From Tabrizicola flagellatus (GTDB lineage Bacteria; Pseudomonadota; Alphaproteobacteria; Rhodobacterales; Rhodobacteraceae), in contig NZ_VMDU01000005.1 in NCBI RefSeq assembly GCF_008271465.1, forward strand, positions 124,001-188,000: a stretch of DNA of 64,000 bases, written 5' to 3'. This document shows positions 1-64,000 of this stretch, one piece after another. Positions within the stretch are counted from its first letter, which is position 1, and every line of letters starts with the position of its first letter. Below the pieces are notes generated by a model that worked only from the letters and a program-made list of their open reading frames with translations, ran no database searches and had not been told where the DNA came from. A program made the translations under genes and the position numbers.

Positions 1-189
1 CTCGGTCAGCGTATAGCCCGCCCCGGCCGCGCCGTCGATCAGCGCCCCCGCCGCCCGCAAGGCGCCGATGTCGCGGTAGAGCGTGCGCTCGGACACGCCC
101 GTCTCCTCGGCCAGCCGGGCGGCGGTGACGGGCTGCGGCAGCATCCGGAAGGCATCCAGCAGGCGGAACAGGCGGTCGGACTTGGGCAT
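1..189 (-). CDS. YafY/DeoR-type helix-turn-helix transcriptional regulator (N-terminal part only)
   Basis: The gene runs off the left edge; only the first 63 codons are visible, starting MPKSDRLFRLLDAF. They form an HTH_11-type DNA-binding domain, with the recognition region around VSERTLYRDIGALRAAG, as in YafY regulators that normally carry a C-terminal WYL ligand-sensing domain (not visible here). It is transcribed divergently from the glutathione S-transferase gene, 69 bp away, so it may control that gene; this is inference from layout. The truncation is due to the window edge. Confidence 0.8.
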   Translation of the reverse strand, partial: MPKSDRLFRLLDAFRMLPQPVTAARLAEETGVSERTLYRDIGALRAAGALIDGAAGAGYTLTE

Positions 190-258
190 GGACTACTGAC
201 AGGTTCTGACAGGAGGCGAAGCCTATACCGGAGGCATCAGCCAGCAAAGGAGAGAAAG

Positions 259-870
259 ATGCTGACCCTGTTCCATTCCCCGCACAGCCGGTCCTCGGCC
301 ATCGTCGCCCTGATCGAGGAGATGGGCATCCAGGACTGGGTGGAGATCCGCGAGGTGACGATCCCGCGCATGGACGGCTCGGGCGGGCGCGACCCGGCCA
401 ATCCGCATCCCGAGGGCAAGGTGCCGGTCCTCGTGCATGACGGCCATGTCATCACCGAACGCGCCGCGATCATCCTGCACCTGACCAGCCTCTTCCCCGA
501 CAGCGGAATGGCCCCGGCGGTGGGGACGCCCGAATGGGGCGTGTTCGCGATGTGGCTGGCCTGGTATCAGGGCGTGCTGGAACCGACCTTCATCATGGAG
601 GCCGCGGGCGTCTCGCATCCCTGGCTGACCGCGGCGGTGCGGGATCACCAGACCGCGGTTGCCCGTCTCCGGGCGGCGCTGGACAAGGGGCCGTGGATCC
701 TGGGCGAGCATTATTCGGCGGCGGACCTGCTTCTGCATGCGCCCTATGCCTGGTTCCCCGAGGCGACGCCCGCGGACCCGGTGCTGCGCGACTGGATCGA
801 CCGCTGCCTTGCGCGGCCGGCGCGGGCGCGGGTGCTGGACCGCGATGCAAGCAGGATGCAGGCCGCCTGA
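259..870 (+). CDS. Glutathione S-transferase family protein
   Basis: This 203-residue protein has the usual cytosolic GST length. The N-terminal thioredoxin-like half (about 1-80) begins MLTLFHSPHSRSSA and contains the GKVPVLVHDG segment with the cis-proline that contacts glutathione; the helical C-terminal half includes the N-capping region YSAADLLLHAP. A purine-rich AAAGGAGAG ribosome site lies directly before the ATG. Family members conjugate or reduce electrophiles with glutathione in the cytoplasm; the substrate cannot be told. A second GST of the same length lies at 45781-46392. The gene ends at a bidirectional terminator-like palindrome shared with the convergent VOC gene. Confidence 0.88.
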   Translation: MLTLFHSPHSRSSAIVALIEEMGIQDWVEIREVTIPRMDGSGGRDPANPHPEGKVPVLVHDGHVITERAAIILHLTSLFPDSGMAPAVGTPEWGVFAMWLAWYQGVLEPTFIMEAAGVSHPWLTAAVRDHQTAVARLRAALDKGPWILGEHYSAADLLLHAPYAWFPEATPADPVLRDWIDRCLARPARARVLDRDASRMQAA

Positions 871-888
871 CGGCGCCCAGGCGCAAGG

Positions 889-917
889 CCCAAAATTCTT
901 CGACGAAGAATTTTGGG
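889..917. terminator. Palindromic bidirectional terminator (type A copy 1)
   Basis: Near-perfect 29-nt palindrome: arm CCCAAAATTCTTCG, one-base centre, then the exact complement. It lies between the stops of the convergent GST (870) and VOC (923) genes. The A/T-rich inner arms give a U-rich 3' half on either strand, fitting a rho-independent terminator for both. A second, related copy is at 20832-20862. Confidence 0.75.
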
Positions 918-922
918 CGTCC

Positions 923-1282
923 TCACCCCGGCGGCTGCCACAGTTCGATCGGCGTGCCCTCGGGGTCGTGGATTCGGGCGAAGGTGCCGTAGCTGCCGTC
1001 GCCGTCCCAGTCGGCCCGCGTCTCCACCGCGATCCCCGCGGCCTGCAACCGGGCGATGAGCGCGGGCAGATCATCGACGCGCAGGTTCAGCATCCATTGC
1101 CGGTCGGCGGCGAAATAGTCGGTGTCGTAACTGAAGGGCGAAAGGACCGTCGGACCCGCCTCCTGCATCCAGACCGCCACATCGGGCTGGGTGATGCCGA
1201 GATGATCCTGATACCAGGCGTTCAGCGCCTCGGGATCGCGGGCGCGGAAGAAGATGCCGCCGATGCCGGTGACCTTGCCCAT
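923..1282 (-). CDS. VOC family (glyoxalase/bleomycin-resistance fold) protein
   Basis: The protein has 119 residues. It shows a single vicinal-oxygen-chelate half: beta strand GIGGIFFRARDPEALNAWY at the N-terminus and the metal-ligand segment FARIHDPEGTPIELWQP at the C-terminus, whose Glu is the usual last metal ligand. Family members are small metal-dependent dimeric enzymes or drug-binding proteins; the substrate is unknown. The ATG at 1282 follows a GGGAGG ribosome site; an upstream in-frame TTG at 1297 is less likely. It is convergent with the GST gene across the shared palindrome. Confidence 0.82.
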   Translation of the reverse strand: MGKVTGIGGIFFRARDPEALNAWYQDHLGITQPDVAVWMQEAGPTVLSPFSYDTDYFAADRQWMLNLRVDDLPALIARLQAAGIAVETRADWDGDGSYGTFARIHDPEGTPIELWQPPG

Positions 1283-1353
1283 GCCCGCCTCCCGCAATGC
1301 AAAAGGGTCGCCCCACGGGAGACCCTCTCACATTTCCGCTGTCGCGGGAAGGA

Positions 1354-1641
1354 TCAGCCGTTGACCACGTCCTTCAGCGCCTTGGCGATGGCGAACTTGA
1401 CCTGCTTGTCGGCCGGCTTGGTCATGGTCTCGCCCGTGGCGGGGTTGCGGACCTGACGCTCGGGGCGGGCCTTGCAGGCCACCTTGCCGAGGCCCGGCAG
1501 CGTCACGGTGCCGCCGGCAGCGACTTCCCGCGACACGACCGCCGCGATGGCATCCAGAGCCGCATTCGCGGTTTTCTTGTCGCCGCCCATGGCTTCGGCG
1601 ACGGCGGCCACCAGCTGGGTCTTGGTCATCGGTTTGGACAT
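1354..1641 (-). CDS. HU family DNA-binding protein
   Basis: This 95-residue basic protein begins MSKPMTKTQLVAAVAEA and has the bacterial HU/IHF fold: two N-terminal helices, then the beta-arm region with LPGLGKVACKARPERQ and the conserved R-N-P-A-T-G segment at the arm tip, ending KFAIAKALKDVV. HU bends and compacts DNA as a dimer in the nucleoid. The first methionine at 1641 gives the normal family length; the frame stays open upstream but that stretch has no HU homology. The 165 bp up to the amn gene hold its promoter region and no other gene. Confidence 0.92.
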   Translation of the reverse strand: MSKPMTKTQLVAAVAEAMGGDKKTANAALDAIAAVVSREVAAGGTVTLPGLGKVACKARPERQVRNPATGETMTKPADKQVKFAIAKALKDVVNG

Positions 1642-1806
1642 TTGATCATCCTTCGTTGTTATTCGCTTCGTGTCATATGCACGGTTCGGCCCGCAAAACA
1701 CGGGCGTCCACCCCCGGTTGCGGGGCCACGGCCCAGACACACGGTTTGAGGTCCGAAATCAAGCCCCGAAGCACGAAACAAGGGGTATTGACGGTTTTTT
1801 CGCCGT

Positions 1807-3285
1807 CTAGAGGAAGGCCGTTTCCTCGAAACTGCGCAGTTTCCGGCTGTGCAGCCGCTCGATCGGTGTCTCGCGCAGGCGCTCCATCGCTCGGATGCCG
1901 ATCTGGAGATGCCGGCTGACCTGGGTCTTGTAGAACTCGGACGCCATGCCGGGCAGCTTCAGCTCGCCATGCAGCGGCTTGTCGCTGACGCAGAGCAGCG
2001 TGCCGTAGGGCACCCGGAACCGGAACCCGTTCGCCGCGATGGTGGCGCTTTCCATGTCCAGCGCCACGGCGCGCGACTGCGACAGGCGGCGGACGGGGCC
2101 GGACTGGTCGCGCAGCTCCCAGTTGCGGTTGTCGATGGTGGCGACGGTGCCGGTGCGCATGATGCGCTTCAGCTCGTAGCCCTCCAGCTGCGTGACCTCG
2201 GCCACCGCCTTCTCCAGCGCGATCTGGATTTCCGCCAGCGCCGGGATCGGCACCCATACCGGCAGGTCGTCGTCAAGCACATGGTCCTCGCGCAGATAGG
2301 CATGGGCGAGAACGAAGTCGCCCAGGCTCTGGCTGTTGCGCAGCCCCGCGCAGTGGCCGACCATCAGCCAGGCATGCGGGCGCAGCACCGCGATATGGTC
2401 GGTCGCGGTCTTGGCGTTCGACGGCCCGACCCCGATGTTGACCAGGGTGATCCCGTTCCCGTCCGGCCTTTTCAGGTGATAGGTCGGCATCTGCGGCATC
2501 TTGGACGGGGTCTCGATCACCCCGTCCGGCGTGGTGATCACCTGGTTTCCGGTCGCGACGAAGGCCGTATAGCCCGAGGCCGGATCACCGAGCGCCGCGC
2601 GGGCATAGGCTTCGAACTCGTCCACATAGAACTGGTAGTTGGTGAACAGGACGTGGTTCTGGAAATGCGTCGGGTCGGTCGCCGTGTAATGCGACAGGCG
2701 CGCCAGGCTGTAGTCCACCCGCTGCGCGGTGAACGGGGCCAGCGGGGCCGAACCGTCGTCATAGCGCGTCATCACCCCGTTCACGATGTCGTCGTTCGTG
2801 GTCACCAGGTCCGGCACGTCGAACACGTCGCGCAAGGAGAAGTCCATCACCCCTTCCTGCGGAATCGCGACTTCGGTACCGGAAACGGCGAAATGCACCG
2901 GCATGGGCGTGTCCGACAGGCCGACCTCGACCGTGACGCCGTGGTTGCGGATCAGAAGCTCGATCTGCTGGATCAGGTAGTTTCGGAAGAGATCCGGCCG
3001 CGTGATCGTGGTGGCATAGGTCCCGGGGGCCGAGACATGGCCGAAGGCCAGACGGGTATCCACCTTGTCGAAGCTGGCGACCGTCAGGCGGATCTCGGGG
3101 TAATAGGCGCGGACGCGGCGGCCGGGATGTCCCTTGGACACGGTGCGCAGGAACTGGTCCGACAGGAACCGGGTGGCCTGGGTGTACAGTGCCTCCAGCC
3201 GGTCCACCGCCGCTGCGGCATTGGTGAAACTTTCCATCGGCGGGGCGTCGGGGGTAAGGATCGCGCTGTTCAGGTCGTCTTGCAT
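1807..3285 (-). CDS. amn: AMP nucleosidase
   Basis: AMP nucleosidase hydrolyses AMP to adenine and ribose-5-phosphate and helps set the adenylate pool. The predicted 492 residues match the E. coli enzyme (about 484). The N-terminal regulatory domain is followed by the PNP/UDP-phosphorylase-like catalytic half, seen in VGPSNAKTATDHIAVLRPH, MVGHCAGLRNSQSLGDFVLA, LDMESATIAANGFRFRVPYG and LCVSDKPLHGELKLPG. I chose the ATG at 3285 because an AGGA ribosome site precedes it by 7 nt; an in-frame ATG at 3312 has no such site. It is transcribed toward HU on the same strand, with a small GACGG/CCGTC hairpin just after its stop. Confidence 0.93.
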   Translation of the reverse strand: MQDDLNSAILTPDAPPMESFTNAAAAVDRLEALYTQATRFLSDQFLRTVSKGHPGRRVRAYYPEIRLTVASFDKVDTRLAFGHVSAPGTYATTITRPDLFRNYLIQQIELLIRNHGVTVEVGLSDTPMPVHFAVSGTEVAIPQEGVMDFSLRDVFDVPDLVTTNDDIVNGVMTRYDDGSAPLAPFTAQRVDYSLARLSHYTATDPTHFQNHVLFTNYQFYVDEFEAYARAALGDPASGYTAFVATGNQVITTPDGVIETPSKMPQMPTYHLKRPDGNGITLVNIGVGPSNAKTATDHIAVLRPHAWLMVGHCAGLRNSQSLGDFVLAHAYLREDHVLDDDLPVWVPIPALAEIQIALEKAVAEVTQLEGYELKRIMRTGTVATIDNRNWELRDQSGPVRRLSQSRAVALDMESATIAANGFRFRVPYGTLLCVSDKPLHGELKLPGMASEFYKTQVSRHLQIGIRAMERLRETPIERLHSRKLRSFEETAFL

Positions 3286-3364
3286 TCCGGGGTCCTGCGA
3301 TTGATCCGGCATATAAGCCGAAAGCCGGGCAGGTCCGCAAGTGAAGCCATTGTGACGGTCGCGC

Positions 3365-4000
3365 TCAGCCGGCGCGGAACAGCGCGATCAACGCACGGTC
3401 GGCGGCATGATCGGCGTCGATCCGCGCGGCAGCGGCGCCGTAGATCTCGACCTCGATCAGTTGCAGGTCGGCGATGCGCCGGGCGGCGGACAGATCCTCC
3501 AGCGCGCGGTCGAAGCCGCGATCGGTCCAGACCCGGCGGTTGATCGACAGGGCGAACTGCGCCCCCGGCAGGGCGACGGCCAGCAGATGCGGAAACGCCT
3601 CGGGCCCGACATGGCCGGCGGTGAAGGTGCCGGAACTGACGATCCCCGCATGGCGCCGCGGCAGATCAAGGGGCCGGGTGATGTCGGCCCGGATCAGGTG
3701 GTCGTAGATCCGCTTCTCAGCCGCGCGCTCCAGCATCTCGGCCGAGAAATCCACCGCGTCGATCGGGCCACGGAACCCCATGCCGCGCAGGGCTTCGGCC
3801 AGAAGCCCGGTGCCCGCGCCCACGTCCAGCACCGGCCCGCCCGCCCCGGTGCCCATGAAGGCCGCCGCGACATGGGCGGGAAGCATGTATTCCATCTCGG
3901 CCGCGAAGCCGGAGTCGTAGTTGGCCGCCCAGTCGCGGTAATAGGCAAGGCATGCCTCCGGCCCGGTCAGGCCCAGCGCCCCCTTCAGCCCCTGATCCAT
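3365..4000 (-). CDS. Class I SAM-dependent methyltransferase
   Basis: The 211 residues carry the SAM-binding motif I VLDVGAGTGLLAEALR around residue 62, followed by the acidic motif DAVDFSAEMLERA and the post-II segment SSGTFTAGHVGPEAF. The start at 4000 (MDQGLKGALG) has GGGAGGAAGG upstream. Small-molecule methyltransferases of this type (Methyltransf_25/11) act in the cytoplasm; the acceptor is unknown. It is divergent from the SDR gene at 4091 with 90 bp between them. Confidence 0.8.
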   Translation of the reverse strand: MDQGLKGALGLTGPEACLAYYRDWAANYDSGFAAEMEYMLPAHVAAAFMGTGAGGPVLDVGAGTGLLAEALRGMGFRGPIDAVDFSAEMLERAAEKRIYDHLIRADITRPLDLPRRHAGIVSSGTFTAGHVGPEAFPHLLAVALPGAQFALSINRRVWTDRGFDRALEDLSAARRIADLQLIEVEIYGAAAARIDADHAADRALIALFRAG

Positions 4001-4090
4001 CGCCTTCCTCCCCTGCCCGCCAGATTGGATCGCCCCGGCCCCTGCCGCAAGCCCTTGCAGCCCTCCGCCCGCCCCGCGATAGTCGCGGCC

Positions 4091-4936
4091 ATGTCCACGC
4101 TCCTCTCCCTTGGCCACGGCTATTCCGCCCGCGCCCTTGCCCGCCGCCTGATCCCGCAGGGCTGGCGCGTCATCGGCACCACCCGCAATCCCGCCAAGGC
4201 CGAGGCGCTGCGCGCCGAAGGGGTCGAGCCCCTGCTCTGGCCCGGCGACCTCGGCCCCGCGCTGGCCAAGGCGACGCATATCCTTTGCTCGGCCGCCCCG
4301 GATGCCCAGGGCGACCCCTTCCTGCGCGCGGCACCACAGATTGCCCAGTCCAAGGCGGTCTGGGTCGGCTACCTGTCCACCACCGGGGTCTATGGCGACC
4401 ATGCGGGCGGCTGGGTGGACGAGACGACGCCACTCACCCCCCAGTCCGACCGGGGCCGGCAGCGCGTGGTGGCCGAACGGCAATGGCTGGAGACGGGCCT
4501 GCCGGTCCACATCTTCCGCCTTGCCGGCATCTACGGCCCCGGCCGCGGGCCGTTCGAGAAGGTCCGCGACGGCACCGCGCGGCGGATCATCAAGCCGGGG
4601 CAGGTCTTCGGCCGCATACATGTCGATGACATCGCCCAGGTGCTGGAAGCCTCGATCCGCCGTCCGAACCCGGGCGCGGCCTACAATGTCTGCGACGACA
4701 ATCCCTGTCCGCCGCAGGACGTGATCGCCTACGCAGCACGGCTTCTGGGCCTGCCCGAACCGCCCGCCGTGCCCTTCGAGGAGGTTGCCCCGACGATGAC
4801 CCCGATGGCGCTCGGCTTCTACAGCGAATCGAAGCGGGTGCGGAACGACCGGATCAAGGAAGAGCTGGGCGTGCGGCTGCTCTACCCCGACTACCCCGAA
4901 GGCCTCGCTGCGCTTCTGGCCGAAGAGGGCGGCTGA
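4091..4936 (+). CDS. NAD(P)-dependent epimerase/dehydratase-like (extended/atypical SDR, YeeZ-like)
   Basis: The 281-residue Rossmann-fold protein begins MSTLLSLGHGYSARALARRL, where the dinucleotide-binding glycines sit in GHGYSAR. Other SDR landmarks are YLSTTGVYGDHAGGWVDE (Ser/Thr before the usual YxxxK region), IFRLAGIYGPGR and GRIHVDDIAQVLEASI. These match the YeeZ-like group of NAD-binding proteins related to sugar-nucleotide epimerases, whose reaction is not established. The stop lies only 4 bp from the stop of the convergent ROK regulator. Confidence 0.75.
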   Translation: MSTLLSLGHGYSARALARRLIPQGWRVIGTTRNPAKAEALRAEGVEPLLWPGDLGPALAKATHILCSAAPDAQGDPFLRAAPQIAQSKAVWVGYLSTTGVYGDHAGGWVDETTPLTPQSDRGRQRVVAERQWLETGLPVHIFRLAGIYGPGRGPFEKVRDGTARRIIKPGQVFGRIHVDDIAQVLEASIRRPNPGAAYNVCDDNPCPPQDVIAYAARLLGLPEPPAVPFEEVAPTMTPMALGFYSESKRVRNDRIKEELGVRLLYPDYPEGLAALLAEEGG

Positions 4937-4940
4937 CGAC

Positions 4941-6221
4941 CTATTCCGCCGCCAGATCGCGCGACTGGTTGGCCAGGATCGCCTCGGTCACTGCCGACAG
5001 CGCCAGCGCCGCTGCGCCATGCGCCCAAAGGAGGTCGCCCCAAGCATGGATCTCGATCGGCGGGCGCGGGCGGCCGGTGTTGATCGCCAGGTTGTCCATC
5101 TCGGCCAGGGTCTCGGCGGCATAGAGATAGTCATAGCGCATCCGCTCGCCCGACAGGATGATCAACGCCGGGTCGAAGAGGTTGACCACGTTCGACAGCC
5201 CGACCGCCAGATAGCGCCCCGCGCGGCGGAAGATCGACTTCGCCGTGGCATTGCCGGCCTTGGCATGGTCGTAGAGGCTTTCCAAGAGCACGTTGATCGG
5301 CTGGCTCTCCTTGTGGCCCCAGTTCAGCGCCGTCGTCGCCTCGCGCGCCAGGGCATAGTCGGCGACATAGGCCTCCAGACAGCCGCGCTGGCCGCAGCGG
5401 CACAGGGCGCCGTCGAGATGCACCTTGGTATGGCCCAGCTCCATCCCCAGCCGCTGCGCGCCGCGATAGATCCGGTGGTTCATCACGAAGCCCATGCCGA
5501 CCCCGTGCTCGATGGTGACCACCGCGAAATCCGACAGGCTGCGCCCGGCGCCGAACCACAGCTCGGCCAGGGCCACCAGGTTCGCGTCGTTGTCCACCTG
5601 CACCGGGATCCCCAGCCGCGCGCTCGCTGCCTGGGCAACCGGCACCGCGCGTTCGACCAGAACCGAGGACCACAGCGCCACCCCGTCGGCACAATCGACA
5701 AAACCCGGGATTCCGATTCCGACACCCGAAAGTTCGGACCGCGAGACCTTCGCCTTGGCACAGACCCGGTCCAGCAGCGCCTCGATCGTGTCCAGAAGCT
5801 CGCCCAGCTGCATCGGGCCGGGCCGGCGCGGGATCGCCTCGTCGGCGATCAGCTTGCCGGCGAAATCGACGACGACGGCGGTATGCTCGCGGTCCGACAG
5901 CTTCATCCCCGCGACCAGATGCGCGCCTGCCTTGACCCCCAGAAAGACGGCAGGCCGCCCGCGCCCGGCCTCGCCGCCGCGCGGCACCGCGACCTCCTCG
6001 ATCAGGCCCGCCTCGATCAGTTCCGACGAGATCGTGGTCACGCTGGCCGGGCTCACGCCCAGGTCCTTGGCCAGCTGCACCCGCGGAATCAGACCCGCGG
6101 CGCGCACCAACTCGAAGACCTGCTGGCGCAGCGGGCGCTGGCTTTCGGTCAGGGGCGGGATCAGGGGACCCACGCCCTTGCGCGGCTCTGTCGCGGCGGC
6201 ATGCGTCGCCTTGGCCAACAT
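4941..6221 (-). CDS. xylR: ROK family transcriptional repressor (XylR/NagC type) of the xylose locus
   Basis: The protein has 426 residues. An N-terminal winged helix-turn-helix (about 25-80: VFELVRAAGLIPRVQLAKDL then VSPASVTTISSELIEAG) is followed by a ROK sugar-sensing domain with the zinc-binding signature CRCGQRGCLEAY preceded by LGMELGHTKVH. Repressors of this family (XylR, NagC, Mlc) release DNA when they bind sugar. The ATG at 6221 follows GGGAGG; the frame opens further upstream but without homology. It is divergent from the xylF-like gene, and the 215-bp intergenic region contains the operator at 6339-6355. A role as xylose repressor is inferred from this location. Confidence 0.85.
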   Translation of the reverse strand: MLAKATHAAATEPRKGVGPLIPPLTESQRPLRQQVFELVRAAGLIPRVQLAKDLGVSPASVTTISSELIEAGLIEEVAVPRGGEAGRGRPAVFLGVKAGAHLVAGMKLSDREHTAVVVDFAGKLIADEAIPRRPGPMQLGELLDTIEALLDRVCAKAKVSRSELSGVGIGIPGFVDCADGVALWSSVLVERAVPVAQAASARLGIPVQVDNDANLVALAELWFGAGRSLSDFAVVTIEHGVGMGFVMNHRIYRGAQRLGMELGHTKVHLDGALCRCGQRGCLEAYVADYALAREATTALNWGHKESQPINVLLESLYDHAKAGNATAKSIFRRAGRYLAVGLSNVVNLFDPALIILSGERMRYDYLYAAETLAEMDNLAINTGRPRPPIEIHAWGDLLWAHGAAALALSAVTEAILANQSRDLAAE

Positions 6222-6338
6222 TCCTTCGCCTCCCGAAGCAAAAGCCGCCGATTCTGCTGCGCATCGAGGCAGGCTTGCCGCAGAATGGCCGGACTTCCAC
6301 CATTTCCGCCCTGCCGCAAGCTTTGACCAGCAGAATAA

Positions 6339-6355
6339 TTTTGACAACTGAAATT
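6339..6355 (+). promoter_or_regulatory. Putative ROK/XylR operator 1, overlapping a TTGACA -35 element
   Basis: TTTTGACAACTGAAATT lies 80 bp before the first xylF-like gene and recurs identically (17/17) at 7513-7529 before the second. It includes a perfect TTGACA hexamer, so a bound repressor would block RNA polymerase. The flanks give short inverted arms (AATTT/AAATT) in this copy. The rest of the 6222-6435 interval shows no gene. Confidence 0.65.
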
Positions 6356-6435
6356 GATATGCGAGTTTGGCCTTGGCCTTTGCTCAACCTTTAGGGCAAT
6401 GGGTCTGCAGAGCGTGCAATCTTGGGGAGGTATTG

Positions 6436-7461
6436 ATGCGCAAACTGTTGTGGGTTGCAGCCCTTGCCGTGATGGCCCTGACTTCGGTCGCCCTCGCCGA
6501 GGGCAAGAAGATCGGGGTGGCCTGGGGCGATCTGTCCCAGCCGCGCTGGCGCTGGGACGTGACCGCGATGCGCTCGGTCATCGAACGCAGCGGCAACACG
6601 TACATCCCGGTCGATGCCGGCGGATCGGCGGCCAAGCAGTTGCAGGACATCGAGAAGATGATCGCGGACGGCGTCGATGCCCTTGTGATCCAGCCCGTGG
6701 ACAAGGACGAGATCATGAGCGGCGTGGAACGTGCCGCGGCGGCCGGCATACCGATGATCGCCTATGACCGCCTGATCGAGCACGACAAGGTCTTCTACAT
6801 CACCTTCGACAACGTGGGCGTCGGGCGGATCATCGCCGCGATCGTCAAGCAGGCGGCCCCCACGGGCAATTATGTGATCATCAAGGGCGACCCCGGCGAT
6901 GCCAACACCGGCTTCCTGCGGCAGGGCATGGAAGAGGTGATCGGCGCGGCCGTTGCCAGCGGGCAGATCAGGATCGTCGGCGAGGCGAATGCCGACGGCT
7001 GGCGGCCCGAGAACGCCAAGGCGATCATGGAAAAGGTCCTGGCCGAGACCGGCAATCAGGTCGATGCCGTGCTGGCGCAGAACGACGGCATGGCCGGCGG
7101 CGCGATCGAGGCGCTGACGGCGGCGGGCCTCACGGTTCCGATCGGTGGCCAGGACTGTGACCCGGCGGCGCTGAACCGGGTTGCCATGGGCACGCAGACG
7201 GTGTCGGTCTGGAAGAACAACTTCGACCTTGCCAAGCAGGCCGGCCGCATCGCCGTCCAGCTGGCAGAAGGCACGCCGATGAACCTGATTCCCGACGCGC
7301 GGCAGTTCTCGGGGGGCGAAAGGGGCGTTCCGGTCTGGTCCATCATGCTGAACCCGACCCCGATCACGGCCGAGACGCTCGACGTCGTCATCGACGCGGA
7401 TCACGTCACCAAGGCGGATGTCTGCAAGAACGCCCTGCCCACGGTCGCCGCCTGCCGCTGA
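6436..7461 (+). CDS. xylF: Sugar (xylose-type) ABC transporter periplasmic substrate-binding protein, copy 1
   Basis: This 341-residue protein has an N-terminal signal peptide (about 1-21, ending VALA before EGKK) and a periplasmic-binding-protein type 1 fold: KKIGVAWGDLSQPRWRWD, ADGVDALVIQPVDKDEI, GIPMIAYDRLIEHDK, DAVLAQNDGMAGGAIEAL and GGQDCDPAALNRVAMGTQ are the usual ligand-cleft segments of XylF-like proteins. GGGGAGG precedes the ATG. It should bind D-xylose or a related sugar for the permease/ATPase downstream. It is followed by a strong terminator and then by a close paralogue, so it has its own transcript. Confidence 0.9.
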   Translation: MRKLLWVAALAVMALTSVALAEGKKIGVAWGDLSQPRWRWDVTAMRSVIERSGNTYIPVDAGGSAAKQLQDIEKMIADGVDALVIQPVDKDEIMSGVERAAAAGIPMIAYDRLIEHDKVFYITFDNVGVGRIIAAIVKQAAPTGNYVIIKGDPGDANTGFLRQGMEEVIGAAVASGQIRIVGEANADGWRPENAKAIMEKVLAETGNQVDAVLAQNDGMAGGAIEALTAAGLTVPIGGQDCDPAALNRVAMGTQTVSVWKNNFDLAKQAGRIAVQLAEGTPMNLIPDARQFSGGERGVPVWSIMLNPTPITAETLDVVIDADHVTKADVCKNALPTVAACR

Positions 7462-7482
7462 GCCTTGGGGGATACGTCCAGT

Positions 7483-7516
7483 GCCGGCCCCGTCGCGGGC
7501 CGGCGTTTTATTTTTT
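7483..7516 (+). terminator. Rho-independent terminator after first xylF-like gene
   Basis: GCCGGCCC (7483-7490) pairs with GGGCCGGC (7497-7504) around a 6-nt loop, followed by a T-rich run GTTTTATTTTTT. The run overlaps the start of the second operator-like sequence at 7513. Confidence 0.85.
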
Positions 7517-7529
7517 GACAACTGAAATT
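7513..7529 (+). promoter_or_regulatory. Putative ROK/XylR operator 2, overlapping a TTGACA -35 element
   Basis: An exact 17-bp copy of the sequence at 6339-6355, including TTGACA, lies 77 bp before the second xylF-like gene. It probably lets the same repressor control the second transcription unit. Its 5' end is shared with the T-run of the preceding terminator. Confidence 0.65.
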
Positions 7530-7606
7530 ATTGGCGGCATCTTCCGCCCTGTTCCGGCGAATCTGCCGGACCGGCCCTTAGAGGCCGATCCATAGGGAGG
7601 ATACAT

Positions 7607-8632
7607 ATGCGTACCGCAATTCTCGCCGCCGTTCTGGCGGTGACCGGTTTCTCGTCGGCAGCTCTCGCCGAAGGCAAGAAGATCGGTGTTTCCTGGGCAC
7701 AGTTCCAGGAAGAGCGCTGGAAGATCGACGAAGCCGCGATGAAGGCCGCGATCGAAGCCGCCGGCAACGAGTATGTCTCGGCCGACGCCCAGTCCTCGGC
7801 CGAAAAGCAGCTGTCGGACATCGACGCGCTGATCGCGCAGGGCGTGGATGCTCTGGTCATCAACGCCTGGGACAAGGACGCCATCGGGCCGGCCATCGAG
7901 AAGGCCGCGGCAGAAGGGATCCCGGTCGTCGGCTATGACCGCCTGATCGAGGACAACCGCACCTTCTACCTGACCTTCGACAACGTCGGCGTCGGCCGCA
8001 TCATCGCGGAAGAGGTGTTCAAGCTGGTGCCGAAGGGGAACTATGCCATCATCAAGGGCGACCCGGGCGACCCGAACGTCGGCTTCCTGCGCCAGGGCAT
8101 GGAAGAGGTCATCGGCGCGGCCGTTGCCTCGGGCGACATCAAGATCGTCGGCGAAGCGAACTCGGACGGCTGGAAGCCGGAGAACGCCCAGAAGAACATG
8201 GAGCAGATCCTGACCGCCAACAACAACGCCATCGACGCCGTGCTGGCGCAGAACGACGGCATGGCGGGCGGTGTGGCGGCTGCGCTGGCCGCGCAAGGCC
8301 TGAACGTTCCGCTGGGTGGCCAGGACGGCGACCTCGCCGCGATCAACCGCGTAGCGCGCGGCACCCAGACCGTCTCGGTCTGGAAGGACGCCCGCCAGCT
8401 GGGCAAGGCCGCCGGCGAGATCGCCTCGGCGCTGGCCGACGGCGCGGCGCTGGACGCTATCCCGGGCGCGACCAAGTTCTCGGGCGGCGAGAAGGGCGTC
8501 GAGATGAACGCCATTCTGCTGACCCCGACCCCGATCACCAAGGAGACCATCGGTCTGGCGATCGAGGCTGGCCACATCACCAAGGAACAGGCCTGCGAAG
8601 GCGCGATGCCCGACGTGGCTGCCTGCCAGTAA
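7607..8632 (+). CDS. xylF: Sugar (xylose-type) ABC transporter periplasmic substrate-binding protein, copy 2
   Basis: It also has 341 residues, with a signal peptide (about 1-21, ending AALA) and the same fold as the protein encoded just upstream; long segments such as YDRLIE, TFDNVGVGRIIA and GFLRQGMEEVIGAAVASG are identical. Cleft residues differ: SWAQFQEERWKID replaces AWGDLSQPRWRWD and INAWDKDAIGP replaces IQPVDKDEIMS, so the ligands may differ. The ribosome site GGGAGG precedes ATG. It is the copy nearest the permease genes and is followed by a stem-loop typical of highly expressed binding-protein genes. Confidence 0.9.
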   Translation: MRTAILAAVLAVTGFSSAALAEGKKIGVSWAQFQEERWKIDEAAMKAAIEAAGNEYVSADAQSSAEKQLSDIDALIAQGVDALVINAWDKDAIGPAIEKAAAEGIPVVGYDRLIEDNRTFYLTFDNVGVGRIIAEEVFKLVPKGNYAIIKGDPGDPNVGFLRQGMEEVIGAAVASGDIKIVGEANSDGWKPENAQKNMEQILTANNNAIDAVLAQNDGMAGGVAAALAAQGLNVPLGGQDGDLAAINRVARGTQTVSVWKDARQLGKAAGEIASALADGAALDAIPGATKFSGGEKGVEMNAILLTPTPITKETIGLAIEAGHITKEQACEGAMPDVAACQ

Positions 8633-8647
8633 TCTGGCCTGATCTCC

Positions 8648-8672
8648 GGCGCCGTCCCGAGGGGGCGGCGCC
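8648..8672 (+). terminator. Stem-loop between binding protein and permease genes (attenuator/mRNA stabiliser)
   Basis: GGCGCCG (8648-8654) pairs with CGGCGCC (8666-8672) around an 11-nt loop, with no real T-run after it. Such hairpins after binding-protein genes usually protect the upstream mRNA 3' end and lower expression of the membrane components. Confidence 0.55.
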
Positions 8673-8778
8673 GACCCCTTTCTCCTGGCTGGTCCGTCGC
8701 TCCGTCCTCGGAGCCCGATGACGCGCATCGCGGCGCACGGCACCGGCACAGCCCCATCCCCTCTCAGGCTGGACGGAC

Positions 8779-10170
8779 ATGACCGACACACCTCATTCCC
8801 CTGCATCCCATGCGCCGAACGAGGGCGGATTCACCCGCTTCCTGCGCGCCACGGAAATCGACCCGCGCCTGCTGGGCATGGTCGGCGCGCTTCTGCTGAT
8901 CTGGCTGGCCTTCGAGGCCTATTCGACCTTCGTCCTCGGCCGCCCCTCGATGCTTCTGGGTGCCAGCCAGGCCGAGGCGAACGGTTTCCTGACGCCGCGC
9001 AACCTGTGGAACCTGTCGGTCCAGACCGCCTATATCGGGATCATGGCCTGCGGCATGGTGCTGGTCATCATCACCCGCAACATCGACCTGTCGGTGGGCT
9101 CGATCATGGGTATGGTGGGCATGTACATGGGCCTTCTGCAGGTGGAATACCTGACGCCGGCGCTGGGCCTCGGCCATCCGTCGATCTGGATCATCACCGT
9201 CCTCTTCGGCATCGCCATGGGCGCGCTGATCGGCGCCTTCCAGGGCACGCTGATCGCCTTCCTCGGTATCCCGTCCTTCATCGTCACCCTGGGCGGCCTT
9301 CTGGTCTGGCGCGGCGCGGCCTTCCTCGTCGCCGGCGGCAAGACCATCGCGCCGCTCGACGACCGCTTCTCGCTGATCGGTGGCGGCTCCTTCGGGGCGC
9401 TGGGCAAGACCGGCAGCTGGATCTTTGCCGCCATCGCCTGCGTCTTCGTCGTCTGGGCCTTCCTGAACGGCCGCCGGTCGCGCCAGCGCCACGGCTTCGC
9501 CCTGCGCCCGGTCTGGGCCGAGACCTTCGTGATCGGCCTCGTTTGCGCGGTGATCCTTGGCGCGACGGCCATCGTGAATTCCTACATCTGGCCGACCGGC
9601 AACATCCAGAAATACTACCAGGCCCTGGGCCAGGAGATTCCGGCCTGCGCCGAACGGGGCGGCAACATCTACACCGATGTCTGCGCCAGCTTCGGCCATG
9701 GCTTCGCCTATCCGGTGCTGATCATGATCGCCGTGGCCTTCGCCATGACCATCCTGATGACCCGCACCCGCTTTGGCCGTTATGTCTTTGCCATCGGCGG
9801 CAACCCCGAGGCGGCGTCCCTGTCGGGCATCAACACCCGGGCGATGATCGTGAAGATCTTCACGCTCATGGGGGCGCTGGCCGGCATCGCCGCCGTGATC
9901 GGCGCCGCGCGCCAGAACAGCGCCACCAACGCCATGGGCAACCTCGACGAGCTTTACGTCATCGCCGCGGCCGTGGTCGGCGGCACCTCGCTGGCGGGCG
10001 GCGTCGGGACGATCTACGGTGCGATCATCGGCGCGCTGATCCTGACCAGCCTGCAGACCGGCATGGTGCTGATCGGCTTCGGCGACGGATCCTACCAGCG
10101 CATCGTGATCGGCATCGCGCTCGTCCTCGCCGTGTATCTCGACATCGTTTACCGCAAACGCATCAAGTGA
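8779..10170 (+). CDS. xylH: Xylose-type ABC transporter permease
   Basis: This 463-residue inner-membrane protein of the BPD_transp_2 (XylH/RbsC) family has about ten hydrophobic segments. The landmarks [33 protein letters not shown] and the EAA-like loop [12 protein letters not shown] are present. It is longer than E. coli XylH (about 393) because of a stretch around residues 220-320 that includes a hydrophobic segment and the loop [17 protein letters not shown]. It forms the channel for sugar delivered by the upstream binding proteins and is followed 13 bp later by its ATPase gene. Confidence 0.9.
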
Positions 10171-10183
10171 AGGGGCCCCTAGC

Positions 10184-10948
10184 ATGGTAGACAGAACCGG
10201 AACCCCGCTTGTCGAACTGCGCGACATCTCGATCGCCTTCGGCGGGATCAAGGCCGTGGATCACGTCACGATCGACCTTTACCCCGGCGAGGTCGTGGGC
10301 CTTCTGGGCCACAACGGCGCGGGCAAGTCCACGCTGATCAAGTGCCTCTCGGGCGCCTACAAGAAGGACTCAGGCCAGATCTTCATCAACGGCAAGGAGG
10401 TGGAGATCAACGACCCCCGCGATGCCCGCGCGCTGAACATCGAGACGATCTACCAGACCCTTGCGCTCGCCGACAACCTGGACGCCGCCTCGAACCTCTT
10501 CCTCGGGCGCGAGCTGGTGAACGCCTTCGGCTTCGTGGACGAATCGAAGATGGAGGCCGAGACGCGCAAGATCATGGGCCGGCTGAACCCGAACTTCCGC
10601 AAGTTCAACGTCCCGGTCAGCGCCCTGTCGGGCGGTCAGCGCCAGTCGGTCGCCATCGCCCGGGCGGTCTATTTCAACGCCAGGATCCTGATCATGGACG
10701 AACCGACCGCCGCTCTGGGCCCGCACGAGACCCAGATGGTCGCCGAACTGATCCAGGAACTGAAGGCGCAGGGCCTCGGCATCTTCCTGATCGAGCATGA
10801 CATCCACAACGTGATGAAGCTCTGCGACCGCGCCAGCGTGATGAAGAACGGCCAGCTGGTCGGCACGGTGAACGTGAACGAGGTCACCGACGACGACATC
10901 CTGGGCATGATCATCCTGGGCAAGAAGCCCCAGCACCTGGCCGCGTGA
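10184..10948 (+). CDS. xylG: Sugar ABC transporter ATP-binding protein (single nucleotide-binding domain)
   Basis: The 254 residues contain one complete ABC cassette: Walker [10 protein letters not shown] (42-50), signature LSGGQRQ (148-154), Walker B ILIMDEPT (168-175) and switch His in LIEHDIH. E. coli XylG has two cassettes in about 510 residues; this shorter form resembles the FrcA-type ATPases of alphaproteobacteria and would act as a homodimer. Its stop overlaps the xylB start (TGATG), so translation is probably coupled. Confidence 0.9.
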
Positions 10949-12387
10949 TGTATATCGGGCTCGATCTCGGCACCTCGGGGCTCAAGGGCATCCTGATCGG
11001 CGAGGATCAGACGGTGCTCGCCGAGGCCACCGCCCCCCTGACCGTCCAGCGCCCCGCCGAGGGGTGGAGCGAGCAGTTGCCCTCGGACTGGATCTCGGCG
11101 GCCGAGACTGTCTTCGACCGGCTCGCCGCGCAGCGGTCGCTGGCCAAGGTCCGGGGGATCGGCCTGTCCGGCCACATGCACGGGGCGACGCTGCTGGATG
11201 CGGCGGACGAGGTGCTGCGGCCCTGCATCCTGTGGAACGACACGCGCAGCCATGCCGAGGCCGCCGCGCTGGACGCGGATCCGCAGTTCCGCCGGCTGAC
11301 CGGGAACATCGTCTTTCCCGGCTTCACCGCGCCCAAGCTCGTCTGGGTCCGCCGGCACGAACCTCAGGTCTGGGACAGGGTGGCCAAGGTCCTTCTGCCG
11401 AAGGATTACCTGCGCCTCTGGCTGACCGGCGAGCATGTGGGCGAGATGTCGGATGCCGCCGGCACCAGCTGGCTCGATACCGGCAGGCGCGACTGGTCGG
11501 ACGACCTGCTGGCCGCCACGGGCCTTTCCCGTGCGCAGATGCCCCGGCTGGTCGAGGGCAGCCAGGTCTCGGGCTCCCTGCGCGAGGCGCTGGCCGACCG
11601 CTGGGGCCTGCCCAGGGGCGTGGTCGTGGCCGGCGGCGGCGGCGACAACGCGGCCTCGGGCGTAGGGGTGGGCGTCGTTCGCGCGGGCGAGGCCTTCGTC
11701 TCGCTCGGCACTTCGGGTGTGCTCTTCGCCGCGAACGACGGCTACCAGCCCGACCCGGCAACGGCGGTGCATACCTTCTGCCACGCCCTGCCTGACACCT
11801 GGCACCAGATGGGCGTGATCCTCGCCGCGACCGATGCGCTGAACTGGTATGCCCGGCTGATCGGCACCGAGGCGGCGAAACTGACCGGCGAACTCGGCGA
11901 GCTGAAGGCCCCCGGCAAGACGATCTTCCTGCCCTATCTCGGCGGCGAACGGACGCCCCTGAACTCGGCCTCGGTGCGCGGGGCCTTCACCGGGCTCGAA
12001 CATGCCACCGATCGCCAGGCCGCCACCCGCGCGGTGCTGGAAGGCGTGACCTTCGCCATCCGCGACAGCCGCGACGCGCTGGCCGCGACCGGCACGCGGC
12101 TGGAGCACCTGCTGGCGGTGGGCGGCGGGTCGCGGTCGGACTACTGGCTGAAGCTGATCGCCACCGCGCTGGACTGCCCGGTGCAACTGCCCGTGGCGGG
12201 CGATTTCGGCGGCGCCTTCGGGGCCGCGCGCCTCGGCCTCATGGCCGCGACGGGCGCGGGGGCCGAGATCGCCACCCTGCCGCAGATCGCCCGGGTGATC
12301 GACCCCGATCCTTCCCTCAAGGACGCCTTTGACGCGGGCCACGCACGGTTCCGCGCCGCCCAATCTGCCATCAAGGATCTGACATGA
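10948..12387 (+). CDS. xylB: Xylulokinase
   Basis: Xylulokinase phosphorylates D-xylulose to xylulose-5-phosphate, which enters the pentose phosphate pathway. The 479 residues show the FGGY-kinase ATPase fold: phosphate-1 loop [19 protein letters not shown] at the N-terminus, substrate loop [20 protein letters not shown] with the catalytic Asp, and [16 protein letters not shown] in the C-terminal domain. The ATG at 10948 shares one base with the xylG stop; an in-frame GTG three bases earlier is possible. The gene ends in a 4-bp ATGA overlap with xylA. Confidence 0.93.
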
Positions 12388-13685
12388 CCGACTTCTTCAA
12401 AGGCATCCCCGCCATCAGGTACGAGGGCCCCGCCTCCACCAACGAATTCGCCTTCCGGCACTACAACCCGGACGAGGTGATCCTCGGCAAGCGGATGGAG
12501 GACCACCTGCGCTTTGCCGTGGCCTGGTGGCACAGCTTCGCCTGGCCGGGCGGCGACCCGTTCGGCGGGCAGACCTTCCAGCGCCCCTGGTTCGGCGAGA
12601 CGATGGAGCTGGCGAAGCTCAAGGCCGACGTAGCTTTCGAGATGTTCGACATCCTCGGCCAGCCCTTCTACTGCTTCCACGACGCCGACGTGCGCCCCGA
12701 AGGCGCGACATTCGCCGAAAGCCTGAAGAACCTGAACGCGATCGCCGACTACCTGGGCGAGAAGCAGACGAAGCACAAGGCCAAGCTCCTCTGGGGCACG
12801 GCGAACCTCTTCAGCCACCGCCGCTGGATGGCCGGCGCGGCGACGAACCCCGACCCGGATGTCTATGCCTATGCCGCCGCCACGGTGAAGGCCAACATGG
12901 ACGTGACGCATCGCCTCGGCGGGCAGAACTACGTCCTCTGGGGCGGGCGCGAGGGCTATGAGACGCTCTTGAACACCGACCTCAAGGCGGAACGCCAGCA
13001 CGCCGGGCGCTTCCTGCAGCAGGTCGTCGAATACAAGCACAAGATCGGCTTCAAGGGCACGATCCTGATCGAGCCGAAGCCGCAGGAACCCTCGAAGCAC
13101 CAGTACGATTACGACGTGGCCACGGTCTATGGCTTCCTCGTGGAGTTCGGACTGGAGAAAGAGGTCAAGGTCAACATCGAACAGGGCCACGCGATCCTTG
13201 CCGGCCACAGCTTCGAACACGAGATCGCGCTGGCGGCGGCCCTTGGCATCTTCGGCTCGATCGACATGAACCGGAACGACTACCAGTCCGGCTGGGACAC
13301 CGACCAGTTCCCGAACAACCATGCGGAAAAGGCCCTGGCCTTCTACGAGATCCTGCGCGCGGGCGGCTACACCACCGGCGGCACCAACTTCGACGCCAAG
13401 ATCCGCCGCCAGTCGCTGGATCCCGAGGACCTGATCCTCGCCCATGTCGGCGGCATGGACACCTGCGCCCGCGCGCTGAAATGCGCCGCCGCCCTTCTGG
13501 AAAGCGGAGAGCTCGAGGCCGCCCGCAAGGCCCGTTATGCGGGCTGGGAAACGCCGGCCGCCCAGGCCATGCTGAAAGGCAGCCTCGAGGACGCCGCCGC
13601 CCGCGTCATCGCCGAGAAGCTCGAACCCGAACCGAGGTCGGGCCGGCAGGAGCGGCTGGAGAACCTCTGGAACCGCTACCTCTGA
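12384..13685 (+). CDS. xylA: Xylose isomerase
   Basis: Xylose isomerase converts D-xylose to D-xylulose using two divalent metals in a TIM barrel. The 433 residues are typical of class II enzymes. Visible signatures are [12 protein letters not shown] with the catalytic His-Asp pair, [35 protein letters not shown] with metal-ligand Glu, and [17 protein letters not shown]. The start overlaps xylB by 4 bp and the stop overlaps the GH3 gene by one base (TGATG), so ATPase, kinase, isomerase and glycosidase are translationally linked. Confidence 0.96.
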
Positions 13686-15352
13686 TGGACGCCATCGACC
13701 GCATCCTGTCCGCCCGGCCGTTCAACCTTGACGAAACCGGGCGCGACTGGGTGCGGTCCACCCTCGGCGCCATGGACCGCGCGGCGAAGGTCCGCCAGCT
13801 CTTCGTCCACATCTGCTTCGGCACGGGGCCCGAGGTGGTGGAGCGGATCACCGCCCTCGCCCCCGCCGGGATCACCAAGTTCTTCGGCCCCGATGCGAAG
13901 GCCGAACTCGACACGCTCGACGCGCTCCGCGCCGCGGCCCCAATCCCCTACCTCGTCAGTGCCGACCTCGAAGGCAGCCGGATGAGCCTGCCCTTCGGTA
14001 CCGAGGTGCCGAATCCGCTGGCGCTGGCGGCGGTGGACGATGTGCAGGCCTCGGCCACCATCGCCCGGATCATGGCCGAAGAGGCGCGGGCGGCCGGGGT
14101 CAACTGGTCCTTCACCCCGGTCCTCGACATCAACGCACTGTTCCGCTCGCCCATCGTGGCGACCCGCGGCCTGGGCTCCGACCCCGCCCGCATCCGCGCC
14201 CATGCGCTGGCCCATATCGGCGGGCTTCAGGCCCAGGGCGTCGCGGCCACCGCCAAGCACTGGCCGGGCGAGGGCCACGACGACCGCGACCAGCACCTCG
14301 TCACCACGATCAACCCGCTGTCGGTCGAGGACTGGCGCGCCACCCACGGCGCGCTCTACCGCGCGGCGATCGAGGCGGGCGTCATGGCGGTCATGTCCGC
14401 CCATATCGCCTTTCCCGCCTATGTCCTGGCCCATGACCCCGATGCCGGGATCGAGGCCTGCCGCCCCGCCTCGGTCTCGCCCTTGCTCAACCAGACGCTC
14501 CTGCGCGGCGAGTTGGGGTTCAACGGCGTCATCGTCTCGGACGCCACACCCATGGCCGGTTTCGGCGCCTGGGCGCATCGGGACGATATGCTGCCAGAGG
14601 TCGTCTCCTCGGGCTGCGACGTGATCCTTTTCTCGGACGAACCCGAGGCCGACATCGCCCGCATCGAGACGGCGCTGGACGATGGCCGCCTGACCCTCGC
14701 ACGGCTCGACGAGGCGCTGATCCGCATCCTCGGCCTGAAGGCGGCGCTGGGGCTGCACCGGACGGGTCGCGATCCGGCCGACCGCGCCCGGCTCTTCAAC
14801 CCCGCCAATGCCCGCATCGCCGAAGAGGTGACCGCCCGCGCGCCCACGCTGGTCAAGGACGTGCAGGGCATCCTGCCCCTCTCGCCCGACCGCCACCGCC
14901 GGGTGCTGGTCTATTCGACCGGCATCGTCACACCCTTGCACGGCGAAGGCCAGGCGATGATCTTCCCCAACCTCCTGCGCGCCGAGGGCTTCGAGGTGAC
15001 AGAACATCGGCCCGGAGACCGCACCGACCAGCGCGACTTCGACCTGGTGCTGTTCCTGATGGGCGAGGAAACGCTCCTGACCCGGGGCCGCATCTTCCTC
15101 GACTGGAACCGCCTGACGGGCGGCATGTTCGGCGCCATGCAGCGGCACTGGCATGAGGTGCCGACCGCGCTGATCTCCTTCGGCTATCCCTACTACCTCT
15201 ACGACGCCCCCAGGATGCCCTGCGTGGTCAATGCCTATGCCACGATGGACACGATGCAGCGCGCCACGCTCGACTGCCTGCTGGGGCGCAAGCCCTTCCA
15301 TGGGACGAACCCGGTCGATCCCTTCTGCAACCTGCCCGACGCGCGGTTCTGA
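13685..15352 (+). CDS. Glycoside hydrolase family 3 protein with NagZ-like catalytic loop
   Basis: The 555-residue protein has the GH3 TIM barrel (about 1-350: YLVSADLEGSRM, WSFTPVLDINALFRSPIVAT) with the loop KHWPGEGHDDRDQH and the nucleophile region GFNGVIVSDATPM, followed by a C-terminal domain. An Asp-x-His dyad in the K-H-x-P-G loop is the hallmark of NagZ-type beta-N-acetylhexosaminidases and is absent from classical GH3 beta-glucosidases and beta-xylosidases. There is no signal peptide, so it is cytoplasmic. Coupling to xylA suggests it processes an imported xylose-containing or related glycoside; the real substrate is unknown. Confidence 0.8.
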   Translation: MDAIDRILSARPFNLDETGRDWVRSTLGAMDRAAKVRQLFVHICFGTGPEVVERITALAPAGITKFFGPDAKAELDTLDALRAAAPIPYLVSADLEGSRMSLPFGTEVPNPLALAAVDDVQASATIARIMAEEARAAGVNWSFTPVLDINALFRSPIVATRGLGSDPARIRAHALAHIGGLQAQGVAATAKHWPGEGHDDRDQHLVTTINPLSVEDWRATHGALYRAAIEAGVMAVMSAHIAFPAYVLAHDPDAGIEACRPASVSPLLNQTLLRGELGFNGVIVSDATPMAGFGAWAHRDDMLPEVVSSGCDVILFSDEPEADIARIETALDDGRLTLARLDEALIRILGLKAALGLHRTGRDPADRARLFNPANARIAEEVTARAPTLVKDVQGILPLSPDRHRRVLVYSTGIVTPLHGEGQAMIFPNLLRAEGFEVTEHRPGDRTDQRDFDLVLFLMGEETLLTRGRIFLDWNRLTGGMFGAMQRHWHEVPTALISFGYPYYLYDAPRMPCVVNAYATMDTMQRATLDCLLGRKPFHGTNPVDPFCNLPDARF

Positions 15353-15370
15353 TCTGCCGCAAGGTCAGAA
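15347..15370 (+). terminator. Possible hairpin at end of the xyl operon
   Basis: TTCTGATC (spanning the GH3 stop) can pair with GGTCAGAA at 15363-15370 around an 8-nt loop, with one G-T pair. It is not followed by a T-run, so termination here is only tentative. Confidence 0.35.
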
Positions 15371-15375
15371 ATCGC

Positions 15376-15392
15376 TTGTCGTCTGGCGACAA
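15376..15392. promoter_or_regulatory. Palindromic operator-like site before proline-racemase-family gene
   Basis: TTGTCG-N5-CGACAA is a perfect 6+6 inverted repeat, 57 bp before the start at 15449. The TTGTC/GACAA half-sites resemble operators of GntR-family (FCD subfamily) repressors, and the left arm could also act as a -35 element. No GntR regulator is encoded nearby. Confidence 0.5.
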
Positions 15393-15448
15393 ATCGTGCC
15401 TACATCAAGTCGGCATGAAATGGTGCCTGCCAAGGGGACGAGGCCGCG

Positions 15449-16480
15449 ATGCGCTGGAAGAAGACATTGCAGGTCGTGGACGTGCATTGCGAGGGCGAGA
15501 TCGGCAAGGTCATCACCTCGACCACGCTGGATGTGCCGGGGGCGACCATGCTGGACAAGCTGGTGCATCTGAACCGCGTGGACGACAGCCTGCGCCGGCT
15601 GGTCTGCTTCGAGCCGCGCGGCTTTGCCCAGATGACGGTGAACCTGGTGCTGCCGCCCACACGGCCGGACGCGGATGCGGGCTTCATCGTGCTGCAACCG
15701 GACAAGGCGCATCCGATGTCGGGGTCGAACGCGATCTGCGTGGTCACGGCGCTCTTGGAAACCGGCATGCTGGCGATGCGGGAGCCCGAGACGACGGTGC
15801 GCCTCGACACCGCCGCGGGCCTCGTGACGGTCACCGCCGCCTGCCAGGACGGCAAGGTGACCTCGGCCGCGATCGAGACCTCGCCCTCCTTCGTGCAGGA
15901 TCTGGATCTGGTGCTTGAGACCTCCGATTTCGGCCGGATCAAGCTGGATGTGGCCTATGGCGGCTGCTTCTACGGGCTGATCGACGTGGGCCAGCTCGGC
16001 CTGACGATCGCGCCGCAGAACGCCCACGCGCTGATGCGGGCCGGCACCGCGATCCTGACCGAGCTTGCGGCGAAGGTGCCGGTCGCGCATCCCGAACGGC
16101 CGCAGATCAACCAGTTCTCCTACGTCATGTTCCGCGACATCCGCGGGGACCTGGTCCAGACCTGCACCGTGCTGAAGCCGGGCAGGGTGGACCGCTCGCC
16201 CTGCGGCACGGGCTCGTCGGCCAATCTCGCCGCGATGCAAGCCCGGGGGCTGGTGAAGACCGGGGACAGCCTGACCAGCGAGTCGATCATCGGCTCGCGC
16301 TTCCGGGTCGAGATGCTGGGCGAAACCACCGTCGGCAACCGCCCCGCCGTGCTGCCCCGGGTCACGGGGCGGGCCTGGATCTACGGCATCTCGCAACTGG
16401 GTCTCGACCCCACCGACCCCTTCCCGCGCGGCTTTGCCCTGTCCGACACCTGGGGCCCGCATGTGGACGAGATTCTCTGA
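15449..16480 (+). CDS. Proline racemase family protein (hydroxyproline epimerase/dehydratase-like), Ser-Cys type
   Basis: The 343 residues have the two-lobed proline racemase fold. The second catalytic motif is intact (DRSPCGTGSSANL, Cys252), but in the first motif the usual M-C-G-H reads M-S-G-S (Ser91), so one catalytic thiol is replaced by serine. Family members racemise proline, epimerise 4-hydroxyproline or dehydrate 3-hydroxyproline; a Ser-Cys pair argues against simple proline racemase, but the activity cannot be assigned. It is preceded by a GntR-like palindrome and followed 108 bp later by a ThDP-dependent enzyme on the same strand. Confidence 0.8.
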   Translation: MRWKKTLQVVDVHCEGEIGKVITSTTLDVPGATMLDKLVHLNRVDDSLRRLVCFEPRGFAQMTVNLVLPPTRPDADAGFIVLQPDKAHPMSGSNAICVVTALLETGMLAMREPETTVRLDTAAGLVTVTAACQDGKVTSAAIETSPSFVQDLDLVLETSDFGRIKLDVAYGGCFYGLIDVGQLGLTIAPQNAHALMRAGTAILTELAAKVPVAHPERPQINQFSYVMFRDIRGDLVQTCTVLKPGRVDRSPCGTGSSANLAAMQARGLVKTGDSLTSESIIGSRFRVEMLGETTVGNRPAVLPRVTGRAWIYGISQLGLDPTDPFPRGFALSDTWGPHVDEIL

Positions 16481-16588
16481 CACCGGCCGGGCGGGGCAAG
16501 GCTCTCCCTTGTCTCTGGCCCCATTTCGGGGCTTCCTGCCGCCGGGGCGCCGTGCAACAGCGGCGCATCGGCAGGATTGGACGACGGC

Positions 16589-18253
16589 ATGATGAACGGC
16601 GGGCGGCTTCTGGTGGACTGTCTGGTGGCGCTCGGGGCCGCGAAGGGCTTCGGCGTGCCGGGGGAAAGCTATCTGGCGGTGCTGGACGCGCTGCACGACA
16701 CGCGGGGCAGGCTCGACTTCATCCTCTGCCGCAACGAGGGGGGCGCGGCCTTCATGGCGGCGGCCTGGGGCAAGCTGACCGGGCAGCCGGGGCTCTGCTT
16801 CGTCACCCGCGGGCCCGGCGCGACCAATGCCGCCATCGGCATCCATACCGCCATGCAGGATTCCGCGCCGATGCTCGTCTTCGTCGGCCAGGTCGGAACC
16901 GACATGCGCGGGCGCGAGGCCTTCCAGGAACTCGACTACCGCGCCGTCTTCGGCACCATGGCGAAATGGGCGGTCGAGATCGACCAGGCCGACCGCATCC
17001 CGGAAATCCTCTCTCGCGCCTGGATCACCGCCACCACCGGCCGCCCCGGCCCCATCGTCATCGCCCTGCCCGAGGACATGCTCTCCGGCCCCGCCTCGGC
17101 CGCGCCGCTCACCGGCCCGGCCCGCATCGCCGAACCCGCCCCCGACCCCGCCGCCCTGGCCGAGGCGCTGGCGCTCCTCGCCTCGGCGGCGCGCCCCGCG
17201 ATCCTTCTGGGCGGCTGCAACTGGACCGAGGCCGGAAAGACCGCGCTCAAGGCCTTCGCCGAGACCTCCGACATCCCCGTGATCGCGGCGCTGCGCTACC
17301 AGGACATGTTCGACAACCACTCGCCCTGTTACGCGGGCGATCTGGGCCTCGGCCTTGCCGCCGGGGTGCGCCGGACCCTGGCCGAGGCCGACGTCGTGCT
17401 CGCGCTGAACACCCGCTTTGGCGAGATCTCGACAGAAGGCTACACCCTGTTCCAGGTGCCCGTCCCACGGCAGAAGATCATCCATGTCCACGCCTCGGTG
17501 GCCGAGATCGGCAAGATCTACATCCCCACCCTCGGCATCCCCGCCGGCCCCAACGCCTTCGCCGCCGCCCTGACCCCGGTCAGCGGCGCCTGGGCCGACT
17601 GGCGCCGCCGCGCGCGGGCGGAGTACGAGGCGACCTTCGACCTGCCGCCCCAGCCTTCGCCGGTGGATATGGGCGCGGTGACGGCGCATCTGCGCGCTGT
17701 GCTGCCCGAGGATGCGATCCTGACCAACGGGGCGGGCAACTTCACCGCCTGGCCGAACAAGTTCTTCCGCTTCGGCCCGAAGGCGCGCCTCCTGGCCCCG
17801 CAGTCGGGCGCGATGGGCTATGGCCTGCCCGCCGCCATCGCCGCCAAGGTCGCCCATCCCGACCGCACCGTGGTCTGCTTCGCCGGCGACGGCGATTTCC
17901 AGATGACCTGCCAGGAGCTTGGCACCGCCCTCCAGGCCGGCGCCCAGCCCATCGTCCTGATCCTGAACAACGGCACCTACGGCACGATCCGCGCGCACCA
18001 GGAACGGACCTACCCCGCCCGCGTCTCGGCCACTGACCTGGTGAACCCAGATTTCCCCGCGCTCGCCCGCGCCTACGGCTTCCACGCCGAACGGGTCGAA
18101 CGCACCGATGACTTCCCCGCCGCCTTCGCCCGGGCGCTGGCCTCGCCCGGCGGCGCGGTCCTCGACCTGAACATCTCGGCCGAGGCGCTGACCCCGCGCC
18201 AGACGCTCTCGCAGATGCGCGCCGCCGCCCAGGCCCGGCAAGCCCCGCAGTAG
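16589..18253 (+). CDS. Thiamine diphosphate-dependent enzyme (acetolactate synthase large subunit-like)
   Basis: The 554-residue protein has the three domains of the pyruvate oxidase/AHAS family: N-terminal Pyr domain with the catalytic Glu50 (ILCRNEGGAAF), a central domain (about 190-330), and the C-terminal PP domain with the Mg-ThDP motif GDGDFQ and ILNNGTYGTIR. Such IlvB-like proteins decarboxylate 2-oxo acids. No regulatory small subunit (ilvN) is present, so it is probably a catabolic enzyme rather than true AHAS. Adjacent to the proline-racemase-family gene, it may act on the same catabolic route (inference). The start is at ATG 16589; an in-frame TTG at 16577 is an alternative. Confidence 0.82.
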   Translation: MMNGGRLLVDCLVALGAAKGFGVPGESYLAVLDALHDTRGRLDFILCRNEGGAAFMAAAWGKLTGQPGLCFVTRGPGATNAAIGIHTAMQDSAPMLVFVGQVGTDMRGREAFQELDYRAVFGTMAKWAVEIDQADRIPEILSRAWITATTGRPGPIVIALPEDMLSGPASAAPLTGPARIAEPAPDPAALAEALALLASAARPAILLGGCNWTEAGKTALKAFAETSDIPVIAALRYQDMFDNHSPCYAGDLGLGLAAGVRRTLAEADVVLALNTRFGEISTEGYTLFQVPVPRQKIIHVHASVAEIGKIYIPTLGIPAGPNAFAAALTPVSGAWADWRRRARAEYEATFDLPPQPSPVDMGAVTAHLRAVLPEDAILTNGAGNFTAWPNKFFRFGPKARLLAPQSGAMGYGLPAAIAAKVAHPDRTVVCFAGDGDFQMTCQELGTALQAGAQPIVLILNNGTYGTIRAHQERTYPARVSATDLVNPDFPALARAYGFHAERVERTDDFPAAFARALASPGGAVLDLNISAEALTPRQTLSQMRAAAQARQAPQ

Positions 18254-18313
18254 TTGCGCTCGGCCGCCGCCGGGGCGAGACTGCGCCCCGATGACCGCGA
18301 CCGGGGAACCACC

Positions 18314-18865
18314 ATGACCGACCGCCTGCACCGCGCCCTTGCCCTGATCGACGCCGCCAATGCCGCCGACCCCAAGGGCGATGCCCTGCCCTATGGCGAG
18401 CGGATGAGCGCGGAACTCGCCCGCCTCGCCCCCGATGCCTCCGAGGTCCTCCAGATCGCCGCGCGCGGGCAGCATGTCGAACGCTGGCTCCTGCCCCGCT
18501 CGGACTATCCCGAAGGCAAGGCGGGCTATCTCGCCTGGCGCCGCGAACAGGCCCGCCGCCATGCGCTCCGCGTGGCCGGGATCATGGCCGAGGCGGGATA
18601 CGACCCCGCCGACTGCGACCGCGTGGGAGTGCTTCTGCGGAAAGAGGGGCTGAAACGCGACGCGGAAGTGCAGATGCTCGAGGACGTGATCTGCTTCGTC
18701 TTCCTGCGCTGGTATTTCGCGGATTTTGCCGCCGGGCGGGACGAGGCCTCGGTCCTCGACATCGTTCGGAAGACCGCGCGCAAGATGTCGGATGCCGCCC
18801 GCACCCGCGCGCTTGCGGAATTCGCCCTGCCGCCCCTGCTGGCCGATGCCGTCCGTTCAGCCTGA
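18314..18865 (+). CDS. DUF4202 family protein
   Basis: The 183-residue soluble protein matches the DUF4202 pattern: IDAANAADP near the N-terminus, ARGQHVERWLLPRSDYPEGK, GYLAWRREQARRHA, and LEDVICFVFLRWYFADF. The function is not known; conserved His, Glu and Asp residues suggest a metal-dependent hydrolase-like site, but that is speculation. It lies 60 bp after the ThDP enzyme on the same strand and overlaps the convergent YihY gene by 9 bp at the 3' end. Confidence 0.8.
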   Translation: MTDRLHRALALIDAANAADPKGDALPYGERMSAELARLAPDASEVLQIAARGQHVERWLLPRSDYPEGKAGYLAWRREQARRHALRVAGIMAEAGYDPADCDRVGVLLRKEGLKRDAEVQMLEDVICFVFLRWYFADFAAGRDEASVLDIVRKTARKMSDAARTRALAEFALPPLLADAVRSA

Positions 18866-19699
18866 CCGGCGCCGCATCCGCTCGTCCAGTTCGGCATTGA
18901 TCGCCCCGCCCAGCAGCACCGCCCAGACGCTCAGATACAGCCACATCATCAGGATGATGACCGCCCCGATCGAGCCGTAGATCGCGTTGTAGCTGTTGAA
19001 GTTCGCCAGATAGACCGAGAACCCGATCGAGACTCCGGCCCAGGCCAGCGCCGCCACCAGCACGCCGACGCTGATCCAGGGCGAGCGGAACCCGCCCGGC
19101 ACGTTCGGGCCGAAACGGTAAAGGATCGACAGGCAGGTGACGACCAGGAGGAACATCGCCCCCCAGGGCAGCACCTTGGTCAGCCAGGCTTCGAAGGTGC
19201 CGAAGGTGACATAGCTCAAGAGGATCGGCACGACGACGACCGTCACCAGCGCGATGAACAGCGCCCCGATCAGCGCGCCGGTCAAGAGGAAGTCCACCGC
19301 CCAGCCGCGTAGCCAGCCCCTCGGGCGCGAGCGGTGCACCACGTCCAGCCCCTGCACCAGCGCCGACACCCCCGCCCGCGCCGAGTAGAGCGCGATCAGC
19401 AGCGACAGGATCGTGGTCCATTGCAGCGCCGACCGCGGCGCGGTGATCAGGCCCATCACCTGATCGTGGATCAGCTGGCCCGCCTCGGGCGGCAGAAAGC
19501 GTTCGGCCACCTCCAGATAGCCCCGGATCACCCCGGGATCGGCGAACATGCCCCAGACCGCGACGGCGGCGGCCAGGCCCGGAAAGACTGCGAACATGGC
19601 GAAGAAGGCCACGCCGGCGGCAATCAGGCCGAAATGCCCGTCGCCGACCCGCAGCCAGACCGCCGCGACGAAATCCCATGCCTGCCTCAGCCCCGTCAT
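18857..19699 (-). CDS. YihY/virulence factor BrkB family membrane protein
   Basis: The 280 residues contain about six transmembrane segments: GLIAAGVAFFAMFAVFPGLA, LQWTTILSLLIALYSA, ALIGALFIALVTVVVVPILL, WGAMFLLVVTCLSILYRF, GVLVAALAWAGVSIGFSVYL and IGAVIILMMWLYLSVWAVLL. The last includes the family segment GAVIILMMWLY, followed by LLGGAINAELD. The role of YihY proteins is not established. The start at 19699 gives the family's usual N-terminus. It is divergent from the aldo/keto reductase gene. Confidence 0.88.
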   Translation of the reverse strand: MTGLRQAWDFVAAVWLRVGDGHFGLIAAGVAFFAMFAVFPGLAAAVAVWGMFADPGVIRGYLEVAERFLPPEAGQLIHDQVMGLITAPRSALQWTTILSLLIALYSARAGVSALVQGLDVVHRSRPRGWLRGWAVDFLLTGALIGALFIALVTVVVVPILLSYVTFGTFEAWLTKVLPWGAMFLLVVTCLSILYRFGPNVPGGFRSPWISVGVLVAALAWAGVSIGFSVYLANFNSYNAIYGSIGAVIILMMWLYLSVWAVLLGGAINAELDERMRRRSG

Positions 19700-19797
19700 G
19701 CCGCCAGCTTCCACAAGATCGTGTCCCGGCGCAACGTCCGGCGCAACTTGCAGCCGCCCGTGCCCCGACGCATGATAGCGCCAACAGGAGGGCCCCC

Positions 19798-20823
19798 ATG
19801 AGCTATGTTCCTAACCCCGACCGTTACGGCCGGATGATCTACAACCGCTGCGGCGCCTCGGGGCTGAAGCTGCCGGCGATCAGCCTCGGCCTCTGGCACA
19901 ACTTCGGCCACGACACGCCGCACGCCACGAAACAGGCGATCTGCCGCACCGCCTTCGACCTCGGCATCACGCATTTCGACCTCGCCAACAACTACGGCCC
20001 CCCGCCCGGCAGCGCCGAGGAAGCCTTCGGGGAACTCCTGCGCACCGACTTCCGTTCCCACCGGGACGAGCTGATCATCTCCTCCAAGGCCGGCTACCTG
20101 ATGTGGGACGGCCCCTATGGCGAATGGGGCAGCCGGAAGTATGTGATCGCTTCCTGCGACCAGTCGCTGAAGCGGATGGGCCTCGACTATGTGGACATCT
20201 TCTATTCCCACCGCTTCGACCCCGACACGCCGCTCGAGGAAACCATGGGCGCGCTCGACCACATCGTCCGGTCGGGTCGGGCGCAGTACATCGGCATCTC
20301 CAGCTACAACTCCCAGCGCACGCGCGAGGCGGTGGCGATCCTGAAGGACCTCGGCACGCCGCTCCTCATCCACCAGCCCAGCTACAACATCCTGAACCGC
20401 TGGGTGGAAACCGACGGGCTGAAGGACACGCTTAAGGAACTGGGCGTCGGCTCCATCGCCTTCGTGCCGCTGGCGCAGGGCATCCTGACCAACAAGTATC
20501 TGAACGGGATCCCCGCTGGCAGCCGGGCGACGCAGGGCAAGTCGCTCGACCCCGCCGTGGTGGAAAAGGCGCTGGCCTCGGTGCGCAAGCTGAACGACAT
20601 GGCCGCAGCGCGCGGGCAGACGCTGGCGCAGATGGCCATCGCCTGGGTCTTGCGGGGCGGCGGGATCACCAGCGCGCTGATCGGCGCCTCGAGGCCCGAG
20701 CAGGTCACGGACTGCGTGGGCGCGCTGGAGAACCTGGACTTCACCGCCGAGGAACTGGCCCGGATCGACGCCATCTCCGAGGAGAAGGACATCAACCTCT
20801 GGGCCAGATCCTCCGAGGGATGA
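19798..20823 (+). CDS. Aldo/keto reductase (YghZ/L-glyceraldehyde-3-phosphate reductase type)
   Basis: The 341-residue TIM-barrel protein begins MSYVPNPDRYGRMIYNRCG and shows the AKR tetrad region: THFDLANNYGPPPGSAEEAF (Asp and Tyr), ISSKAGYLMW (Lys) and YVDIFYSHRFD (His), plus the NADPH-binding ALIGASRPEQV. Motifs and length fit the AKR14 (YghZ, GprA) group, which reduces L-glyceraldehyde-3-phosphate and other small aldehydes with NADPH. AGGAGGG precedes the ATG. It ends at the palindromic terminator at 20832. Confidence 0.88.
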   Translation: MSYVPNPDRYGRMIYNRCGASGLKLPAISLGLWHNFGHDTPHATKQAICRTAFDLGITHFDLANNYGPPPGSAEEAFGELLRTDFRSHRDELIISSKAGYLMWDGPYGEWGSRKYVIASCDQSLKRMGLDYVDIFYSHRFDPDTPLEETMGALDHIVRSGRAQYIGISSYNSQRTREAVAILKDLGTPLLIHQPSYNILNRWVETDGLKDTLKELGVGSIAFVPLAQGILTNKYLNGIPAGSRATQGKSLDPAVVEKALASVRKLNDMAAARGQTLAQMAIAWVLRGGGITSALIGASRPEQVTDCVGALENLDFTAEELARIDAISEEKDINLWARSSEG

Positions 20824-20831
20824 CCGCGCAA

Positions 20832-20862
20832 CCCCAAGATTTTTCGTCGAAAAATCTTGGGG
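20832..20862. terminator. Palindromic bidirectional terminator (type A copy 2)
   Basis: Perfect 31-nt palindrome: arm CCCCAAGATTTTTCG, centre T, complementary arm. It lies between the convergent aldo/keto reductase (stop 20823) and phytase-like (stop 20875) genes. Its core TTCG-N-CGAA and outer CCAA/TTGG match the element at 889-917. Confidence 0.78.
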
Positions 20863-20874
20863 CCCGCCCGTGGC

Positions 20875-22224
20875 CTACTTCGCCGCCAGAAGCTCCGGCA
20901 CTTCCAGAAGGACGAACTCGTTGTCCGCGGCCTTGTCCAGCGCGCGACCCGAGGAGAACGGCAGGTTGTTGTCCACCGCCACGACGATATGGGTATCGTC
21001 GGCCTTCATCACGTCCTCGATGGTGAAGAAGGGCAGGGTGAAGACCCCTGCCTCGCCGCCCGCGGTTTCCAGACGCGCCTTGCCGTCCGGGTCGGCGATG
21101 TTCATCAGATCGACATGGCCCAGCCGCTTGGCGAAACCGTCCGCGTCGATCTGCGCCGTGTCTATCAGCACCACGTTCTTCACCATCGCCGGGGCGGGGA
21201 AGCAGTCGGGCTTCGGATCGCCCGCGCATTTCAGCGCCGGAACGCCCTCGCCGTTGTCACGCTCGATTACCAGGGCACGAGTCTCGTCGATGAAGTTGAA
21301 ATCGCCGATCGCCGTCGCACCTTCGGAGAGCGCGAACTTGAAGCCCGCCCCGGTCCATTCGCCCTTGGCCGGATCGAAGGCCAGCGCGCGCAGGTAGTCA
21401 CCCTCGGGCTTGCCCTCGGCGTTCAGAAGCGGCTTCTCGAACATCGCCCACAAGAGGCCCGAGCCCGGTTGCAGCGCCATCCCCTCGTAGCCGCCCGACC
21501 GTTGCACCGTCCAGTCCTTGCCCATGACCGAAACCGCGCTGATGCCGGTGGTATCGGGTCCCTTTAGCACCGTGCCATCCATCATCGTCGGATAGACCTC
21601 GCGCACCACGCCATCCAGCCCCGCGCGGATGATGTAGGGCCCGAACTCGTCGCCGATCCAGACCTCGCCGTTCACAAGCTGGATGCTTTCAAGGTCGAAA
21701 TCGGCCCCGGTCAGATAGCGGCTCTCCGATCCCTCATAGGCGATGCGGAAGGGCACCTTGAACTCGGGGTCGCGCAGGAAGACCGTCTCGCGCACCGCGA
21801 CCTCGCCCGAGGCCCAGTCCGGCGCGACGCGGTGGAAGAACAAGAGCGCATCGGGGCTGTTCGCCTTGGAGCCGAAGCCGTTGTCGGTCAGCGTCAGGAT
21901 GCTGCCGTCCTCGGTCAGGTTCATCGCAAAGCCGGAAAAGCCCTGCAGGGGCTGGCCCTGGAACGGCAGGCTGATGCCGGTCGGCCGCTTGCCGTGGCTG
22001 GCGCCGGTGTCGCCCGGGACGGTCCCCGGCTCCCTCACCGGGGCGGCGCCGGTGAACTTGCCCGACACCTGCGCATCCTTCGGCGCATCGGCGGGGGCGG
22101 GGATGTAGCTCGCCGCCGGCACCAGCGCATGGCCGGCGAGTTTCGACGGGAACACCGTCTCGGCGGCGGCCGGCAGGGCCAGGCCGGACAGGGCGGTGCA
22201 GAACAGAAGGAACCTGGATTGCAT
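20875..22224 (-). CDS. Exported esterase-like activity of phytase family protein
   Basis: The 449-residue protein has a signal peptide (about 1-21, ending LPAAA) and the Phytase-like domain (PF13449): FQGQPLQGFSGFAMNLTED, LTLTDNGFGSK, FDLESIQLVNGEVWIGDEFG and GGYEGMALQPGSGLLWA. Such periplasmic or secreted proteins form beta-propellers with phosphoesterase-like activity; the substrate is unknown. The start codon is directly next to a 9-bp inverted repeat (22225-22256) that could hide the ribosome site, and a weak PHO-box-like repeat lies at 22274-22291, so phosphate control is possible. Confidence 0.85.
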   Translation of the reverse strand: MQSRFLLFCTALSGLALPAAAETVFPSKLAGHALVPAASYIPAPADAPKDAQVSGKFTGAAPVREPGTVPGDTGASHGKRPTGISLPFQGQPLQGFSGFAMNLTEDGSILTLTDNGFGSKANSPDALLFFHRVAPDWASGEVAVRETVFLRDPEFKVPFRIAYEGSESRYLTGADFDLESIQLVNGEVWIGDEFGPYIIRAGLDGVVREVYPTMMDGTVLKGPDTTGISAVSVMGKDWTVQRSGGYEGMALQPGSGLLWAMFEKPLLNAEGKPEGDYLRALAFDPAKGEWTGAGFKFALSEGATAIGDFNFIDETRALVIERDNGEGVPALKCAGDPKPDCFPAPAMVKNVVLIDTAQIDADGFAKRLGHVDLMNIADPDGKARLETAGGEAGVFTLPFFTIEDVMKADDTHIVVAVDNNLPFSSGRALDKAADNEFVLLEVPELLAAK

Positions 22225-22256
22225 GGCAAGGTCTCCATTGTCGGGTGGACCTTGCC
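22225..22256 (-). promoter_or_regulatory. Hairpin abutting the start codon of the phytase-like gene
   Basis: On the coding (minus) strand GGCAAGGTC and GACCTTGCC form a perfect 9-bp stem with a 14-nt loop; the 3' arm ends at the base before ATG. The candidate ribosome site GGAG sits at the loop/stem boundary, so folding could limit translation. It could equally be a protein operator. Confidence 0.55.
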
Positions 22257-22273
22257 TCGGTAGCAAAGCCGGC

Positions 22274-22291
22274 ACGACAGGCACGTGACGG
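22274..22291 (-). promoter_or_regulatory. Possible PHO box upstream of phytase-like gene
   Basis: On the minus strand CCGTCAC-GTGC-CTGTCGT matches the PhoB consensus CTGTCAT-N4-CTGTCAT at 11 of 14 positions with the correct 11-nt period. The match is weak but lies before a gene whose family acts on phosphoesters. Confidence 0.3.
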
Positions 22292-22346
22292 CGCTGCGAA
22301 AGTTTCGCAAAGGCGCCCGGGCCGTATGGTCCGGGCGCCGGAAGAG

Positions 22347-25300
22347 TTATTCCGCCGGAACCTTCGCAACCTCGTCCGACAGGGGATAGGGCAGGCGTTC
22401 CACCATCTCCTTCGGGCAGACCTGGAGGAAGTTCTGCCGCTCGCGGTCCCAGTTCGACAGGATGCGTCCGGCGATCCGGCTGCCGGTTTCCTCCAGGTGG
22501 CGCTGGATCAGACCCTTCAGCTGCATCTCCCAATGCGGATGGCCCACGGCGCAGGTCAGGATGCTTTCAAGGTTCATGAAGTCCTCGGCCACGCCCTCGG
22601 GGTCGTAGACATAGGCCATGCCCCCCGTCATCCCCGCGCCGAAGTTCGCGCCGATCCGGCCCAGGATCACCGCCACCCCGCCGGTCATGTACTCGCACCC
22701 GTTCGACCCGCAGCCCTCGACCACCACGCTGGCGCCCGAGTTCCGCACCGCGAACCGCTCGCCGGCCCGACCGCTGGCGAACAGGAACCCGTCGGTCGCA
22801 CCATAGAGCACGGTGTTCCCGATGATCGTGTTCTCTTCCGCCTTCAGCGGCGAGGACATCAGCGGCCGCACGGTAATCGTGCCGCCCGACAGGCCCTTGC
22901 CGACATAGTCGTTGGCGTCGCCCTGCACCTCCAGCTTGAGACCGCGCACCGCAAAGGCGCCCAGCGACTGCCCGCAGGACCCGGTCAGCTTCACCGTCAG
23001 ATGGTCGGGCTGCAGCGCGTTCCGCATCCCGAACTTCTTGACGATATGCGAAGACGCCCGCGTGCCGATGGTGCGATGGGTGTTCCGCACCGCGTAGGAC
23101 AGCTGCATCTTCTCGCCGTCTTCGAAGAACCGCGCGCCGTCGCGGATGATCTCGGCATCCAGCGTGTCGGGCACCGCATTGCGCGGCTTCGACCGGTCAT
23201 AGGTGATCGACCGCGCACCATCGACAGTGATCAGCAGCGGGTTCAGGTCCAGGTCATCGAGGTTCGCAGCCCCACGGCTTACCTGGTTCAAAAGGTCCGC
23301 GCGCCCGATGATCTCGTCCAGCGACCGCGCGCCGATGGAGGCGAGGATTTCCCGCACTTCCTGCGCGTAGAAGGTGATGAGGTTGACCACCTTGTCCGCC
23401 GTGCCGGTGAACTTGGCCCGCAGGCGCTCGTCCTGGGTGCAGACGCCCACCGGGCAGGTGTTCGACTGGCACTGGCGCACCATGATGCAGCCCATGGCGA
23501 TCAGGGCGGCGGTGCCGATGCCGTATTCCTCGGCCCCCATCATCGCCGCCATCACGATGTCGCGCCCGGTCCGCAGGCCGCCGTCGGTGCGCAAGGTCAC
23601 CCGCTCGCGCAGGTTGTTCATCGCCAGCACCTGATGCGCCTCGGTCAGGCCCATCTCCCACGGCAGGCCGGCATACTTGATCGAGGTGGCGGGCGATGCC
23701 CCGGTGCCGCCGTTGTGGCCCGAGATCAGGATCACGTCGGCCTTGGCCTTCGCCACGCCCGCCGCGATGGTGCCCACGCCGGACGAAGACACCAGCTTCA
23801 CGCAGACCTTGGCGCGCGGGTTGATCTGCTTCAGGTCGTAGATCAGCTGCGCCAGATCCTCGATGGAGTAGATATCGTGGTGCGGCGGGGGGCTGATCAG
23901 CGTCACCCCCGGCGTCGAATGCCTTAAGCGAGCGATCAGCGCCGTGACCTTCATCCCCGGCAGCTGGCCGCCCTCGCCGGGCTTCGCGCCTTGCGCGACC
24001 TTGATCTCCAGCTCCTCGCAGGCGTTCAGATACTCCGCCGTGACGCCGAACCGGCCCGAGGCGACCTGCTTGATCTTGGCGGACGGGTTGTCACCGTTCG
24101 GTTCCGGCACGAAATGCGCCGGGTCCTCGCCGCCCTCGCCCGAGTCCGACTTCGCCCCGATCCGGTTCATCGCCACGTTCAGCGTCTTGTGCGCCTCGGG
24201 GCTGAGAGCGCCAAGCGACATGCCCGGCGTCACGAACCGCTTGCGGATCGAGGTGATGCTTTCGACCTCCTCGATCGGCACCGGCTTGCCCAGCGGCTTG
24301 ATGTCCAAAAGGTCGCGCAGGTGAATGGGCGGGTTCGCCCGCATCGCCGCTGAATATTGCTTCCAGATGTCATAGGACGCCCGGTCGCAGGCCGATTGCA
24401 GCATGTGCATGGTCTGCGCTTCCCAGGCGTGCTTCTCGCCCGACCGCCGCGCCTTGTAGAAGCCGCCGATGGGCAGCACGTCCGCGCCGCCCAGCCAGCC
24501 CTTGCGGTGCACCTCCTCCAGCTTCTGCTCGATCCCGGTCAGGCCGATGCCCGAGATGCGCGACTGCATGCCGGGGAAGTATTCCGCCACCATTGCGCGG
24601 GACAGTCCCACCGCCTCGAAGTTCAGCCCGCCGCGATAGCTGGAGATCACGCTGATCCCCATCTTCGACATGATCTTCAACAGGCCCGCGTCGATGGCAT
24701 CGCGATAGCGACGCATCGCATCGGTCAGCGAGCCATCGAGCAGCCCCCGGTCGATCCGGTCCGCGATGCTGTCCTGCGCCAGATAGGGGTTCACCGTGGT
24801 CGCGCCGCAGCCGATGAGGACGGCAAAGTAATGCGGGTCGATGCATTCCGCCGATCGCACGTTGATCGAGCAGAAGGTCCGCAGCCCCTTGCGCGTCAGC
24901 CAGCTGTGGACCGCCGAGGTCGCAAGGATCATCGGCATCCCCACCTTCTCCGGTCCCTGGTGCTCGTCCGTCAGCACCAGCTGCGCCGCACCCGACCGCA
25001 CGGCATCCTCGGCTTCGGCCCGGATGCGTTCCAGCCCCTGGCGCAGGTCGTCCAGCCCCTCGCCCACCGGGAAGGTGCAGTCGATGAAGGCCACCTGATC
25101 GCCGAAGCGCTCCACCATCACCTGGAACTCGCGGTTGGCGATGAAGGGGCTTTCCAGCACCAGGATCTCGGTCTGGCTGGACGATTCATCCAGCACGTTC
25201 TTCAGGTTGCCGAAGCGGGTCTTCAGGCTCATCACCCGCCCCTCGCGCAAGCTGTCGATGGGCGGGTTCGTCACCTGGCTGAAGTTCTGGCGGAAGTAGT

Positions 25301-26885
25301 GCGACAGCGGGCGATACTGAGCCGAAAGGACCGCCGGCGGCGTGTCGTCGCCCATCGAGGCGACCATTTCCTTGCCGTCCTCGGCCATCGGCGCCAGGAC
25401 CTGCTCCAGTTCCTCCAGGGTGAACCCGGCCGCGATCTGGCGCTTGCGCAGTTCGGCCCCGGTGAAGGTCTGCGTCTCGGGCACGTCGCGCAGCAGGCTG
25501 TTGAGGTCCACGACCTTCTCGATCCACTCGCCATAGGGCTGGGCGGCGGCGAGTTTGTCCTTCATCTCGGTGTCGTGGTAGAGCTTGCCCTCCACCATAT
25601 CGACCGCGATCATCTGGCCCGGTCCAAGCGCGCCCTTCTCGCGCACGGTGCTTTCGTCCACCGGCACCATCCCGGCCTCGGACCCGGCGATCAGCATCCC
25701 GTCGCCCGTCACCACATAGCGCATCGGCCGCAACCCGTTGCGGTCCAAGCCCCCGCAGACCCAGCGCCCGTCGGTCATCGCCAGCGCCGCCGGGCCGTCC
25801 CACGGCTCCATCACCGAGTTGCAGTAGGAATACATGTCCGCCCAGGCCTTGGGCATGTTCACGGTCTGCTTCGACCAGGCCTCGGGCACCAGCATCGTCT
25901 TGGCCATGGGGGCCGACCGCCCCGACCGCACCAGCACCTCGAACACCGCATCCAGCGCGCCGCTGTCCGAGGTTCCGCCCGGAATGATCGGCTTGATGTC
26001 CTCGGCCGCCTCGCCGAAGTTGTTGCTGGCCATGCGGATCTCATGGCTCTTCATCCAGTTGACGTTGCCCTTCAGCGTGTTGATCTCGCCGTTGTGGGCC
26101 AGCATCCGGAAGGGCTGGGCCAGCCACCACTGCGGGAAGGTGTTCGTCGAATAGCGCTGGTGGTAGATCGCGAAGGCGCTCTCGAACCTCTCGTCCTGCA
26201 GGTCCGGGTAGAAGGTCGAGACCTGCTCGGCCAGCATCATCCCCTTGTAGATGATCGACCGGCAAGACAGGCTGCACAGGTAAAGCCCGGCGATCCCCGC
26301 CGCCGTGGCCGCCTTCTCGATCCGCCGGCGGATGATGTAAAGCTCGCGCTCGAACTGCTCCTGGTCGATGTCCTTCTCGCAGCGGATCAGGATCTGTTCG
26401 ATCTCGGGCCGCGTCGCATTGGCCTTTTCGCCCAGCACGGACACATCCACCGGCACATGCCGCCAGCCATAGATGTAATGCCCCATGCGCAGGACCTCGG
26501 TCTCGACGATGGTCCGGCAGCGTTCCTGAGCGCCGAAATCCGTTCGCGGCAGGAAGACCTGGCCCACGGCGATCAGCTTGTTGACGTCCGGCTCATGCCC
26601 GGTGCGGCGCACCACGTCGTAGAAGAACTTCACCGGGATCTGCACATGGATCCCCGCGCCGTCGCCGGTCTTGCCGTCCGCATCCACCGCGCCCCGGTGC
26701 CAGACCGCCTTCAGCGCGTTGATCCCGTTCTCCACGACCTTGCGCGACGGCTTGCCGCTGATCGACACGACGAGACCCACCCCGCAGGAGGAATGTTCGT
26801 CCTCGGCCCGGTAGAGCCCGTTCGCATCCAGCCAGGCGCGCTTTTCCTCTTCGGCCTTCACCCAGGCGGCATCGTATTTCGTCAT
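22347..26885 (-). CDS. gltB: Glutamate synthase (NADPH) large subunit
   Basis: GltB makes glutamate from glutamine and 2-oxoglutarate, with electrons from GltD. The 1512 residues match the family. The propeptide (1-33) precedes Cys34 ([10 protein letters not shown]), the N-terminal nucleophile of the glutaminase domain. Next come the central domain, the FMN-binding synthase TIM barrel ([40 protein letters not shown]), the 3Fe-4S cysteines ([17 protein letters not shown]), and the C-terminal beta-helix ([11 protein letters not shown]). The start at 26885 is the first methionine with homology. Two unrelated genes separate it from gltD upstream on the same strand. Confidence 0.97.
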   Translation of the reverse strand: [1512 protein letters not shown]

Positions 26886-26895
26886 GGCTTGCCCC

Positions 26896-27339
26896 TCACT
26901 CACTGGCCAGCAGCGGGAATTTCTCCACACACTGCGCGCGCGTCAAAACTTGCCGACCCTCGCCCGCGAAGGCATAGCTGTCGGGTTTGTGGTCGATGTA
27001 GATCTCGTTGGTCATGGTCAGCCCGTTCGCATCGTCGAACGAACCCACCGGCAGTTCCAGGTTCCCCGCATATGGCCCCTCGACCGTCACCCGGAACCAG
27101 ACAGGAGAGCCGCAGTCCGCGCACCAGGCCCGCTCGCCCCAGGCCGAGGACTGGCGCCTGGCGATATGCTCCGCCCCCGACCACTCCACGTTCGCCGCCG
27201 GAACCGTGATCCCCAGAAGCGCCGAGCCGGTCCATTTCCGGCACATCGGGCAATGGCAGACCCCGAAATTCGTGCCCATCAGCCTGGCGCGGAACCGCAC
27301 GGCCCCGCAAAGACAGCCGCCCTCGCGCTCAAGGCTCAT
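26896..27339 (-). CDS. GFA family (glutathione-dependent formaldehyde-activating/CENP-V fold) protein
   Basis: The 147-residue zinc protein has the GFA pattern: GGCLCGAVRFRA, CHCPMCRKWTGS and AWCADCGSPVWF, giving the paired cysteines that bind two zinc ions. Family members such as Gfa bind glutathione and were proposed to help form S-hydroxymethylglutathione; this paralogue's role is unknown. It sits 10 bp upstream of gltB and overlaps the preceding exported-protein gene by 11 bp, so all should share one transcript with gltB and gltD. Confidence 0.87.
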   Translation of the reverse strand: MSLEREGGCLCGAVRFRARLMGTNFGVCHCPMCRKWTGSALLGITVPAANVEWSGAEHIARRQSSAWGERAWCADCGSPVWFRVTVEGPYAGNLELPVGSFDDANGLTMTNEIYIDHKPDSYAFAGEGRQVLTRAQCVEKFPLLASE

Positions 27340-28060
27340 GACTGACCCTCCAGACCGGAAGCGAAGCCGTCAGCGCGTCGCAGTCATACAGCGGCTGGCT
27401 GGACAGAAAGCCCTCCTCGCCCGGGAAGATGAAGTCCACCGGGCTGCCGTCGATCGGCAGCCACTGGCCATCGCCCAGGTCCGTCTCGCCGGGCCCGGCG
27501 AAGAACAGCCGCCAGTCGGGATGGACATATTCATTGCCGCGCGACCGGCGCAGCACCGTGCCGTCGCGGCCGTATTCGGTGAAATCGACCTCGGTCTGTT
27601 GCAGGGTGATGCCATCGATCAGGACCGACTTGCCGGTCAACCGGTCGTAGCCCTCGGCCCGGCTGCCGGTGCCGTCCTCCTTCGACAGGCTGAAGCTCCA
27701 GGTGTCCATCCCCTCGGCCAGAAGCTCGGTCATGCTGGCCGGATCGGCCGGGTTCGGGTCCAGCACCTGCTTGACCGGGTCATAGCTTTCGACCCATTCC
27801 GCCTCATGGTTGATGCGCGAATAGAAGAATGGACCTTCCTGATCCAGGTCCACCCGCCACTGGTCGCCCGGCGCATCGGCGCTGCACCTGTAGTAATGCG
27901 AGACGCGGCAGCCCTTCGACTGCACCGTCATGAAGGCCTCGCAGCCTTCGGGCGCGGTCCAGGTCCCGGCCAGCCCCGGGGCCGGGGTAGCAAGACAGGC
28001 AAGGATCAGAACTTTCCGCATCGCCGCTTCACTTTCTGGATGGGTCACCCATCCTGACAT
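27329..28060 (-). CDS. Exported protein of unknown function in the glt operon
   Basis: The 243-residue protein has no family I recognise. It carries a signal peptide, MRKVLILACLATPAPGLAG, when read from the inner ATG at 28021; the upstream ATG at 28060 (adding 13 residues) has a much better ribosome site (GGAGG, 7 nt spacing), so I give that start. The mature part has four spaced cysteines (EGCEAF, SKGCRVSHYYRC, YDCDAL), suggesting disulfides, and a mostly beta pattern (EGPFFYSRINHEAEWVESYD). Location between gltD and gltB suggests co-expression only; no link to glutamate synthesis is evident. Confidence 0.65.
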   Translation of the reverse strand: MSGWVTHPESEAAMRKVLILACLATPAPGLAGTWTAPEGCEAFMTVQSKGCRVSHYYRCSADAPGDQWRVDLDQEGPFFYSRINHEAEWVESYDPVKQVLDPNPADPASMTELLAEGMDTWSFSLSKEDGTGSRAEGYDRLTGKSVLIDGITLQQTEVDFTEYGRDGTVLRRSRGNEYVHPDWRLFFAGPGETDLGDGQWLPIDGSPVDFIFPGEEGFLSSQPLYDCDALTASLPVWRVSHEP

Positions 28061-28143
28061 TTCGTCGCCTCCGGTCTGTCATCCGTGCCCGACGCAAAGC
28101 CGACGCATGCCAGACAGATGCCAGACGCTTGACCTTCCCTTCA

Positions 28144-29580
28144 CTATTCCGCCGCCACCGCCCCGGTCTGGGCCAGATAGGACAGGATCGACTCTGCCGC
28201 CTCGCGCCCGTCGCGGATCGCCCAGACGACCAGTGAGGCCCCACGCACGATGTCGCCCGCGGCAAAGACGCCGGGCAGGCTGGTGGCATGGGTGCGGAAA
28301 TCGGCCTTGATCGTGCCCCAGCGCGTGACCTTCAGTTCCGGCACGCCCCAGAGCGTCGGCAGGTCTTCGGGCTCGAAGCCCAGCGCCTGGATGACCAGGT
28401 CGGCGGGTTCGACATAATCGGCGCCCTCGATGACCTCGGGCGTCTGGCGGCCGGTCGCATCGGGCGCGCCAAGGCGCATCTTCTGGACCATAACGCCCTC
28501 GACCTCGGTGCCGCCGGTAAAGCCCTTCGGCGCGGAAAGCCACACGAATTCAACACCTTCCTCTTCGGCGTTCTGCACCTCGCGCTGCGACCCCGGCATG
28601 TTCGCCCGGTCGCGGCGGTAAAGGCACTTGACCGACAGCGCCCCCTGCCTGATCGCCGTGCGCACGCAGTCCATCGCCGTGTCGCCGCCGCCGATGACCA
28701 CGACCCGTTTGCCGCTCGCGTTCAGCTCGCCGCTGTCGAACTCGGGCACATCGTCGCCAAAGCCCTTGCGGTTCGAGGCGGTGAGGTAGTCCAGCGCCTT
28801 GACGATGCCCCTGGCGCCGACGCCGGGGGCCTCGATGTCGCGGGCCTTGTAAACGCCCGTCGCGATCAGCACCGCGTCGTGCTGGCCGAGGATGGCGTCA
28901 AAGCTGATGTCCTCGCCCACGGTGCAGTTCAGCACGAAGTTGACCCCACCCTCGGCCAGCTGGGCCGTGCGGCGTTCGACCACATCCTTCTCCAGCTTGA
29001 AGCCGGGGATGCCATAGGTCAGAAGGCCCCCCGCGCGGTCATAGCGGTCATAGACCGTGACCTGCACGCCCTGCCGGCGCAGCACGTCCGCCGCCGCAAG
29101 GCCCCCCGGCCCCGCTCCGATGATGCCGACGCTTTCCGGGCGCTCGGCATGCGGGCGGATCGGCTTGACCCAGCCCTCCTCCCAGGCGGTGTCGGTGATG
29201 TATTTCTCGACCGAGCCGATGGTGACGGTGCCGTGGCCGGACTGTTCGATGACGCAGTTGCCCTCGCACAGCCGGTCCTGCGGGCAGATGCGGCCGCAGA
29301 TTTCCGGGAAGGTGTTGGTGGCCTGGCTGATCTCGTAGGCTTCCTGCAACCGGCCCTCGGCGGTCAGTTTCAGCCAGTCGGGGATGTTGTTGTGCAAGGG
29401 GCAATGCGACTGGCAGTAGGGCACGCCGCATTGCGAGCAGCGGCTGGCCTGTTCGGCGGCCTTGCGGTCGGCGAACTCCCGGTAAATCTCGTGGAAATCC
29501 TGCGCGCGCGAGGCTGCGTCACGCTTTTCCGGCATTTCCTTGCCGATCGTGACGAACTTCAGCATCTTCTGCGTGGCCAT
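28144..29580 (-). CDS. gltD: Glutamate synthase (NADPH) small subunit
   Basis: GltD passes electrons from NADPH through FAD and two 4Fe-4S clusters to GltB. The 478 residues have the N-terminal cysteine clusters (CSQCGVPYCQSHCP and CGRICPQDRLCEGNCV), the FAD-binding GIIGAGPGGLAAADVLRR and the NADPH-binding VVVIGGGDTAMDCVRTAIR, then the C-terminal FAD contact GVFAAGDIVRGASLVVWAI. The start ATG at 29580 agrees with the family; a GTG 15 bp upstream is possible. The promoter region before it contains the inverted repeats at 29644-29688. Confidence 0.95.
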   Translation of the reverse strand: MATQKMLKFVTIGKEMPEKRDAASRAQDFHEIYREFADRKAAEQASRCSQCGVPYCQSHCPLHNNIPDWLKLTAEGRLQEAYEISQATNTFPEICGRICPQDRLCEGNCVIEQSGHGTVTIGSVEKYITDTAWEEGWVKPIRPHAERPESVGIIGAGPGGLAAADVLRRQGVQVTVYDRYDRAGGLLTYGIPGFKLEKDVVERRTAQLAEGGVNFVLNCTVGEDISFDAILGQHDAVLIATGVYKARDIEAPGVGARGIVKALDYLTASNRKGFGDDVPEFDSGELNASGKRVVVIGGGDTAMDCVRTAIRQGALSVKCLYRRDRANMPGSQREVQNAEEEGVEFVWLSAPKGFTGGTEVEGVMVQKMRLGAPDATGRQTPEVIEGADYVEPADLVIQALGFEPEDLPTLWGVPELKVTRWGTIKADFRTHATSLPGVFAAGDIVRGASLVVWAIRDGREAAESILSYLAQTGAVAAE

Positions 29581-29643
29581 GGCTGCGCCTTTCACCGGAA
29601 TCCTTCGGGCCTGCTGGATAGCTTGGATCGGGGCGCAGTAAAA

Positions 29644-29688
29644 GTCAGGTATGCTGACCTAATCGGCCCTTTTTGACAGATTAGGTCA
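29644..29688. promoter_or_regulatory. Inverted-repeat operator cluster upstream of gltD
   Basis: TGACCTAAT (29655-29663) and ATTAGGTCA (29680-29688) form a perfect 9-bp inverted repeat with a 16-bp spacer. GTCAG-N5-CTGAC (29644-29658) overlaps its left arm, giving three AGGTCA-like half sites. The cluster is 64-108 bp before the gltD start and close to TTGACC, a possible -35 on the minus strand. The regulator is unknown; an Lrp/AsnC or LysR protein would fit an amino-acid gene. The remaining bases to 29750 contain no gene. Confidence 0.6.
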
Positions 29689-29750
29689 AAGATTCTGCCG
29701 GAATGGCAAAAAACAAGGTCAGCTCAGATTACCTATATCCTCGATCTGCG

Positions 29751-30491
29751 TCAGATATTGGCCCATCCGCCGTCGATTATGTGCGCAACCCCGGTGGTGT
29801 AGGAGGATTCGTCCGAGGCCAGATAGACCACAAGGGCGGCGATCTCCTCCGCCTTCGCCATGCGCCCGATGGGCTGGCGGGCGACAAAGGCGGCGCGGGC
29901 GGCCTCGTAGTCGCCGGTGGCGCGCAACCGCTCCTCCAGCGAGGGGCTTTCAACCGTCCCCGGACAGATCGCGTTGCAGCGGATGCCCTTGCCGACGAAA
30001 TCGGCGGCGATGGACTTGGTCAACCCGATCACCCCGGCCTTGGTCGCGCCATAGACGAACCGGTTCGGTGCGGCGATCACCGACGAGGCGACCGATGCCA
30101 TGTTGATGATCGAACCGCCGCCGCGTTCCAGCATGCCGGGCAGGAAGGCGCGGCACATCCGGTACATCGCCGTCAGGTTCAGATCCACGCTGAAGGCCCA
30201 CTGGTCCTCGTCACAGTCCAGGATCGTGCCGTTGGCGACAAATCCCGCGCAGTTGAACAGCACATCGACCGGGCCTGCCGCCCGGACCGTCTCGGCAATC
30301 TCTCCGGCGTCGCGCACGTTCAGAAGCCGGGTCTCGATCCCTTCGGACCCCAGGCTTTCCAGCGCCGCGGCATTGATGTCGGTGGCCAGCACCCGGGCAC
30401 CTTCCCGCGCCATCGCAACGGCACTTGCCCGCCCGATCCCCTGCCCGGCCGCCGTAACCAGCACCCGCTTGCCCTTCAACCGATCCGCCAC
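29751..30491 (-). CDS. SDR family oxidoreductase, 2-keto-3-deoxy-L-fuconate dehydrogenase-like (BDH2/DHRS6 group)
   Basis: The 246 residues form a classical SDR: LVTAAGQGIGRASAVAMARE (NAD site), DVLFNCAGF, Ser in NMASVASSV, and the active-site YGATKAGVIGLTKSIAADF. It closely follows the human DHRS6/BDH2 pattern (LDCDEDQW, CPGTVESPSLEERL, YLASDESSYTTG). In bacteria this group includes 2-keto-3-deoxy-L-fuconate dehydrogenase; a 3-hydroxybutyrate dehydrogenase activity is the alternative. It starts at GTG 30491 after a perfect AGGAGG. It is 28 bp downstream of an L-fucose-dehydrogenase-like gene, which supports the fuconate reading. Confidence 0.82.
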   Translation of the reverse strand: MADRLKGKRVLVTAAGQGIGRASAVAMAREGARVLATDINAAALESLGSEGIETRLLNVRDAGEIAETVRAAGPVDVLFNCAGFVANGTILDCDEDQWAFSVDLNLTAMYRMCRAFLPGMLERGGGSIINMASVASSVIAAPNRFVYGATKAGVIGLTKSIAADFVGKGIRCNAICPGTVESPSLEERLRATGDYEAARAAFVARQPIGRMAKAEEIAALVVYLASDESSYTTGVAHIIDGGWANI

Positions 30492-30519
30492 GCCCGACCT
30501 CCTGTTCCCTGCCGACCCG

Positions 30520-31767
<1,248 letters not shown>

Positions 31768-32109
31768 TCACTTGTAGGCGGATTCCTTGCCGAAGTGCTT
31801 GACCAGAAGATAATAGAACACGGCGCGATACTTGTTGCGCTCGGACTTGCCATAGGTGTCGATGGCGGCGTTGATGCCTTCCATAAGCTTGGGGCTGTCG
31901 GCAAGGCCCAGCTTCTTCATCAGGAAGTTGTTCTTGATCCGCTCCAGCTCTTCCTTGTCCGAGGCGGCAACTGTCTGGGCGTCATTGTCATAGATCGCCG
32001 GGCCGCAGCCGATCGTGACCTTGGTCAGCAGCGCCATGTCCGGCGTCACCTTGCACTTGTTCTTAAGGTCATCGGCGTATTTCGCGATGAGCTCGTCTCT
32101 CATACCCAT
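31768..32109 (-). CDS. DUF2853 family protein
   Basis: The 113-residue, Lys-rich, probably helical cytoplasmic protein matches DUF2853 (MRDELIAKYADDLKNKC, VTIGCGPAIYDNDAQTVAAS, NNFLMKKLGL, YRAVFYYLLVKHFGK). No function is known. A GAGGAT ribosome site precedes the ATG at 32109; ATG at 32103 is the alternative. It has its own promoter region (154 bp to ahcY) and a hairpin terminator. Confidence 0.85.
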   Translation of the reverse strand: MGMRDELIAKYADDLKNKCKVTPDMALLTKVTIGCGPAIYDNDAQTVAASDKEELERIKNNFLMKKLGLADSPKLMEGINAAIDTYGKSERNKYRAVFYYLLVKHFGKESAYK

Positions 32110-32220
32110 GGTATCCTCGTTCCTTTCACCTGTCCCGTTCCGCCCCTCCCCGGCGGAGCCCGGGCGGAGACCTGGTCAGCTTACGTTAACGAGACCAAAC
32201 GGCAACGGGAAAGATCGCCG

Positions 32221-32256
32221 GGCCTTCCCCGCAGGCGCACAGCAGCGGGGAAGGCC
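32221..32256 (-). terminator. Terminator hairpin of ahcY
   Basis: GGCCTTCCCCGC and GCGGGGAAGGCC form a perfect 12-bp stem around a 12-nt loop, starting 7 bp after the ahcY stop on the minus strand. A short T-run (ATCTTTCCC) follows a few bases later. Confidence 0.75.
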
Positions 32257-32262
32257 AAGCCG

Positions 32263-33663
32263 TCAGTAGCGGTAGTGATCCGGCTTGAACGGGCCCTCGA
32301 CCTTGACGCCGATGTAATCGGCCTGGTCCTTGCGCAGCTCGGTCAGCTTCACGCCGATCTTCTTCAGGTGCAGCCGGGCGACCTTTTCATCCAGCGCCTT
32401 GGGCAGGATATAGACGCCCGGCGCATAGTCCTTGCCCTTGGTCCAGAGCTCGATCTGGGCCAGCACCTGGTTGGTGAAGCTGGCCGACATAACGAAGGAC
32501 GGATGGCCCGTGGCGTTGCCGAGGTTCAACAGGCGGCCTTCGGACAGAAGGATGATGCGGTTGCCCGAGGGCATCTCGATCATGTCCACCTGGTCCTTGA
32601 TGTTCGTCCACTTGTGGTTCCGCAGCGCCGCCACCTGGATCTCGTTGTCGAAGTGGCCGATGTTGCCGACGATGGCCATGTCCTTCATCTGGCGCATGTG
32701 CTCGATGCGGATCACGTCCTTGTTGCCGGTGGTGGTGATGAAGATGTCGGCCGTGGCGACCTCGTCCTCCAGCAGTGTCACCTCATAGCCGTCCATCGCC
32801 GCCTGCAGGGCGCAGATCGGATCGATTTCGGTCACCTTCACTCGCGCGCCCGCACCGCGAAGCGAGGCCGCCGAGCCCTTGCCCACGTCGCCATAGCCGC
32901 AGACCACGGCGACCTTGCCGGCCATCATCGTGTCGGTCGCGCGGCGGATGCCATCGACCAGGCTTTCCTTGCAGCCGTACTTGTTGTCGAATTTCGACTT
33001 GGTGACGCTGTCGTTGACGTTGATCGCCGGGAAGGGAAGGAGGCCCTTCTTGTGCAGCTCGTACAGACGGTGAACGCCCGTGGTGGTTTCCTCGCTGACG
33101 CCCCGGATCGCATCGCGCTGTCTGGTGAACCAGCCGGGGCTGGCGGCCAGGCGCTTCCTGATCTGGTTGAAGAGGCAGACCTCTTCATCCGAGGTCGGCA
33201 TCGCGATCAGGTCGGTCTCGCCGGCTTCGACGCGGGCGCCGAGCAGGATGTAAAGCGTTGCATCCCCGCCGTCGTCGAGGATCATGTTGGCCGTGCCACC
33301 CTCGCCGCCGAACTGGAAGATGCGGTCGGTGTAATCCCAGTACTGTTCCAGGCTTTCGCCCTTGATGGCGAAGACCGGGGTGCCCGAGGCCGCGATGGCG
33401 GCAGCGGCATGGTCCTGGGTGGAAAAGATGTTGCACGAGGCCCAGCGGACATCCGCGCCCAGCGCCTTCAGCGTCTCGATCAGCACGCCGGTCTGGATCG
33501 TCATGTGCAGCGACCCGGCGATCTTCGCCCCCTTCAGCGGCTTGGACGCCCCGAATTCCTCGCGGCAGGCCATCAGGCCCGGCATCTCGGTTTCGGCGAT
33601 GGTCAGCTCCTTTCGGCCGAAGTCAGCCAGTCCGATGTCCTTGACGATGTAATCCGCTGCCAT
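32263..33663 (-). CDS. ahcY: S-adenosylhomocysteine hydrolase
   Basis: AhcY splits S-adenosylhomocysteine into adenosine and homocysteine, which keeps methylation and the methionine cycle running. The 466 residues include the bacterial insertion of about 40 residues. Visible signatures are [31 protein letters not shown], the catalytic [17 protein letters not shown], and the NAD-binding [16 protein letters not shown]; the C-terminus ends HYRY as usual. GGAG precedes the ATG at 33663. In Rhodobacter capsulatus ahcY sits beside hvrB and is activated by HvrB; the same neighbourhood is present here. Confidence 0.97.
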
Positions 33664-33738
33664 CTTGGCGCTCTCCTTGATCCCTGGTTGGCGGGGCAGA
33701 TAGCATTGATCCCGACCGCAGACAACAAAGGCCCGCCG

Positions 33739-34329
33739 ATGAAACAACCCCGCGCCTGGCAGAGGATGCTTTCGGGCCGCCGGCTGGATCTTCTGGACCC
33801 CACGCCGGTGGACATCGAGATCGAGGACATCGCGCATGGCCTCGCCTTCGTCGCGCGCTGGAACGGGCAGACGCGCGGGGACTGGCCCTATTCGGTGGCG
33901 GAACACTCCCTGCTGGTCGAGGAGATCTTCACCCGTATGAACCCTGGAACTGCGCCAAGATGGCGGCTTGCGGCCCTGCTGCACGACGCACCGGAATATG
34001 TGATCGGCGACATGATCAGCCCGGTGAAGGCGGCGGTCGGGCCAGGCTACGGCGAACTGGACCAGAGGCTCACGGCGGCGGTGCATCTGCGCTTTGGCCT
34101 GCCGGCCGTGCTGCCCCAGCCCATCAAGAAGGCGATCAAGGCGGCGGACAGGGTTTCGGCCTGGCTGGAGGCGGTGCGGATCGCGGGCTTCAGGGAGGCG
34201 GAGGCCGACAAGCTGTTCGGAAGGCCCTTGCCGGAACTGATCCACCGGCTGGAAATCAGGCTTCGTCCGCCCGCAGAAGTGCGGGCGGACTATGTCTCGA
34301 CCGTGGCGAGACTGCTTGCGGACTGCTGA
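33739..34329 (+). CDS. HD domain hydrolase (YfbR-like nucleotidase family)
   Basis: The 196-residue protein has the HD metal-site residues in order: His in [12 protein letters not shown], the HD pair in [19 protein letters not shown], and a later Asp in [12 protein letters not shown]. This spacing fits YfbR/5'-deoxynucleotidase-type phosphohydrolases acting on nucleotides in the cytoplasm; the true substrate is unknown. It is divergent from ahcY (75 bp between starts) and may share control with it. The stop is only 13 bp from the stop of the convergent small gene. Confidence 0.82.
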
Positions 34330-34342
34330 CAGAGGCCGGGCA

Positions 34343-34501
34343 TCAGCGGCCCGTGTGCCGCAGATGATCGGCGGTGCGCAGCGCCACGTCATCCTGGAAC
34401 TCGCGCGGCGACCGGCGCGGGTAGTGCCGCGGCAGGTAGTCCTCGGAGTTGTGCTTGAACCGCGTGGCGATCATCAGGGCGTCGGCGAAGATATTCAACA
34501 T
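34343..34501 (-). CDS. Small protein of 52 residues next to hvrB
   Basis: A short frame starts with ATG at 34501 after a strong GGGAG ribosome site (8 nt spacing). The product begins [16 protein letters not shown] and continues with a basic, Tyr/Arg-rich part ([16 protein letters not shown]). There is no signal peptide or membrane segment. It is divergent from hvrB with 97 bp between starts. In R. capsulatus a small gene called orf5 lies between hvrB and ahcY and is activated by HvrB; this gene has the right position to be its counterpart, but I cannot confirm homology. Confidence 0.65.
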
Positions 34502-34598
34502 TGACTTTCTCCCTTTCGGCTTTCGATGATCCCTTCTGCCATGAAACCGGCTATGATGCGAACCAATAAGGCTTCCAACCTGTAAGGCATGCTAACAT

Positions 34599-35468
34599 AT
34601 GATCGACTGGCGCAGCATCCCGTCGCTGACTGCCCTGCGCGCCTTTGCGGCCACGGCGGAACTGCGCAACTTCAGCCAGGCGGCGCGGGTCCTGAACGTG
34701 ACCCATGCCGCCGTGGCCCAGCAGGTCCGCGCGCTGGAGGAGGCCCTGGGGCGCCCGCTGGTCCAGCGCGAGGGGCGCGGCGTCAGTCTGACGGCGGACG
34801 GCGAGCAGCTTGCCGCGGCGCTGGCCGAGGGATTCGGCGCAATCCAGCGCGGGATCGAGACGATGAAGGCAGGCGAGGCAGACCGCCCCGTCCGCATCAC
34901 CCTGACGGCCGTCTTTGCCGCGCAGTGGCTGATGCCACGGCTCAGGGACTTCTGGCAGCGCCATCCTGAAATCGGCCTGTCCCTGCATCCCGACAGCAAG
35001 GTCGTGGACCTTCACCGCGAGCGGATGGACCTGGGCATCCGCTACGGCAACGGCGACTGGCCGGGGGTCGAGACGGAGTATCTCACCTCGGCCCGGCTGG
35101 TGATCGCCGGTGCGCCCTCGCTGATCGGGGACCGCAACCCCTCGGTCGCGGAGATGGCGAAAATGGATTGGATCCTGTCGCGCAACTGGGCGGAGCAGGA
35201 CGCCTATCTGCGACAGTTGGGGCTGGATCCCGAGCGGCTGGAGCGCACCGACATCAGCAACGAGGAACTGGCGCTGGCGGCCGCGCGGCAGGGGCTGGGG
35301 CTTGTGGTGGAAGGCATGGCGCTGATCGAATCCGACGTGGCCGAGGGCCGGCTGCGGATCGTCCACGAAAGCCACCAGAAACTGCCGGCCTATTTCGTCG
35401 TCACATTGCCCGGACCGAAACGCGCCGCCGCCCGGGCATTTCTGAAATGGCTCAAATCGCAGGGCTGA
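34599..35468 (+). CDS. hvrB: LysR-type transcriptional regulator HvrB-like
   Basis: The 289 residues have an N-terminal winged HTH (about 8-65: LTALRAFAATAELRNFSQAA, VTHAAVAQQVRALEEALG) and the LysR effector domain, GcvA-like in pattern (LGIRYGNGDWPGVETE, ISNEELALAAARQGLGLVVE). Its position between hvrA/regA and ahcY matches R. capsulatus hvrB, whose product activates ahcY and a neighbouring small gene in low light. The symbol rests on this synteny as well as the family. Convergent stops of hvrB and hvrA lie 3 bp apart within the palindrome CTGACGGTCAG. Confidence 0.78.
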   Translation: MIDWRSIPSLTALRAFAATAELRNFSQAARVLNVTHAAVAQQVRALEEALGRPLVQREGRGVSLTADGEQLAAALAEGFGAIQRGIETMKAGEADRPVRITLTAVFAAQWLMPRLRDFWQRHPEIGLSLHPDSKVVDLHRERMDLGIRYGNGDWPGVETEYLTSARLVIAGAPSLIGDRNPSVAEMAKMDWILSRNWAEQDAYLRQLGLDPERLERTDISNEELALAAARQGLGLVVEGMALIESDVAEGRLRIVHESHQKLPAYFVVTLPGPKRAAARAFLKWLKSQG

Positions 35469-35471
35469 CGG

Positions 35472-35786
35472 TCAGACCGCCAGGTCTTCCGGCTTCTTTC
35501 CCTGCGCCAGCGCCTCGGTGAACCAGCGCGGTTTGCGGCCGCGGCCCGACCAGGTATCGGCCGGATTTGCGGGATTCGCGTATTTCGCCACGGACGGCGT
35601 CCTCTTGCGGCCCGCCGCGATGCCGGTCAATTCAGCCAGAGAAAATCCTTTTGCCTTGGCGATTTCATCAAGTTCCGCAAGTACTTCCTTCTTGCGGCGA
35701 TCCTCATACCCGGCGATTGCCTTTGCTACCTGAGATTGCAAATCCTTCAGCTCTTTCAAGGAAAGGCTATTCAAATCGACTTTCAA
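35472..35786 (-). CDS. hvrA: H-NS family DNA-binding regulator HvrA
   Basis: The 104-residue protein has an N-terminal coiled-coil oligomerisation region (about 1-50: LKELKDLQSQVAKAI, YEDRRKKEVLAELDEIAKAK) and the C-terminal H-NS DNA-binding motif YANPANPADTWSGRGRKPRW. HvrA (Spb in R. sphaeroides) is the H-NS-like protein encoded directly downstream of regA, which modulates photosynthesis and nitrogen-fixation genes in Rhodobacter. It follows regA on the same strand with a 69-bp gap. Confidence 0.92.
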   Translation of the reverse strand: MKVDLNSLSLKELKDLQSQVAKAIAGYEDRRKKEVLAELDEIAKAKGFSLAELTGIAAGRKRTPSVAKYANPANPADTWSGRGRKPRWFTEALAQGKKPEDLAV

Positions 35787-35855
35787 TTTCTGATCCCTCC
35801 CGGACAGGCATGGGACTTGATAAGGCGAATTGTGGATCAGTGCAAGAAAGGTTAA

Positions 35856-36410
35856 TTATCTCGGGCTGCGCTTTGCCAGGATTCGCTGCAATGTGCGCCG
35901 GTGCATCGAAAGCCGGCGCGCGGTTTCCGAGACGTTGCGGTCGCACATCTCGTAGACCCGCTGGATATGTTCCCAGCGCACGCGGTCAGCCGACATCGGG
36001 TTTTCGGGCGGCTCGGGCAGGTTTCCGCCGCGCGCCAGAAGCGCGTTGGTCACATCGTTCGCGTCGGCAGGCTTGGACAGATAATCGATGGCACCGATCT
36101 TGACTGCCGCAACCGCCGTCGCAATTGCGCCGTAGCCGGTCAGCACGACAACGCGGCAGGAGGGCCGCTTTTCGTGCAGGGCCTCGATAACCTCGAGCCC
36201 ATTGCCATCCTCGAGCCGCAGATCGACAACGGCATAGGCAGGTGGCCGGGCAATCGCCTTGGCCCTGCCTTCCGCCACGCTTTGCGCCGTTTCCGGCAGA
36301 AAGCCGCGCTTCTCCATCGCCTTGGCAAGACGCTTCACGAAGGGCTCGTCGTCATCGACCAGCAGAAGCGTGCGATCCGGGCCAAGCTCGGCGGCGAAGT
36401 CTTCAGTCAT
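35856..36410 (-). CDS. regA: Response regulator RegA/PrrA of the redox two-component system
   Basis: The 184 residues form a receiver domain (about 12-130) with acidic pair DDDE near residues 19-22, phospho-acceptor Asp63 (VVDLRLEDG), Thr in VVLTGYG and Lys in LSKPADA. A proline stretch (LPEPPENP) leads to a Fis-type HTH (NVSETARRLSMHRRTLQRIL). RegA is phosphorylated by RegB and controls photosynthesis, respiration, carbon and nitrogen fixation genes. It lies 27 bp after senC on the same strand and divergent from regB, the standard Rhodobacter arrangement. Confidence 0.97.
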   Translation of the reverse strand: MTEDFAAELGPDRTLLLVDDDEPFVKRLAKAMEKRGFLPETAQSVAEGRAKAIARPPAYAVVDLRLEDGNGLEVIEALHEKRPSCRVVVLTGYGAIATAVAAVKIGAIDYLSKPADANDVTNALLARGGNLPEPPENPMSADRVRWEHIQRVYEMCDRNVSETARRLSMHRRTLQRILAKRSPR

Positions 36411-36437
36411 GCGGCATACCTTTTTCGGTTTCGGGCG

Positions 36438-37079
36438 TCACATCGCAGCTTTGCCCGCCTCGACAAAACACGCAACGCTTTCCGCCATTTGCTCTGATGT
36501 AATCTCGCGGCGGAAGAAATCCACAAATCCCACGCCCGGCAGCACCAGGTAAGTAAAGGTCGAGTGATCCAGCAGGTAGAATTCGTCCCCGGTTTCACGC
36601 CGCTTGTAGAAGGTCTTGTAGGCCTGCGAGGCCGCCCTGACCTGTTCGGCGCTGCCAGTCAGCGCGATCAGCTTCGGATGCAGGTTCGCCTCGTAATCGG
36701 CCAGGGCTTCGGGCGTGTCGCGCTCGGGGTCGATCGAGATGAAGACCGGCGTCACGTCGATGCCCTTCTTCTCAAGCAGGTCCACGGCCTCGACGTTGCG
36801 CGACATGTCGAAGGGGCAGACGTCGGGGCAGAAGGTATAGCCGAAATAGACCAGCGACGGCTTTGTCAGCACCTCGGCATCCGTGACCGTCTGCCCGGCG
36901 GAATTGACCAGCGTGAACGGCCCGCCGATGTCGCCGCCGGCAACCTGTCCCTGGCGGCACTGCGCGAAGGGGTCCGCCTCACGGTCGGACAGGACATACC
37001 AGGCCGATCCGCCGAGAAAGGCGGCAACGGCAACCGTGGCGACAGTCGCGTAAAATCTGGTCACAGTCGTCTCTCCCAT
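36438..37079 (-). CDS. senC: SCO1/SenC/PrrC family copper-binding redox protein
   Basis: The 213-residue protein is anchored by one N-terminal transmembrane helix (about 10-30) and has a periplasmic thioredoxin-like domain. Copper ligands are Cys84 and Cys88 (TFCPDVCP) and His172 (LDHSTF). SCO proteins deliver copper to the CuA or CuB site of cytochrome oxidases; PrrC also influences signal transfer from the cbb3 oxidase to RegB/PrrB. The start is at ATG 37079, a downstream GTG being an alternative. It is divergent from regB across a 44-bp interval. Confidence 0.95.
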   Translation of the reverse strand: MGETTVTRFYATVATVAVAAFLGGSAWYVLSDREADPFAQCRQGQVAGGDIGGPFTLVNSAGQTVTDAEVLTKPSLVYFGYTFCPDVCPFDMSRNVEAVDLLEKKGIDVTPVFISIDPERDTPEALADYEANLHPKLIALTGSAEQVRAASQAYKTFYKRRETGDEFYLLDHSTFTYLVLPGVGFVDFFRREITSEQMAESVACFVEAGKAAM

Positions 37080-37123
37080 TCTGCAACGCGGCGCATTGAT
37101 CTCAGATGGGGGCGTCCTTAACA

Positions 37124-38551
37124 ATGAGCAATCCATCGGCAGGGACATCCGGTCACAGCATGGCCAGCTTCGCCACCGGCTCTCCGTCCCAAGAAACAGG
37201 GACCAACTGGGTGCGCCTGCGGACCCTTATCCTGCTGCGCTGGATGGCGATTGCCGGGCAGATCGCGGCGATCCTGGTGGCAAGCCAGGTCTATGGGCTC
37301 GACCTGCCGCTCGGGCCTTGCGTGCTGGCCGTCGGGGCTTCGATCCTGGCCAACCTCGCCCTTGTGATGCTGTTCCCGGAAAACCGCCGCCTGTCCGAGG
37401 CCGAGGCCTTCCTGACCCTTCTTTTCGACCTCGGACAGCTTGGCGTGCTGATCTTCCTCACGGGCGGCCTGACCAACCCCTTCGCCATCCTCGTCCTGGC
37501 GCCGGTCACCATCTCTGCCAGCGTGCTGCGCCTGCGTTCGACCATCACGCTGGGGGCGCTGGCCATCCTGATCGTGACCGCCGCCCTCGTCTGGCACCTG
37601 CCCCTGCGCTTTGCCGACGGCCGGGCGCTGGTGATCCCGCCGCTCTTCGTGTTCGGATTCTGGCTGTCGATCGTGATAGGCATCCTGTTCCTGGGTCTCT
37701 ACTCCCGCCGGGTGGCCACCGAGATGCGCTCGATGTCCGAGGCCCTTCTGGCCACCCAGATGGCCCTTGCGCGCGAGCAGAAGCTGACCGACCTTGCCGG
37801 CGTCGTCGCTGCCGCCGCGCATGAACTCGGCACGCCCCTTGCCACCATCAAGCTGGTCAGCGCCGAGCTGATCGAGGAACTCGACGGCCAGCCTGCGCTG
37901 CAAGAGGACGCCCGGCTGATCCGCGATCAGGCCGACCGCTGCCGCGACATCCTGCGCGACATGGGCCGGGCCGGGAAGGACGACCGCCACCTGCGACAGG
38001 CGCCCCTGTCCGCCGTCCTGCGCGAGGCGGCCGAACCGCATCTGTCCCGCGGCAAGGAGGTCGAATTCGCCTTCGGCCCGGTGCAGGACGGAACCGACGA
38101 ACAGCCGGTGATCCAGCGCCGGCCCGAGATCATCCATGGCCTTCGGAATCTGGTGCAGAACGCAGTCGACTTCGCCCGCTCCCGCGTCTGGATCGAGGGC
38201 GAATGGACCGCCCAGCGGATCATCGTGCGCATTACGGATGACGGTGACGGCTTTCCTGCCAATGTCATCGGGCGGATCGGCGATCCCTTTGTCCGTGTCC
38301 GGCGTCCCGAGCCGGAACCGGACCGGCGCCCGGGCTATGAAGGCATGGGACTGGGCCTCTTCATCGCCAAGACGCTTCTGGAGCGGTCGGGCGCCGACCT
38401 TTCCTTTGCCAATGCGACCGATCCCTTCCTGCCCCAGAAGGATCGCCCGGACCGCTCGGGTGCCGTGGTCGAGGCGATCTGGGACAGGGATGTGCTTGTT
38501 GCGGCGCAGACACAGGGCGGCCTGGGCGACAACCCCCGGATCGCCGACTAG
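37124..38551 (+). CDS. regB: Redox-sensing histidine kinase RegB/PrrB
   Basis: The 475-residue membrane kinase has six N-terminal hydrophobic segments (about 30-195) that include the quinone-binding signature GGLTNPF (114-120). The phospho-acceptor His233 is in AAAHELGTPLATIKLVSAEL; the redox-active cysteine of the linker is present as Cys274 (QADRCRDIL). The HATPase domain follows (HGLRNLVQNAVDFARS, ITDDGDGFP, YEGMGLGLFIAKTLLERSG). RegB phosphorylates RegA under low oxygen. I chose ATG 37124; ATG 37106 is an alternative. Confidence 0.96.
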   Translation: MSNPSAGTSGHSMASFATGSPSQETGTNWVRLRTLILLRWMAIAGQIAAILVASQVYGLDLPLGPCVLAVGASILANLALVMLFPENRRLSEAEAFLTLLFDLGQLGVLIFLTGGLTNPFAILVLAPVTISASVLRLRSTITLGALAILIVTAALVWHLPLRFADGRALVIPPLFVFGFWLSIVIGILFLGLYSRRVATEMRSMSEALLATQMALAREQKLTDLAGVVAAAAHELGTPLATIKLVSAELIEELDGQPALQEDARLIRDQADRCRDILRDMGRAGKDDRHLRQAPLSAVLREAAEPHLSRGKEVEFAFGPVQDGTDEQPVIQRRPEIIHGLRNLVQNAVDFARSRVWIEGEWTAQRIIVRITDDGDGFPANVIGRIGDPFVRVRRPEPEPDRRPGYEGMGLGLFIAKTLLERSGADLSFANATDPFLPQKDRPDRSGAVVEAIWDRDVLVAAQTQGGLGDNPRIAD

Positions 38552-38567
38552 GCGCGGTGCGCCTTTT
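38551..38567 (+). terminator. Short terminator hairpin after regB
   Basis: GGCGC-GGT-GCGCC followed by TTTT begins at the last base of the regB stop codon. The 5-bp GC stem with a T-run fits a weak intrinsic terminator. Confidence 0.55.
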
Positions 38568-38737
38568 CGGGACAGGCCGGGTGCAGTCTGTCTCGCGGTC
38601 CCTATCCGCCGGACCCCGTGATCGCCAGACCTGCCGTTTCGACCGCAGACTGATCGTCGTGGGCTGCGCCAGTGCCAGGCCGCGTTGGTCAGCCAGAAGA
38701 GGTTGCCCGCCGGAACCGGCTCGTGCCGGACGCCAGC

Positions 38738-38766
38738 TTGCCTGACCGGAGATTCGCGCGTATATC
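38738..38766 (+). promoter_or_regulatory. Candidate promoter for leuC
   Basis: TTGCCT (38738-38743) and TATATC (38761-38766) are separated by 17 bp, giving a plausible sigma70-type promoter about 165 bp before leuC. The rest of the 38568-38931 gap shows no recognisable gene except the 30-codon frame at 38773. Confidence 0.45.
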
Positions 38767-38772
38767 GCGCTC

Positions 38773-38865
38773 ATGTCCGGGTTCATCTTCTTCGACATCA
38801 CCGATCACGCGCGGCTTCCGGCCCGCTTCTTCGGCATGACCCGCTCGATCCTCGCCCGCGCCTGA
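38773..38865 (+). CDS. Possible 30-residue leader ORF before leuC
   Basis: The short frame begins MSGFIFFDITDHARLPARFF and ends at 38865, 66 bp before leuC. It has no ribosome site; its ATG lies exactly where transcription from the candidate promoter at 38738-38766 should start, so it could be a leaderless mRNA start. It contains only two leucine codons, so it is not a classical leu attenuator peptide. It may be chance. Confidence 0.3.
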   Translation: MSGFIFFDITDHARLPARFFGMTRSILARA

Positions 38866-38931
38866 CCGCCGCCGTCCCGCGCGCCCGCGCCGGTATGCCT
38901 ATCCCAGCCATCCCAAGAACAGGTGAGAGCC

Positions 38932-40347
38932 ATGGCTCCTCGTACGCTTTACGACAAGATCTGGGACGACCACGTCGTCCATCAGGCCGAGGACGGCACC
39001 TGCCTCCTCTACATCGACCGGCACCTGGTCCACGAAGTGACCAGCCCGCAAGCCTTCGAGGGTCTGCGCATGGCCGGCCGCAAGGTCCGCGCGCCGGAAA
39101 AGACCATCGCGGTGCCCGACCACAACGTGCCGACGACGCAAGGACGCGAGAACCCGGCGCAGATGCCCGAGGAAAGCCGCATCCAGGTGGCCGCGCTCGA
39201 CAAGAACGCCAGGGACTTCGGGATCAACTACTATCCCGTGACCGACATCCGCCAGGGCATCGTCCACATCGTCGGCCCCGAACAGGGCTGGACCCTGCCG
39301 GGCATGACCGTGGTCTGCGGTGACAGCCACACCGCGACGCACGGCGCCTTCGGGGCGCTCGCGCACGGGATCGGCACGTCCGAGGTCGAACATGTGCTGG
39401 CCACCCAGACGCTGATCCAGAAGAAATCGAAGAACATGAAGGTCGAGATCACCGGGTCGCTGCGCCCCGGCGTCACGGCCAAGGACATCACCCTGTCGAT
39501 CATCGGCCATACTGGCACGGCGGGCGGCACCGGCTATGTCATCGAGTACTGCGGCCAGGCGATCCGCGAGCTGTCGATGGAAGGCCGGATGACCGTCTGC
39601 AACATGGCGATCGAGGGCGGCGCCCGCGCCGGCCTGATCGCCCCGGACGAGAAGACCTTCGAATATGTGAAGGGCCGCCCCCATGCGCCGAAAGGGGCGA
39701 AGTGGGAGGCCGCTCTGGCCTACTGGAAGACGCTCTACACCGACGAAGGCGCGCATTTCGACAAGGTGGTGACGATCCGCGGCGAGGACATCGCCCCCGT
39801 TGTGACCTGGGGCACCTCGCCCGAGGACGTGCTGCCCATCACCGGCGTGGTGCCGGACCCCGAAAGCTTCACCGGCGGCAAGGTCGAGGCCGCTCGGCGG
39901 TCGCTGGACTACATGGGTCTCAAGCCCGGCATGAAGCTGACCGACATCGAGATCGACACGGTGTTCATCGGGTCCTGCACCAACGGCCGGATCGAGGACC
40001 TGCGCGCCGCGGCGGAAATCCTCAAGGGCCGCAAGATCAAGGTGAAGCGGGCGATGGTCGTCCCCGGTTCCGGCCTCGTCCGCGCCCAGGCCGAGGAAGA
40101 GGGGCTGGCGCAGATCTTCATCGACGCGGGCTTCGAATGGCGGCTTGCGGGCTGTTCCATGTGCCTTGCCATGAACCCTGACCAGCTCGCCCCCGGCGAA
40201 CGCTGCGCGGCGACCTCGAACCGCAACTTCGAGGGTCGGCAGGGCCGCGGCGGCCGCACGCACCTGATGTCGCCCGCCATGGCGGCTGCGGCTGCGATCA
40301 CCGGCCACCTGACCGACGTGCGCGACCTGATGGGCGCGACGGTCTGA
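38932..40347 (+). CDS. leuC: 3-isopropylmalate dehydratase large subunit
   Basis: LeuC with LeuD isomerises 2-isopropylmalate to 3-isopropylmalate in leucine synthesis. The 471-residue aconitase-family protein begins [16 protein letters not shown] and has [20 protein letters not shown] with the first region of the Fe-S/substrate site, and the three 4Fe-4S ligands in [14 protein letters not shown] and [11 protein letters not shown]. The start at 38932 follows AGGTGAGA. The next gene, 3 bp after its stop, is a glycosyltransferase rather than leuD. Confidence 0.97.
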
Positions 40348-40350
40348 TCC

Positions 40351-41688
40351 ATGACCGGCCGGCCGACCACGGATGACCCGACCCCCGCCCCCCGGCGGCG
40401 GGTTCTGGTCATCGCGGAAGCCGCGAACCCGGAATGGGTTTCGGTGCCGCTGGTCGGCTGGTCGATCGCCACGGCGCTGCGGGCGCATCACGATGTCCAT
40501 ATCGTGACCCAGATCCGCAACCGCGACGCCTTCCTGCGCGCGGGCCTGGTCGAGGGGCGCGACTTCACCGCCATCGACAGCGAGGCCGTCGCCCGTCCGA
40601 TCTGGCGCCTGGCCGAGATCCTGCGCATGGGCAAGGGCAAGGGCTGGACCATGGTCACCGCCCTGTCCTCGAAACTCGCCTACCCCTATTTCGAGCGGAA
40701 GCTGTGGCAGAAGTTCGGCCCCCGCATCGCGGCGGGCGAGTTCGACATCGTGCACCGCGTCACGCCCCTGACCCCCACGGCGAATAGCCTGATCGCCCCG
40801 CGCTGCGCCAGGGCCGGGGTCCCCTTCGTCATGGGCCCGCTCAATGGCGGCGTGCCCTGGCCCCCGGGGTTCGACGCCGAACGCCGGCGGGAACGGGAAT
40901 GGCTCTCCTACGTCCGCGGCCTTTACCGGCTGTCGCTGTCCCGCGGCCGGATGATCCGCGCGGCCGCGGCGATCATCGCCGGCTCGCGCCATACCGCCTC
41001 GGAATTCGCCGCCGCCCGCGACCGGCTGGCACTGATCCCGGAGAACGGCATCGATCCGGGGCGCTTTTCGCTGCGCGCCGCGCAACCGGGCACGCTGCCC
41101 TTGCGCTGCGCCTTCGTCGGCCGTCTGGTGCCCTACAAGGGCCCCGACATGCTGATCGAGGCGGCCGAGCCCTTCCTGCGCGACGGCAGCATGGTGCTGG
41201 ACATCCTGGGCGACGGGCCGCTGATGCCCGTGCTGAAGGAGATGATCGCCGCAAGGGGACTGACAGAGGCCGTCACCCTGCACGGCTGGATCGACCACAA
41301 GGATGTGCAATCCCTCCTTGCCCGGTCCCAGCTCCTGACCTTCCCCTCGGTCCGTGAATTCGGCGGCGGCGTGGTGCTCGAGGCGATGGCGCTGGGCGTC
41401 GTCCCGATGATCGCCGACTACGCCGGGCCGGGCGAACTCGTCACCCCCGGGACCGGGATCAAGGTCCCGATGGGCAGCCGCGCCGAGGTCGTCGCCGGGT
41501 TCCGCAAGGCCCTGGCCGCGCTGATCGCGGCGCCCCAGACCATACCCGCTCTGGCCGTTGCCGCGCTGGCCCGCGTCAACGAGCATTTCACCTGGGACCG
41601 AAAGGCCCGCCAGATCGGCAAGATCTACGACTGGGTCCTTGATCCCAAGGGACCGATCCCGCAACCCGTGCCCCTCTCGGGCGAATGA
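40351..41688 (+). CDS. Glycosyltransferase family 4 protein inserted between leuC and leuD
   Basis: The 445-residue GT-B protein has an N-terminal acceptor domain ([54 protein letters not shown]) and a C-terminal nucleotide-sugar domain with [17 protein letters not shown] and the E-x7-E motif in [15 protein letters not shown]. Family members transfer sugars to surface polysaccharide, lipid or small acceptors; the actual substrate is unknown. It starts 3 bp after the leuC stop and ends 12 bp before leuD, so it is co-transcribed with the leucine genes. Confidence 0.85.
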
Positions 41689-41700
41689 CAGGAAGCTGAC

Positions 41701-42306
41701 ATGGAAAAGTTCACCACCCTCACCGGCGTCGCGGCCCCCATGCCGCTCGTGAACATCGACACCGACATGATCATTCCCAAGCAGTTCCTCAAGACCATCC
41801 AGCGGTCGGGGCTGGGCAAGAACCTGTTCGACGAGATGCGCTACACGCCCGACGGCAAGGAGATCCCCGATTTCGTGCTGAACCAGCCGGCCTACCGCAA
41901 CGCGCAGATCCTCGTCGCGGGCGACAACTTCGGCTGCGGCTCCTCGCGCGAACACGCGCCCTGGGCGCTGCTCGACTTCGGCATCCGCTGCGTGATCTCG
42001 ACCAGCTTCGCCGACATCTTCTACAACAACTGCTTCAAGAACGGCATCCTGCCCGTGGTCCTGCCGCAGGAGGCGGTGGATCACCTGATGGATGACGCCC
42101 GCAAGGGCGCAAACGCCCGCATCACCGTGGATCTGGAAAGCCAGACCGTCACCGCCTCGGACGGCACCGTGTTCCGCTTCGACGTGGACCCGTTCAAGAA
42201 GCATTGCCTCCTGAACGGTCTGGACGACATCGGCCTGACGCTGGAAAAGGCCGCCGCCATCGACAGCTACGAGAAGAAGGCGGCGACCTTGCGCCCCTGG
42301 GCGTGA
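41701..42306 (+). CDS. leuD: 3-isopropylmalate dehydratase small subunit
   Basis: LeuD is the swivelling domain partner of LeuC. The 201 residues begin [20 protein letters not shown] and carry [13 protein letters not shown], the substrate-recognition motif [20 protein letters not shown] and [18 protein letters not shown], all typical of proteobacterial LeuD. The gene ends at a GC-rich hairpin before a convergent gene. Confidence 0.97.
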
Positions 42307-42310
42307 CCTG

Positions 42311-42329
42311 CGGCGGCACCCTGCCGCCG
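42311..42329. terminator. Hairpin between leuD and the convergent unknown gene
   Basis: CGGCGGC (42311-42317) pairs with GCCGCCG (42323-42329) around a 5-nt loop. There is no T-run, but the place between convergent stops (42306 and 42341) fits a transcription end for both. Confidence 0.5.
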
Positions 42330-42340
42330 TCGCGGGCGCC

Positions 42341-42895
42341 TCAGGGAAGGCAGAGCGTCACCCTGCCGCCCGTGGGCCAGTCGACCTCGTAGATGTCGCG
42401 CACCTGTTCGACGGCCTTCTCCAGAAGGCCTGCGGCTTCCAGGGCATCGCGGTAGGGACCGTCCGGCACGATGGTCCGGGTGCCCATCGGCAGGGCCGGA
42501 GGCACTCCGCCCCAGACAGGGGCCTGCCGGGTCGTGGTGTCCTCTCCCCGCCGCTGGGCACGCCAGGTGATGAAGAACAGCTGCCATTGCTCTGCCAGGG
42601 TCAGCGGCTCGCGGATGACCCACACGTCCAGGTTCCTGGGCGGGCCGGCAATCTCGCGCTTGACGTAATCGAGGATGCGGATGCAGAGGTCGAGCCTGCC
42701 CAGCGGCCAGCGGTCGGGTTTCAGGTCGTCGAGAAAGCGCTGGTGCGCCTTCGCATCATCGGTGACAAGCGCGGTTATGACCGAAGCCGCAATGCCGGAG
42801 TCGCTCAGCTGGCGGTACAGGTCGGACAGGACGGCTGCGCGGGCGGTGAGGTGTTCGATCAGGTCGCCGGGAATATCGAGATCTGGTTTCTTCAT
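42341..42895 (-). CDS. Protein of unknown function (184 residues)
   Basis: I do not recognise a family. The product is soluble and begins MKKPDLDIPGDLIEHLTAR; the N-terminal half looks helical (LSDLYRQLSDSGIAASVITA, KAHQRFLDDLKPDRW) and the C-terminal half has WQLFFITWRAQRRGEDT and a Gly/Pro-rich stretch. AAGGA lies 7 nt before the ATG at 42895. The frame stays open for 77 codons upstream but without a ribosome site. It is convergent with leuD. Confidence 0.55.
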   Translation of the reverse strand: MKKPDLDIPGDLIEHLTARAAVLSDLYRQLSDSGIAASVITALVTDDAKAHQRFLDDLKPDRWPLGRLDLCIRILDYVKREIAGPPRNLDVWVIREPLTLAEQWQLFFITWRAQRRGEDTTTRQAPVWGGVPPALPMGTRTIVPDGPYRDALEAAGLLEKAVEQVRDIYEVDWPTGGRVTLCLP

Positions 42896-43268
42896 GAAAT
42901 GGTCCTTTCTGGCGATGGTCGGAAGGAATGCGTCGCCCCGGTCGGCAAGAACGCTGGCGGTCGGAAAAGCCTGCGCGCCCGGAGCAAACTCAGGCTGGCG
43001 GCGCGGCATGAGTCGGTCAACCGGAAGGGGCGTCGTGCCCCCGAGCCTTGCGCATTTTTCACGCGGGTCGCGCCAGACCGGGGTATCGCGGTTCGATCCT
43101 GCGCGCCGGGCCGGGCCGCCTGTCATGGATAGGTTGCCAATTCGTTACCGTCCGCGGCCAAAATATTGAATCTGAAGGCTTTATCCGTCTTGTCCACCGT
43201 GGACACCCCACCCTTGCCCACCCGCTGCCCGCGCGTTACCCTCGCCCCGATCCAGAGTGGAGACCCCC
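42896..43268. other. 373-bp intergenic region between divergent genes
   Basis: No gene is recognisable. The left part is the 5' side of the unknown gene (minus strand). The right part is A/T-richer (AAAATATTGAATCTGAAGG near 43160) and carries the palindrome at 43191-43205, consistent with the promoter region of the RidA gene. Confidence 0.5.
43191..43205. promoter_or_regulatory. Perfect 15-nt palindrome upstream of RidA-family gene
   Basis: TGTCCAC-C-GTGGACA is a perfect inverted repeat 63 bp before the ATG at 43269. It has the size of a dimeric repressor operator; the regulator is unknown. Confidence 0.5.
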
Positions 43269-43730
43269 ATGCACCCGATCGAGAAGCGCCTCGCCGACCT
43301 CGGCGTCACCCTGCCCGATGCGCCCGCCCCGGCGGCGAACTACGTCCCCTTCGTCCAGGTGGGCAACCTCGTCCACATCTCAGGCCAGATCAGCCAGAAC
43401 GAGGCTGGTCTCATCAAGGGCAAGCTGGGCGAGGACCTCAGCTTCGAACAGGGTGCCGAGGCCGCGAAACGCTGCGCGATCTCGCTCCTTGCCCAGCTTA
43501 AGAAGGCCGTGGGCGGCGACTGGGACCGGCTGGACCGGGCGGTGAAGCTGGTTGGCTTCGTGAACTCCACCCCCGATTTCACCGACCAGCCCAAGGTCAT
43601 CAACGGCGCCTCGGATTTCCTGGTCGCGGTCCTCGGCGATGCCGGGCGCCATGCCCGCTCGGCCGTCTCCGCCGCCTCGCTGCCCCTTGGCGTCGCCGTC
43701 GAGATCGAAGCGATCTTCGCCCTGAAATGA
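43269..43730 (+). CDS. RidA/YjgF family protein
   Basis: The 153 residues begin MHPIEKRLADLGVTLPDAP and contain VQVGNLVHISGQISQNEAG, ALKLVGF-like strand VKLVGFVNSTPDF and the C-terminal RSAVSAASLPLGVAVEIEAI with the conserved Arg that binds the imine carboxylate. RidA proteins deaminate reactive enamine/imine intermediates, but this longer subgroup (about 150 residues) has no firmly assigned substrate. GGAG precedes the ATG; an in-frame GTG lies 12 bp upstream. The stop overlaps the next start (ATGA). Confidence 0.87.
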   Translation: MHPIEKRLADLGVTLPDAPAPAANYVPFVQVGNLVHISGQISQNEAGLIKGKLGEDLSFEQGAEAAKRCAISLLAQLKKAVGGDWDRLDRAVKLVGFVNSTPDFTDQPKVINGASDFLVAVLGDAGRHARSAVSAASLPLGVAVEIEAIFALK

Positions 43731-44500
43731 CCCGCGTCCCGCTGCCTCCCGGCCTGCTGCGCCTGCCTGTCGCCCACCGCGCCCTGCACGACCGGGCGGC
43801 GGGGCGGATCGAGAATTCGCCTGCCGCGATCCGGGCCGCGGTCGAGGCAGGCTATGCCATCGAGATCGACCTCCAGATCTCCGCGGACGGCGTGCCGATG
43901 GTCTTCCACGACGAGGACCTCGACCGCCTGACCGCCGAGACCGGCCCGCTGAACGCCCGCACGGCGGCGGAACTGTCCCGGATCCGCCTGACCGGGGGCG
44001 ATGACCGCATCCCGACCTTGTCCGAGGTTCTGGACCTCATCGCCGGCCGCGTGCCGCTTCTCATCGAGATCAAGGACCAGTCCCTCACCATGGGGCCAAC
44101 CGACGGCCGGCTCGAGGCCGCGACGGCGGCGGCGCTCAAGGGCTACCGTGGCGAGGTCGCGCTGATGTCCTTCAACCCGGCATCGGTCGCGCACATGGCC
44201 CGGCTTGCCCCGGACCTGCCGCGCGGCCTGACCACCTCGGCCTACGACCCCGAGGACTGGGCGCCCCTCTCGCCCGCAACCTGCGACCGGCTGCGCGACA
44301 TTCCCGATTACGACGCCACCGGATCCAGCTTCATCAGCCATGAGGCACGCGACCTCGCCCGCCCGCGGGTGGCCGAGCTGAAGGCGCAGGGCGCGGCGAT
44401 CCTCTGCTGGACGATCCGTTCGCCCGAGGAAGAGGCGCAGGCCCGCCTTCGCGCCGACAACGTGACCTTCGAGGGCTATCTCGCCGCCCTTCCGGCTTGA
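43727..44500 (+). CDS. ugpQ: Glycerophosphodiester phosphodiesterase
   Basis: The enzyme hydrolyses glycerophosphodiesters to glycerol-3-phosphate and an alcohol. The 257-residue GDPD TIM barrel shows AHRALHDRAAGRIENSPAAI (first catalytic His-Arg), AIEIDLQISADGVPMVFHDE (metal-binding Glu-Asp and second His) and LLIEIKDQS. No signal peptide is seen, so it is cytoplasmic like UgpQ. It is translationally coupled to the RidA gene by a 4-bp overlap and ends before a repeat-type hairpin. Confidence 0.9.
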   Translation: MTRVPLPPGLLRLPVAHRALHDRAAGRIENSPAAIRAAVEAGYAIEIDLQISADGVPMVFHDEDLDRLTAETGPLNARTAAELSRIRLTGGDDRIPTLSEVLDLIAGRVPLLIEIKDQSLTMGPTDGRLEAATAAALKGYRGEVALMSFNPASVAHMARLAPDLPRGLTTSAYDPEDWAPLSPATCDRLRDIPDYDATGSSFISHEARDLARPRVAELKAQGAAILCWTIRSPEEEAQARLRADNVTFEGYLAALPA

Positions 44501-44549
44501 CCTCTTCCTGCGGCAACACAGCTTGCCCTTTGACAAATACTCTGCGGGG

Positions 44550-44574
44550 GTCCGGGGGTGCAAAACCCCCGGAC
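44550..44574. repeat. GC-rich hairpin repeat after ugpQ
   Basis: GTCCGGGGGT (44550-44559) pairs with ACCCCCGGAC (44565-44574) around GCAAA; it is preceded by the A/T-rich stretch TTTGACAAATACTC. This layout resembles a short intergenic repeat scattered through Rhodobacterales genomes and may serve as a terminator or mRNA stabiliser. Confidence 0.55.
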
Positions 44575-44596
44575 GCCGCCTGTCCCGAAAGCGCCG

Positions 44597-45754
44597 ATGT
44601 CCGACCTGACCCTGCATGACAGCCTGTCCGAGATCGCCGCCGCCGACTGGGATGCAGTGGCCGCGCCCGAACAGGCCGAGGGCCGGCCCCGCGACCCGTT
44701 CACAACCCACCGTTTCCTCGCGGCGCTGGAGGCCTCTGGCTCCACCGGCCCCGGAACCGGCTGGCAGGCGCGCCCCCTCGTGCTGCGCGAGGACGGACGG
44801 ATTCGGGCCGCCACGCCCCTCTATGTGAAGTCCCACAGCCAGGGCGAATACATCTTCGATCACGGCTGGGCCGACGCGCTGGACCGCGCCGGGGGGCGCT
44901 ACTATCCGAAACTCCAGATCGCCGTGCCCTTCACCCCGGCCACCGGGCGGCGCTTCCTTGGCGATACGGCCCACCGCGAGACGCTCTGGCAGGGCGCCAT
45001 CGCGGTTGCGGCGCAGAACCGGCTCTCCTCTGTCCACGCGACATTCTGCACCGCCGAGGAGGCCGAGGCGCTGGCGGGAGTCGAGGGCACCCTGCACCGT
45101 GTCACCCAGCAGTTCCACTGGGAGAACCGGGGTTACTCCACCTTCGACGACTTCCTCGCCGATCTCGCCAGCCGCAAGCGCAAGATGATCCGCAAGGAAC
45201 GCGAGACGGCGCGGGCCTCGGGCCTGACGATCCGCGCGCTGAGCGGGGACGCGATCGAGCTCCGGCACTGGGATGCCTTCTGGGCCTTCTACCAGGACAC
45301 CGGCAGCCGGAAATGGGGCCGGCCCTACCTGACCCGCGAGGCCTTCACGCGGTTCCACGAGACGATGCGCGACGACATGCTTCTGGTACTGGCCTTCAAC
45401 GGCGACCGGCCGGTGGCGGGGGCGCTGAACTTCATCGGCCGCGACACGCTTTTCGGCCGCTACTGGGGCTGCATCGAGGACCACCCCTGCCTGCATTTCG
45501 AACTGTGCTATTATCAGGCGATCGACTGGGCCATCGCCCAGGGTCTGCAACGGGTCGAGGCGGGCGCGCAGGGCGAACACAAGCTGGCGCGCGGCTACCT
45601 TCCGGTCGAGACCCATTCGGTCCACTGGATCGCCGACCGCAGCTTCCGCGCGGCGGTGGACCGCTACCTGCAGGCGGAACGCCGCGCAGTCGGCGAAGAG
45701 ATCGAGGTGCTGACCGCCTATGGCCCCTTCCGCAAATGCGAGGGGCGGGAGTAG
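44597..45754 (+). CDS. FemAB/GNAT-like acyltransferase (DUF482, COG3146)
   Basis: The 385 residues match the PF04339 group of GNAT-fold proteins: PFTTHRFLAALEASGS, HGWADALDRAGGRYYPKLQ, FHWENRGYSTFDDFLADLAS, RKRKMIRKERETARASG, GALNFIGRDTLFGRYWGC and QRVEAGAQGEHKLARGYLPV. Members resemble peptidoglycan-modifying FemAB proteins, but their reaction is not settled. The ATG at 44597 comes right after the hairpin repeat, so a separate promoter is likely. A GST gene follows 26 bp downstream. Confidence 0.8.
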   Translation: MSDLTLHDSLSEIAAADWDAVAAPEQAEGRPRDPFTTHRFLAALEASGSTGPGTGWQARPLVLREDGRIRAATPLYVKSHSQGEYIFDHGWADALDRAGGRYYPKLQIAVPFTPATGRRFLGDTAHRETLWQGAIAVAAQNRLSSVHATFCTAEEAEALAGVEGTLHRVTQQFHWENRGYSTFDDFLADLASRKRKMIRKERETARASGLTIRALSGDAIELRHWDAFWAFYQDTGSRKWGRPYLTREAFTRFHETMRDDMLLVLAFNGDRPVAGALNFIGRDTLFGRYWGCIEDHPCLHFELCYYQAIDWAIAQGLQRVEAGAQGEHKLARGYLPVETHSVHWIADRSFRAAVDRYLQAERRAVGEEIEVLTAYGPFRKCEGRE

Positions 45755-45780
45755 GCTGGGCAGGCAAGGGAGACCCGCCG

Positions 45781-46392
45781 ATGCTGACCTTCTACACAAA
45801 CCCGATGTCGCGCGGCCGGATCGCCCGCTGGATGCTGGAGGAGATCGGCCAGCCCTACGAGACGGTGGTGCTGGGCTACGGCCCGCCGATGAAGGCGCCG
45901 GACTATCTGGCGGTCAACCCGATGGGCAAGGTCCCGGCCCTGGTGCATGACGGCAAGGTCGTGACCGAGGTCGCCGCGATCTGTGCCTATCTGGCGATGA
46001 CCTTCCCCGAGGCGGGCCTGATGGCCGAGGACAAGGCCGCCTTCTTCCGCTGGCTGTTCTTCGGCGCGGGGCCGCTGGAACAGGCGGTCGTCAACACCTC
46101 TTTCGGCTGGGTGCCCGAGGGCCCGCAGGCCGCGGGCCGCACTGGCTACGGCAGCCTCGAAGAGGTGGTGCGCGCCCTGACCGGTCATCTGGAGAAACAT
46201 GACTACATCGCCGACGGGCGGTTCACCGCGGCGGATGTCTATGTCGGCAGCCAGGTCGGCTGGGGCCTGCAGTTCAGGACCATTCCGACGAACCCGGTGC
46301 TCGAGGCCTACTGGGCGCGCCTGAAGGACCGCCCCGGCCTCAAGGCCGCCAACGCCAAGGACAATGCCCTGATCCCGGAGGCCACGACATGA
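45781..46392 (+). CDS. Glutathione S-transferase family protein
   Basis: The 203-residue GST has a thioredoxin-like N-terminal domain (MLTFYTNPMSRGRIARWMLE, NPMGKVPALVHDGKVVTEVA) and a helical C-terminal domain with the N-capping box YIADGRFTAADVYVG. AAGGGAGA precedes the ATG. The substrate is unknown. Its 3' end overlaps the pterin dehydratase gene by 4 bp (ATGA). It is the second GST of the window and shares the GKVP-LVHDG segment with the first. Confidence 0.88.
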   Translation: MLTFYTNPMSRGRIARWMLEEIGQPYETVVLGYGPPMKAPDYLAVNPMGKVPALVHDGKVVTEVAAICAYLAMTFPEAGLMAEDKAAFFRWLFFGAGPLEQAVVNTSFGWVPEGPQAAGRTGYGSLEEVVRALTGHLEKHDYIADGRFTAADVYVGSQVGWGLQFRTIPTNPVLEAYWARLKDRPGLKAANAKDNALIPEATT

Positions 46393-46754
46393 CCCCGCTT
46401 CTGCCCGAGGACGACCGCCGTACTGCCCTGGCGCCCCTGGCCGAAACCGGCTGGGCCGCCGTGCCGGGCAAGGACGCGATCCGCAAGGTCTGGAAGTTCC
46501 CGAATTTCAGCGAGGCCTGGGGTTTCATGTCCCGCGCGGCGCTGGTGGCCGAGAAGCTGAACCATCACCCGGACTGGACCAACCGCTACAACGTGGTGGA
46601 CGTGACGCTGACCACCCATTCGGCGAAGGGTCTGACGCGGCTGGACATAGACCTTGCCCAGGCGATGGACCGGCTGGCCCCCGATACCGAGATCGAGCGC
46701 AACCACGGCGAGCCGGTCAGCTGCCTGTGCGAACTGCATGCGCGCAAGGCCTGA
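46389..46754 (+). CDS. phhB: 4a-hydroxytetrahydrobiopterin dehydratase (PCD/DCoH family)
   Basis: Pterin-4a-carbinolamine dehydratase regenerates tetrahydrobiopterin-type cofactor after aromatic hydroxylation. The 121 residues include the active-site block LNHHPDWTNRYNVVDVTLTT with both catalytic histidines and the downstream His-Ser of TTHSAKGLT. The family is usually 95-115 residues; the extra length is at the C-terminus (SCLCELHARKA). No phenylalanine hydroxylase gene is present in the window, so the partner is unknown. It is coupled to the GST gene. Confidence 0.9.
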   Translation: MTPLLPEDDRRTALAPLAETGWAAVPGKDAIRKVWKFPNFSEAWGFMSRAALVAEKLNHHPDWTNRYNVVDVTLTTHSAKGLTRLDIDLAQAMDRLAPDTEIERNHGEPVSCLCELHARKA

Positions 46755-46822
46755 CGCTCGTCGATGACTGCGTCACTCCTCGCTGCGTCCCGACGAGAAG
46801 GCGGAGCCGCACGAGGAGGAGG

Positions 46823-47458
46823 TCACAGAAGCCCCGCCATCCGCGCCCCGGTCACGAGGTCCGGGGCAAGGTGATGCGCCCAGCGGCCCTGGCTCGGCAC
46901 GATGTCGGGAACCTGCACCACGGTGCAGCCGGCGCGATGCGCAGCCTCGGCCCCCGTCTCGCTGTCCTCGAACACCAGGCAGCGCGAGGGCGGCACGCCG
47001 AAGAGCGAGGCTGCGAGCAGGTAGGGTTCGGGGTCGGGCTTCGGCGCGCTCACGTCGTCCAGCGTGACGACATGGGTGAAGACCTCGGCGATCCCGGCGA
47101 TCCCGAGTTTCCGGTGCGCGCCCGCGCGGCCCGTGGAGGTGACGATGGCCTTCGGTGCCTGCAAGGCCGGCAGCAGGTCGCGCGCGCCGGGCTTCAGGGT
47201 CAGACCCGACTCGACCCCGTCGTTGAACCCCTTGCGCCAGTGCCGGTTGACGGCCTCGAGGTCCACGCCCGGCATGGCCTGCCGGATGATCCGCGCGGCC
47301 GTGGGTTCGTCCTTGCCGACCAGCCCGTGCATGAAGGATTCGTCCACCTCATGCCCATGCGCGGCGAAGGCGGCCATGCCGGTGACCAGCGCGATGCTTT
47401 CGGTGTCGATCAGCGTACCGTCGAGATCGAAGAGGATGGCGTCGTAGGTCAGGGTCAC
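46823..47458 (-). CDS. HAD superfamily hydrolase, subfamily IA
   Basis: The 211 residues show the four HAD motifs: FDLDGTLIDTE (nucleophile Asp and acid Asp), VTSTGRAG (Thr/Ser), Lys in APKPDPEPYLLAA and FEDSETGAEAAHRAGC. The helical cap between motifs I and II makes it a phosphoglycolate-phosphatase/beta-phosphoglucomutase-like enzyme; the substrate is not known. It lies 38 bp after the start of the CpdB-like gene's stop, on the same strand, and is convergent with the pterin dehydratase gene. Confidence 0.88.
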   Translation of the reverse strand: MTLTYDAILFDLDGTLIDTESIALVTGMAAFAAHGHEVDESFMHGLVGKDEPTAARIIRQAMPGVDLEAVNRHWRKGFNDGVESGLTLKPGARDLLPALQAPKAIVTSTGRAGAHRKLGIAGIAEVFTHVVTLDDVSAPKPDPEPYLLAASLFGVPPSRCLVFEDSETGAEAAHRAGCTVVQVPDIVPSQGRWAHHLAPDLVTGARMAGLL

Positions 47459-47496
47459 GGGCGTGGCTCTCAGGGGGACGGAGATGCCTTAGCCCA

Positions 47497-49455
47497 TCAC
47501 AGGTGCAGCCGGAAGTGGGCAAAACCGTCCGCGCCGGTGCCCAGGGGAACCGGGCGCAGCGGGGCGATGTCCTCAAGGTGCCGCTCGGCCCGATCCCCGG
47601 CGGCAACGGTCACGGTGGTGCCGGGCATCGGCAGGAAGTGCCAGTTGCGGCGATGGGTGGCGTCCACCGACCCCTGACGCCGAAGATAGGCCGCGATGAC
47701 GGACTGGACACGCTCGGCATCGGTGAAGGCGATCTCCGGCACGGATGCGGGGTCCTGCAGGCGCGCGCGGCCCAGGCGGTGGCTGTTGGTCACCAGAAGG
47801 AATTCGTCCGTTGCCCGGACCAGCCGGCCCTGATGACGCAGGCCGACGACCCGGTGCGACTCTGGATGCGCCAGGCGTCCTTGCGGATCGAAGCGGGCGG
47901 GCTGGCTGAGATCGAAGGCATAGTCGAGCTGCGGGATGGTCTCGAAGGCAAAGCCGGGAAGATCGGGGTCGAGGAGGGGCGCGTCGCTCTCGCCCGGAGC
48001 AATCTGGCGGAACACGGTCGCCGCGCGCTCCAGCCAGGTGGCAATCTCTGCCCCGGTCACCAGAAGCGTCACCAGCGTATTGGGGAACGGGTAGAGGTCC
48101 GACAGGTTGCGCTGGCGCAGCGGTCCCGTCGGAATGTCGGTGAAGTTGCCCGGCCCGCTGCGCCCGCCGGTCCGGTAGGGCGAGGCGGAGGACAACAGGG
48201 GTACGCCTTCCCAGCTGGTCCCGGCAAGCTGCCGGCGGACATGATCCGCCTTGGCCTCGGCGACCAGTGCCAGGGCTGCCGACGGGGCGACGGTGGCGAA
48301 ATGACTGTGCAGCGGAACCCGCGTCTCGCCCAGGTGGCGGCGCGACCAGGCCAGCGCAGCCCGGTGGTCGGGGACAAGCGCCCGGTGCAGCGCCGGGGTG
48401 GCCGGCGCCGGACAGGGACTGCGCGGTCCGACCCTCGAGGATGCCCCGACGACCTGCCAGCGCCGCGCGCCGATGCGGCAGCGTTCAAGCTGGAGGTCGA
48501 TGATGCCGACATGGCTTGCGGAATGACCGGGCATCACGGCCGGCTTGCCGGCCAGCCGCCCGGCCACCGGATCGACCGCCGGAGACGGCGCGAAATCGGG
48601 GCCGGGAAAGACCTGATGGCTGTGCCCGGCGATCACGGCGTCGATCTCGGGCAGGGCGGCAAGCGCGGTCGCCGCATGTTCGGTCCCGTGTTCGGGGTCC
48701 AGCGGGCCGATCCCGGTATGGGCCAGCGCCACGATGATGTCGGCCCCCCGCGCACGGAGCCTCGGCAACCAGGCGCGGGCGGCGGCCAGGATGTCGCGGG
48801 TGCGCACGCCGCCGTCCGGGGCATTGCGGTCCCATTCCTCGATCTGCGGCGGTGCAAAACCGATCACGCCGACCCGGATCAGATGCGCCTGACCCTCGCG
48901 GTCGATGATCTGGCGCCGCAGGATCGCGAAGGGGGGGACGAAGGTCTCGTCCCGCGCCGGGCTCTTGCCCAGCCGCACCGCGACGTTGGCGGATACGACG
49001 GGGAACCGCGCCTCGGCCAGGGCCTGCGACAGGAAACCGAGTCCATAGTCGAACTCGTGGTTGCCAAGGGTCACGGCGTCGTAGCCCAGCGTGTTGAACG
49101 CCGTGATCACCGGATGCGCCCGCCGTCTGCGGGCCGAGGCGGCATAGTCGGCGATCGGGCTGCCTTGCAGGAAGTCGCCGTTGTCGAACAGAAGCGAGTT
49201 CTGAACCTCGCCCCGGGCCTCGGCGATCTGCTGCGAGACCGCGCCGAGGCCAAGCCGGGCATTCGGCCGGTTCGCGCGGTAGTCGTAGGGCATCAGACTG
49301 GCGTGCAGGTCGCTGGTGGCGATCAGCCGCAAATGCGCAATCGGGCGTTGCGATGCCGTCCGATCGACCGCCACTTCCGCGGATGCCTCGGCGTGATCCC
49401 TGGCCGGATCCGAAGCCTGGGGCATCCTGGCCCTCATTGCGGGAACGTGGAACAT
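47497..49455 (-). CDS. cpdB: CpdB-like 2',3'-cyclic-nucleotide phosphodiesterase/3'-nucleotidase
   Basis: The 652-residue protein has an N-terminal calcineurin-like metallophosphoesterase domain (LRLIATSDLHASLMPYDY, LLFDNGDFLQGSP, TLGNHEFDYGLGFL, VALAHTGIGPL, IAGHSHQVFPG) and a C-terminal 5'-nucleotidase domain (NLSDLYPFPNTLVTLLVTG). Relatives are periplasmic, but no clear signal peptide can be seen before LRLIATSD, either from ATG 49455 or from the GTG at 49500. It either stays in the cytoplasm or the true N-terminus is missed. It is divergent from nudC. Confidence 0.87.
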   Translation of the reverse strand: MFHVPAMRARMPQASDPARDHAEASAEVAVDRTASQRPIAHLRLIATSDLHASLMPYDYRANRPNARLGLGAVSQQIAEARGEVQNSLLFDNGDFLQGSPIADYAASARRRRAHPVITAFNTLGYDAVTLGNHEFDYGLGFLSQALAEARFPVVSANVAVRLGKSPARDETFVPPFAILRRQIIDREGQAHLIRVGVIGFAPPQIEEWDRNAPDGGVRTRDILAAARAWLPRLRARGADIIVALAHTGIGPLDPEHGTEHAATALAALPEIDAVIAGHSHQVFPGPDFAPSPAVDPVAGRLAGKPAVMPGHSASHVGIIDLQLERCRIGARRWQVVGASSRVGPRSPCPAPATPALHRALVPDHRAALAWSRRHLGETRVPLHSHFATVAPSAALALVAEAKADHVRRQLAGTSWEGVPLLSSASPYRTGGRSGPGNFTDIPTGPLRQRNLSDLYPFPNTLVTLLVTGAEIATWLERAATVFRQIAPGESDAPLLDPDLPGFAFETIPQLDYAFDLSQPARFDPQGRLAHPESHRVVGLRHQGRLVRATDEFLLVTNSHRLGRARLQDPASVPEIAFTDAERVQSVIAAYLRRQGSVDATHRRNWHFLPMPGTTVTVAAGDRAERHLEDIAPLRPVPLGTGADGFAHFRLHL

Positions 49456-49663
49456 CGATTGTCCGGTAACCTGACACGAGCCCAATTCTGAAGAAAACAC
49501 ACCCTTTACGCGAGTGAACTATTGCGAGGGTTGTGTCAATGTTGTGGCAAATTGTCGTTATTCAAGCGGAGGTTGTGCGAATGCGGCCTGCTGTGGATTG
49601 CAACCGGCACAGAAAGCGGCAGAGCTTTCGGACGGCACGAAAGATGCAGAAAGCAGGGTCGGC

Positions 49664-50614
49664 ATGCGGATCGCGGAAACGGTTACCTTCGGTGGATCGG
49701 GCCTCGACAGACAGGCGCCGTTGCGCCGCGATGCCGAGGGGCTTTCGCGGTCCCTGAGCCGGGGCGCCGTGCTGCCGTTCTGGCGCGGCAAGCCGCTTTT
49801 CCGGGACGGCCGACCGCATTGGGTGCCCGCCGGTCACCCCGTTCTGGCGCTTGCCGGCCCGCCTGTCTTTCTGGGAAATGACGCGGGGACACCCCGCTTT
49901 GCCGCCGACCTGTCCGACTGGTCGCCCGAGGCGGGGGCCGAAGCGGTGCAGGCCGGTTTCTTCGACCCCTCGGTGCAACGGCACCCAGCCGTCGCAGAGG
50001 AGGCCGGTTTCACCGAGCTGCGCGGGGTGATGACCCTGCTCGACCCGCGCGAGGCAGAGCTGGTGGCGACCGCCAAGGCGCTGGTGCAATGGCATCGCAG
50101 CCATGGCTTCTGCTCGACCTGCGGCGCGCGGTCCGAAATGGCGCAGGGCGGCTGGCAGCGGACCTGCCCGGCCTGCGGCGCCCAGCATTTTCCGCGCACC
50201 GACCCGGTGGTCATCATGCTGGTCACGCGGGGGAACTCGGTGCTCCTGGGCCGCAGTCCCGGCTGGCCCGAGGGGATGTTCTCGCTGCTGGCGGGCTTCG
50301 TCGAGCCGGGCGAGACCATCGAGGCCGCCGTGCGCCGCGAGGTGATGGAGGAAACCGGCATCGCCTGCGGGCCGGTGGGTTATCTGGCCAGCCAGCCCTG
50401 GCCCTTCCCGGCCTCACTGATGATCGGCACACGGACCGAAGCGCTGAGCGACGAGATCCGCCTCGACCCCGAAGAGCTCGAGGCCGCCGTCTGGGTCAGC
50501 CGGGAAGAGCTTGTCCAGGTGTTTGCCGGGATTCACCCGAAGATCCGGCCCAGCCGCAAGGGCGCCATCGCGCATTTCATCCTGCGCAACTGGCTTGCGG
50601 ATCGGCTGGATTGA
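49664..50614 (+). CDS. nudC: NAD(+)/NADH pyrophosphatase NudC
   Basis: NudC hydrolyses NAD(H) to NMN(H) and AMP and removes NAD caps from RNA. The 316 residues have an N-terminal domain, a zinc ribbon (Cys150, 153, 168, 171: FCSTCG and TCPACG), the Nudix box GFVEPGETIEAAVRREVMEE followed by TGI (about 211-233) and the NudC signature SQPWPFP (243-249). ATG 49664 gives the expected N-terminus; the open frame upstream lacks homology. The 208-bp region before it, shared with cpdB, holds promoters but no convincing gene. Confidence 0.93.
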   Translation: MRIAETVTFGGSGLDRQAPLRRDAEGLSRSLSRGAVLPFWRGKPLFRDGRPHWVPAGHPVLALAGPPVFLGNDAGTPRFAADLSDWSPEAGAEAVQAGFFDPSVQRHPAVAEEAGFTELRGVMTLLDPREAELVATAKALVQWHRSHGFCSTCGARSEMAQGGWQRTCPACGAQHFPRTDPVVIMLVTRGNSVLLGRSPGWPEGMFSLLAGFVEPGETIEAAVRREVMEETGIACGPVGYLASQPWPFPASLMIGTRTEALSDEIRLDPEELEAAVWVSREELVQVFAGIHPKIRPSRKGAIAHFILRNWLADRLD

Positions 50615-50669
50615 CCCGATCATCGCGACCTGCGGGTGCCGCCCGGAACCTTCTGCCTGTGGAGTGTGA

Positions 50670-51146
50670 ATGAAGCTGACGGCCAAGACCGATCTGGAAG
50701 TCCCCGCGGCTGCGGTCTTCGCCGTTCTGACCGACCATGCGTCCTGGGAACGCGAGGCGATCCGCAATGGCGTCGAGATCGAACGCCCGCCGGGCTCTCC
50801 GCTGACGGGTGTCGGCGCCGAATGGCGCGTGCGCGGGCATTACCGCGGCAAGGCGCGCAAGGTTCAGGTCCGCATCACCGAGATGACGCCGGGCCAGCGG
50901 CTGATGCTCGGCATCGAAAGCCCCTCGATCGAAGGCACCAGCCGGGTCGAGGTCATGGTGCTGTCGCCGCGCCGCAGCCGGATCAGGGTCGATCTTGAGA
51001 TAAAGCCCAAGACGCTGGCGGCGCGGCTGTTCATCAACACGCTGCGGCTGGCCAAGGGGCGGGTGACTGCCCGGTTCGAGGGGCGACTTGGCCAGCTGGG
51101 CAGCCGGATCAAGGACCGCTACGACCGCAGCCTTGCCTCGGCCTAG
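50670..51146 (+). CDS. SRPBCC (START/polyketide cyclase-like) family protein
   Basis: The 158-residue protein begins MKLTAKTDLEVPAAAVFAVL, the usual first strand and helix of the SRPBCC ligand-binding fold, followed by strands EWRVRGHYRGKARKVQVRIT and VEVMVLSPRRSRIRVDLEIK and a long C-terminal helix. Such proteins bind hydrophobic ligands; nothing more specific can be said. It lies 55 bp after nudC and its stop overlaps the convergent pheA stop by 4 bp. Confidence 0.78.
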   Translation: MKLTAKTDLEVPAAAVFAVLTDHASWEREAIRNGVEIERPPGSPLTGVGAEWRVRGHYRGKARKVQVRITEMTPGQRLMLGIESPSIEGTSRVEVMVLSPRRSRIRVDLEIKPKTLAARLFINTLRLAKGRVTARFEGRLGQLGSRIKDRYDRSLASA

Positions 51147-51976
51147 CCGCGCTCGCGGTCGGCCGGGTAAACGCCCAGGATACGCATCTCCGAGGTGAAA
51201 TAGCGCAGCTCTTCCAGCGCCAGGGCGACGTTCGGGTCGTCGGGGTGGCCCTCGATGTCGGCGTAGAACTCGGTCGCGGTGAAGCTGTCGCCGACCATGT
51301 AGCTTTCCAGCTTGGTCATGTTCACGCCATTGGTCGCAAAGCCGCCCAGGGCCTTGTAGAGCGCGGCTGGGATGTTGCGGACGCGGAAGGTGAAGGTGGT
51401 GATCATCTTTCCCGATCCGCGCCGGTTGTAGTCCGGCTCGCGCGCCATGACGAGGAACCGGGTGGTGTTGTTCGACTGGTCCTCGATGTGGCGGGCAAGG
51501 ACATCCAGCCCGTAGATCTCGGCCGCCAGCTCGCTGGCCAGCGCGGCTCTGGAGGGGTCGCCGGCCTCGGCCACCTCGCGCGCGGCGCGGGCGTTGTCGC
51601 TGCTGACCTTGCCGCGGATGCCATGTGCCTTCAGGAAGGCCGCGCATTGCGGCAGGATCACCACATGGCCATGCGCCTCCTTCACGTCAGACAGGGCCGC
51701 GCCCCTGACGCCCAGCAGGTTCACATGCACGCGCACGAAGGCTTCGTCGATGATGTGCAGGCCCGCGCGCGGCAGCAGGGAATGGACATCGGCCACCCGG
51801 CCGTAGGTCGAATTCTCGACTGCCAGCATGCCCAGATCGACCTCGCCGCGGGCGACCTTGTCCACGACTTCCTCGAATGTGGTGCTGGGAACCGGCTCCA
51901 TCTCCGGGCGCGACTGCTGGCATGCCTGGTGCGAATAGGCACCAAGTTCTCCCTGAAAGGCGATGCGACCGGCCAT
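51143..51976 (-). CDS. pheA: Prephenate dehydratase
   Basis: Prephenate dehydratase makes phenylpyruvate for phenylalanine synthesis. The 277 residues carry a periplasmic-binding-protein-like catalytic domain (IAFQGELGAYSHQAC, LGMLAVENSTYGRV, catalytic Thr172-Arg173-Phe174 in NNTTRFLVM) and a C-terminal ACT domain (about 190-270: TFRVRNIPAALYKALGGFAT, KLESYMVG) for feedback by phenylalanine. It is a stand-alone enzyme without the chorismate mutase domain of E. coli PheA. It is divergent from the cytochrome c gene, 122 bp apart. Confidence 0.95.
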   Translation of the reverse strand: MAGRIAFQGELGAYSHQACQQSRPEMEPVPSTTFEEVVDKVARGEVDLGMLAVENSTYGRVADVHSLLPRAGLHIIDEAFVRVHVNLLGVRGAALSDVKEAHGHVVILPQCAAFLKAHGIRGKVSSDNARAAREVAEAGDPSRAALASELAAEIYGLDVLARHIEDQSNNTTRFLVMAREPDYNRRGSGKMITTFTFRVRNIPAALYKALGGFATNGVNMTKLESYMVGDSFTATEFYADIEGHPDDPNVALALEELRYFTSEMRILGVYPADRERG

Positions 51977-52098
51977 CCGAACCTTCCCCCGTCGAAAACC
52001 TGCCCTTTGGGGCGATTGGTCGCGCGTCTACACCTTGAAACCGGGCGGGGGAAGCGGATAGATACCGCGCGACACGAGACCGCAGATAGGTGAGACCC

Positions 52099-52629
52099 AT
52101 GTTCGACACGATGACGATGACCAAGGCGGTGGGCGCGGTATGCGGCTCGCTTCTGGTCCTGATGCTGCTGAACTGGGCATCTGACTCGCTTTACACGGTC
52201 GGCGGCGGGCATGGCGGGCATGGCGAAGGAGAGATCGCCCAGGCCTACACCATCGACACCGGAGAAGAGGCTGCGCCGGCCGAGGGCGAAGGCGAGCCGG
52301 TGGATCTCGCCGCGGTCCTGGCGGCAGGCGATGCGGCTGCGGGCGAAGCCGTGTTCAAGAAATGCGGGTCGTGCCACAAGCTTGACGGGTCCGATGGCGT
52401 TGGCCCGCATCTGAACGGTGTCGTGGGGCGCAACCATGCGGCAGTGCCGGGCTTCGCCTATTCCGAGGCGATGGCCGCCAAGTCGGCCGAGCCCTGGACG
52501 CCCGAGGCCCTGTATGCGTTCCTTGAGAACCCGAAGAAGGCCATTCCGGGCACCAAGATGGCTTTCGCCGGCCTGCCCAAATCCGAGGACCGCGCCAACG
52601 TGATTGCCTATCTGGCCGCGAATCCCTGA
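52099..52629 (+). CDS. cycM: Membrane-anchored cytochrome c (c-y/c552, CycM type)
   Basis: The 176-residue protein has an uncleaved N-terminal membrane anchor (about 9-28: [20 protein letters not shown]), an acidic Gly/Glu/Ala linker (about 35-70) and a class I cytochrome c domain with heme motif CGSCH (Cys89, Cys92, His93) and Met154 as the sixth ligand (GTKMAFAG). Proteins of this form (cytochrome c-y in Rhodobacter, c552 in Paracoccus) carry electrons from the bc1 complex to the terminal oxidase or reaction centre. AGGTGAG precedes the ATG. A strong terminator follows. Confidence 0.92.
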
Positions 52630-52655
52630 TCCGGGCCATAGCCCACAGCCAAAGT

Positions 52656-52678
52656 GCCGCCCTCCGGGGCGGCTTTTT
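52656..52678 (+). terminator. Rho-independent terminator of the cytochrome c gene
   Basis: GCCGCCC-TCCG-GGGCGGC (52656-52673) followed by TTTTT, 27 bp after the stop. Confidence 0.9.
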
Positions 52679-52717
52679 CATTTCCGCTCACGCAATCGCG
52701 CGCGCAATCGCGGCTTG

Positions 52718-52746
52718 TTGCCTCGACAAAGCGCGGAATTGGATAA
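52718..52746 (+). promoter_or_regulatory. Candidate promoter of the yejABEF operon
   Basis: TTGCCT (52718-52723) and GGATAA (52741-52746) with a 17-bp spacer lie 38 bp before the yejA start, after the terminator of the previous gene. Confidence 0.45.
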
Positions 52747-52783
52747 ATGTATTGCAACCAGGACCAAGCGGGGAGGCCGAGGG

Positions 52784-54697
52784 ATGCGGACAGACAAGCA
52801 GGTGGCAGCAGGGGCAAGGTCGGTCCGGCTGGATTACGGCCCGCTGTTGGCCGGGGCGCTTGTCGCGGCGCTGGGCGCACTGGCCTTGCCGGCCCGGGCC
52901 GAGACGATCATCAAGTCGCACGGCATTTCCACTTTCGGCGACCTCGCCCTGCCGGCCGACTTCACCCACTTGCCCTATGTGAACCCCGACGCGCCCAAGG
53001 GCGGCGAGATCAGCCAGTGGGCTCCGGGCAGCTTCGACAGTTTCAACCCCTATGCCATCGCCGGCAACTCGGCCGCGCTGTCCTCGATCTTCTACGAATC
53101 CATCCTGTCGGGCACGCTGGACGATGTCAGCGCGGCCTACTGCCTGCTCTGCGAGACGATGGAATACCCCGAGGACCGGTCCTGGGTGATCTTCAACCTG
53201 CGCAAGGACGTGAAATTCTCGGACGGCACGCCCTTCACCGCCGAGGACGTCCTGTTCAGTTACGAGCTGTTCCGCGACAAGGGCATCCCGGAATTCCGGG
53301 CGGTGGCGAACGGCAAGTTCCAGTCGGTCGAGGTTTTGGACCCCTACCGCATCAAGTTCACCTTCACGCCCGGAACGCCTTTCCGCGACATGCCCGCCCA
53401 GGCAGGTTCGACCCCGATCTTCTCGAAGAAGCACTACATCGAGAACAACCGCGATCTGGAGAAGTCGAGCCTCGAACCCTTCCTGGGCACCGGGCCCTAC
53501 GTTCTGGAAAGCTTCAAGCCCGGCCAGCAGGTGATCTACGCCCGCGATCCCGACTACTGGGGCGAGAAGCACCCGCTGAACGTGGGCCAGAACAACTTCG
53601 ACCGCATCCGCATCGAATACTTCGGCGACGACAACGCCGCGATGGAGGCGTTCAAGGCGGGGGTCTATACTTTCCGCAACGAGAGCCTTCCGAAACGCTG
53701 GGCCACCGATTACGATTTCCCCGCCGTCCAGTCCGGCGACATCGTCAAGGAGGTGATCCCCTCCGGCAACATCGCCGGCGGCCAGTCGATCATCTTCAAC
53801 CTGCGCCGGCCGCAGTTCCAGGATCCGCGCGTGCGTCAGGCGCTGGGGCTGATGTTCAACTTCGAATGGTCGAACAAGGCGCTGTTCTACGGGCTGTTCC
53901 AGCGGATCAATTCGATCTGGGAGAACTCGGAGATGGCGGCGACCGGCACGCCCACGCCCGAGGAATTGGCGCTTCTGAAGCCGCTCGTGGACGAGGGCCT
54001 CCTGCCGGCCAGCATCCTGACCGACGAGGTGCCGATGGGCTCGGTCTCGTCCGAGGCGAACAACCTTGACCGCAAGAACCTGCGCCGCGCCTCGGCCCTT
54101 CTGGACGAGGCGGGCTGGACGGTGGGCGACGACGGCATCCGCCGCAACGCGCAGGGCCAGAAGCTGCGCATGCAGATGGTCCACTCGCGCACCGACCTTC
54201 TGCCGGTGATGAACGCCTATGTGGAGAACCTGCGCGCGCTGGGCGTGGATGCCAGCTTCGACATCATCGACGATCCGCAGCTGCAGGAACGCGCCAGCCC
54301 GCCGAACTTCGACTTCGACGCGCTGCCCACCACGGTGGTGAATGGCGGGCCGGAGCCGGGCGGCATCCTGAAACAGGCCTGGGCCTCGGTGGCGAAGGAC
54401 AATTCCAGCCGCAACCGGATGGGATACGCCAATCCGGCGGTGGACAAGCTCTTGGACCTGGTCGAGGCTGCCGAAAGCCGGGCAGAGCTGACCTCTGTCA
54501 TCAAGGCTCTGGACCGGGTGCTGCGGTCGGAATACGTGATCGTTCCGCGCTATTACAAGCGCGACAACTGGGTGGCCTACTACAACATGTATGAGCATCC
54601 CGAGACCCTGCCGCCTTATGCGGTAGGCGAATTGTCGATCTGGTGGTACAACGCCGAGAAGGCCGAGGCCCTGAAGGCCAAGGGTGCGTTGAAGTAA
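52784..54697 (+). CDS. yejA: Oligopeptide/microcin C-type ABC transporter substrate-binding protein
   Basis: The 637-residue SBP_bac_5 family protein has a long signal peptide (about 1-39, ending LPARAE) and opens with SHGISTFGDLALPADFTHLP, typical of YejA. Other family segments are GGEISQWAPGSFDSFNPYAI, VKFSDGTPFTAEDVLFSYEL and LGTGPYVLESFKPGQQVIYA. It should bind peptides in the periplasm for the YejBEF complex encoded just downstream. GGGAGG precedes the ATG. Confidence 0.92.
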   Translation: MRTDKQVAAGARSVRLDYGPLLAGALVAALGALALPARAETIIKSHGISTFGDLALPADFTHLPYVNPDAPKGGEISQWAPGSFDSFNPYAIAGNSAALSSIFYESILSGTLDDVSAAYCLLCETMEYPEDRSWVIFNLRKDVKFSDGTPFTAEDVLFSYELFRDKGIPEFRAVANGKFQSVEVLDPYRIKFTFTPGTPFRDMPAQAGSTPIFSKKHYIENNRDLEKSSLEPFLGTGPYVLESFKPGQQVIYARDPDYWGEKHPLNVGQNNFDRIRIEYFGDDNAAMEAFKAGVYTFRNESLPKRWATDYDFPAVQSGDIVKEVIPSGNIAGGQSIIFNLRRPQFQDPRVRQALGLMFNFEWSNKALFYGLFQRINSIWENSEMAATGTPTPEELALLKPLVDEGLLPASILTDEVPMGSVSSEANNLDRKNLRRASALLDEAGWTVGDDGIRRNAQGQKLRMQMVHSRTDLLPVMNAYVENLRALGVDASFDIIDDPQLQERASPPNFDFDALPTTVVNGGPEPGGILKQAWASVAKDNSSRNRMGYANPAVDKLLDLVEAAESRAELTSVIKALDRVLRSEYVIVPRYYKRDNWVAYYNMYEHPETLPPYAVGELSIWWYNAEKAEALKAKGALK

Positions 54698-54715
54698 CGG
54701 GACCGGGCAGGGATC

Positions 54716-55858
54716 TTGGGCGCCTATATCCTTCGCAGGCTGTTTCTGGTCATCCCGACGCTGTTCGGGGTGATGCTGATCAACTTCGCCCTGACCCAGT
54801 TCGTTCCGGGCGGGCCGATCGAACAGATCCAGGCCCGCTTCGAGGGCGAGGGTGACGCGATCGGCAACATTTCGGGCGCCGCGGACGGCGGCGTGAAGGA
54901 AGAGGACGGCGGTTACGTCGGTGCCCGCGGCCTGCCGCCGGAATTCCTCGCCCGACTTGAGGTGCAGTTCGGCTTCGCCCGCATCGTCTGCGACGAGGGC
55001 TTCACCGGCACGCCCTCGCTGAAGGCCGAGGAATGCCGGAAAGAGGCGATCCCCGCCGCCGAACGCTTCCTGATCATGATGGGCAAGTATCTGACGCTGG
55101 ATTTCGGCGAAAGCTACTTCCGCTCGATCTCGGTCGTGGATCTGGTGCTGGAAAAGATGCCGGTGTCGATCACGCTGGGCCTGTGGTCCACGCTGATCGC
55201 CTACCTGGTCTCGATCCCGCTGGGCATACGCAAGGCGGTGCATGACGGGACGCGCTTCGACACGTGGACCAGCGGCATCATCATCGCGGCCTATGCGATC
55301 CCGGGTTTCCTGTTCGCAATCATGCTGATGGTGGTCTTTGCCGGCGGGTCCTACTTCCAGTGGTTCCCCCTGCGCGGGCTGACCAGCGACAACTGGTCGG
55401 AACTGTCGCTCTGGGGCAAGATCACCGATTACCTGTGGCACATCACCCTGCCGGTGACGGCGCAGCTCATCTCGTCCTTTGCGGTGCTGACGCTCCTGAC
55501 CAAGAACAGCTTCCTCGACGAGATCAAGAAGCAGTATGTGATGACCGCCCGTGCCAAGGGCCTGACGGAAGCCAGGGTGCTTTACGGCCATGTCTTCCGC
55601 AACGCCATGCTGATCGTGATCGCGGGCTTTCCGGGGCTGTTCCTGTCGGTCTTCTTCGGATCGAGCCTGCTGATCGAGGTGATCTTCTCGCTGGATGGTC
55701 TCGGTCAGCTGGGGTTCAAGTCGGCGGTGGAGCGGGATTACCCGGTGATCTTCGGCACGCTCTTCGCCTTCGGGCTGATCGGCCTCGTGGTCGGGATCCT
55801 GTCGGACCTGATGTATGTCTTCGTCGATCCCCGGATCGACTTCGAGAGCCGCGGCTGA
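54716..55858 (+). CDS. yejB: Peptide ABC transporter permease YejB
   Basis: The 380-residue inner-membrane permease begins with the conserved [20 protein letters not shown] and has about six membrane segments and the EAA loop ([20 protein letters not shown]). It starts at TTG (54716) after GGGCAGGGA. The first periplasmic loop (about 35-110) holds two cysteines (IVCDEGF and EECRKE) that could form a disulfide. It ends by overlapping yejE by one base (TGATG). Confidence 0.92.
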
Positions 55859-56967
55859 TGGCGCTCTCGGCTCTCAACCGGCGCCGCTGGCGCAATTTCA
55901 AGGCCAACCGGCGGGCCTACTGGTCCCTGTGGATCCTGCTGGTGCTGTATGGCATCTCCCTGTTTGCAGAACTGATCGCGAACGACCGCCCCGTGCTGGT
56001 GAAGTATGACGGCGGCTACTACATGCCGGTCTTCAAGTTCTATCCGGAAACCGCCTTCGGTGGCGACCTGCGCACCGAGGCCGACTACACCACGCCCGAG
56101 GTGAAATGCCTGATCGTCGCCGCCGGGTCCGAGGCCTGCTGGGATGACCCCGACGGCGTCCGGGCAGAGGTGGAAAGCACCGGCAAGGCCGCGGGGGTCG
56201 AGGTCAACCGGGGCTGGATGCTCTGGCCTCTGATCCCCTACCGCTACAACACCATCGTCAACACAGGCGGCGTCGCGCCGGGGCCGCCCTCGGCGCAGAA
56301 CTGGCTCGGCACCGACGACACCAGCCGCGACGTGCTGGCGCGGGTGATCTACGGCTTCCGTCTGTCCGTCACCTTTGCGCTGATCGTGACCGCGCTGACC
56401 ACCGTCATCGGTATCGCCGCCGGCGCCGTGCAGGGCTATTTCGGCGGGTTGACCGACCTTCTGTTCCAGCGGTTCATCGAGCTCTGGTCCTCGGTCCCGA
56501 CGCTGTATGTCATCATCATCCTGACGGCGGTCTGGTCGAAAAGCTTCTGGCTCCTGGTGGGTCTGATGGTCGCCTTCGGCTGGACGGCGCTGGTCGGCGT
56601 GGTGCGGGCGGAATTCCTGCGGGCGCGGAACTTCGAATATGTCCGGGCGGCCAAGGCGCTGGGCGTCAGCGACACGCAGATCATGTTCCGCCATGTCCTG
56701 CCGAACGCGATGGTCGCCACGCTGACCCTTCTGCCCTTCGGCATCACCGGGGTGATCGGCACGCTGGCCAGCCTGGACTACCTGGGCTTCGGCCTGCCCG
56801 CCGACCTGCCCTCGCTGGGCCAGCTGACCCGCCAGGCGCAGCAGAACCTGCAGGCGCCGCATCTGGCCTTCGTGGCCTTCTTCACCTTCGCGATCATGCT
56901 GTCGCTTCTGGTCTTCATCTTCGAGGGCGTGCGCGACGCCTTCGACCCGCGGAAAACCTTCAGATGA
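55858..56967 (+). CDS. yejE: Peptide ABC transporter permease YejE
   Basis: The 369-residue permease has the N-terminal RRWRNFKANRRAYWSLWI and first membrane helix, a large periplasmic loop (about 40-150: YYMPVFKFYPETAFGGDLRT, GWMLWPLIPYRYNTI, NWLGTDDTSRDVLARVIYGF) and five further helices with the EAA motif (AAKALGVSDTQIMFRHVLPN). The loop contains Cys82/Cys91-like residues in VKCLIVAAGSEACWDD. Its stop overlaps yejF by 4 bp. Confidence 0.93.
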   Translation: MALSALNRRRWRNFKANRRAYWSLWILLVLYGISLFAELIANDRPVLVKYDGGYYMPVFKFYPETAFGGDLRTEADYTTPEVKCLIVAAGSEACWDDPDGVRAEVESTGKAAGVEVNRGWMLWPLIPYRYNTIVNTGGVAPGPPSAQNWLGTDDTSRDVLARVIYGFRLSVTFALIVTALTTVIGIAAGAVQGYFGGLTDLLFQRFIELWSSVPTLYVIIILTAVWSKSFWLLVGLMVAFGWTALVGVVRAEFLRARNFEYVRAAKALGVSDTQIMFRHVLPNAMVATLTLLPFGITGVIGTLASLDYLGFGLPADLPSLGQLTRQAQQNLQAPHLAFVAFFTFAIMLSLLVFIFEGVRDAFDPRKTFR

Positions 56968-58547
56968 GCGTTCTCGAGGTCAGGGACCTGTCCGTCACCT
57001 TCCGGCAGGACGGGCGGTTGATCCAGGCGGTGAAGGGTGTCTCGTTCTCCATCGGCAAGGGCGAGACGGTGGCGCTGGTCGGCGAAAGCGGGTCGGGCAA
57101 GTCCGTGACCGCGCTGTCCACCGTGGGCCTTCTGGGTGACAATGCCGCGATCACGGGTTCCATCACCTATGGCGGCACCCAGATGGTCGGCGCCTCCGAG
57201 CGCGAGTTGCGGCGGATCCGCGGCAATGACATCAGCTTCATCTTCCAGGAGCCGATGACCAGCCTGAACCCCCTGCACACGATCCAGAAGCAGCTGGGCG
57301 AAAGCCTGGCCCTGCACCAGGGCCTGACGGGTGACAAGGCCCGCGCCCGGATCGTGGAACTTCTGAACAAGGTCGGCATCCGGGACGCGGAAAGCCGGCT
57401 GGGTGCCTATCCGCACCAGTTGTCGGGCGGACAGCGGCAGCGGGTGATGATCGCCATGGCACTGGCGAACGGGCCGGACCTGCTGGTTGCCGACGAACCG
57501 ACTACCGCGCTGGACGTGACGATCCAGGCGCAGATCCTGGACCTGCTGGCCGACCTCAAGCGGTCAGAGGGGCTGAGCCTCCTGTTCATCACCCATGACC
57601 TCGGTATCGTCCGTCGCATCGCCGACCGGGTCTGCGTGATGCAGGGCGGCGAGATCGTCGAACAGGGCCCCGCCGCACGGATCTTCGCCGATCCGCAGCA
57701 TCCCTACACGCAAAAGCTGCTGGCGGCCGAGCAGAAGGGCGGTCCGCCCCCGGTGCCCGAGGGCGCGGCTGAAGTGGTGCGCACCGAGGCGCTGCGGGTC
57801 TGGTTTCCGATCCAGAAGGGCCTGTTGCGCCGCACGTTCGGCCATGTGAAGGCGGTGAACGAGGCGACCCTGTCGGTCCGCGCGGGGGAAACCCTGGGCA
57901 TCGTCGGCGAAAGCGGCTCGGGCAAGACGACGCTGGCGCTGGCGATCCTGCGCCTCATCCCCTCGACGGGCGGGATCACCTTCCTGGGGCGCGATCTTCA
58001 GGGTCTCGGCCGGACCGAACTCCGCAGCCTGCGGCGCGAAGTGCAGATCGTGTTCCAGGACCCCTACGGCAGCCTCTCGCCCCGGATGACGGTCGAGGAG
58101 ATCATCGCCGAGGGCCTGGGTGTCCACGGCGTCGATCCCGGACACAACCGGACCGAGATGGTGGCCGGCATCATGCGCGAGGTCGGCCTCGACCCCGCCA
58201 CCATGGCGCGCTATCCGCACGAGTTTTCCGGCGGCCAGCGCCAGCGCATCGCCATAGCGCGCGCGATGATCCTGCGGCCAAAGCTTGTGGTGCTGGACGA
58301 ACCGACCTCGGCGCTGGACATGACGGTGCAGGTGCAGATCGCCGATCTGCTGCGCGAGTTGCAGCGGAAATGGGGGCTGGCCTACATCTTCATCAGCCAC
58401 GACCTGCGGGTCATCCGGGCGATGGCGCACAAGGTCATGGTGATGCAGGCCGGCGATGTCGTCGAGGCCGGCGATTGCGAGGCCGTGTTTACCGATCCGC
58501 AAACCCCCTATACCAAAGCTCTGATGGCCGCCGCCTTCGGAGCCTGA
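56964..58547 (+). CDS. yejF: Peptide ABC transporter ATP-binding protein YejF (two cassettes)
   Basis: The 527-residue protein holds two full ABC cassettes. The first (about 1-265) has [16 protein letters not shown] and [12 protein letters not shown]; the second (about 275-527) has [17 protein letters not shown] and [12 protein letters not shown]. Oligopeptide/dipeptide C-terminal extensions ([28 protein letters not shown]) follow each. It powers YejBE for peptide uptake. A glycosyltransferase gene starts 3 bp after its stop. Confidence 0.95.
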
Positions 58548-58550
58548 CGG

Positions 58551-59774
58551 GTGAAACTTCTCTTCGTCCACCAGAACTTTCCCGGCCAGTTCCTGCATCT
58601 CGCGCCCGAGATGCAGCGGCGCGGCCATGATGTGCGGGCGATCACCGATGCGGCGAACACCAAGTCGTCGGACGTCCCGACGCTGCGCTACACCTACAGG
58701 GCGCCGCCGCTCGACCCGGCGGCCACCCGCCTTGGTCGGACCTTCACCATGATGAGCGATCGCGGCGTGGTCGTGGCGCGCCTGGCGCGGAAGCTGCGTG
58801 CCGAGGGCTATGTGCCCGACGTGATCTATGGTCATTCCGGTTGGGGCGAGACGCTGTTCCTCAAGGAGGTCTGGCCCGAGGCGAAGCTTCTGGTCTTTGC
58901 CGAGTTCTACTATCGTGGCCTTGGCGCCGATGTCGGCTTCGACCCCGAATTCCAGGCCAGCGGCTTCGACCAGGTGATGATCGCCCAGTCGCGCGCCGCC
59001 TATCTGGCTCAGGCGCTGATCCATGCCGATGCGGCCGTCACGCCGACCGAATGGCAGGCCAGCACGCATCCGCCGATCTTGCGGGAACGGCTGGAGGTGA
59101 TCTTCGACGGGGTCGATTGCGACCGTCTTGCGCCCGATCCGGCGGCGCGGTTCGCGCTGCCGGACGGGCGCGAACTGCGGCGCGGGGACGAGGTTCTGAC
59201 CTATGTCGCCCGGAACCTCGAACCCTATCGCGGCTTCCACATCTTCTTGCGCGCCCTGCCGGCTGTGCTGAAAGCGCGGCCCGAGGCCCGGGTGGTCATC
59301 GTCGGCGGAAACGAGGCCAGCTATGGCCAGCTGCCGAAACAGGGCGGGAGCTGGAAGGATGTCCTGCTGGAGGAACTGGGCGACCGGCTGGATCTGTCGC
59401 GGGTGCATTTCACCGGCAAGCTGCCCTACGACCGGCTGGTCGATCTGATCCATGTCAGCCGGGTGCACGCCTATCTGACCTATCCCTTCGTCCTCTCATG
59501 GTCGATGGTCGAGGCGCTCGCCGCCGGGGCGATGGTCGTCGGCTCGGCCACGGCGCCGGTGGCCGAAGTCATCGAGGACGGCGTGACCGGGCGGCTGGTC
59601 GATTTCTTCGATGTGGCGGGGTGGTCGGACGCACTGATCGACGCACTGGCCCGGCCCGAGGCCTACCTACCCCTGCGCGAAGCCGCCCGCGCCATGGTGC
59701 GCGAACGTTACGACCTGCGCTCGGTCTGCCTGCCTCGGCAGGTGGACCTGCTGACCCGACTGGCGCGTGGCTGA
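58551..59774 (+). CDS. Glycosyltransferase (GT4-like) downstream of yejF
   Basis: The 407-residue GT-B protein starts at GTG with MKLLFVHQNFPGQFLHLAPE, has VIYGHSGWGETLFLKEVWPE and AVTPTEWQAS in the first domain, and TYVARNLEPYRGFHIFLRAL and YLTYPFVLSWSMVEALAAG in the second. The first Glu of the usual E-x7-E is replaced (Phe in PFVLSWSMVE), a feature I have seen in this FVLSWS subgroup. The acceptor is unknown; polysaccharide or glycolipid assembly is likely. It is probably co-transcribed with yejABEF, without obvious functional connection. Confidence 0.82.
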   Translation: MKLLFVHQNFPGQFLHLAPEMQRRGHDVRAITDAANTKSSDVPTLRYTYRAPPLDPAATRLGRTFTMMSDRGVVVARLARKLRAEGYVPDVIYGHSGWGETLFLKEVWPEAKLLVFAEFYYRGLGADVGFDPEFQASGFDQVMIAQSRAAYLAQALIHADAAVTPTEWQASTHPPILRERLEVIFDGVDCDRLAPDPAARFALPDGRELRRGDEVLTYVARNLEPYRGFHIFLRALPAVLKARPEARVVIVGGNEASYGQLPKQGGSWKDVLLEELGDRLDLSRVHFTGKLPYDRLVDLIHVSRVHAYLTYPFVLSWSMVEALAAGAMVVGSATAPVAEVIEDGVTGRLVDFFDVAGWSDALIDALARPEAYLPLREAARAMVRERYDLRSVCLPRQVDLLTRLARG

Positions 59775-59780
59775 TCCGCG

Positions 59781-61136
59781 TCAGATCGCGGCGGAATGTC
59801 GGGCCTTCTCGCTGTCGTAGGCGTCGAAGGCGCGGGCGATCATCCGGGTCAGCGGGCGGGCGCGTTCGGGGATGAAGAAGCCTTCGCCGGTCACCTGCAC
59901 CATGTCGCCGAAGCCGGCGGCAGCCGCGCGGAACAGGGCATCCACCCGAGCGGCACTGGTGTCGAACTCCCGCAGCAGCTCTTCCTTCAGCACCCGGAAT
60001 TCGCACATCAGCGCCTCGATGATCCGGGCGCGCAAGAGATCCTCGCCGCGGAAGGCATGGCCGCGGTGGGTCGAGAACCGGCCTTCGCGGATTGCCTTCG
60101 TGTGATCGGCCGTGCCCGAGGCATTCTGGGCATAGCCCTGCGGGAACCGGCTGATCGACGAGGCGCCAAGCCCGATCAGCACCTTGGCGGGGTCGTCGGT
60201 ATAGCCCTGAAAGTTCCGCCGCAGGGCCCCGGTCTGCAAGGCACGGGCCAGGCCGTCCTCGGGTTTGGCGAAGTGGTCGATGCCGACCTCGACATACCCA
60301 TCCCACAGGAACAGCTGACACGCCGTCTCGAACAGGGCGAGGCGTTCTTCCGGGGTGGGCATCGCATCCGAGGGGATCATCTGCTGCCGGCGGCTCATCC
60401 ACGGCACATGGGCATAGCCGTAAAGCGCGACGCGGTCCGGCGAGAGGGTCAGCAGCTTCTGGACCGAATCGGCGATTCGCGGTCCGGTCTGGAACGGCAG
60501 GCCGTAAAGGATGTCGGTGTTCAGACTGGCAACGCCGCGGTCGCGGATCCGCATGGCCACATTCCGGGTCAACTCGTAGGCCTGGTCGCGACCGATCGCC
60601 TTCTGGATCATCGGGTCGAAGTCCTGCACCCCGATCGAGGCCCGGTTCATTCCTGCCGCCGCCAGCGCATCCAGGCGCGCATCGTCGATCTCGTTCGGGT
60701 CGATCTCGACCGAGAACTCGCCATCCTCTGCCATGGGCGCCACCGCCTGGATCGCGTCGGCCAGCTCCCGGATCAGGTCGGGGCCAAGCAGCGTCGGCGT
60801 GCCGCCGCCCCAGTGCAGGCGGCTGAGCGTCACCCCGCGCGGCAGGTGCGCACGCAGCAGGGCCAGTTCCGCCTTCAGCATCTGCACATAGGCCCGCACC
60901 GGCTCGTCCGAGGTGGTGCCCTGTGTGCGGCAGGCGCAGAACCAGCACAACCGGCGGCAGAACGGCACATGGACATACAGCGAGACATCGCTGAATTCCG
61001 GCACCGCCTCGATCCAGCGGGCCATGTCGCCGGGGCCGACCTCCGGCCCGAAATGCGGTGCGGTCGGGTACGACGTGTAGCGGGGCACGCGTGCGTCGAA
61101 TAACCCAAGGCGGGCAAGTTGCGGATCGTGGCTCAT
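59781..61136 (-). CDS. hemN: Oxygen-independent coproporphyrinogen III dehydrogenase
   Basis: HemN (HemZ in R. sphaeroides) is a radical SAM enzyme that makes protoporphyrinogen IX without oxygen for heme and bacteriochlorophyll. The 451 residues carry the 4Fe-4S motif C60-x3-C64-x2-C67 (CRRLCWFC), the SAM-binding HWGGGTPTLL and the family segments GVQDFDPMIQKAIGR and DILYGLPFQT. It is divergent from fnrL, with the FNR box at 61171-61184 between them, so it is very probably FnrL-controlled. Confidence 0.95.
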   Translation of the reverse strand: MSHDPQLARLGLFDARVPRYTSYPTAPHFGPEVGPGDMARWIEAVPEFSDVSLYVHVPFCRRLCWFCACRTQGTTSDEPVRAYVQMLKAELALLRAHLPRGVTLSRLHWGGGTPTLLGPDLIRELADAIQAVAPMAEDGEFSVEIDPNEIDDARLDALAAAGMNRASIGVQDFDPMIQKAIGRDQAYELTRNVAMRIRDRGVASLNTDILYGLPFQTGPRIADSVQKLLTLSPDRVALYGYAHVPWMSRRQQMIPSDAMPTPEERLALFETACQLFLWDGYVEVGIDHFAKPEDGLARALQTGALRRNFQGYTDDPAKVLIGLGASSISRFPQGYAQNASGTADHTKAIREGRFSTHRGHAFRGEDLLRARIIEALMCEFRVLKEELLREFDTSAARVDALFRAAAAGFGDMVQVTGEGFFIPERARPLTRMIARAFDAYDSEKARHSAAI

Positions 61137-61170
61137 CGGACTAGGTTAGACGTGGGGTGGCCATGGCTCC

Positions 61171-61184
61171 TTGACCCAGATCAA
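61171..61184. promoter_or_regulatory. FNR box between hemN and fnrL
   Basis: TTGAC-CCAG-ATCAA matches the FNR consensus TTGAT-N4-ATCAA at 9 of 10 conserved positions. It is 34 bp before hemN's ATG and 12 bp before fnrL's ATG, so FnrL may activate hemN and repress itself. Confidence 0.9.
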
Positions 61185-61196
61185 CAAGAGGCACTC

Positions 61197-61937
61197 ATGT
61201 TGCAGGACCATTCCGTCCACGTTCAGTGCGGAGACTGTCCGATCCGCCACCGCGCCGTCTGTGCCCGATGCGATACCGACGAACTGACGCGGCTGGAACA
61301 GATCAAGTATTACCGCAGCTTCCAGGCCGGCCAGACGATCATCTGGTCGGGCGACCGGATGGAGTTCGTGGGCTCGGTGGTCAGCGGGATTGCAACCCTG
61401 ACCCAGACCATGGAGGACGGACGGCGGCAGATGGTCGGGCTTCTCTTGCCGTCGGATTTCGTGGGCCGCCCCGGCCGCGCCACGGCCGCCTTCGATGTCA
61501 CCGCGACGACCGACCTCGTGATGTGCTGTTTCCGCAAGAAGCCGTTCGAGGATCTGATGGCCGCGACGCCGCACATCGCCCAGCGGCTGCTGGAGATGAC
61601 GCTGGACGAACTGGACGCCGCGCGGGAATGGATGCTGCTGCTCGGCCGCAAGACCGCGCGCGAGAAGATCGCCTCGCTGATCGCGATCATCGCCCGGCGC
61701 GATGCCGCGCTGCACCTGCGCCGGCCAGCGGGCGCGCTGGCGGTGGATCTGCCGTTGACCCGCGAGGAGATGGCCGATTACCTGGGCCTCACGCTCGAAA
61801 CGGTCAGCCGCCAGATCAGCGCGCTGAAGCGTGATGGGGTGATCAGCCTGGAAGGCAATCGCAGGGTCACGATTGCCGACATCGACCGGCTCATGGAAGA
61901 GGCCGGCGACGATAGCGACGGCGGGATGCTGGTCTGA
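61197..61937 (+). CDS. fnrL: Anaerobic regulator FnrL (Crp/Fnr family)
   Basis: The 246 residues have N-terminal cluster cysteines (Cys11, 14, 22, 25: CGDCPIRHRAVCARC) and a central Cys110/111 (LVMCCF), as needed for an oxygen-labile 4Fe-4S cluster. A cNMP-binding-like beta roll, dimer helix (MLLLGRKTAREKIASLIAII) and HTH with the recognition helix LTLETVSRQISALKRDGVI follow; E-TVSR is the FNR-type DNA contact. The ATG at 61197 gives the standard N-terminus. It activates anaerobic respiration, heme and photosynthesis genes when oxygen is low. Confidence 0.96.
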   Translation: MLQDHSVHVQCGDCPIRHRAVCARCDTDELTRLEQIKYYRSFQAGQTIIWSGDRMEFVGSVVSGIATLTQTMEDGRRQMVGLLLPSDFVGRPGRATAAFDVTATTDLVMCCFRKKPFEDLMAATPHIAQRLLEMTLDELDAAREWMLLLGRKTAREKIASLIAIIARRDAALHLRRPAGALAVDLPLTREEMADYLGLTLETVSRQISALKRDGVISLEGNRRVTIADIDRLMEEAGDDSDGGMLV

Positions 61938-62119
61938 AACCTCCTTGCCGGCTGGGGACGAAGTCCCGAACCCGCACCGGCCGCACCAGAGCCGGACTTG
62001 GTGCAAGAAAGCCATAAGAGCGGCGCGCAAATGGTTGCAAGTCTTGATAAGCCTTTCATCCGGAACGCGAATGGAGTAAGTGTCACGGCAAACCGGAGAG
62101 TTCCCGAGTGGAGTGGATC

Positions 62120-62905
62120 ATGAGCAGGAAATTCAAGAAGTCACTCCTGGTGGCAGCTCTTCTGCCAGTCGGCTTTGCGGCGCAGGCCCAGGATGGCGGC
62201 TTCGTCCAGCTGACCTACGGCGCGCTGAACGCCAGCAACGGCTATTCCGATCGGGACTACATCGGCCTCAACTCCCGGTTCGCCGTCAGTTCCGGCCTGT
62301 CCATCCTTTTCGACCTCAGCCAGCAGGACCGCGAGGAGAACGTCACCTCGGTCGGCGTTGGCGCCGAATTTGCGGCCGGTGCGGGCGCCCTGCGGTTCAT
62401 GGTGGAGTCCTCGAACTCGGACCTCGGCACTGCGCCTGACTGGAAATATGCGCTGGGCTACCGCTACAACGCTGGCGCGGACCGTGGCCTGATCTATGAC
62501 TTCGAGGTGAGCCGCGCAAATTACGAAGGCGACATCGACGCAACATCGCTGCGCGGCGAAATGGTCAAGTATTTCCCTGCCAACGCCAACGGGTCCTATC
62601 TCGTCACTCAGCTCAGCGCGTCGGTCACCGATTCCTCGGGTGCCGCCGATCTGGGGTATGATATCGCGGGTGTTGCCACCCTGGTGACGGCAGGCGGCCT
62701 GAACGTCGGGGCCGAGCTGGCCTTCGGCAAGATCGCCTACGACCTCGCGCCGCTCGCGCCGGTGAACAACGACTACACTGCCTTCAGGCCCTTCGTGTCC
62801 TACCGGTTCAGCGGGAACGCGGAGGTGATCCTGCGCGGTGAGTATATCGATACCGAGCTCTACGACCTTCAAGGCGCATCCATCGGCATCAAAATCGGGC
62901 TATGA
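62120..62905 (+). CDS. Outer-membrane beta-barrel protein (YaiO/porin-like)
   Basis: The 261-residue protein has a signal peptide (about 1-23, ending AQA) and then alternating amphipathic strands such as GGFVQLTYGALNAS, LSILFDLSQQD and FRPFVSYRFSGNAEVIL, ending in IGIKIGL. The C-terminal strand and size fit a small outer-membrane barrel of about ten to twelve strands. No specific family is certain. The stop overlaps the start of a GT2 glycosyltransferase by 4 bp, suggesting a role in exporting or anchoring its polysaccharide; this is inference. The 182-bp gap before it shows no gene. Confidence 0.7.
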   Translation: MSRKFKKSLLVAALLPVGFAAQAQDGGFVQLTYGALNASNGYSDRDYIGLNSRFAVSSGLSILFDLSQQDREENVTSVGVGAEFAAGAGALRFMVESSNSDLGTAPDWKYALGYRYNAGADRGLIYDFEVSRANYEGDIDATSLRGEMVKYFPANANGSYLVTQLSASVTDSSGAADLGYDIAGVATLVTAGGLNVGAELAFGKIAYDLAPLAPVNNDYTAFRPFVSYRFSGNAEVILRGEYIDTELYDLQGASIGIKIGL

Positions 62906-64000
62906 CCGGGGCGGCAATCGCCCTGATCGTTGCCTGGAATGTCTCGACAACACTGCTGGCTCTGGTCGTGCTGATCCGGCAGGTCGTCGTGACGCTGCTG
63001 TTCCATTTCGGCCCCCGCGGCACGACAAGCGAGCCGGCAGCGGATGACCCGTTGCCGCGCGTGACCGTGATTGTCCCGGCCCATAATGAGGAAAGAGTCC
63101 TTCACGGCTGTCTCGACTGTCTGACCCGGATGGACTACCCGTCCGACCGCTACGAGGTGATCGTGATCAACGACCGCTCGCGCGACGGGACCGGCGCGAT
63201 CGCTGATGACTTCGCGGCGCGGCATCCCTTCCTGCGCGTGATCCACCGCCCCGACGATGCCCCGCCCGGCAAGCCGGCGGCCCTGCTGGATGCGATCGAC
63301 AGCTCGACGTCCGAGATCCTGGTATTCTTCGACGCCGACTACCTGCCGCCACCGCAGATCATCCGGCGCCTGGTGGCCCCCTTCCGCGACCCTCTGGTTG
63401 GCGCAACGATGGGTCGCGTGGTGCCCTACAACGCCAATGCCAACATGCTGACCAAGATGCTCGACCTCGAGCGGCGCGGCGGTTACGTCGTCGATCAGGA
63501 AGTCCGGCATCGCATGGGGCTTCTGCCGCAGTTCGGCGGCACCACCGGGGCGGTGCGTCGGTCGGCGCTTGAGGCGGTGGGTGGGTGGAACACGATCTCG
63601 CTGGCCGAGGATACCGACCTGACCTATCGGCTGTTCATCGCGGGCATGCGCGTCGCCTATGTCGCCGGCGCCGAGTGCTACGAGGAAAGCCCCGAAACCT
63701 GGCAAGTCCGCTACCGGCAGGTGAAGCGTTGGGCCATCGGGCACAACGACTGCCTGCTGCGCTATTTCATTCCGACCCTGCGGGCAACGCGACAGCCTCT
63801 GATGGCTCGCCTCGATGCCGCGCTGGTGCTGCTGGTCTATACTGTTCCCAGCCTCGTCCTTCTGAACCTCATCATCGCCCTGTCGATGCCCGCGCAGGTC
63901 GGCGAGACCTGGGCCAGCCTGTCGATCCTGACCGTCTCGCTGACGCTGTTCACCGGCATCGGCAATTTCGCACCCTACTACCAGATTGCGGCCGGCTGCG
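62902..64000 (+). CDS. Processive-type glycosyltransferase family 2 (5' part, cut by window end)
   Basis: The frame is open from ATG 62902 to the right edge, giving 366 residues. An N-terminal membrane helix (about 3-30) precedes the GT-A domain with VTVIVPAHNEERVL, INDRSRDGTG, the DxD-type FFDADYLPPP, the catalytic LAEDTDLTYRL and RQVKRWAIGH, the R/Q-x-x-R-W motif of processive synthases such as PgaC, BcsA or hyaluronan synthase. Hydrophobic segments begin again at the end (LVLLVYTVPSLVLLNLIIAL). The polymer cannot be told. It is coupled to the outer-membrane protein gene by ATGA. Confidence 0.88.
   Translation, partial: MTGAAIALIVAWNVSTTLLALVVLIRQVVVTLLFHFGPRGTTSEPAADDPLPRVTVIVPAHNEERVLHGCLDCLTRMDYPSDRYEVIVINDRSRDGTGAIADDFAARHPFLRVIHRPDDAPPGKPAALLDAIDSSTSEILVFFDADYLPPPQIIRRLVAPFRDPLVGATMGRVVPYNANANMLTKMLDLERRGGYVVDQEVRHRMGLLPQFGGTTGAVRRSALEAVGGWNTISLAEDTDLTYRLFIAGMRVAYVAGAECYEESPETWQVRYRQVKRWAIGHNDCLLRYFIPTLRATRQPLMARLDAALVLLVYTVPSLVLLNLIIALSMPAQVGETWASLSILTVSLTLFTGIGNFAPYYQIAAGC

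Follow-up and report, generated by a model that had tools for sequence, protein, structure and literature searches.

Two genes for periplasmic binding proteins of the xylose type stand in tandem in Tabrizicola flagellatus, and the same 17-bp sequence precedes each of them. We asked what this sequence is, which protein would bind it, and how it fits between two neighboring genes. The window that we analyzed is a stretch of 64,000 nucleotides. Within it, a ROK gene on the minus strand (ATG at 6221) is followed by two xylF-like genes, an ABC permease, a single-domain ATPase, xylB, and xylA. The first binding protein gene, xylF1, lies at 6436..7461 and the second, xylF2, at 7607..8632, both on the plus strand. 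Their products are 61% identical; the top NCBIfam model for both was TIGR02634 (xylF), with 310.9 bits for XylF1 and 368.1 bits for XylF2, yet both fall under the curated cut-off of 389.55. The ATPase (10184-10948) has 254 amino acids against 500 in the XylG model, roughly half, and the transporter therefore has a single-domain ATPase.

A search of the window found exact copies of TTTTGACAACTGAAATT at 6339-6355 and 7513-7529. The copies end 80 bp before the ATG of xylF1 (6436) and 77 bp before the ATG of xylF2 (7607), and both contain TTGACA, as an earlier note on this DNA had described when it placed an identical 17-mer about 80 bp ahead of both binding protein starts. The bases flanking the 17-mer differ between the copies on both sides. 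With up to three mismatches allowed, the window contained these two copies only, against a mean of 0.01 matches in shuffled sequences, and none of 100 shuffles had two or more. In the 3.6-Mb assembly, the same threshold also returned the same two sites only, although a reversed control pattern likewise gave two matches. A chance repeat was ruled out by the shuffles, the rarity in the genome, and the conservation of the alignment columns. A wide regulon is unsupported, given only two sites within three mismatches in the genome. The exact repeat and the column conservation in aligned sites define extended forms of 26 bp, at 6333..6358 for operator 1 and 7507..7532 for operator 2 (both plus strand).

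The site was then compared across genomes. In a sample of 32 genomes of the genus, which includes the genome studied here, 31 have the site with at most two mismatches and 28 have it exactly; the sole genome without it is 59% complete. Using XylF2 as query, we retrieved 80 named loci, and in 59 of them a site with at most four mismatches is located 40-160 bp ahead of xylF, usually starting near -95. Carriers of the site include Fuscovulum blasticum and Tabrizicola aquatica. A set of 119 candidate sites was aligned; 98 were kept (no more than 9 mismatches in 26 positions), and 21 were dropped for exceeding this number. For the 77 sites accompanied by a ROK protein of more than 60% identity, mean pairwise identity over the 17 columns is 0.948, a value inflated by the choice of sites as best matches, compared to 0.329 in the upstream and 0.413 in the downstream flank. 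The picture is the same without averaging: the exact 17-mer is present in 14 of 18 copies ahead of first genes (F1), 15 of 17 ahead of second genes (F2), and 27 of 44 ahead of single xylF genes. The earlier note had suggested selection on the site, and the comparison across genomes bears this out, with a core kept amid diverged flanks. It had also let its reading depend on the presence of the 17-mer in orthologous loci; the 17-mer is conserved in these loci, and that reading survives. Judged from the aligned sequences, the 17-mer is a footprint, kept almost unchanged before the xylose-binding-protein genes of many relatives.

Two matches deserve separate mention. Genome G012 has a third match, on the 3.6-kb contig 161 (locus L115), which carries its own ROK and xylF genes; this set is possibly from a second strain. 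A site with two mismatches on contig 27 of genome G015 was set aside, its neighbors being, by eye, unrelated to xylose.

The F1 proteins form a single clade (n = 18, support 1.0; the node above has 0.608). Directly after the 17-mer, 17 of 18 F1 copies have G, whereas all 17 F2 copies have A. This stable difference beside a kept core implies that the two copies diverged and that the core stayed nearly constant.

The divergent gene (4941..6221, minus strand) encodes an XylR-like repressor of the ROK family with 426 amino acids. Its C-terminal ROK domain was recognized with 168.2 bits against a cut-off of 22.9 (PF00480), and its best matches among solved structures were Lmo0178, Mlc, and the ROK regulator 1z05. 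The alignments with Lmo0178 and Mlc begin at residues 32-34 and span the N-terminal winged helix-turn-helix, which is thus present, while the Pfam model HTH_24 scored just under its cut-off (21.4 versus 21.9). The translation also contains GHTKVHLDGALCRCGQRGCLE, a match to the zinc motif GH..CxCGxxGCxE, which we take to be a feature of ROK-family repressors. The NagC and Mlc profiles of NCBIfam matched residues 34/35 to 359/364 and missed their equivalog cut-offs (176.7 versus 650, and 168.2 versus 530, respectively). Across 59 locus sequences of more than 60% identity, some possibly from the same genome, mean identity to the ROK protein of the window is 0.88 in the helix-turn-helix (residues 30-75), 0.82 in the ROK domain, and 0.74 in the less conserved wing (76-92).

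Presence of the site follows presence of this gene. A ROK match above 40% identity is present in 67 of the 80 named loci, and 58 of these 67 have a site with at most four mismatches, as does one of the 13 others, L079; a Fisher test on this association overstates independence because the loci are related. The other nine of the 67 have no site within four mismatches. In a family sample of 296 genomes, the ROK gene was found in 152 (E ≤ 1e-40) and a pattern match with at most two mismatches in 149, many of the latter being chance matches, since the reversed pattern, used as a control, has matches in many genomes too. By eye, and among the matches listed for this sample, all ten sites with zero mismatches are 118-172 bp from the aligned ROK start, and six of nine sites with one mismatch are 140-176 bp from it. 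The remaining three of these nine (in G319, G202, and G151) are away from ROK; the one in G319 is, by eye, inside an open reading frame whose neighbor resembles a DNA methyltransferase gene, and xylF is absent from the open reading frames listed there. Loci L079 and L075 have no ROK gene beside xylF, and the genes upstream resemble, by eye, a di-haem cytochrome peroxidase and a repeat protein; in L075, the best match before xylF has seven mismatches.

In three genomes (G015, G016, and G018; loci L112, L114, and L113, respectively) a rhizobial-type xylF and a distant xylH are located within an otherwise orthologous xyl locus. At 57.9-58.8% identity for xylF and 43.5-45.0% for xylH, these genes represent another type, whereas ROK is 85.9-87.1% identical. 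In G015 and G016, xylG and xylB are 90-92% identical; the G018 contig stops before both genes. In the phylogeny, the clade of these incoming xylF genes joins four rhizobial loci (L103, L107, L110, and L111) with a support of 0.987, and the best match ahead of xylF in these four has 7-8 mismatches. The exact 17-mer is retained in all three genomes. In G015 and G018 the two operators are both still there, separated by 169 and 242 bp that contain no xylF1. At 10.5 bp per turn, these spacings amount to 16.1 and 23.0 helical turns, nearly whole numbers, an observation on two cases only. We read these loci as sites that go with the regulator rather than with the genes that it would control. The tracking of ROK by the operator sites, with the resident transporter replaced and ROK and the exact operators kept, favors ROK as the binder. 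The earlier note's view that the divergent ROK protein binds the 17-mer is strengthened by the association with ROK orthologs and by the three natural gene replacements; the binding itself has the standing of a prediction, and the divergent repressor is the best-supported candidate.

The consensus of the aligned sites, TTTTTATTTTGACAACTGAAATTATT, has a T-rich 5' end, an A-rich 3' end, and a short center, and its conservation continues past the hexamer, from the T-tract through AAATT. A layout with a T-rich 5' and an A-rich 3' end is reported for ROK sites (PMC4856308). We looked for a clear dyad in the aligned sites and found none: complementarity at the best centers was weak, 0.51 and 0.48, hardly above the rest. 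The predicted role of the 17-mer is that of the core in a 26-bp, T-rich/A-rich operator of the ROK type.

Several known systems are comparable. In Bacillus and Paenibacillus, XylR is likewise a ROK repressor whose gene points away from xylose genes, and one operator-promoter region with a bidirectional xylR/xylA promoter serves both sides (PMC9104551). Its site, according to the same text, has GTTT-N7-AAAC, whereas this motif is missing from both intergenic regions here (6222-6435 and 7462-7606); its target is xylA, whereas here there are two xylF genes and the host is, by its nearest loci, a rhodobacterial alphaproteobacterium. The sites of Escherichia coli Mlc and NagC, whose profiles match, are said to share the T-rich/A-rich layout (PMC4856308); however, the ROK protein scores far under their cut-offs, and there is only one local pair of sites. 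Listeria Lmo0178 (5f7p, 5f7q, and 5f7r) is the best match among solved structures, over residues 32-412 with the helix-turn-helix covered. It is said to regulate alpha-glucan decomposition (PMC9104551), and the likeness concerns the protein, the operator aside. For RokB of Streptomyces coelicolor, PMC4856308 describes two sites without a perfect inverted repeat and with A-rich ends, as here, although core sequence and regulon differ. Among the literature matches listed, with RegPrecise and most subscription papers outside the scope, we found no paper on the 17-mer operator or on a ROK xylose operator in Rhodobacteraceae. PMC5507952 states that its Supplementary Table S2 lists sugar regulons with their candidate sites, Rhodobacteraceae being among the organisms covered, and the motif may already be in print in that supplement.

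The TTGACA in the site is likely the -35 box of the xylF promoter, in the arrangement TTGACA-N17-CAnnTT. The predicted xylF2 promoter (7515..7543, plus strand) consists of TTGACA at 7515-7520, 17 nt, and a conserved -10, CATCTT, at 7538-7543. Over the 17 second sites, the C, A, and final T of the -10 CAnnTT, 17 nt past TTGACA, are conserved at 1.00, 0.94, and 1.00. For xylF1, the TTGACA at 6341..6346 (plus strand) is followed, after a 16-nt spacer, by a weak -10, GAGTTT, at 6363-6368. A strict sigma-70 scan returned three promoter-like places, all of them elsewhere, with neither xylF promoter among them.

On the opposite strand beside the ROK gene, an overlapping TTGTCA is likely the -35 box of a divergent ROK promoter, predicted at 6319..6347 on the minus strand (TTGTCA 6347-6342, 17 nt, AAAGCT 6324-6319). 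Where the adjacent ROK protein exceeds 60% identity, the A2 and T6 of this divergent -10 are present at 48 of 61 sites; they are present at 0 of 17 second sites, which no ROK gene adjoins, and at 0 of a further 17 sites whose ROK protein is 40-60% identical. Because TTGTCA with the A2/T6 hexamer is found at ROK-adjacent and not at second sites, operator 1 probably holds two overlapping -35 boxes pointing apart. The bases of the 17-mer would thus probably also serve the divergent ROK promoter, which the earlier note overlooked.

Could the 17-mer be merely a strong promoter, a -35 box with flanks that was copied along with the gene and that no repressor binds? The perfect TTGACA and the 17-nt spacer to a conserved -10 agree with this; however, conservation reaches well past the hexamer, no other place in the genome is within three mismatches, and the presence of the site follows the ROK orthologs. 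We regard a promoter without a repressor as quite improbable. The identity of the copies might, instead, reflect mere duplication or gene conversion without selection. Both copies are exact, and the F1 proteins form one clade, as expected after a single duplication. Nevertheless, the proteins are only 61% identical, the flanks differ, the next base separates nearly all F1 from all F2 copies while the core is kept, and the site is also kept in single-copy loci, which leaves this explanation hardly credible.

A different regulator, either another ROK protein or an unlinked factor, could also bind the site. The genome has five places with a ROK domain, and L079 retains a site with three mismatches without a linked ROK gene, the ROK proteins of that genome being only 25-31% identical. 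Against this stand the association of the site with the divergent ROK gene and the three loci that keep ROK and operators while the transporter genes are of another type, and we give a different binder little credence. We consider it highly probable that the 17-mer is the operator core for the divergent ROK repressor, a functional analog of XylR, and that it overlies the -35 box of each xylF promoter; binding, inducer, direction of regulation, and promoter use are the parts of this reading that we infer.

Operator 2 also borders a terminator. A hairpin after xylF1 (7480..7507, plus strand) has the tail TTATTTTTTG, which runs into the second site, and operator 2 has the U-tract of this hairpin (7506-7516) for its left arm. 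The earlier note had described the second copy as fused to this terminator, and the arrangement proved general: of 17 tandem loci, 16 have a best stem that ends 0-5 nt ahead of the operator's A/T tract, and in the remaining one (L009) it ends 13 nt ahead. The 17 upstream regions folded with -19.5 to -36.3 kcal/mol. For the control, 61 ROK-adjacent sites, the mean was -12.4 with an sd of 4.2 and a lowest value of -23.5, a range that the weakest of the 17 overlap. By eye, the stems of the different tandem loci look unrelated in sequence. The T-tract is also present in single-xylF loci, where the upstream neighbor is the divergent ROK gene, and the terminator therefore appears to borrow the operator arm. 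We read the T-run as belonging first to the operator, a point that the earlier note had missed. The operator itself is of a known, ordinary kind; its one twist is the T-rich arm that doubles as the terminator tail of the preceding gene.

The proposed mechanism is as follows. In the absence of xylose, ROK bound to the operators would keep RNA polymerase off both xylF promoters, and its binding to operator 1 would mask the -35 box of the ROK gene as well. By analogy with known ROK XylR proteins, xylose would cause the repressor to leave. A tandem duplication would have copied xylF along with its promoter-operator, and the terminator between the copies would draw its U-tract from the T-rich left arm of operator 2. 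Because of this terminator, xylF2 and the genes after it would rely on their own repressed promoter. A further idea, which we consider rather unlikely, is that operator 2 is a three-way element, at once U-tract, arm for the repressor, and -35 box, and that its occupancy by ROK alters termination of the xylF1 transcript too; a repression loop with operator 1 might form as well. If this were true, one bound ROK would seal the upstream transcript and shut the downstream promoter.

Two further structures were seen near xylF2. A hairpin with a GAAUCU loop in its 5' leader (7553..7570, plus strand; GAAUCY across relatives) lies a few nucleotides past the predicted transcript start. The loop core is present in 60 of 98 aligned leaders and in 0 of 18 F1 leaders, and the hairpin has one genome match with at most three mismatches. 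In a set of 55 distinct leaders, both sides of the stem had changed in 20 cells, versus 5.6 in shuffles; however, 112 of the 500 shuffles reached the number of such pairs (3). A scan of 4900-9000 against Rfam returned nothing. The hairpin is possibly a 5' stabilizing stem. A GC-rich inverted repeat, noted by eye between xylF2 and xylH at about 8647-8674, might reduce how strongly the downstream genes are expressed compared with the binding protein.

With its tail taken from an operator, the terminator illustrates, on a small scale and in a form open to testing, how sequence can be compacted where genes stand in tandem. The loci in which a rhizobial-type transporter arrived and the resident operators were kept offer a clear example from nature of sites that go with their regulator. 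The analysis also provides a predicted operator motif and promoter and a likely regulator for the uptake of xylose in many Rhodobacteraceae.
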